Source: a virus
Reading direction: 5' to 3' (one strand)
Length of the DNA: 23,359 nt
Virus record (IMG/VR): IMGVR_UViG_3300048591_000807
Span: 1 to 23,359 of that record
The translations under genes were made by a program, and so were the position numbers. Positions within the stretch are counted from its first letter, which is position 1. The number at the start of each line of letters is the position of its first letter. Below, one piece after another: positions 1 through 23,359 of this stretch. Below the pieces are notes generated by a model. It ran no database searches. It was given only the letters and a program-made list of their open reading frames with translations, and was not told where the DNA came from.

Positions 1-2
1 TG

Positions 3-1385
3 CTCCTGGCAACGCACGCCAATCGCGAGCAAAGCAGCATTATAGCCACAGCGCCAACGTACAAACCCCAACTGATCAACAGTCGAATGCGCTTTGATTC
101 ACTCGCCAAGCATATCGAGCAGCGCTTGCCCTTCCTCAAATTCAAGTCGAGCATGGGCTACATCTACCGTTGTGGCAAGGCATCGATCCACTTCCTGAGC
201 GCCGATCCTAATGCCAGCGTAGTGGGTGCGACCGCTTCTTTGCTGATGATCGTTGATGAGATGCAAGACACCTCGAAGGAAACCTTTCAAAAATCATTTT
301 CGCCCATGCGTGCCAGCACCAACGCGCCGATTGCCGGTTTTGGAACATCGTGGTCTGAGGATACGCTGCTTTACCAGTCAAAGAAAGCTATCCTCGAAGG
401 TCGCACCCGAGGCAAGGTCTACCGCGTCTTGCCCGAAGAGATCGCCGTCAGCAACCCCGCCTATGGCGAATTTGTGGACAATGAGATCGCCCGCTTGGGT
501 CGCGATCATCCACTCGTCAAAACCCAATATTACCTCGAAGAGTTAGCCACCGCCGGCCGGATGCTTACCCGGCAACAGCTCGAACTCATGGTAGGCACCC
601 ACCCGCGCCAGGACCGCCGCCAGTCCGAAGCGCAGATTGTGGCCGGGCTCGACTTTGCCGGCGCGGATGAGCAGGCCGGCGAGCTGGTCAGCCTCAATAA
701 CGCATCGGCGCGGGATAGCGTCGCGCTGACTGTGGCCGCCGTCACCTGGCACCGCATTGGCGACGGGATCATGCTCCCGCGCATCGAGGTGCGCAACCGC
801 TACGAATGGACCAACGTCAACCCGGTCAGCCTCCATAGCATTCTCTACGAAATTCTGTGGCACCGCTGGCGCGTGGATCTGGTATACTGTGACGCAACCG
901 GCATTGGGGCAACCGGCACCGCCATGCTGGCCGCGGCGCTCAACAAGCCAGGCCGCGCCGAGCGGGTCAAGGCCGTCACCTTTGACAGCGCCTGGAACAC
1001 GCACACCGACGCCGCGTTCGGCCTCATATCGGCCATCAATAACGGCAACTTTCGCGACTACGCCCCCGGCGACTTTGACCCGATTGCGGTCAGTGGCCAG
1101 GAGCAACCCGACAAAGACAACCCGCATCGGCATGTCTGGTGGCAACGTGGGCAGGCAAGGCTCGAAGCCAAGCCGAGCAAGCGGGTGCGCATGTACGTAC
1201 CGGATGATGCCGGGCACGATGATCTACTGATTGCCGATGGGCTGCTCTGCCTGGCGGCGGCCGCGGTCGGCCAGCCCCAGGCCATGACCGCCGGCCAAAT
1301 CGACTGGTACGCCAAGCCCGGCGCGGGCCGGGCGGAGCCGGAACCATTCCGCACGGATGCGGAGATCGAGAGGATGTTGGGATGA
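3..1385 (+). CDS. terL: Phage terminase large subunit (5' end cut by window edge)
   Basis: DNA-packaging motor: an N-terminal ATPase drives DNA into the procapsid and a C-terminal RNase H-like nuclease cuts the concatemer. The reading frame is open from base 3, so the real start and the Walker A loop lie left of the window; the internal ATG at 87 should not be taken as the start. Visible marks: a Walker B segment LLMIVDEMQD with Asp at 255-257 and Glu at 258-260, a following GTSW coupling-type segment, and three nuclease-style acidic positions: GLDFAG (Asp codon 651), VYCDATG (Asp codon 891) and DDLLIADG (Asp codons 1218 and 1221). It precedes the portal gene as in most tailed phages, and its stop overlaps the next ATG (ATGA). 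Family assignment is from motifs plus gene order; confident. Confidence 0.93.
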   Translation, partial: LLATHANREQSSIIATAPTYKPQLINSRMRFDSLAKHIEQRLPFLKFKSSMGYIYRCGKASIHFLSADPNASVVGATASLLMIVDEMQDTSKETFQKSFSPMRASTNAPIAGFGTSWSEDTLLYQSKKAILEGRTRGKVYRVLPEEIAVSNPAYGEFVDNEIARLGRDHPLVKTQYYLEELATAGRMLTRQQLELMVGTHPRQDRRQSEAQIVAGLDFAGADEQAGELVSLNNASARDSVALTVAAVTWHRIGDGIMLPRIEVRNRYEWTNVNPVSLHSILYEILWHRWRVDLVYCDATGIGATGTAMLAAALNKPGRAERVKAVTFDSAWNTHTDAAFGLISAINNGNFRDYAPGDFDPIAVSGQEQPDKDNPHRHVWWQRGQARLEAKPSKRVRMYVPDDAGHDDLLIADGLLCLAAAAVGQPQAMTAGQIDWYAKPGAGRAEPEPFRTDAEIERMLG

Positions 1386-1639
1386 TCCCACGGGAAATAC
1401 ATCTAAGCTTAAGCATCGCCCTGCTGGCGTTCGACTGGGGAGCGCACAACAAGGCGCTTGACCTGCTCATGATCGGCCACCGGGGCGGCACGCGCAGCCT
1501 GCTGGGTGGGCAGTATGGCCACGTACGCGGAAGCAACGCATGGCACCGAACTATCAGCGTTGACGTTTTGTTTTTTCGCTTCGAGTGGGAAAGCGCCACC
1601 TTTGACGATGGAACGGTGATCCATGAAAACAATCTTTGA
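1382..1639 (+). CDS. Small hypothetical protein between terminase and portal (85 aa)
   Basis: I do not recognise this family. The start overlaps the terminase stop (ATGA) and the 3' end overlaps the portal start by 17 bases, an arrangement typical of translationally coupled phage genes and the main reason to accept it. The protein has an N-terminal half with aliphatic residues (LSLSIALLAFDWG), a Gly/Arg-rich middle (RGGTRSLLGG) and an aromatic C-terminal part (VLFFRFEWE). It has no clear signal peptide or catalytic motif. It could be a small packaging or portal accessory protein, or a moron. Its function is unknown. Confidence 0.55.
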   Translation: MIPREIHLSLSIALLAFDWGAHNKALDLLMIGHRGGTRSLLGGQYGHVRGSNAWHRTISVDVLFFRFEWESATFDDGTVIHENNL

Positions 1640-2924
1640 CCTTCCCGCCTACAAACCCTACGCCCGCCGCTGGCGTGCCCGCCAAAACGAGCTAGCTCGC
1701 CGCAAAGGCTATTACGACGGCTCCGCCTACGCTAAGATGCGCGAGAACATGGGCTGGCTCTGGCCGCGCCTCTACAAAGGTATCAAGCCGCTCTACCTGA
1801 CCCTATCTACCTCCGTCGATATCGACGCCGGCTTAATCCCCGGCGATTGGAAGTGGGAGGAGGACGCGCCCGAGGCCTGGGACATTGCCCGCACGCAAGT
1901 GTTTGATTGGTCCGACTGGCGGCGGCGGGGGGTGCTCTATGTCCACTACGGCGCTTTGTTCGGCGTGGTCGGCCTGCGCGTCGCTGACCTGCGCGACCGT
2001 GGCCAGGTGCAGCTCTCGCCGTGCTCACCGGAACAATTCATGCTGATCGAAGCCGGCCAGTATGACCCCGCGCCGGTCATGGCCTTCTGGCTGGAGCAGC
2101 GCGAGGGCGAAGACGGGCCGGTCGAATATGCCGAGGTGATTACGCCGGAAGAGGTCCGCACTTATTGGGACGGGGAGCCGATGGGCATCGAGGGCCGCCC
2201 GGAGGTCTACCCCAACGAGTTGGGCTTTGTGCCGTTTGTGGAGACCCGCCACAAAGAGACGGGTGACCCGCTGGGGGAGTGCACGTACCAAAACACCATC
2301 CCGATGATTGACGAGCTCAATCAGTTGGCGTCGTATCTTGGCGATAACGTCAACAAAAACCAGGAACCGCAGTGGGCGGTCTTTGGGGCGGCCTCTACCG
2401 AGCTGACCAAGAGCGGTGACAACGTTTGGTTTTTCGACAACCCCCAAGCGCGCGTTGAGCCCATCGTGCCAAAGCTCGACATTGCCGGCGTGCTAGAGTT
2501 TATCGACCGCATTGACCAGAACGTCAAGAACGCGCTACCGGAAACCGCGTACGACGAACTCAAAGCGAAAACACAGATCGCCACGGCCACGCTTGAGATA
2601 CAGCTCGGCTCCCTGGTGGTCAAGATCATGCGCTGCCGCCCCAACTACGACCAGGGGCTAATCGACGCGCTGCGCATGGCCGGCCGCGCCGCCGCCGGCA
2701 TGGGGCTGCCTGAGATTGCGGTGCTCGATGATGAATCGTTGGCACTCGACAATGAGCGGCCTGTGCTACCCCTGGACCGGCTGACGGCCATCGCCATCGA
2801 GCAAGCCGAGATCGGGCTTGAGATGAGCAAGGCATTGGCGGGTGGCGATGGGATGACGATGGAGGTCAACGAATGGACAGCCGGGGTACGCGAGCCGGGG
2901 GATCGGGGGAATGATGAGGCGTAG
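1623..2924 (+). CDS. Phage portal protein (433 aa)
   Basis: Dodecameric ring at the capsid vertex through which DNA enters and leaves, and the docking site for terminase and the head-tail connector. Length fits the SPP1 gp6/HK97-type portal range. The N-terminal part is rich in Tyr, Trp and Arg. The middle contains a wing-like segment with an acidic stretch. The region TIPMIDELNQLASYLGDNV resembles the helical segment often seen before the portal clip/stem. The later part (ALPETAYDELKAKTQIATATLEIQ) resembles the crown-proximal helices. The ATG at 1623 overlaps the preceding gene by 17 bases and has a weak upstream GGA. Position directly after terminase and before the MuF protein strongly supports the call. 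Confidence 0.88.
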   Translation: MKTIFDLPAYKPYARRWRARQNELARRKGYYDGSAYAKMRENMGWLWPRLYKGIKPLYLTLSTSVDIDAGLIPGDWKWEEDAPEAWDIARTQVFDWSDWRRRGVLYVHYGALFGVVGLRVADLRDRGQVQLSPCSPEQFMLIEAGQYDPAPVMAFWLEQREGEDGPVEYAEVITPEEVRTYWDGEPMGIEGRPEVYPNELGFVPFVETRHKETGDPLGECTYQNTIPMIDELNQLASYLGDNVNKNQEPQWAVFGAASTELTKSGDNVWFFDNPQARVEPIVPKLDIAGVLEFIDRIDQNVKNALPETAYDELKAKTQIATATLEIQLGSLVVKIMRCRPNYDQGLIDALRMAGRAAAGMGLPEIAVLDDESLALDNERPVLPLDRLTAIAIEQAEIGLEMSKALAGGDGMTMEVNEWTAGVREPGDRGNDEA

Positions 2925-3294
2925 TTACACGTCCGACGAATACGACGATTTGGCCGAGCAGTTCGCCATCCTGGGAACAGAGATGGGTATATACAGCCTG
3001 CTCGAAATGACAGACGACAATCCCGATCTCAAGTGGGAGGATACGATTTTAGAAATAGCGCGCATTGTGCAGCAGCGGCGGGTGCGAGCATTAAGTGAAA
3101 GACTTGATGCGCTGACGGGCCTAGATTGGGATGTGTTTCCACCCGATGAGTTGAGAGCCGAATATGGCGCGGGCCTAGATGAGCAGACTCTGCGGGTATT
3201 TGACGACACCAAACAGGCTGATATCGACGCCTATGCACGCTCTGTCGTGGCGGAATTTATCAATCGCGGCTTTAACTTCTCCCCCAAAGCCTAA
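2911..3294 (+). CDS. Acidic hypothetical protein between portal and MuF gene (127 aa)
   Basis: Unrecognised. It starts inside the portal gene (14-base overlap; ATG at 2911, another ATG at 2914) behind a G-rich stretch and ends three bases before the MuF start. It is acidic and predicted mostly helical, with many Asp/Glu in the first 50 residues and no membrane segment. Base composition is unusual here: the rows 2941-3000 and 3001-3060 are 32/60 and 27/60 G+C by direct count, clearly poorer than the flanking portal and MuF N-terminal regions. This suggests independent acquisition. Because it sits beside a MuF protein carrying a putative enzymatic C-terminal domain, an immunity or accessory role is possible, but nothing in the protein proves it. 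Confidence 0.7.
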   Translation: MMRRSYTSDEYDDLAEQFAILGTEMGIYSLLEMTDDNPDLKWEDTILEIARIVQQRRVRALSERLDALTGLDWDVFPPDELRAEYGAGLDEQTLRVFDDTKQADIDAYARSVVAEFINRGFNFSPKA

Positions 3295-3297
3295 CCC

Positions 3298-5205
3298 ATG
3301 CCGAGCCGACGCGAACGCCTCCTCGATAGCCACCTGGCCCAACTCGAAACGACCGAGCAGCGCGCCGCCCGGCAAGTCGCCGCGGCCTATGGCCAGGCCC
3401 GGCGCGAGCTGATTGCCACGCTGGTGGGCGGGTGGAATGGCACCGGCGTCGATACGCCCGACCAGGCCGCAGCCCGGCTACGGCAACTCGCCTTGCTGGA
3501 TCAGATTGACGCGCGGGTGCAACAGCTTGAGCGCGAGACCGGCCTGATCCTGCGCGGGCTGCTCAACGTCGCCGCCGAGCAGGGGGTCACGCAGATCCGC
3601 CGCGAGATCGCCCTCCTCCCACCCTCCCTCCGCCCCGAAAACACCCTCATGTTTGCGACGATCAACGAACGCATGGTCGAGCGCTACGCACCCGCCGCGC
3701 TTGACGGGCTGCGGGCCGGGACCACCGACCTGGGGATCACCCTGCGCAGGGAGTTGCAAACGGGCCTCCTGCAGGGCGAGTCGTTCCCCAACCTGGTGGG
3801 CCGGCTGCTCCGTGCCACCCCAGAAGGCGAGGGCACGGCCGTCTTTCCGCGGGCGCGCACTTCTGCCGAGCTGGCCACGCGCCGCGCCGTCATCACGGCG
3901 GAGAACGCGGCCAAGGTCGCGGCGATCGGGGAAGTGGCGACGCAAGACCCGCTAATCCGAAAGCAGGCCATCGCGGTCATTGGGAAGGGCACGACGGATT
4001 GCTGTCTGCGCGTGCATGGTCAGATTAAGCGCAATGACGAGCCGTTCGAGTTGGTGGGGGAGCCGCGCTTTGCGGACCGGATGATGGCACCATCGTTCCA
4101 CTGGAATTGCCGCACGGGCGTCGCCATGTATCACCCCGCCTTTGAAGAGTCCATGCCCACGGCCAAGCTGGAGCAGGACGCCAAGGCCGAGCGGGATCGC
4201 CGGCGCGAGGAGAAGGCCGAGCGCAGCCGGAGCGCTGACGAACGGGCCGCGGCGCGGGCGGCCAGGGTGGAAAGAGAAGCGGCGGTCGATAGGGCCGCGG
4301 CGGAACGGGCGCGCATTGCCGGCCTCTCGGATGACGAGGCGCGGGCAGAGCTGACGACGCTGATCGGTCGGATTCGTGAGGCCGAGGCGGCGGATAACGA
4401 GGCGCTGGGCGATCAGTTGCGCGAGCAACAGCGGGTCTATATCGAAGTGCTCGAAGCGCGGCGCAAGGTGGAGCAGGCGGCGCGGTTGGCACGCGAAGCG
4501 GCAGAACGGGCCGCACGCGAGGCGGAGCAGGCACGGCAGGCCGCGTCGTCAGTGCCGAACGCGACCGCTGTCACGGTGGCGCAAGATCCTGACGCCGAAC
4601 GGCTGGTTGGGCTTGCGCAGCGGACGCGTGACGCTGTGCACCAGTTGCCACAGGGCATTACTCCCGTCAATGTCAATGTCATTGATGGGCTTCTCGATGG
4701 CAGCCAGACCGTAAACGGCAGCTACAAGCTCGATATCATGGGGCAGTTACCCCACGAGCGTGGGATCGAGATGCGCAAAGAGCCCCGCATGGAATTTGTT
4801 TATCATCATGAGTTTGGCCACTATCTGGATCACCAGTATCTACAAATGAGCCATGAGATGCGGTACTATCGCCCCAACGCAGCCCGGCCCGTGCCAGAGG
4901 AGTTGCGGCAGGAATTTTGGTCAACGGTGCGTCAAACATCCGTTGTCAAGAATCTGGAAACGCAGCGCGATAATCTGTTCGACAGCCGGCCTCCAAACAG
5001 TGACTCCACGCCAGAGGAGCGATATTACCGCTATCTAGCTAGCGAAGCCGAGGTCTGGGCGCGGGCATATAGTCAGTATATCGCCCAACGGTCTGGGCGG
5101 ATGCAACAAGATTATCAGGCCAAGGCGACGCAGTGGAGCGAACAGGAGTTCGCGCCAGTTGCCAGTGTTATTGATCGAATCTTTGAAAGGCTGGGGCTCC
5201 GATGA
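3298..5205 (+). CDS. MuF-type head morphogenesis protein fused to a C-terminal HExxH metallopeptidase-like domain (635 aa)
   Basis: Minor head protein, normally packaged inside the capsid with the portal, here with an extra enzymatic module. Residues 1-280 form the MuF region: helical N-terminus, then the family signature with paired cysteines (CC at 235-236), HG at 240-241 and FHWNCR at 267-272. Residues about 290-420 are a long Ala/Arg/Glu coiled coil. Residues about 425-635 are a separate domain with YHHEFGHYLDH: HExxH at 504-508 plus His512, and an acidic helix SEAEVWARAY (Glu583, Glu585) that could supply a further zinc ligand. G+C falls sharply in the C-terminal part (49/60 in 4201-4260 against 25/60 in 4801-4860). 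Known MuF proteins can carry polymorphic toxin domains; a peptidase toxin or a head-maturation peptidase are both possible. Confidence 0.87.
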   Translation: MPSRRERLLDSHLAQLETTEQRAARQVAAAYGQARRELIATLVGGWNGTGVDTPDQAAARLRQLALLDQIDARVQQLERETGLILRGLLNVAAEQGVTQIRREIALLPPSLRPENTLMFATINERMVERYAPAALDGLRAGTTDLGITLRRELQTGLLQGESFPNLVGRLLRATPEGEGTAVFPRARTSAELATRRAVITAENAAKVAAIGEVATQDPLIRKQAIAVIGKGTTDCCLRVHGQIKRNDEPFELVGEPRFADRMMAPSFHWNCRTGVAMYHPAFEESMPTAKLEQDAKAERDRRREEKAERSRSADERAAARAARVEREAAVDRAAAERARIAGLSDDEARAELTTLIGRIREAEAADNEALGDQLREQQRVYIEVLEARRKVEQAARLAREAAERAAREAEQARQAASSVPNATAVTVAQDPDAERLVGLAQRTRDAVHQLPQGITPVNVNVIDGLLDGSQTVNGSYKLDIMGQLPHERGIEMRKEPRMEFVYHHEFGHYLDHQYLQMSHEMRYYRPNAARPVPEELRQEFWSTVRQTSVVKNLETQRDNLFDSRPPNSDSTPEERYYRYLASEAEVWARAYSQYIAQRSGRMQQDYQAKATQWSEQEFAPVASVIDRIFERLGLR

Positions 5206-5405
5206 ACCTAAACGAATTACTTGCAAAATACGACAGAGAAGAGGCGACGCTCCGCTTTGCAGAGCAGAACGGCTTTACGCTCGACGAAGCGCGCATGTAT
5301 ATAGAGATTGCGTTGGGGGAGAGCCTCGGAGACGTGGTACGCGTTGACGAGCAGGGTGGGCTGCACCCGCTGACGCCGCCAACGTCGGCGGAGCGCCCCT
5401 CTTGA
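5202..5405 (+). CDS. Small protein coupled to the MuF-metallopeptidase gene (67 aa)
   Basis: Unrecognised. The ATG overlaps the stop of the MuF gene (ATGA), implying translational coupling; only a weak AAAGG lies 11 bases upstream. The first about 45 residues look helical, with a segment resembling a small helix-turn-helix or UBA-like fold (EEATLRFAEQNGFTLDEARM), followed by a Pro-rich tail. The row 5221-5280 is 32/60 G+C, closer to the low-GC C-terminal domain of the preceding gene than to typical genes here. Its position directly after a putative MuF effector makes an immunity or chaperone role a reasonable hypothesis. No sequence motif demonstrates it. Confidence 0.6.
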   Translation: MNLNELLAKYDREEATLRFAEQNGFTLDEARMYIEIALGESLGDVVRVDEQGGLHPLTPPTSAERPS

Positions 5406-5430
5406 CGCGCGGGAACGCATGTGCTAAAAT
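5402..5430 (+). promoter_or_regulatory. Near-consensus sigma70-type promoter before scaffold and coat genes
   Basis: TTGACG at 5402-5407, a 17-base spacer, then TAAAAT at 5425-5430. This matches the housekeeping consensus at 5/6 and 5/6 positions with ideal spacing. It overlaps the stop codon of the preceding small gene and would start transcription near 5437, leaving an about 80-base leader before the scaffold gene. It probably raises expression of scaffold and coat, the most abundant virion proteins. Confidence 0.7.
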
Positions 5431-5452
5431 CGCCTTAACACTATTTTAAGCA
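5422..5452. repeat. Imperfect inverted repeat overlapping the -10 box and start site
   Basis: TGCTAAAAT at 5422-5430 is mirrored by ATTTTAAGCA at 5443-5452, with one extra base in one arm. Inside it, CTTAA at 5434-5438 and TTAAG at 5446-5450 form a second, perfect 5-bp pair. It overlaps the -10 element and the predicted transcription start, the usual place for an operator. A role as a binding site is inferred from position only. Confidence 0.4.
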
Positions 5453-5516
5453 CCGACCCCACACACCGCACCCACCATACACGCGCCGCCGGCGATACGG
5501 GCGAGGCAACCCAATA

Positions 5517-6014
5517 ATGGCAGATGAGACACCCAAGGCGGAGACACCCGCCCCAGCACCGCAAGGCGAGCAATCGCCCGGCCCTGTGCCGTATGAGCGC
5601 TTTCGGGAAGTGAATACGCAGTTGCAGCAGCTCAAGGCCGCGCAAGAAAAAGCCGAGGCAACCGCCAAGGCGAGCCGCGAGAAAGAGTTGCAAGAGCAGC
5701 AGAAGTGGCAGGAGTTGTACCAGCAGCGGGAAAACGAGCTCAAGAGCGAACGCACCCGCAACCTGAAAATGCAGGTGGCCCTGCAAAAGGGGCTACCGGC
5801 TGATCTGATTGACCGGCTGCAAGGCGACGATGCCGAGGCCATCGCCAAAGACGCTGACACGCTGTTGCAGTTCATCAAGCCGGCCAGCGCCCCAGGCGTG
5901 CCGCCCGGCAACCGCAACGCCCAGCCGACCCGGCTCGACATCAGCAACATGACGCCGGAAGAGATTCGCAAGAACGCCGGCAGCCTGCTCAAGCAGAGCC
6001 AGACGGCGCGGTAG
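5517..6014 (+). CDS. Capsid scaffolding protein (165 aa)
   Basis: Internal scaffold that guides coat assembly and then leaves or is degraded. The protein has a Pro-rich disordered N-terminus (1-25), then a long charged coiled coil of Gln, Lys and Glu from about residue 30 to 85. A compact helical segment with QKGLPADLIDRLQG and DAEAIAKDADTLLQFI follows, like phage GP20/DUF4355-type scaffolds. The short basic C-terminus could bind coat. The ATG at 5517 has GAGG at 5503-5506. It lies immediately before the coat gene, as scaffolds usually do. It is the first gene after the strong promoter. Confidence 0.85.
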   Translation: MADETPKAETPAPAPQGEQSPGPVPYERFREVNTQLQQLKAAQEKAEATAKASREKELQEQQKWQELYQQRENELKSERTRNLKMQVALQKGLPADLIDRLQGDDAEAIAKDADTLLQFIKPASAPGVPPGNRNAQPTRLDISNMTPEEIRKNAGSLLKQSQTAR

Positions 6015-6053
6015 TAGGACAGTAGTACCGCAGTACCCACATATCAATCCTCT

Positions 6054-6067
6054 CAAGGCGTGCCTTG
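6054..6067. repeat. Short palindrome in the coat gene leader
   Basis: CAAGGC (6054-6059) and GCCTTG (6062-6067) are perfect complements separated by GT. They lie in the 107-base gap between scaffold and coat, about 55 bases before the coat start. A two-base loop is too tight for a stable RNA hairpin, so a protein site or chance are both possible. Confidence 0.25.
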
Positions 6068-6106
6068 TAAAAAGCGAAAGGGGAGAGCAGCAGTTATGTT
6101 CTTTCT

Positions 6107-6112
6107 AAGGAG
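6107..6112 (+). promoter_or_regulatory. Strong ribosome binding site of the coat gene
   Basis: AAGGAG ends nine bases (a T-rich spacer) before the ATG at 6122. It is one of the best Shine-Dalgarno matches in the window and fits the high demand for coat protein. It fixes the start of the coat gene. Confidence 0.75.
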
Positions 6113-6121
6113 TTTTTTGCA

Positions 6122-7018
6122 ATGGCAAACATTACCACCACCCTGGTCGATGACAGTATTCCCACCATCGTGGCCGCGCAGGCGCTCGGCTACCTGCGCG
6201 CCAACACCGTGTTGGCGCGGTTGGTGAACCGCGACTATGAGAACGAAGTGCAGACATTTGGTCAGACAATCACCGTGCCTTATGGCGGCGCGCTCGTTGT
6301 CAATGACAAGACTGCCAATACGGTCGTCACCCGGCAAGTGCCTGGCGACAGCGTTTACACCTTGACCCTCAACAAGCACAAGGAAGTTACGTTCCTCCTC
6401 GAGGACATCGCCAAGGCTTTCGCCCGGCCTGACTGGTTCAGTGTCTACGCTGGCGACGCTATGTCGAAGATGGCCGAGCAGATTGATAGCGACATTGCCG
6501 CGCTGTATTCCGGCTTTTCGCAGTCGATTGACGCGACCTCTGGCTTGGGGGAGGACGACTTTCGCAACGCTCGCCGGCTGCTGAATAGCGCCAAGGCACC
6601 ACAGACGCAGCGCTACGCCGTCCTGCACGAAGACGCGGACTACGAAGCCCTGGGCATCGAGAAGATCGTCAATCGCGACTACACCGAGTCGTTAGGCCAG
6701 ATGGCAGCCGACAGCATGGTCGGTCGGTTCATGGGCTGGGAGATTCTCATGGATCAGATGATCACGACCGCGGCCGGCGAATGTAAGAACCTTTTCTTCC
6801 ACCGCAACGCCATCATGATGGCCAGCCGCCCGCTGCCGCCCGCGCCAGCCAATGCCGGGGTGCAACAGACGGTCATGAGCGAGGACGGGATCGGGATTCG
6901 TGTCACCATCGGCTACGACAAGGATCTGCTTGGTGTGCAATTCACGATCGACTGTCTCTATGGCGTGGCCGAGATGCGCGACAATCACGGGATCACCGTC
7001 CGCACGTCCGAACTGTAA
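6122..7018 (+). CDS. Major capsid protein, P22 coat-like (298 aa)
   Basis: Builds the icosahedral shell (HK97 fold). The N-terminus (ANITTTLVDDSIPTIVAAQAL) and the following segments with VNRDYENEV, GQTITVPYGG and LNKHKEVTFLLEDI follow the pattern of the P22 coat family, in which the first third contains the N-arm and E-loop. The middle (AMSKMAEQIDSDIAALYSG, then RRLLNSAKAP and RYAVLHEDADYEAL) corresponds to the spine helix and A-domain. The 298-aa length is short compared with P22 coat (430 aa) but normal for small members that lack the inserted I-domain. A strong ribosome site and the upstream scaffold gene support the assignment. Confidence 0.88.
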   Translation: MANITTTLVDDSIPTIVAAQALGYLRANTVLARLVNRDYENEVQTFGQTITVPYGGALVVNDKTANTVVTRQVPGDSVYTLTLNKHKEVTFLLEDIAKAFARPDWFSVYAGDAMSKMAEQIDSDIAALYSGFSQSIDATSGLGEDDFRNARRLLNSAKAPQTQRYAVLHEDADYEALGIEKIVNRDYTESLGQMAADSMVGRFMGWEILMDQMITTAAGECKNLFFHRNAIMMASRPLPPAPANAGVQQTVMSEDGIGIRVTIGYDKDLLGVQFTIDCLYGVAEMRDNHGITVRTSEL

Positions 7019-7037
7019 GCCGGCCCCCGCCGCATAG

Positions 7038-7054
7038 TTGAGACCAAATCTCAA
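7038..7054 (+). other. Hairpin between coat gene and next ribosome site
   Basis: TTGAGA (7038-7043) and TCTCAA (7049-7054) form a perfect 6-bp stem with a 5-base loop. The right arm touches the AAGGAA ribosome site at 7053-7058. It could moderate translation of the next gene relative to coat, or be chance. There is no T-run, so it is not a classic terminator. Confidence 0.35.
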
Positions 7055-7064
7055 GGAAACAAAC

Positions 7065-7547
7065 ATGACCATGAAAACTTTATTCACCACCTTTGCCGCT
7101 CTTTGCTTGATCGCCGTCGTGGCGCTCATGACGATGATCGACACCCGCCCCTCTGTCTACGCCGCGCCCGTGGCCGCGGGTATCACGCCCGTGGCGGGCA
7201 ATGAGCCGTCGGGCTCCAAGATTGGGCCGCTCATCCCGATTGTGACCGCAGTTGTGACCGCGGACGGGCGGATCTGCCGCGATACGCGCGAGTTCACGAC
7301 CGGCGATGTGCAGCTCGTTATGGCCCCCAACAGCACGCCGGTCAACATGACCGTCATGTTGGAGCACAGCAACGATAACACCAACTACACGGATGGCCCG
7401 CAGATCGTAGCCACGCAGAGCGCCGCAACTGACAGTCTGAATCGTTATGATCTGTATGGGGCGTATACGTGCGTCAATTGGGACATTGCCACGGATAGCA
7501 CAACCAATACGGTCGATCTGTCCGTGTACATGCTACCGCGGAACTAA
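7065..7547 (+). CDS. Secreted-type beta-rich protein in the head module (160 aa)
   Basis: I chose the ATG at 7065 because AAGGAA stands 6 bases upstream; an upstream TTG at 7038 lies inside a hairpin and has no ribosome site. The N-terminus is a clear signal peptide or membrane anchor: Lys4, hydrophobic residues about 6-25, and a VYA-AP site after residue 33. The mature part is Thr/Val/Asn-rich and looks like a beta-sandwich with two cysteines (GRICRD and AYTCVNW), which could form a disulfide. Placement after coat suggests a head decoration protein, yet an export signal is odd for a capsid component. It may act at the cell surface or use the hydrophobic segment for membrane interaction. Function not established. 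Confidence 0.8.
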   Translation: MTMKTLFTTFAALCLIAVVALMTMIDTRPSVYAAPVAAGITPVAGNEPSGSKIGPLIPIVTAVVTADGRICRDTREFTTGDVQLVMAPNSTPVNMTVMLEHSNDNTNYTDGPQIVATQSAATDSLNRYDLYGAYTCVNWDIATDSTTNTVDLSVYMLPRN

Positions 7548-7556
7548 GGAGAGCCT

Positions 7557-7850
7557 ATGGCCACCAAACCAACGACCGAACCAACCGAACCAACGACCCC
7601 GCCGGAAGCACCCGCCAAGCCCATCAAGCAGCAGGGCAAGGACGGCGCGTACTACATCGTCAACCCCGCCGGCGCGGTGCATGGCGTCACCCGCGAACAC
7701 GCCCGCGGCCGGCTGGCAACAGCCGGCTGGCGCATGGCGACCGAAGACGAGATCGCCACGTACCAGAGCCAGGAGATCCAGCGGCATGACCGGCCCATTG
7801 CGGCCCCGTGGAGCCCCGACCCGGACGCGCAGTTAGCGGAGATTGATTAG
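7557..7850 (+). CDS. Small Pro/Thr-rich head-module protein (97 aa)
   Basis: An AAGGAGAG ribosome site overlaps the previous stop and sits four bases before the ATG. Residues 2-25 are a Thr/Pro/Glu repeat (encoded by near-repeats of ACCAAC and ACCGAA), probably disordered. Residues about 30-75 form a small compact domain with YYIVNPAGAVHGVTREHARGRL and an aromatic AGWRMATEDEI. Similar small proteins often follow coat genes and can be accessory or decoration proteins. No catalytic motif. Function unknown. Confidence 0.75.
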   Translation: MATKPTTEPTEPTTPPEAPAKPIKQQGKDGAYYIVNPAGAVHGVTREHARGRLATAGWRMATEDEIATYQSQEIQRHDRPIAAPWSPDPDAQLAEID

Positions 7851-7879
7851 GGCGATTGTCGAGAAAGATAGGACAAATC

Positions 7880-8014
7880 ATGCAAAAGTTAGTACTCGGT
7901 TTATCGGTGACAATGCTCTTGATCTTCCTTGCCCTGCGGCCTAGCCCGCGCGGCTGGACCGAACAATCGCAGGGGCCAACGCCCACACCGGTGGCCACAG
8001 TGGAGACCGACTAA
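7880..8014 (+). CDS. Small single-pass membrane protein (44 aa)
   Basis: The ATG at 7880 has AGGA at 7870-7873 and the TAA ends at 8014, two bases before the connector gene. The product begins with MQKLVLGLSVTMLLIFLAL, a short basic N-terminus followed by a hydrophobic helix of about 17 residues. A Pro-rich tail with PTPTPVATVE follows. It fills what would otherwise be a 166-base gap between coupled genes. It could be a tiny secreted or membrane peptide. Function unknown. Confidence 0.55.
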   Translation: MQKLVLGLSVTMLLIFLALRPSPRGWTEQSQGPTPTPVATVETD

Positions 8015-8016
8015 CC

Positions 8017-8853
8017 ATGTACGCTGACCGCAGCCATCTCACCAATGGCCGCTTCCTGATGAATCTGGACAACTGGACCGCCACCGACGCCACCTATAGC
8101 GCCGGCGACGGTGACGAGCAGTATGGCGTCGCCGTGCTGGCTGCGGGCGGCTACATTACGCAGGATTTCACCGTACCCTATGCGCGAACCTACACGCTGC
8201 AAGTTGCGGTGAAGCCCGTCGGGGATACGCTGGCGACTGACGACCTGCAAGCGGTCATCACGGATGACGACAGCGGCACGGTGGTGGCGGTCAGCCTCGA
8301 AGGCGATACCGCTGACACCTGGCAGGTCAACACCGACCTGCTCGGCCTGGCACCCGGCAACACGTACACGCTCAAGCTGCTCAACAACGCAGCGATCCCC
8401 GTGCGCATTGACGACGTTTGGCTCTGGTTCGTACCCCAAACCCGTGCGCAGATTGCCGCGCAGGTGCACGCCCGGCTGGGCCAGCTCGCTACCGACTACA
8501 GCCTGAGCACCACCGCAAGCGGCGCGCTGACCGAGGGGAGCTATACCTACGCCATCGATGCCGCCCTGCGCTCGATGGGCGCGTTGAATACCGAGACCGC
8601 AGAGCCAGACGTGCGCTACCTGGACCCCAACGACATTGCGACCGTGATCGACTTGGTAGAGTCGGAGATGCTCAAGCGGGTGCAGCGCAGTGCGGTGACC
8701 GAGACCGATGTGAGCCTGGGGCCGCGGCGCGAGAGCCGGAGCCAAAAGAGTAAGGCGATTGGGGAGTTGGTCAGCGGGTCGGGTGGCGGGGGTGCGTCGC
8801 GGGTGGTCATGCGACCATTGCGGCGTGAAACGAAGGACTATGATTTTTCATGA
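8017..8853 (+). CDS. Head-tail connector fused to an N-terminal carbohydrate-binding-like domain (278 aa)
   Basis: Residues 1-140 read as a jelly-roll of the CBM4/9 type: LTNGRFLMNLDNWT at the start, YITQDFTVPYARTYTLQVAVKP in the middle and an end strand VRIDDVWLWF, the usual N-G-F/W, aromatic and IDDV pattern. Residues 143-278 form a helical adaptor-like domain (RAQIAAQVHARLGQ, YAIDAALRSMG, DIATVIDLVESEMLKRV) comparable with head-tail connector adaptors, followed by a basic Gly-rich tail. It lies where connector genes are expected, and its stop overlaps the stopper gene (ATGA). The joined lectin-like part would decorate the neck. The connector call rests on position and helical pattern; the jelly-roll call on sequence pattern. 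Confidence 0.65.
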   Translation: MYADRSHLTNGRFLMNLDNWTATDATYSAGDGDEQYGVAVLAAGGYITQDFTVPYARTYTLQVAVKPVGDTLATDDLQAVITDDDSGTVVAVSLEGDTADTWQVNTDLLGLAPGNTYTLKLLNNAAIPVRIDDVWLWFVPQTRAQIAAQVHARLGQLATDYSLSTTASGALTEGSYTYAIDAALRSMGALNTETAEPDVRYLDPNDIATVIDLVESEMLKRVQRSAVTETDVSLGPRRESRSQKSKAIGELVSGSGGGGASRVVMRPLRRETKDYDFS

Positions 8854-9191
8854 GCGCCCGCGATTTCTGCACTGTTGACGCATCGACCAAGCGCAACGCG
8901 GCCGCATCTGGCAACCGCTTAGGCGCGGCGGTCACCAACCTGGCCAGCCTGTTGATCACGCCATTGTGGCCAGTGGGCCGTGAAACAATCCGCCTACTGG
9001 ACCTCAACAGCCCGCGAGAGACCAAAGAGTGCTTCCATGTACCAGTGGCCGGCGGGGCGCTGCCTGACGTGCGAGAGCGTGACATCCTGGTCATCGGGGC
9101 GAATGAGTACCCGATTGACGCGGTGCTCGAATGGACGGACGGCGACATTCCGTCGCTGCACATCATCGTAGGACAGGTCAAGACAACCTAA
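8850..9191 (+). CDS. Head-completion/stopper-like protein (113 aa)
   Basis: Probable neck protein sealing the filled head. It is about the length of SPP1 gp16-like and HK97-type stoppers. A beta-rich C-terminal half carries a DVRERDILVIGANEYPIDAV segment, the usual R-D-x-hydrophobic pattern of these small barrels. ATG overlaps the connector stop by four bases, and its TAA shares one base with the next ATG. Family call is from size, predicted strands and gene order rather than from a strong motif. Confidence 0.6.
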   Translation: MSARDFCTVDASTKRNAAASGNRLGAAVTNLASLLITPLWPVGRETIRLLDLNSPRETKECFHVPVAGGALPDVRERDILVIGANEYPIDAVLEWTDGDIPSLHIIVGQVKTT

Positions 9192-9607
9192 TGGCACCAT
9201 CAGCATTCTCCGCCGGCCGCGTCGGAGCGGTCAGCATCACCGGCCTCATCGAAGCGCAGCAACAGCTCGCCCGCACCAACGCCGGCATTGCCGAGAACAG
9301 CAGCGGGCTGCGGCTGATGCTGAATCTGGGGGCGGGGATGGTGCACCGCTACCTTTTAAGCCTCGGCAAAGAGCGCCCGCCGGTCGGCCTGACGGGGGTG
9401 TTGCCGGTCATCACGGGCCGGCTCAAGAATAGCTTCTTTTGGGGCACACGCAACCAGGGCGGCCCGGTGGGCTTTGTGGCCACGAATCTGGCCTACGCCG
9501 GCCCTGTCGAAAAGCGGCGCGGCTTTCTAGGGAAGACGGTCAAGGATATGGATCAACCCATCAACAAACTCTTTACCGGCTACGTGGCCACGGTGACCCG
9601 TGAATAG
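9191..9607 (+). CDS. HK97 gp10-like neck/tail completion protein (138 aa)
   Basis: I chose the ATG at 9191, which shares one base with the preceding stop (TAATG); an in-frame start 60 bases upstream would lie inside the previous gene. The N-terminal helix with EAQQQLARTNAGIAEN and the second half with TGRLKNSFFW and ATNLAYAGPVEKRRGF match the HK97 gp10-like pattern: long helix, then T-G-x-L-x-x-S, then a Y-A-x-x-x-E motif. Such proteins join the connector with the tail terminator. The next gene starts inside its last codons. Confidence 0.72.
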   Translation: MAPSAFSAGRVGAVSITGLIEAQQQLARTNAGIAENSSGLRLMLNLGAGMVHRYLLSLGKERPPVGLTGVLPVITGRLKNSFFWGTRNQGGPVGFVATNLAYAGPVEKRRGFLGKTVKDMDQPINKLFTGYVATVTRE

Positions 9608-9998
9608 CCGCAAAGCCGCCCGCCAAGCCCTGGCCGGCCTGATTGACGACATTGCGACGTTTCAGGCGGTCTATGCCCGCGAAGCACCTGATTTCGGCGG
9701 GCTTTCGCCGGTGGCGATGGTGCGCAGCGAGGGCACCCGACCGGGGCCGGCGCTGGCCTTGGGCGCGTTTCATCGGGAGCACGCCTTGCTGATTTCCATC
9801 TACTGGAAGTGGCAAGCGACGACCGAGGACGACCTTGACGATTTGAGCGAGGATGTGTTGGACCTCCTCGAGGCGAACAGCGGACCGACCGCGAATTGGG
9901 ATTCGCTGACAGTTGACGAAGAATTTTCCGCGATGGACTATCCGGTGATTGATGGTGTGATGTATCGGGTGGAACAGATCCGCGTAATGGTTTGGTGA
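9600..9998 (+). CDS. Tail terminator protein candidate (132 aa)
   Basis: Expected role: caps the tail tube and docks it to the head. It starts with GTG at 9600, overlapping the previous gene by 8 bases. The sequence has an N-terminal helix (ARQALAGLIDDIATFQ), a central strand with an aromatic run (ALLISIYWKW) followed by an acidic helix (DLDDLSEDVLDLLEAN), and a final strand pair (VIDGVMYRVEQIRVMVW). This order agrees with gpU/DUF3168-like terminators and with the slot between gp10-like and tail tube genes. No specific motif; moderate confidence. Confidence 0.6.
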   Translation: MNSRKAARQALAGLIDDIATFQAVYAREAPDFGGLSPVAMVRSEGTRPGPALALGAFHREHALLISIYWKWQATTEDDLDDLSEDVLDLLEANSGPTANWDSLTVDEEFSAMDYPVIDGVMYRVEQIRVMVW

Positions 9999-10008
9999 GG
10001 TAGAGACG

Positions 10009-10287
10009 ATGGCTGTAAGAGCAGGGCAAATCACCGTAACAACCGCCGGCACTGCCGTGCAAGGCGCCTTCAACGTGGCGAAAGTCGTCGCGGTCAAGGC
10101 GCACCCGGATAATGCCGACACGATTTGGGTCGGCAACGACGGCGCCGGCTCGCCTGACGTGACGAGTGCCAACGGCTTTCCGCTCAATCCTGGCGAGGGG
10201 GTGGTGCTGACGGGCGGCCTCTCCGACTTCTGGTTCGATGCGGACAGCAGCGGCGATAAGGTTTGCTGGCTGGCGGTGGAACTCTAA
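10009..10287 (+). CDS. Small beta-barrel decoration-like protein (92 aa)
   Basis: GAGG at 9997-10000 precedes the ATG by 8 bases. The order of motifs is typical of small virion surface modules that also appear fused to fibres: GTAVQG near the N-terminus, VVAVKAHPDNADTIWVGN in the middle, then NGFPLNPGEGVVL and a final DFWFDAD. Its TAA shares one base with the next gene's ATG, so it is coupled to the LamG-like protein. Probably a virion surface accessory. The slot between tail terminator and tail tube is not a standard one for it. Confidence 0.6.
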   Translation: MAVRAGQITVTTAGTAVQGAFNVAKVVAVKAHPDNADTIWVGNDGAGSPDVTSANGFPLNPGEGVVLTGGLSDFWFDADSSGDKVCWLAVEL

Positions 10288-11534
10288 TGCGACCGCTACT
10301 TGGTTGGCTGCTCGGCAAAGCACCGCTGGGCATGGGCCAGGGGGGCGGCGTGGGCCACCAGGCGGATTTCACCGCGCCACCGTATTACCTGATGCGCGAT
10401 GCGTTCGACACCGACCGCGCACAGGGCGCGGTCAGCGGCGCGCCGGCTGATCCTGGGCCGGGATATATCGCGCAGATCGCCGATGCCGGCAGCGATATCA
10501 ATATCAGCGGCGGCACGCTGAATCTGCCCTCGCAAAACGAGCGCGTCTGGTACAACGGTGTAAATCGCCGCGCCGGCGTGGCGATGCGTTGGACGGTAGA
10601 CACGGCGGCCCTGACCAACAACGGCTGGGCGGATGCACTGGGGAACATCGCGACGACGGCGCACGGCATTGGGGTCATTCCGGGCGGTGACATTCGGATC
10701 TATGACAACAACTCTTTTGCCGTGGCGGGCACCTATACCACAGAGACCGAATGGTGCTCGATTCTGCGCGAGGTGGGCGCAATGGCGCTTGTGAAGCGCG
10801 CTGGCCATTGGTTGCTGCTCTATTTTACAGCGAGTGAGAATTCGGCGGTCATGTACCCGAGTTTCGCCACCATTGTCAGTGGTGCGCTGGAGGTGTCGTT
10901 ACTGGCCGTCCCCGCTAAGCTCTGGCTGCCCGCCCCCCTCGTCAGTGACGGCTTTTCGGCCTGGGGCGCATCGGACGGTCTGGGCCATGCCGAGGGCGTT
11001 ACCGGCGGGCTGGGCAGTGGCGGGGCTGGCGAAACGTGGGCTAGCGAATCGGAGACCTGGACCGCAGCGGGTGGCGTAGCGTACAGCGAGGACGGGATCG
11101 GCGTAGAGAATATTGCGACCGTGGATAGTGGCGTTGCAGATGTGATCGCAACTGCCAACGTGACACTGGCGACGGGTAGCGGCGGGGTGGTGGTGCGGTG
11201 GACCGATGGCGCAAACTACGTCAAGGCTGTGCACAATAAAACCAATGCGCGGCTGATCAAGGTCGTCAACGGCACGCCAACCACACTCATTGACACCGCG
11301 GCCGCCTACGTCGCCGGCGCGCCGATTCGGGTGATCTGCGATGGCCAAAAGTTCCGGCTCTTTTACAACAATGTGGCGGTTGGGGCAGAGCAGACTATTG
11401 CTGATGCTGCGCTGGCTGATGGCACAGGGCAGGGCATTATCTTGTTGGATGATGCCGGCCATACGGCTGATGATTTTACGGTTTTTGCTCGCGGCACCGA
11501 TGGCGAGTATGACACGATTCTTGACGCAATTTAA
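10287..11534 (+). CDS. LamG/lectin-like virion protein (415 aa)
   Basis: The ATG at 10287 overlaps the previous TAA (TAATG). Residues about 30-210 form one beta-rich region beginning DAFDTD. Residues about 220-410 form a second, beginning with SDGFSAWG, which contains a LamG-like pattern: GGVVVRWTDGANYVKAV, then KVVNGTPTTLI, then IRVICDGQKFRLFYNNVAVG and a closing DDFTVFAR strand. Such sandwich domains bind carbohydrates or build fibres. No membrane segment or enzyme motif. Likely an adsorption or decoration protein carried near the head-tail boundary. Confidence 0.65.
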   Translation: MRPLLGWLLGKAPLGMGQGGGVGHQADFTAPPYYLMRDAFDTDRAQGAVSGAPADPGPGYIAQIADAGSDINISGGTLNLPSQNERVWYNGVNRRAGVAMRWTVDTAALTNNGWADALGNIATTAHGIGVIPGGDIRIYDNNSFAVAGTYTTETEWCSILREVGAMALVKRAGHWLLLYFTASENSAVMYPSFATIVSGALEVSLLAVPAKLWLPAPLVSDGFSAWGASDGLGHAEGVTGGLGSGGAGETWASESETWTAAGGVAYSEDGIGVENIATVDSGVADVIATANVTLATGSGGVVVRWTDGANYVKAVHNKTNARLIKVVNGTPTTLIDTAAAYVAGAPIRVICDGQKFRLFYNNVAVGAEQTIADAALADGTGQGIILLDDAGHTADDFTVFARGTDGEYDTILDAI

Positions 11535-11546
11535 GCGGGGGCACGC

Positions 11547-12284
11547 ATGGCAGTCTTAGGCTACAACACGAAGATCCTGATTGACGAGTTTGATTTCAGC
11601 GGCCAAACCAACGGCGTGGTGCTCAACACCGACACCAGCATCATCGAGTACCAGGTGCTGCAAAATGCCGGCGTGCTGAAAATCCCCAATCTGGTCAGCC
11701 CGGCCATCGAGCACCGCGGCTACTACAATGGCCCCGACGCCGGGGACATCGAAGCCGAGCTACACAGCCGGCTGGGCAGTGCGAATGACGTGTATGTCGG
11801 GTTGGTGTTCGGCACGCATCTGGCTGCGCCGGTGGGCTATGTGCTACCGCAATCTTTCAACCAGCAGCTCCGCATCGACACCCCCATCGAAAACCTGATC
11901 GCCGTCAACGGTAACTGGCCAGGGGGCACGTCGCGGATTTACCGCGGCTTGCAAGCCGCGCTGGGCACGGCGGAGGATGCGACCGGAGCCGTGGGCGGGG
12001 TGGACTTTGGGGCCGGTGGGAGTGCCGGCGGGGCGGCCTGGCTCTTTGTGCAGGGCATTACGGGGACCGCGACGGACGCCACGATCGTGGTGCAGAGTGA
12101 TAGCGCAAGCGATTATTCGGGGGCCGTGACGGAAGCAACCTTTACATTTTCAGCGGTTGGCGCGTACCAGGCGACGCTGAGCGGGACAGTGGGGCGTTAC
12201 GTTCGTGCCAATATCACCGATTTGGGCGGCGCGGATGATATTACATTTTTGCTGATTGTCGCGCTGAGCGGCGTTTCATACTGA
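11547..12284 (+). CDS. Major tail (tube) protein candidate (245 aa)
   Basis: Candidate ring subunit of the tail tube. The N-terminal part is beta-rich (GYNTKILIDEFDFSGQTNGVV, then IPNLVSPAIEHRGYYNG) as in tube proteins of siphophages. A C-terminal segment WLFVQGITGTATDATIVVQSDS with YVRANITDLG looks like an added beta-sandwich, as often seen exposed on the tail surface. A GGGGG run serves as ribosome site. It lies before the tail assembly chaperone, as expected. The adjacent 133-aa protein could share or compete for this role. Confidence 0.65.
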   Translation: MAVLGYNTKILIDEFDFSGQTNGVVLNTDTSIIEYQVLQNAGVLKIPNLVSPAIEHRGYYNGPDAGDIEAELHSRLGSANDVYVGLVFGTHLAAPVGYVLPQSFNQQLRIDTPIENLIAVNGNWPGGTSRIYRGLQAALGTAEDATGAVGGVDFGAGGSAGGAAWLFVQGITGTATDATIVVQSDSASDYSGAVTEATFTFSAVGAYQATLSGTVGRYVRANITDLGGADDITFLLIVALSGVSY

Positions 12285-12295
12285 GGAGATAGCAC

Positions 12296-12697
12296 ATGGC
12301 AGTGAAGGCCTTAACCAATGTGACCGTAACCTATGACAGTGACAGCCTGGAGGAGCATCTGAATCAGGCTTCACTCGAAGCGGTAATCGCGGAAATTGAC
12401 ACGACCGTCCTATCCAGCACCGCCGGCGAAAAGATTGCCGGCTTGGGTAACTGGTCGGTCCCCGTGGGCGGCTTCTGGAGTTCGACGCTCGACGGCTATC
12501 TGGGGCCGGATGCGGTCAGCCCGCCCAGCACGCTCAAAACGCTGGTGGTGGTGATCGGGCCATCGGGCAGCCAAGTTACCTATACCTGGACTAGCAATGC
12601 CTTCCTGAGCAACTACCGCGTAAACGCGGACAATCCTGGCGGCGCGATCACCTGGTCCGGCACCCTCTCCGTCAGCGGCAACCCGGTGCGGAGCTAG
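12296..12697 (+). CDS. Second tail-tube-like protein (133 aa)
   Basis: GAGGAG at 12283-12288 lies seven bases before the ATG. The protein is nearly all beta. It shares a clear pattern with the last 120 residues of the 533-aa protein encoded at 15888-17489: D-T-T-V-x-x-S-T-A-x-E-x-I near residue 35-47, then W, then G-x-W with LD and LG, then VTY, F-x-S-x-Y-x-V and a closing WSG-x-x-x-(V/I)SG-x-P. Together they look like one tail-tube/distal-tail barrel used twice. The gene could encode the actual tube subunit or a tube-tip protein. Confidence 0.65.
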   Translation: MAVKALTNVTVTYDSDSLEEHLNQASLEAVIAEIDTTVLSSTAGEKIAGLGNWSVPVGGFWSSTLDGYLGPDAVSPPSTLKTLVVVIGPSGSQVTYTWTSNAFLSNYRVNADNPGGAITWSGTLSVSGNPVRS

Positions 12698-12701
12698 GCC
12701 T

Positions 12702-13046
12702 ATGCGTATCAATTGCACCCTACCCGGCCGCGAGTCTTTCTTCGTCGAAGTCTCCGAACGGTGGACGCGCGGCGAGATTCGGACATTCTGGGGCGCGTCC
12801 GTTGGCATCTCCGCCGAAGAAGCCGGCGCGCTCCTCGTTGCCAAGACAGAGGCGGTCTACCTGGAGACCGCCGCCGGCCTGGTCCTCGATAGCCCTGACG
12901 ACCTCACCGACGAAAATATCGACGCGCTCGATTATGAGCTGTCGGTCTGGCTATCGACCGCCTACGGCCATGCGGTCAACGAGTTGCAGGCGCTCACAAA
13001 AAAAAACGTGCGCAGCTCATTAGGCATCACCGAGGCGAAAGCGTAA
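12702..13046 (+). CDS. Tail assembly chaperone, zero-frame product (gpG-like, 114 aa)
   Basis: Chaperone that keeps the tape measure protein soluble during tail assembly. GGAG at 12690-12693 lies eight bases before the ATG. It is a small acidic protein with a beta start (RINCTLPGRESFFVEVSERW) and a helical end (ALDYELSVWLSTAYGHAVNEL). The coding end contains a run of nine A (12998-13006) where a -1 shift opens the frame leading to the tape measure gene. Size, position and slippage site together match the lambda G/GT logic. Confidence 0.78.
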   Translation: MRINCTLPGRESFFVEVSERWTRGEIRTFWGASVGISAEEAGALLVAKTEAVYLETAAGLVLDSPDDLTDENIDALDYELSVWLSTAYGHAVNELQALTKKNVRSSLGITEAKA

Positions 13047-13303
13047 CCCTCCCGCCTGAGCAGACCGACGCCTGGCTCTTGGAGCGCTTCGGCCTCCCGC
13101 TGTCGACCTGGGATAACGAGGACTGGCCGCGGCTCATGCGGGCGGTAGAGGCGATGGCGATTCAGCAGACGGAAACGCTACGCATCCAACAGACGCAGGG
13201 GCTGATCGAGGGCAAGCACATCAGCCCGGCGCAGTGGGAGAAATTCGCGGAGCATGACCAGATTGTAGCAGAGGCAGAGCAGGACAACGATGGGCCTAAT
13301 TGA
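12702..13303 (+). CDS. Tail assembly chaperone, -1 frameshift product (gpGT-like, about 200 aa)
   Basis: Reads zero frame to the A-run, then minus one from 13004. The new frame is open from 12998 to the TGA at 13301-13303 and has no credible start of its own (only a TTG at 13079 without a ribosome site). The extension contains WLLERFGLPLSTWDNEDWPRLMRAVEAM and a helical IQQTETLRIQQTQGLIEG segment, then an acidic end, consistent with the tape-measure-binding T domain. About 101 zero-frame codons plus 99 shifted codons are expected. The end overlaps the tape measure start at 13290. Frameshift inferred from open frames and the slippery run, not observed. Confidence 0.72.
12998..13007 (+). promoter_or_regulatory. 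Programmed -1 frameshift site (nine A then C)
   Basis: The zero frame reads ACA-AAA-AAA-AAC, so both A-AAA-AAA and A-AAA-AAC heptamers are present for tandem tRNA slippage. A nine-A run is also prone to polymerase slippage, so transcriptional realignment is an alternative route to the same product. Confidence 0.72.
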
Positions 13304-15539
13304 CATCCTGATCCGCGCCCGGTCCCAGGGCGCGGGCGAAGTCCAGAAGATGAGCCAGCAGCTTGGGATGCTGGACAAGGCCGCGGGCGCGGCCGCGGGT
13401 GGCCTGGCTGCACTGGCCGCAGGGGCTAGCATTGCCGGGCTCTACCAGCTCGCCAGCGCAATGGATGACGTGGCGCGGCGTGGGGCTGTCTTTGATCAGC
13501 TTGGCAGCGTGCTGGGGGATTTTGCCGCGTCGGTGGGTAGCTCCGCCGACGCGATGGTGAGCGCGGCCAAAAAGGCCGCACAGGGCACCATCTCCGAATT
13601 TGAGCTGATCCTCAACGCCAACCGGGCGATCCAGTTTGAGGTCGCGAAAACACCGGAACAGTTCGCCAAGCTCATTGAGCTATCGACCGCGCTTGGCCGT
13701 GCGCAGGGCATCAGCGACACGCAGGCGCTCGAATTTATCACCACCGGGTTGGCGCGTGAATCGCGCTTGATCCTCGATAACCTCGGCTTAATCATCGACC
13801 TCGACAAAGCCACAGCGGACTATGCCGCCACTATCGGCAAAAAAGCCAACGAACTGACCCAAGCCGAGCGCAAACAAGCCCTACTCAACGAAGCCTTCCG
13901 TCAAGGCGCAACGGCCATTGCTGCCAACCGCGACGCCGCCGATAGTGCGGCCACGCAATTTGAGCGCTTTGACGCCAACGTCCAGAATCTCAAGGATTCG
14001 TTTGGCGCGTTGCTGGCAATTGCCGGGGCTGACACCATAGGCCGGATAGCCGATCAGCTTGGCGTGCTCAATGAGCAGATGACCGGCGAGCGTGGCGAGA
14101 ACACGATCAACTCCGAGCTGAGAGCGGCTATCGAGTTGCTCGAAATTCTCGACACGACAAAGCCGCTCAATATCCTGGGTGCTGAGTTCGGCGGGCGCGA
14201 TGCCGAGGCGGTCGAAGAGGCCGAGCGCGCCGTCATGGCCCTGCGCTTGGAACTGGCGCAACTTGAGTTCCCGCTCGGCACGATGCAACAAGCCGCGGAC
14301 CTCTCCCTCCAAGCCGCCGATGCCTTTGGCCAGCAGGAGCGGGCCAGCATGGCCGCCGCCGATGCTGAGCGCGAGCGGGAAGGGGCCATGCACGCGGCCG
14401 CCCGTGCCGCGGCCATCGATGCCACCGAAACCGTCGCCCTGGCCGCGAGTCTCGACAAGCTGGCCGGCTCTGCCGCCAATGCCATCGTCAGCCGTGCGCA
14501 GGGGATTGTCGGCATTACCGGCGGTGGTGAGGCGCAACGCCTGGCTGAGCAGCAATTGCGGATGCTCCAAGAGCAGACGCTGGAACTCGAATCGCAGGGG
14601 CTGAGCGGGCTCGATCTGATATTCGCCTACACCGAACTCGAAAACAAAGCGCTGGGCGTCTTTGATGCCGTGGAGGAAGCGGACCGGGCTACGCAGCGCT
14701 GGGCATCGCAGAGCCTGAGCGCAGCGAATAAGCAGGCGAGTGATCTACAGCGCGAGTTTGATAGCTTGGCGGGGACCGTGCAAGGGGTCTTACAGGGTGC
14801 GCTTGATCCTGGGGTTGGGGTCGATGTGGACAGCATCTTGCCGCGGGCTGATGCCATCAATGAAAATGCCCGCCGCCTCGCAGACGTGGCCGTCAATGGG
14901 TTCGATTCGCCGTGGGCTGACTATCTGTCAAAAGAGTTTCCGGATCTGTTTGGCGAGGCGTTTGCCGGTGGCGACATTAAGACCGAGGCGGCGAAAGTCC
15001 TGCGAGATTTCCAAGACGGGCTTGTGCCCGCCCTCATCGATCGCGATGCCGCCAAGGAGCGCGTACGCCGAATGCTGATCGGCGAAGCGAAGCTTGCGGA
15101 GCTTGCGCAAGAGATCGCGGGCGAACTGGCGCAAGAGTTCGGCGGGTTGGGACAAGGGCAGATCCTTGGGGCGGCTCAGAGCGCGCTTGGTGTTGGTGGC
15201 GTACTCGCACCACCGGACACCAGTCAGATCGCATCACAATACGGCGCGGCCGGGAGCGGCGCATCGGTGGCCTTTTCGGACGGGGTGCGCGCCAGCGTGA
15301 TTGACGGCAACCTGGGCGGCCAAGTAACCGCGGCCCTTGATGAACAACTGAGGGCTGAATCCAACCTACAGAGACTTGCCGAAGGCGGGCGGATTAGTGG
15401 GGCGGCGTGGGGGTCCGGTTTTCTCTCCAGCGTTGGCCAGTCGGTTCCAAATGCCTTGGTCGAATTACTCGCGCAACTGGTTACTCCCGCGGTCGACGCG
15501 CTCCAACGCCAAAACACTAGCCTACAGGGAGCCCGCTAA
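13290..15539 (+). CDS. Tape measure protein (749 aa)
   Basis: Sets tail length and is threaded inside the tube. It is by far the longest tail gene and follows the chaperone pair. AGGA at 13281-13284 precedes the ATG. Residues about 30-58 are hydrophobic and Ala/Gly-rich. Residues about 130-210 contain the recurring tape-measure segment LGRAQGISDTQALEFITTGL with ILDNLGLIIDLDKA and ELTQAERKQALLNEA. Large parts are helical with Ala, Gln and Glu. By the usual rule of about 0.15 nm per residue, the tail would be near 110 nm. The stop shares one base with the next ATG. No lysozyme or peptidase motif seen. Confidence 0.9.
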   Translation: MGLIDILIRARSQGAGEVQKMSQQLGMLDKAAGAAAGGLAALAAGASIAGLYQLASAMDDVARRGAVFDQLGSVLGDFAASVGSSADAMVSAAKKAAQGTISEFELILNANRAIQFEVAKTPEQFAKLIELSTALGRAQGISDTQALEFITTGLARESRLILDNLGLIIDLDKATADYAATIGKKANELTQAERKQALLNEAFRQGATAIAANRDAADSAATQFERFDANVQNLKDSFGALLAIAGADTIGRIADQLGVLNEQMTGERGENTINSELRAAIELLEILDTTKPLNILGAEFGGRDAEAVEEAERAVMALRLELAQLEFPLGTMQQAADLSLQAADAFGQQERASMAAADAEREREGAMHAAARAAAIDATETVALAASLDKLAGSAANAIVSRAQGIVGITGGGEAQRLAEQQLRMLQEQTLELESQGLSGLDLIFAYTELENKALGVFDAVEEADRATQRWASQSLSAANKQASDLQREFDSLAGTVQGVLQGALDPGVGVDVDSILPRADAINENARRLADVAVNGFDSPWADYLSKEFPDLFGEAFAGGDIKTEAAKVLRDFQDGLVPALIDRDAAKERVRRMLIGEAKLAELAQEIAGELAQEFGGLGQGQILGAAQSALGVGGVLAPPDTSQIASQYGAAGSGASVAFSDGVRASVIDGNLGGQVTAALDEQLRAESNLQRLAEGGRISGAAWGSGFLSSVGQSVPNALVELLAQLVTPAVDALQRQNTSLQGAR

Positions 15540-15886
15540 TGGCGACACTTGCCGCGCAATCCATCCCCGACGCCGCGACGCAGACCGTGCGGCGGGCCTA
15601 TCGTGGGGCGTCTTTCGTCTTGGCCAATGGCACCGTGGTGCATGACCTCGTAAGCTCCTCCGCCAAGTCGATCCTATCCATCACCTGGCAAGCCATCACC
15701 GCGGCCCAACTGACCGCCATTCAAACCGGCTACGACGCGCTGAGCGCATCGGGCACCTACACCGACCACAACAGCACCGCGTGGACTGTCATTCAAGATG
15801 AATCGTTGCCACCCCTCGAATACGAGGAAGTGAACGCAGCCAGCGGGCCGCGCTACAACGTCAGCCTGACGCTAAGGCAGGTGTAG
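15539..15886 (+). CDS. Short distal-tail/minor tail protein (115 aa)
   Basis: Follows the tape measure with TAATG coupling. It is a small beta-rich protein with a central helix (ITAAQLTAIQTGYDAL) between strands and a closing YNVSLTLRQV strand. The layout (strand, WQAITAAQ helix, T-W-T-V-I-Q-D strand) resembles short tail-tip proteins built on a tube-like fold. It is likely positioned at the tube end between tape measure and hub. The exact family is not recognised. Confidence 0.6.
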   Translation: MATLAAQSIPDAATQTVRRAYRGASFVLANGTVVHDLVSSSAKSILSITWQAITAAQLTAIQTGYDALSASGTYTDHNSTAWTVIQDESLPPLEYEEVNAASGPRYNVSLTLRQV

Positions 15887-15887
15887 C

Positions 15888-17489
15888 ATGGCGATCCAGA
15901 TCCGCGCCAAAACCGACCCGGTATCGACCAACGGGACCAGCGTCACCGTCACCAAGCCGACGGGCACGGTGGCCGGCGACTTTATGCTGCTCATGACCAC
16001 CGTCAGCAATCCCGCCGCCGGCATTCTGCAAGCGCCGGCGGGCTGGACCGAGATCCAGCGCGGCGGGCTGAACGATGATGATCCTGCGGTCGGCTGGTTC
16101 AAGGTGGCCGGGGCATCGGAGCCGGCTGACTATACCCTGACCATCAACCTGACCGGCGCGATTGGCGCGGGCATTATTAGCTTCTACTCCGACACCGCGC
16201 AGCCGATCACGATTGACGACGTGCAACAACAGTACAATGCCAGCGGGGATCGGGTCTATCCGTCGGTGACATTCTCCGCCGCCGGCTACCTCATCTGCTA
16301 CGGCACGACGCTGCTGTTTAACACGACGCCGGCGCCGGGGATGACCGAGCAGTGGGATGTGACGATCAGCAGCAACCGCGCCTACTGTATGACCGAGGCC
16401 ATCGGCGCGGCGGGGGCCTCGGGCACACGCACCGCCACGGGCACGACCGCGGCGAGCAACTGCATTAGCCTGGCGCTGGTCGAAGGCGCAACGGTCTACC
16501 GCTGCCCACAGTGGCGCTCCTACGATAGCTACGGCCCCACGAATAGCACTACCTCGTTTGATGTCGATATTCCGGCCGATGCCGAGGCCGGCGATCTACT
16601 GCTCCTCCAAGTCGTGACGGATGCGGATCGCACCATCACCACGCCAACGGGCTGGACGCTGCTCTCTGCGCAGGCCGGGGCCGGCGGCCAGCACATCTAC
16701 AGCCGCACGGCTGAGGCGGGCGACGCGGGCGACGCGGTGACCGTGGCGTTTGATGGCGCAACCGTGGCCATGATCGGCATCATCGCGGCCATCTACAGCC
16801 CCAACGGCAAGTCGCTGACCATCAGCGACACGACCGCGGGCACAGGTACGGCCGCCGCCGGCATCACCTACCCCTCGGTGACCGCCGAGGGCGTTGACGC
16901 GCTCCTGGTCGGCATTGCCAGCAACAGCGCGACGACGGGGGTCGAAGCCGCGGCGCATGACGGCTTTTTCGAGCGGATTGATTTGGGTAGCACGGCCTGT
17001 CACACTTTTTGGGGCACGGAGCTGCTGAGCGTGGCCGGGGCGACGGCGGCGCGGGCGCTGAATTACACGACGGGCACGCAGGACTATTTTGCGCTGTCCC
17101 TGGCCATCGAGGAAGTCAACGAGGGGATCTTGTTCAATGGCACCGACCTGCGGCCCTGGCTCAAATCGTGGAGCCTGGAGAGCAACATGCGGGTGGCCGA
17201 TACCACGGTCATCCCTAGCACTGCCGCCGAACAGATTCCGATCCTCTCCGACTGGCGCTTCAACATGACGGGCCTATGGGCCGCGGCCCTTGACGATGTG
17301 CTGGGCGCGCAGGTGGCGCAGAGCCAGGACGCGGATAACAGTCTGTTTGTCGAGATTGACGGCGCGGTGACCTATGAGAGCGATACCGTGTTTGTGAGTG
17401 GGTACAAAGTGGAGATGAATGTCGATAATGCGCTGGTGTGGAGCGGGTCGATCGCGATTAGTGGCGCGCCGGAACGGGGGACACTGTGA
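15888..17489 (+). CDS. Multidomain minor tail protein with tandem beta-sandwiches and a C-terminal tail-tube-like module (533 aa)
   Basis: Three parts are visible. Residues 1-200 and about 205-410 are two copies of a sandwich with AGD-x-x-LL, then P-x-GWT, then a Y/W strand and a YPSVT strand. Residues 414-533 form a module that parallels the 133-aa protein encoded at 12296-12697 (DTTV-x-x-STA-x-E-x-I ... WSG-x-x-x-ISG-x-P). The first two copies could face outward for host-surface binding while the last docks to the tube. ATG at 15888 follows the previous stop by one base; its TGA overlaps the hub GTG (GTGA). Probably a distal-tail (Dit) analogue. No enzymatic motif. Confidence 0.65.
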   Translation: MAIQIRAKTDPVSTNGTSVTVTKPTGTVAGDFMLLMTTVSNPAAGILQAPAGWTEIQRGGLNDDDPAVGWFKVAGASEPADYTLTINLTGAIGAGIISFYSDTAQPITIDDVQQQYNASGDRVYPSVTFSAAGYLICYGTTLLFNTTPAPGMTEQWDVTISSNRAYCMTEAIGAAGASGTRTATGTTAASNCISLALVEGATVYRCPQWRSYDSYGPTNSTTSFDVDIPADAEAGDLLLLQVVTDADRTITTPTGWTLLSAQAGAGGQHIYSRTAEAGDAGDAVTVAFDGATVAMIGIIAAIYSPNGKSLTISDTTAGTGTAAAGITYPSVTAEGVDALLVGIASNSATTGVEAAAHDGFFERIDLGSTACHTFWGTELLSVAGATAARALNYTTGTQDYFALSLAIEEVNEGILFNGTDLRPWLKSWSLESNMRVADTTVIPSTAAEQIPILSDWRFNMTGLWAAALDDVLGAQVAQSQDADNSLFVEIDGAVTYESDTVFVSGYKVEMNVDNALVWSGSIAISGAPERGTL

Positions 17490-19009
17490 CATCACGCCAA
17501 ATCCGCGCCCGCGTCGATATTGATTGGGACATCGATGGCACCTACACCGAGGAGACTGATCGCCTCATCTCCGCCCGCGGGTCGCTGCGCATCGCTCCGC
17601 CCCAGCAGAGCATCACCGCAACCTCTGGCCAAATTGCGCAGATGAGCATCGAGCTGGACAACTCCGACAATCGCTACAGTCCGCTGATTACGACCGGGCC
17701 GCTCTATGCGGACATCAGCAACGGCGGGATGTACCATCTGCCGATCACACTACTGGTCAGCATCGACGGCGGGTCGAATTATGAGACCGTCTTCAACGGC
17801 AACGCCAAGCTGCCAAGGCACACGACGCTGGCGCCGGGCCAGCCGAAGACGCTCAAGCTCGATTGCCGGGGGCACGAAGAGCGGATCCTCAACATGCGGC
17901 TCGACACGGAGCTTGACGACTTCGTGGCCTACAACGCGGCCGGCATGACCGAGGCGGAGCTGATCGAGGATGTGTTGCTGAACTACGTCGGGTTGCTCTC
18001 CGGTGAGCTGGACATCAACGATGGGTCGTTCGTCGTGCCGTGGTTCTGGTTGGCGGATGCAAGCCCGGTCGAAGCGTGCTGGCGCTTGGCGGCGGCCAGC
18101 GGCGGGCGGTTTTACTGCCCGCGTGAGGGACTCTTTACCTTCGAGTCTTGGACGCACTGGCTCACCAATGCCAAGAGCGTGACATCGCAGAAGACGTTTG
18201 ACCGCGATGACTTCGAGAGTTTGACGCTCTACTACGAAGATGCGGACCTTTCGAGCAACACGCAGGTGCGGGCCAGCCTGTACGGCCTTGACGATAGCGG
18301 GGAGCTGTGGAGCGCTGACGAGGCGCTGACCGTGCCACCTGGTGAGACGATTACCGTCTCGGCTGACCTGAGCGGGCCGGCCTACAGCATCAGCAGCATT
18401 ACCTACACGGCGCGCACCGCCGGCGGGACGGACCTCAGCGGCTCGATTACGCTGACCAGCGTGGCCTATGCCGAGCGGGTCGAACTGGAGTTCGCCAACG
18501 CGCACGCGACGTTGCCGGCGATCATCGGCGGCCTGACCATCACCGGGCAAAGCATCGGCGTGGTCGCGACGTATGAGGAGCGGCGCGCATCGGCGGAAAG
18601 CTTCTGGGGCAATCCGGTGCGGCCTGACACGAGCCTGACCCGGCGGGTGTCGTCTCCCTGGATTCAGAACCGCAGTCAAGCCGCCGCCTTTGCCGAGTTC
18701 CTGTTGGCGCGGCAGGAGCTGCCGACGTTGTACGCCATCATCGAGGGCACGCCGGGGATACCGGATCGGGATCTGGGTGACCTGGTGACGATTGACGACT
18801 CGGAGCAGATGAGTAGTGCGGATACGTTTTTTGTGGTGGCGATTGATTGGTCGATCGGTGTGACGTCCGGTTTCCGACAGTCGCTGACCTGCGTGCGGCG
18901 GTCGGACGTGTTCGAGTACGCCGCGGGCGGTGTTGACGCGGGCTATTTTTTGTTGGGTACGAGCGAGCTGGGCGCGGCTAGCGACCCCAAAGGAAGGTTG
19001 TATTTTTAA
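17486..19009 (+). CDS. Tail hub / Tal-like protein (507 aa)
   Basis: Starts with GTG overlapping the previous stop. Beginning with RQIRARVDIDWDIDGTY it resembles the hub fold of gp27/Tal-type proteins: an early barrel (IRARVDIDWD ... MSIELDNSDNRYSP), then LPITLLVSIDGGSNYETVFNGNA and a central helical part (EAELIEDVLLNYVGL, ASPVEACWRLAAASGGRFYCPREGLFTFE). A later region contains SPWIQNRSQAAAFAEFLLARQELPTLYAIIEG, common in the last hub barrel, and a final RDLGDLVTIDD. Length is in the usual hub range; I see no lysozyme-like or peptidase tail. Order after the tape measure and before tip proteins supports it. Confidence 0.78.
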   Translation: MTSRQIRARVDIDWDIDGTYTEETDRLISARGSLRIAPPQQSITATSGQIAQMSIELDNSDNRYSPLITTGPLYADISNGGMYHLPITLLVSIDGGSNYETVFNGNAKLPRHTTLAPGQPKTLKLDCRGHEERILNMRLDTELDDFVAYNAAGMTEAELIEDVLLNYVGLLSGELDINDGSFVVPWFWLADASPVEACWRLAAASGGRFYCPREGLFTFESWTHWLTNAKSVTSQKTFDRDDFESLTLYYEDADLSSNTQVRASLYGLDDSGELWSADEALTVPPGETITVSADLSGPAYSISSITYTARTAGGTDLSGSITLTSVAYAERVELEFANAHATLPAIIGGLTITGQSIGVVATYEERRASAESFWGNPVRPDTSLTRRVSSPWIQNRSQAAAFAEFLLARQELPTLYAIIEGTPGIPDRDLGDLVTIDDSEQMSSADTFFVVAIDWSIGVTSGFRQSLTCVRRSDVFEYAAGGVDAGYFLLGTSELGAASDPKGRLYF

Positions 19010-19452
19010 TGGCTTATACTGCGAATCCAACTTTTTCAGATGGCAACATTTTGACCGCCGCACAGATGAATGTCTTAGCCGACAATATCGAGTTCCTCTA
19101 CTCCCTCACCTCTGGCGTGCAGATCCCGTTTACCTCCGAGACGCTGACCGTAGGCGGTGACTCGCGTAATTGGGCCTTTCGTCGCCAAGCGCGCTATCTG
19201 CACTACAAGATCCGTAGCACCCAAAACGACACGGATAAGCTGCGCATCTTTGTCAATGGCAATGCTGAGCTTGACGATGGCACCAACCGGATCGGGGCTT
19301 ATACGTGGGAATCGTACATTGATTTGACTGGCATTACCGCCGTGCCTGCGGTGGGGGCCTTCTATGTCGTCTATGCTGAGTTCACCAGCTTGACTGGGCC
19401 AAATGAGTGGGTTGTTGATTATTTTCTGGAAAGCGATTCGACCACGCTCTAA
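19009..19452 (+). CDS. Tail tip protein, first of two tandem paralogues (147 aa)
   Basis: TAATG overlap with the hub; AGGAAGG lies 11 bases before the ATG. Residues 1-33 (TFSDGNILTAAQMNVLADNIEFLY) match the start of the next gene's product: F-x-D/H-G-(N/D)-I-(L/P)-T-A-A-Q, the short helix often found at the base of phage fibre or receptor-binding proteins. The rest is beta-rich with NWAFRRQARYLHYKI and a YTWESYIDL strand. Probably part of the tail tip or receptor-binding apparatus. Family name not recognised. Confidence 0.7.
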   Translation: MAYTANPTFSDGNILTAAQMNVLADNIEFLYSLTSGVQIPFTSETLTVGGDSRNWAFRRQARYLHYKIRSTQNDTDKLRIFVNGNAELDDGTNRIGAYTWESYIDLTGITAVPAVGAFYVVYAEFTSLTGPNEWVVDYFLESDSTTL

Positions 19453-19461
19453 GGGGGACTT

Positions 19462-19827
19462 ATGGCCTACGCTGTACCGCACCGATTCGCGCACGGAGAC
19501 ATCCCGACCGCGGCCCAACTCACGACCTACACCGATGCGCTTGGCGCCATTTATGCGGTGCTGGGGGACGTGCAACAGTTCTATGGGGCGGCCAGCCTCA
19601 AAGGGGCGGAGGACAACAATCACTGGTTTATTCGCCGGCCTGGGCTGCGCTGGCTCTGGGTGCGCGGCGATGGCACCCTAACCGTGCCATCGGTCGGCAT
19701 CGGAGACGAGGCATTAAGCGACAGTGACGAGCCGACCCGGTTCGATCTCGATTCGTTGGGCGTGCCCAGCGGCGCGCTGTTTTACGTGAGCGATTCGCTG
19801 TATTGCATTTTGACCCGCGACCCATAG
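19462..19827 (+). CDS. Tail tip protein, second tandem paralogue (121 aa)
   Basis: GGGGG four bases before the ATG. The N-terminus (HRFAHGDIPTAAQLTTYTDALGAIYAVL) parallels the preceding protein, and both continue to a W-x-x-R-R-x-x-x-R/Y-x-L strand (HWFIRRPGLRWLWVRG here). The C-terminal halves differ more, as expected for surface-exposed host-binding parts. Its stop TAG is followed immediately by the ribosome site of the CAP lipoprotein gene. Tandem duplication with divergence is the simplest explanation. Confidence 0.7.
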   Translation: MAYAVPHRFAHGDIPTAAQLTTYTDALGAIYAVLGDVQQFYGAASLKGAEDNNHWFIRRPGLRWLWVRGDGTLTVPSVGIGDEALSDSDEPTRFDLDSLGVPSGALFYVSDSLYCILTRDP

Positions 19828-19837
19828 GAGACCCACC

Positions 19838-20440
19838 ATGCCGCACCTGCGGTTGCTGCTCATCCTCGCCGCCCTCCTCGCCGGCTGTAGCCCAGCCCAC
19901 ATCCCGCAACCCGTCAGCCCGCTCCATTACGCCTATATGCCGCTTGTGCGGCTGGCGCAGCCCACACCCACGCCAACCGCGCCGGCCTGCTACCGCAGCG
20001 GGCCGGCGGTGGACTTTGCGCAGCTCCTGGCCACGGACGCACGCCAACAGCGCACGACCGTGCGCTGCCATCCGGCATTGGTGGAAGCGGCGCAACACCG
20101 CGCCGAATCAATGGCAAGACGGCGCTACTTTGGCCACTGTGATCCAAGCGGCATCTGCCCCAACCCCGTGGCGCGGGCCGCGGGTTGCCGGCTCCCCGCG
20201 GCCTACACGCTCAACGGCAACAACATCGAATCGATTCTGGCTGGCACGCCCGATCCGGCGCTGACGTGGCAACTGCTGAGCGCATCGCCTGCCCATGCGC
20301 GCCATTTGCTGGGGCTGGATGCGTTTTTCCGTGAGCAGGGTGATATCGGGGTGGCGTTTGTGGCGGTGCCCGGGTCGGAGTACTCGTATTACTGGGTCAT
20401 CCTGATCGCCATCTGCGAGGTGCCCACCAGTGGCGAGTGA
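19838..20440 (+). CDS. CAP-domain (SCP/PR1-like) lipoprotein (200 aa)
   Basis: AGGAG at 19826-19830 sits seven bases before the ATG. Residues 1-17 are a lipoprotein signal (LRLLLILAALLAGC, lipobox L14-A15-G16-C17), so the mature protein is likely tethered outside the cytoplasmic membrane. A linker follows with YMPLV and PTPTPT. The CAP domain spans about 60-195: HPALVEAAQHRAESMA helix, YFGHCDPSG (His100), NGNNIES (Glu131), SPAHARHLLG (His153, His156), GDIGVAFV and a closing YYWVILIAIC strand. His and Glu are the family's cleft residues. Bacterial CAP roles are mostly unknown. In a phage it could change the host envelope, exclude other phages or assist lysis. It is the first non-virion-like gene after the tail. 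Confidence 0.85.
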   Translation: MPHLRLLLILAALLAGCSPAHIPQPVSPLHYAYMPLVRLAQPTPTPTAPACYRSGPAVDFAQLLATDARQQRTTVRCHPALVEAAQHRAESMARRRYFGHCDPSGICPNPVARAAGCRLPAAYTLNGNNIESILAGTPDPALTWQLLSASPAHARHLLGLDAFFREQGDIGVAFVAVPGSEYSYYWVILIAICEVPTSGE

Positions 20441-20513
20441 GGTGTGGTTCTTTCTGGCTGGGCTCGTGCTCGGCATGGCGGTGTTTGCGGCGTTTTTGCA
20501 GTGGGAGGGATGA
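20430..20513 (+). CDS. Possible 27-residue membrane peptide
   Basis: A GTG at 20430 overlaps the end of the CAP gene and the frame stops with TGA at 20511-20513, one base before the next ATG. The product is almost one hydrophobic helix (VWFFLAGLVLGMAVFAAFL) with a short charged end. Exact tiling between two coupled genes and membrane character favour a real micro-gene. Very short length, a GTG start and weak ribosome site argue caution. Confidence 0.35.
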   Translation: MASEVWFFLAGLVLGMAVFAAFLQWEG

Positions 20514-20732
20514 ATGTTTTTCTACGTGACGGTGGGGGATGCGCTGGGCGCAACCACAACGACGGTCTGTGTCAATCGGTCGGAGCTCGACCGGCATTTG
20601 CAGACCTTGCCGGCTGAGCTTGAGTGCGTGCTCACGTTGCCGGAGGACATGCGCAATCGGGTGCATGTCGTGGAGGGCCGGCCGCGCTTCGTGCGGCGCG
20701 TGGTGCCGCCGCGGTACGTGTTGGCGGAATAA
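20514..20732 (+). CDS. Small hypothetical protein, last gene of the + operon (72 aa)
   Basis: GGAGG at 20504-20508 precedes the ATG by five bases. The product starts with an aliphatic strand (FFYVTVGDALG), then a helix (NRSELDRHLQTL) and a basic C-terminal part (RFVRRVVPPRYVLAE). It is soluble by appearance. Its TAA (20730-20732) enters the left arm of the terminator. Family not recognised and no motif seen. Could be an early or regulatory phage protein. Confidence 0.65.
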   Translation: MFFYVTVGDALGATTTTVCVNRSELDRHLQTLPAELECVLTLPEDMRNRVHVVEGRPRFVRRVVPPRYVLAE

Positions 20733-20765
20733 AAGAGAGGGCAGCCACTTGGCTGCCCTCTCTTT
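20732..20765. terminator. Bidirectional Rho-independent terminator between convergent operons
   Basis: Perfect 15-bp stem: left arm 20732-20746, loop ACTT 20747-20750, right arm 20751-20765. The arms end in AAA and TTT, so it can act on both strands, though the T-tract is short. The stop codon of the + gene ends at the first base of the left arm and the stop of the - gene begins inside the right arm. Confidence 0.85.
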
Positions 20766-21204
20766 AAGACTTGAAGCAGTACTCTGTCGCTGCGCTACCC
20801 ATTTCTTCGGGGTAGAATTTTGCTTCCCCGTTGCTGTACTCTGCCACAAGCTTGATTCCGTCCTGTTGCTCAACCGCTTCGGCGTATGGGTGACTGTCGG
20901 TCTCCCATGCGTCGGTCTGGCCAATCCACAAGTCCGACGCATCCGCCACGAAGTTGCTAGATCCAACGCTCCAGGCCGCTGCTCTCGCCGTGTCCACCAG
21001 CCACAGCCCGCCGGCGTTGTCTTCCCACAGCGTGACCCACTCCCGATTGTACTCCACTTCGTGTCGGTCGATGATTGACCGGATCTGCTCGCTCGTGTAC
21101 CCGGCTTGCCGCTCAAAGAGCGTAAAGCATTTCGTCGTGACCGGCTCCGCCAGGGGCTTGCGCCCCTGGCCGCGGCCTGCTCCTCCGTGGCTATTTGCAC
21201 TCAC
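20764..21204 (-). CDS. Hypothetical protein of the minus-strand cassette (146 aa)
   Basis: I chose GTG at 21204 because a GGAGG lies five bases upstream on the minus strand. An ATG at 21240 lacks a ribosome site and would increase overlap with the upstream gene; the GTG start leaves a 14-base overlap. The N-terminus is basic and Gly-rich (HGGAGRGQGRKPL), a pattern common at the start of small phage DNA-associated proteins. It is followed by FTLFERQAGYTSEQIRSIIDRH, likely helical. The remainder is acidic with many Trp and Asp. Family unknown. It shares the transcript with the 91-aa gene just upstream. Confidence 0.65.
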   Translation of the reverse strand: MSANSHGGAGRGQGRKPLAEPVTTKCFTLFERQAGYTSEQIRSIIDRHEVEYNREWVTLWEDNAGGLWLVDTARAAAWSVGSSNFVADASDLWIGQTDAWETDSHPYAEAVEQQDGIKLVAEYSNGEAKFYPEEMGSAATEYCFKS

Positions 21205-21466
21205 AAGCGCCTCCGAAGTTGGCGGGGCAGTTGCCGTCATGATCGCCGGTGGCGACAACCGCGCCGGCTTGGCTGCCTTCGCTGCGGCTCACTTCGATCA
21301 GCCCATAGTTGCCCAGGGCATTGCAGGCGTTGTTGTACACGCCGTTGCGGTGGGTTGGGATTGTCCAAGTCTTGCTGCCCCCGTCGTACTTGCCGCCAAA
21401 TGTCTTGGCATACTTGACACCCTTGGCAAAATTCTTCTGGCTGACTTTGACTGTGATTGTGCTCAT
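21191..21466 (-). CDS. Small hypothetical protein, first gene of the minus-strand cassette (91 aa)
   Basis: ATG at 21466 with AGGAG six bases upstream on the minus strand, a convincing start; a possible upstream start would fall within the operator. Residues 1-60 contain SQKNFAKGVKYAKTFGGKYDGGSKTWTIP, a K-x-x-G-G-(K/R)-Y/W-D-x-x-x-K-x-W-x-(I/V)-P pattern. I associate this with a small strand-helix module seen at the ends of phage and plasmid proteins (DUF5710-like by pattern only). The last part carries three cysteines (NCPANFGGACECK). No enzymatic motif. Could be a regulator or anti-host protein expressed from the palindrome-controlled promoter. Confidence 0.7.
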   Translation of the reverse strand: MSTITVKVSQKNFAKGVKYAKTFGGKYDGGSKTWTIPTHRNGVYNNACNALGNYGLIEVSRSEGSQAGAVVATGDHDGNCPANFGGACECK

Positions 21467-21478
21467 CGTTCGCTCCTG

Positions 21479-21526
21479 TTTGATTAAATATTGTTTGATA
21501 AGATGATTATACAATATTTAATCAAA
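21479..21526. repeat. Large AT-rich inverted repeat (operator candidate)
   Basis: Sixteen-base arms at 21479-21494 and 21511-21526 are perfect complements separated by 16 bases. The sequence is almost only A and T inside GC-rich DNA. One arm fills the space between the -35 and -10 of the minus-strand promoter; the other covers the region downstream of the start site. This suggests two symmetric repressor or activator sites. Confidence 0.7.
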
Positions 21527-21534
21527 AATAGCAA
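21506..21534 (-). promoter_or_regulatory. Promoter of the minus-strand cassette
   Basis: On the minus strand, TTGCTA (21529-21534) is followed after 17 bases by a perfect TATAAT (21506-21511). Start would be near 21499, leaving a short leader of about 33 bases to the ATG at 21466. It is embedded in the inverted repeat, so occupancy of the repeat should block or modulate it. Confidence 0.7.
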
Positions 21535-21623
21535 CCCCGAATTTCTACGACATTTGACCGATTTCACCCAATTCCACCCCCACGCCTTACGCCGCCCGCA
21601 AGCCTCGCCCGCGCTGGGCAAAC

Positions 21624-21655
21624 AAAAAGGCGAGCTGGCTGAGGCTCGCCTTTTT
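21624..21655 (-). terminator. Rho-independent terminator after the FtsK-like gene
   Basis: Perfect 12-bp stem with arms 21624-21635 and 21644-21655 and an 8-base loop; the minus-strand transcript ends in UUUUU. It lies 138 bases downstream of the FtsK-like stop and before the cassette promoter, insulating one from the other. The A5/T5 ends would let it also work on the + strand. Confidence 0.8.
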
Positions 21656-21792
21656 GATACATCTTGCGGCACGCAATTACTCGCGCCGCTGTCAGAGATT
21701 CGCTAATTGTTGGCAACTCTTCTAGCCGCGGCTTCTTCTGTCACACGCCGCCTGCGGCCATTGTACCGCACGCCGGCCGGCCTGGCAAGGGC
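21656..21792. other. Non-coding stretch between terminator and FtsK-like stop
   Basis: No convincing gene, promoter or RNA seen. It contains a GGCCGGCC-type palindrome near 21774, unremarkable in GC-rich DNA. Confidence 0.4.
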
Positions 21793-23343
21793 TTAGCGTG
21801 CCTCCGTCACGTCAACGCCCAGCGGGGCACCGCTTGGCAAGCGCACGGCGGCGCGGAACTGGTGGAAGTAGGCGTGCGCAATGCTCTTGTACGCCGTGTG
21901 CGGCTTGGCGTTGCCCTCGCTCTCTGCCATCAGTCGCGCCAGGTCGGTGATACCACGGGCCGGCCCCGTTAGCAGGTCGGGATGAGCGGAGAAGAACGCG
22001 GCGGTTACGTCATCCCATTTGGGGGCGGGTTGTTCGTTCGCCCGTTCGCCCGTGTCGCTGTCTCGTGTATTTGACCGCCCACCCCCATCGCGAACGCCAT
22101 CCTGAACACCATCCACGCCATACTGCACCCCCACGATATCTACCCCACGCCGCGCCGGCAACGCCCGCAGGATGCCGGCCACGTCGGGCGCAACGTGCCA
22201 GGCGTCGTACTCTTTGCCGCGCAGCAGGAAGCGGCCACAGTCGGGTAATTTGCTGGCCTTGTACTCCTCGAGCTTCGCGCCCTGGTTTGGCCCCAACTGA
22301 AACACCGCTTTGGCCTTCGTGCCGGCAATCACCTGGTTGCTCCAGTGCTCTGGATACTGGTCAATGAATAGCAGATGAATGTCGGTCATCCGACTAAGCC
22401 GCAACAGCCGGTCAAGCATCGTGTCGACCGCCTCGGCTTCGCTGCGCTTGGCTTTGCGCAGCTGGTCAATGAGATCGCCATATTCTTCGACCACCACCAA
22501 CACCGGCGGCGGAGGGGTGCGCAGTTGCCCCACATCGGGCACGTGGGCGGCCTTGACCGTGGCATAGCGGCGGTCGTGCTCGGCTTCGATGGCGCGTACC
22601 TGATCGGGGAAGGTGGTACGGTCGCTTTCGTGCCACTCGGCGTGCCGGCTCCACGGCTCCCAGTCCGCGCCGCCCTTGGGGTCAAGGATGACCGTGTGCC
22701 AGCCGTGGCGGATGGCGTAGGCGGCAATGAGGAAGCCGAGCGACGCGGTTTTGCCCGTGCCGGTCGCGCCGATAATGCCGGCGTGCACGCTCTGGCGGGG
22801 CTGGATGGTGGCCAGGGTACCGGCTTCGGGATTCTGGCCGATGATCCACTTTTCCGGCTCGCTGCGCTTGAAGGCGGCGGGCAGGCTGAGCGGTTCGCGC
22901 GGCGGCGCTACCCGCTCAACGGGCGGCGGCGCGCCGACCACCCGCGGCGCGGCCGGCGCCTTGGCTTCGAGCTGGCGCACGCCGGCCATGCTGGGCATCC
23001 GCGACATGGCACCGTTCTGGTTCATCCGCGCCGCATCACCGGGGAACATGGCGCGAATGCTATTGCTGCGCTCGATGGCATGGCGGAGGGGCGCAACGAC
23101 ATCCCAGCCGGCGGGGTGCTCGATTTCGGTGTAGTCGCCGGTGCGGCGGTCAATGACCGCGGCCGCGCTCATCATGTGGGTTGGGTTGATGACGACCGTC
23201 CGCCCGCCGCGCACGCGGAAGCGTTGCAGTGGGTAGGCACCGTCTACGGGGCGGTTCTGCTGGTTCTGGATTCTGGCATAGACAAGCCAGGCTAGCACCA
23301 TCAGCGCGCCGACGATAGCCACCAGCGCGATATAGAGCAGCAT
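21793..23343 (-). CDS. FtsK/TraB-like DNA translocase (516 aa)
   Basis: Membrane-anchored ATPase expected to pump double-stranded DNA. Residues 2-22 form one transmembrane helix, then a variable region to about 155 with Pro-rich linkers. The motor spans about 165-395, with Walker A GATGTGKT (192-199), VILDPKGG (218-225), Walker B VLVVVEEYGD (281-290, Glu286/Glu287) and a sensor-like HLLFIDQYP (323-331). A low-complexity GV-x-x-G linker (405-422) leads to a C-terminal helical domain (443-500), winged-helix-like by appearance. This layout is closer to actinobacterial TraB conjugation pumps than to full FtsK with four membrane helices. ATG at 23343 has no clear ribosome site and the frame is open to the window edge, so the true start may lie outside. 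Confidence 0.82.
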   Translation of the reverse strand: MLLYIALVAIVGALMVLAWLVYARIQNQQNRPVDGAYPLQRFRVRGGRTVVINPTHMMSAAAVIDRRTGDYTEIEHPAGWDVVAPLRHAIERSNSIRAMFPGDAARMNQNGAMSRMPSMAGVRQLEAKAPAAPRVVGAPPPVERVAPPREPLSLPAAFKRSEPEKWIIGQNPEAGTLATIQPRQSVHAGIIGATGTGKTASLGFLIAAYAIRHGWHTVILDPKGGADWEPWSRHAEWHESDRTTFPDQVRAIEAEHDRRYATVKAAHVPDVGQLRTPPPPVLVVVEEYGDLIDQLRKAKRSEAEAVDTMLDRLLRLSRMTDIHLLFIDQYPEHWSNQVIAGTKAKAVFQLGPNQGAKLEEYKASKLPDCGRFLLRGKEYDAWHVAPDVAGILRALPARRGVDIVGVQYGVDGVQDGVRDGGGRSNTRDSDTGERANEQPAPKWDDVTAAFFSAHPDLLTGPARGITDLARLMAESEGNAKPHTAYKSIAHAYFHQFRAAVRLPSGAPLGVDVTEAR

Positions 23344-23359
23344 GGTGAACCATGCGCCG

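Follow-up and report, generated by a model that had tools for sequence, protein, structure and literature searches.

The C-terminal domain of a MuF-type minor head protein encoded in the window, by which we mean the whole analysed stretch of 23,359 bases (IMG/VR record IMGVR_UViG_3300048591_000807), is a zincin-like metallopeptidase that looks active judging from its sequence and modelled fold. The favoured reading is that of a virion-borne effector, as the domain recurs on different head-protein N-termini and is co-conserved with a neighbouring gene. We give about an even chance to the proposal that the protein is a protease borne in the virion and probably ejected, and that the gene at its side is a candidate for its inhibitor.

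Gene order and architecture of the MuF-type protein

The window, a fragment, carries genes for head and tail, comprising a terminase, an SPP1-type portal (1623-2924; PF05133, E 7e-9), the MuF-type protein of 635 amino acids (3298-5205), a scaffold protein (5517-6014; phrog_233, E 8e-16), a P22-type major head protein (6122-7018; PF11651, E 1e-16) and tail genes. The genes located in the preceding sentence and the features of the next paragraph lie on the plus strand. A gene of 127 amino acids without a family match over the cut-off lies between the portal and MuF genes (2911-3294), and its GC3 of 0.60 is low, as in the peptidase domain. Two tandem genes (11547-12284 and 12296-12697), the second about half as long as the first, match the major tail protein family phrog_9522, and an FtsK/HerA-like ATPase gene (PF01580, PF01935) is found at the right end on the opposite strand (21793-23343). 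A Chloroflexota host, suggested in an earlier note on this DNA, found no support, searches with the protein of ORF 3298-5205 leading only to Akkermansia and Arthrobacter phages.

The MuF domain spans residues 150-274 (3745-4119). The PF04233 match of the protein (22.7 bits, E 1.7e-4) is below the Pfam cut-off of 29.6, and the MuF assignment is based on the match to phrog_28751 (E 8e-7 over residues 219-308) and on the position of the gene between portal and scaffold. A coiled-coil-like linker rich in Ala, Arg and Glu follows (residues 286-425; 4153-4572), 74% of which consists of A, E, K, R, D and Q. The zincin-like domain (residues 433-635; 4594-5202) is supported by alignment A7, the AlphaFold2 model and VIA-align, and contains the HEFGHYLD active-site motif (residues 504-511; 4807-4830) and a helix bearing E585, referred to as the Glu helix (residues 583-599; 5044-5094), which was identified from alignment and model and overlaps a Pfam LPD1 match at residues 577-615. 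The earlier note had placed the domain at 4560-5205; its C-terminal location was correct, but position 4560 is out of frame and the in-frame domain runs from about 4594 to 5202.

The marked drop in G+C described in that note is exact, with counts of 49/60 at 4201-4260 against 25/60 at 4801-4860. GC3 falls from 0.82 before the domain to 0.62 within it and is 0.69 in the small ORF that follows, a fall at the boundary that would be consistent with recent acquisition in the lineage of the window. As a general mark of acquisition the drop was rejected, since it reaches p 0.01 or less in just three of 12 loci (the window, L019 and L020) and is missing from the other nine.

Domain search and conserved residues

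HEFGH (residues 504-508) is the sole HExxH among the 213 six-frame open stretches of at least 60 amino acids in the window. Shuffling the C-terminal region produced an HExxH in 338 of 20,000 trials (1.7%), so that the motif alone is modest evidence and the case is carried by conservation and fold, which rule out a chance occurrence. Single-sequence scans gave no match in viral contigs; of the plasmid scans, one gave a single match at E 0.4 and the other none. The best match of a PDB sequence search was a designed bundle, followed by metalloproteases at E 0.09 and worse, and no Pfam or NCBIfam cut-off was passed. Two Akkermansia phages, Chantilly and Chambord, each gave a weak match to a 'head morphogenesis' protein, and alignments seeded by these two matches led to 14 viral loci, out of 60 stretches fitting a pattern.

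Alignment A7 has 14 rows, namely the window, L007-L009, L011 and L013-L021, and omits the near-identical L010 as well as L012 and L022, which are copies of one Akkermansia gene. H504, E505, G507, H508, D511, E585, A588, R589, A590 and Q593 are invariant in all 14 rows, conservation at the recruiting motif being partly built in because the scans used short motifs. Nearly invariant are His448 (just after helix 1), P455, Y591, W613 and F618, row L020 ending before the last two. All 12 loci recruited on the E..ARAY motif alone carry HExGHxxD, and the sequences of L020 and L021 do not fit the ARAY pattern, yet both have the Glu helix. L013 also matches phrog_4415 (E 0.0012), a PHROG named peptidase. 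That the domain is a structural relic without catalysis, as might be imagined from the structural nature of its carrier proteins, is very improbable, since the motif residues and E585 remain invariant in rows with as little as 19% identity to the window.

The nearby His to which the earlier note had also pointed was rejected as third zinc ligand: the flanking His503 and His512 vary among the A7 rows. The likely third ligand is E585, which lies 77 residues further along than H508 and in the model belongs to a later helix. In a tree of the domain, three of the 11 inner branches are well supported, one of them joining the window and L014 (100/99). When 96 genomes from the same phylum as the Akkermansia genome were searched with alignment A6, one matched, and it was already known; no instance of the domain on a classical secreted toxin was found among the sparsely sampled bacterial genomes.

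Predicted fold

An AlphaFold2 model computed from the 14 rows has a pLDDT of 88.7 and a pTM of 0.89; a poor earlier model from seven sequences (pLDDT 61) was set aside. Its topology consists of a helix, three strands (26-30, 42-45 and 57-61), the active-site helix (66-83, corresponding to residues 498-515, with HEFGH at 72-76) and the Glu helix (151-167, corresponding to residues 583-599). The place of the invariant E585 on this later helix is a gluzincin-like third-ligand feature. The zincin metallopeptidase domain on the MuF protein that the earlier note had postulated was thus borne out: the model sets residues 504-508 on the active-site helix, behind the three-strand sheet, and HExxH is kept in all 14 aligned domains.

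Among the families listed by VIA-align, the top match was the catalytic domain of lethal factor (Z 8.7; 140 residues aligned at rmsd 4.0 with 14% identity). In reading this score, a Z under about 8 may reflect no more than a widespread arrangement of elements, and 8.7 is close to the highest Z attained by models that lack a clear match. Many of the following rows were the lethal factor N-terminal domain, Certhrax and edema factor, in which the matched domains are zincin-like and non-catalytic, and lower rows included BepA, M1 aminopeptidases, ACE2 and IrrE. Foldseek of the model against the PDB gave no match at E 0.001, and in BFVD the protein matching best was one for head morphogenesis in a phage (TM 0.74 by query, E 4e-9). 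Given the limited VIA-align Z and the lack of a Foldseek match in the PDB, it is the combination of motif, Glu helix and topology that makes the case for a zincin.

LPD1 as the probable Glu half of a zincin

Pfam LPD1 (PF18796) was matched by 11 of the 12 rows of A6 at E up to 0.5 (best 1.6e-7), and where shown the matches fall on the Glu helix. In the window the match is below the cut-off of 27 bits, both for the whole protein (15.1 bits, E 0.024) and for the domain alone (16.4 bits, E 0.0093); among the whole proteins scanned, only that of L021 passed it (28.4 bits). Of 288 genomes belonging to the same phylum as the Akkermansia genome, seven (L023-L029) gave LPD1 over the cut-off, and in each of these seven proteins an HExxHxxD precedes LPD1 by 56-197 residues. 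The one Akkermansia genome searched had none. A profile-profile comparison of the domain family with LPD1 gave a probability of 95 and an E value of 2e-8. From the upstream HExxHxxD in 7/7 proteins and the profile alignment of both families, LPD1 is best read as the second, zinc-ligand (Glu) half of a zincin. The published description lists LPD1 among 40 domains whose precise functions are called 'elusive' (PMC5512222), and the passages and listings of open-licence PMC papers covered by the search gave neither a name for this domain family nor any identification of LPD1 as a zincin.

Recurrence on other phage proteins

The profile search for the domain on other N-termini, which the earlier note had recommended, brought up several MuF PHROGs, a fusion to a portal and two proteins without MuF. 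The domain lies behind MuF-type proteins matching phrog_115/4728 (L014), 241 (L017), 1657 (L019), 193 (L020), 595 (L021) and 3517 (L011), and behind a region resembling phrog_220, clearly so in L015 (E 1e-8) but with a weak match in the Akkermansia phages (E 0.004). In L018 (288-4361) it ends a polypeptide of 1357 amino acids that also contains a portal (PF06381), an inorganic pyrophosphatase domain (PF18823) and a repetitive charged stretch. The peptidase proteins of L013 and L016 have no MuF match, and the L013 gene sits between exonuclease/UvsX genes and a methyltransferase. In both of these loci the N-terminal part of the peptidase protein resembles a giant neighbour: in L016 (5281-6504) that of the gene just downstream (6698-12483; 48% over 67 residues, E 9e-11), and in L013 (5395-6471) that of the downstream gene at 7213-12459 (28%, E 1e-6, in part of low complexity). 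Pfam gave no match for either of the giant proteins. We infer from the sequences that this common N-terminal part is perhaps a packaging tag.

The peptidase may cut the linker of a MuF protein, either that of its own chain or that of a neighbouring one, inside the procapsid or during entry, so as to free itself or to ready the MuF protein for exit, with no target in the host. The long charged linker would be accessible to it, and in the polyvalent-protein survey zincins are proposed to self-process and DdrB of phage P1 is processed before packaging (PMC5512222). The domain is C-terminal, however, and would free only itself; it is also present without MuF in L013 and L016, and the same survey has N4 vRNAP, ArdC and TraC1 packaged or transferred at full length (PMC5512222). 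We regard such self-processing as unlikely.

The earlier note offered, as its alternative, a head-maturation peptidase acting on the scaffold; the capsid would be a further possible substrate. The gene lies between those for portal and scaffold, and the window has no match to PF10123, PF04586 or PF00574, families that were not found in six of eight records, the window included, several of the records being short fragments. Dedicated head proteases nevertheless coexist with the domain elsewhere: in Chantilly a gene of its own, next to that for the capsid, encodes a Mu-I type protease (PF10123, E 4e-14), and G290 and G291 have a Mu-I type protease (E 5e-12) and an S78 protease (E 7e-12), respectively. 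The position of the L013 gene among recombination genes and the lack of a MuF match in L016 also speak against this role, and P22 and SPP1 heads are not known to need a protease. The window peptidase protein itself matched no known prohead protease family in Pfam or PHROGs. A role in head maturation is accordingly disfavoured and appears distinctly improbable.

Some existing annotations touch on the same subject. The Arthrobacter phage genes L004:2992-3984 and L005:2995-3921 are called 'capsid maturation protease' in some records and have a MuF-type match and no HExxH, and the name head maturation protease is likewise given to PHROGs 595 and 193, although what they match in L014, L020 and L021 is the MuF part. 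The labels of head or capsid maturation protease on MuF-type genes and on these two PHROGs look doubtful.

A further possibility, a special case of the ejected effector, is that the protease acts against a host defence protein, the small ORF being only a chaperone or unrelated. The L013 gene among recombination and methyltransferase genes would fit this, and so would the L018 fusion, whose pyrophosphatase domain is known from polyvalent proteins; no defence gene, however, was recognised beside the peptidase in the window from the Pfam and PHROG searches. We rate a counter-defence function as improbable.

The small acidic ORF and the relative L014

An acidic ORF of 67 amino acids (5202-5405, plus strand; pI 4.4) overlaps the stop codon of the peptidase gene and has homologues in L014 and probably L021. 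L014 is the nearest relative of the window, with identities of 39-40% for the peptidase, 54% for the terminase, 35% for the scaffold and 33% for the small ORF (E 4e-9 or 2e-11 in separate searches). By contrast, BLASTP gave no significant match between the two portals (best E 1.9) or the two MuF N-terminal parts (best E 0.058), and the best PHROGs for portal, MuF and major head protein are 104, 115 and 3990 in L014 against 64, 28751 and 283 in the window. Between these two phages the peptidase and the small gene are thus, as far as sequence comparison goes, better kept than the head part that carries them. A plain exchange of head genes was not proven, given that each portal weakly matches the PHROG of the other (E 6e-8 and 3e-5), and the difference may instead be due to divergence.

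The small ORF of L021 is probably related: its score was reached in none of 1000 shuffles, and a two-sequence HMM run over 2787 open stretches ranked it first among the non-seed hits, with an E value of just 0.69. The other six adjacent small ORFs showed no detectable relation to the window ORF, nor did any of five small phage genes used as controls resemble it. A common origin of all nine adjacent small ORFs is therefore unsupported beyond the window, L014 and probably L021.

An ORF of 50-110 amino acids starting between -20 and +10 of the stop codon was found after eight of nine peptidase genes against nine of 51 other genes of the same loci, the size range having been chosen after looking and L011 (59 amino acids, GTG start) having been dropped by the gene filter. 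The Akkermansia peptidase gene of L007 has no following ORF within the tested range of size and distance. Seven MuF genes without the domain served as a comparison, an eighth (PSS2) having been dropped because it ran off the stretch. Four of them (EJ-1, Javan213, DanielleIgnace and KellEzio) precede an annotated gene of 69-73 amino acids that overlaps them or starts within 10 bases, the -20 to +10 range fitting Javan213 and KellEzio only (2/7), and no such small gene follows those of vir215, phiAxp-1 and ChaoS9. Since small genes also follow MuF genes without the domain, adjacency was rejected as proof of immunity and is weak evidence, co-conservation being the better argument. The foremost candidate for a cognate inhibitor or immunity protein is, from the sequences, the product of the 67-residue ORF.

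Proposed role as a virion-borne protease

For a virion-borne protease we infer activity, packaging, ejection, a target and inhibition along the following lines. Zinc would be bound by H504, H508 and E585, with a water molecule activated by E505. Within the head, the MuF part would anchor the enzyme to the portal, and the linker, being long and charged, would keep it in the lumen. When the DNA is ejected, the enzyme would go along and cut a protein of the cell that has just been infected, while the acidic 67-residue protein would keep it harmless in the producing cell.

A wider proposal is more tentative, and taken as a whole we think it rather unlikely. Zincin and tiny acidic inhibitor would form a mobile two-gene cassette that moves between phages onto capsid-entering proteins, by which are meant several MuF types, the portal and the tag also present on a giant protein next door; the acidic proteins would represent a novel type of protein inhibitor, directed at a virion-injected protease, and LPD1 would be the zinc-binding second half of this peptidase superfamily.

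If the protease is packaged and ejected, a conserved and traceable protease family with an adjoining candidate inhibitor would join the effectors injected by phages, and LPD1 would also gain a function. Chantilly, a relative, has an annotated integrase. Chantilly and Chambord of Akkermansia muciniphila are reported among 13 prophages induced in a laboratory gut consortium (PMC10197239), and packaging is directly testable in these inducible prophages with the same domain.

Comparison with known systems

Of the lethal factor-type peptidases (M34/ATLF), the lethal factor catalytic domain provides the top VIA-align rows, with the limited Z given above, and Pfam ATLF reaches E 0.084 in one of the 12 A6 rows. 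The zincins of polyvalent proteins are described with the same succession of a helix, three strands, an HExxH helix and a Glu helix (PMC5512222). In the widespread phage-type clade, one of 12 in that survey, an Asp stands three residues after HExxH, as does D511 in 14/14 rows here; strand 2 of the clade is also described as ending in a highly conserved His, whereas the window family has no invariant or nearly invariant His in the strand region (A7 first-row positions 24-71) and has the nearly invariant His448 instead.

In organisation, the MuF polymorphic toxins likewise have, in the head module, a MuF N-terminal part that is extended at the C terminus by an enzyme and followed by a small ORF, and a metallopeptidase domain is reported in 20% of 191 putative MuF toxins (PMC5576092). 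The window domain is under every Pfam and NCBIfam cut-off. Bxa and Apk2, two MuF toxins followed by small genes as in the window, were shown experimentally to be neutralised by adjacent immunity genes, and their enzymes are described as an ADP-ribosyltransferase and a (p)ppApp synthetase, not a peptidase (PMC11699363, PMC12226406). Fusions of MuF to metallopeptidases, polyvalent zincins and MuF toxins with neutralising neighbours are thus already in print. New here are the identity of LPD1, the retention of the peptidase and small gene while the head part changes, and the coexistence of the domain with dedicated head proteases.
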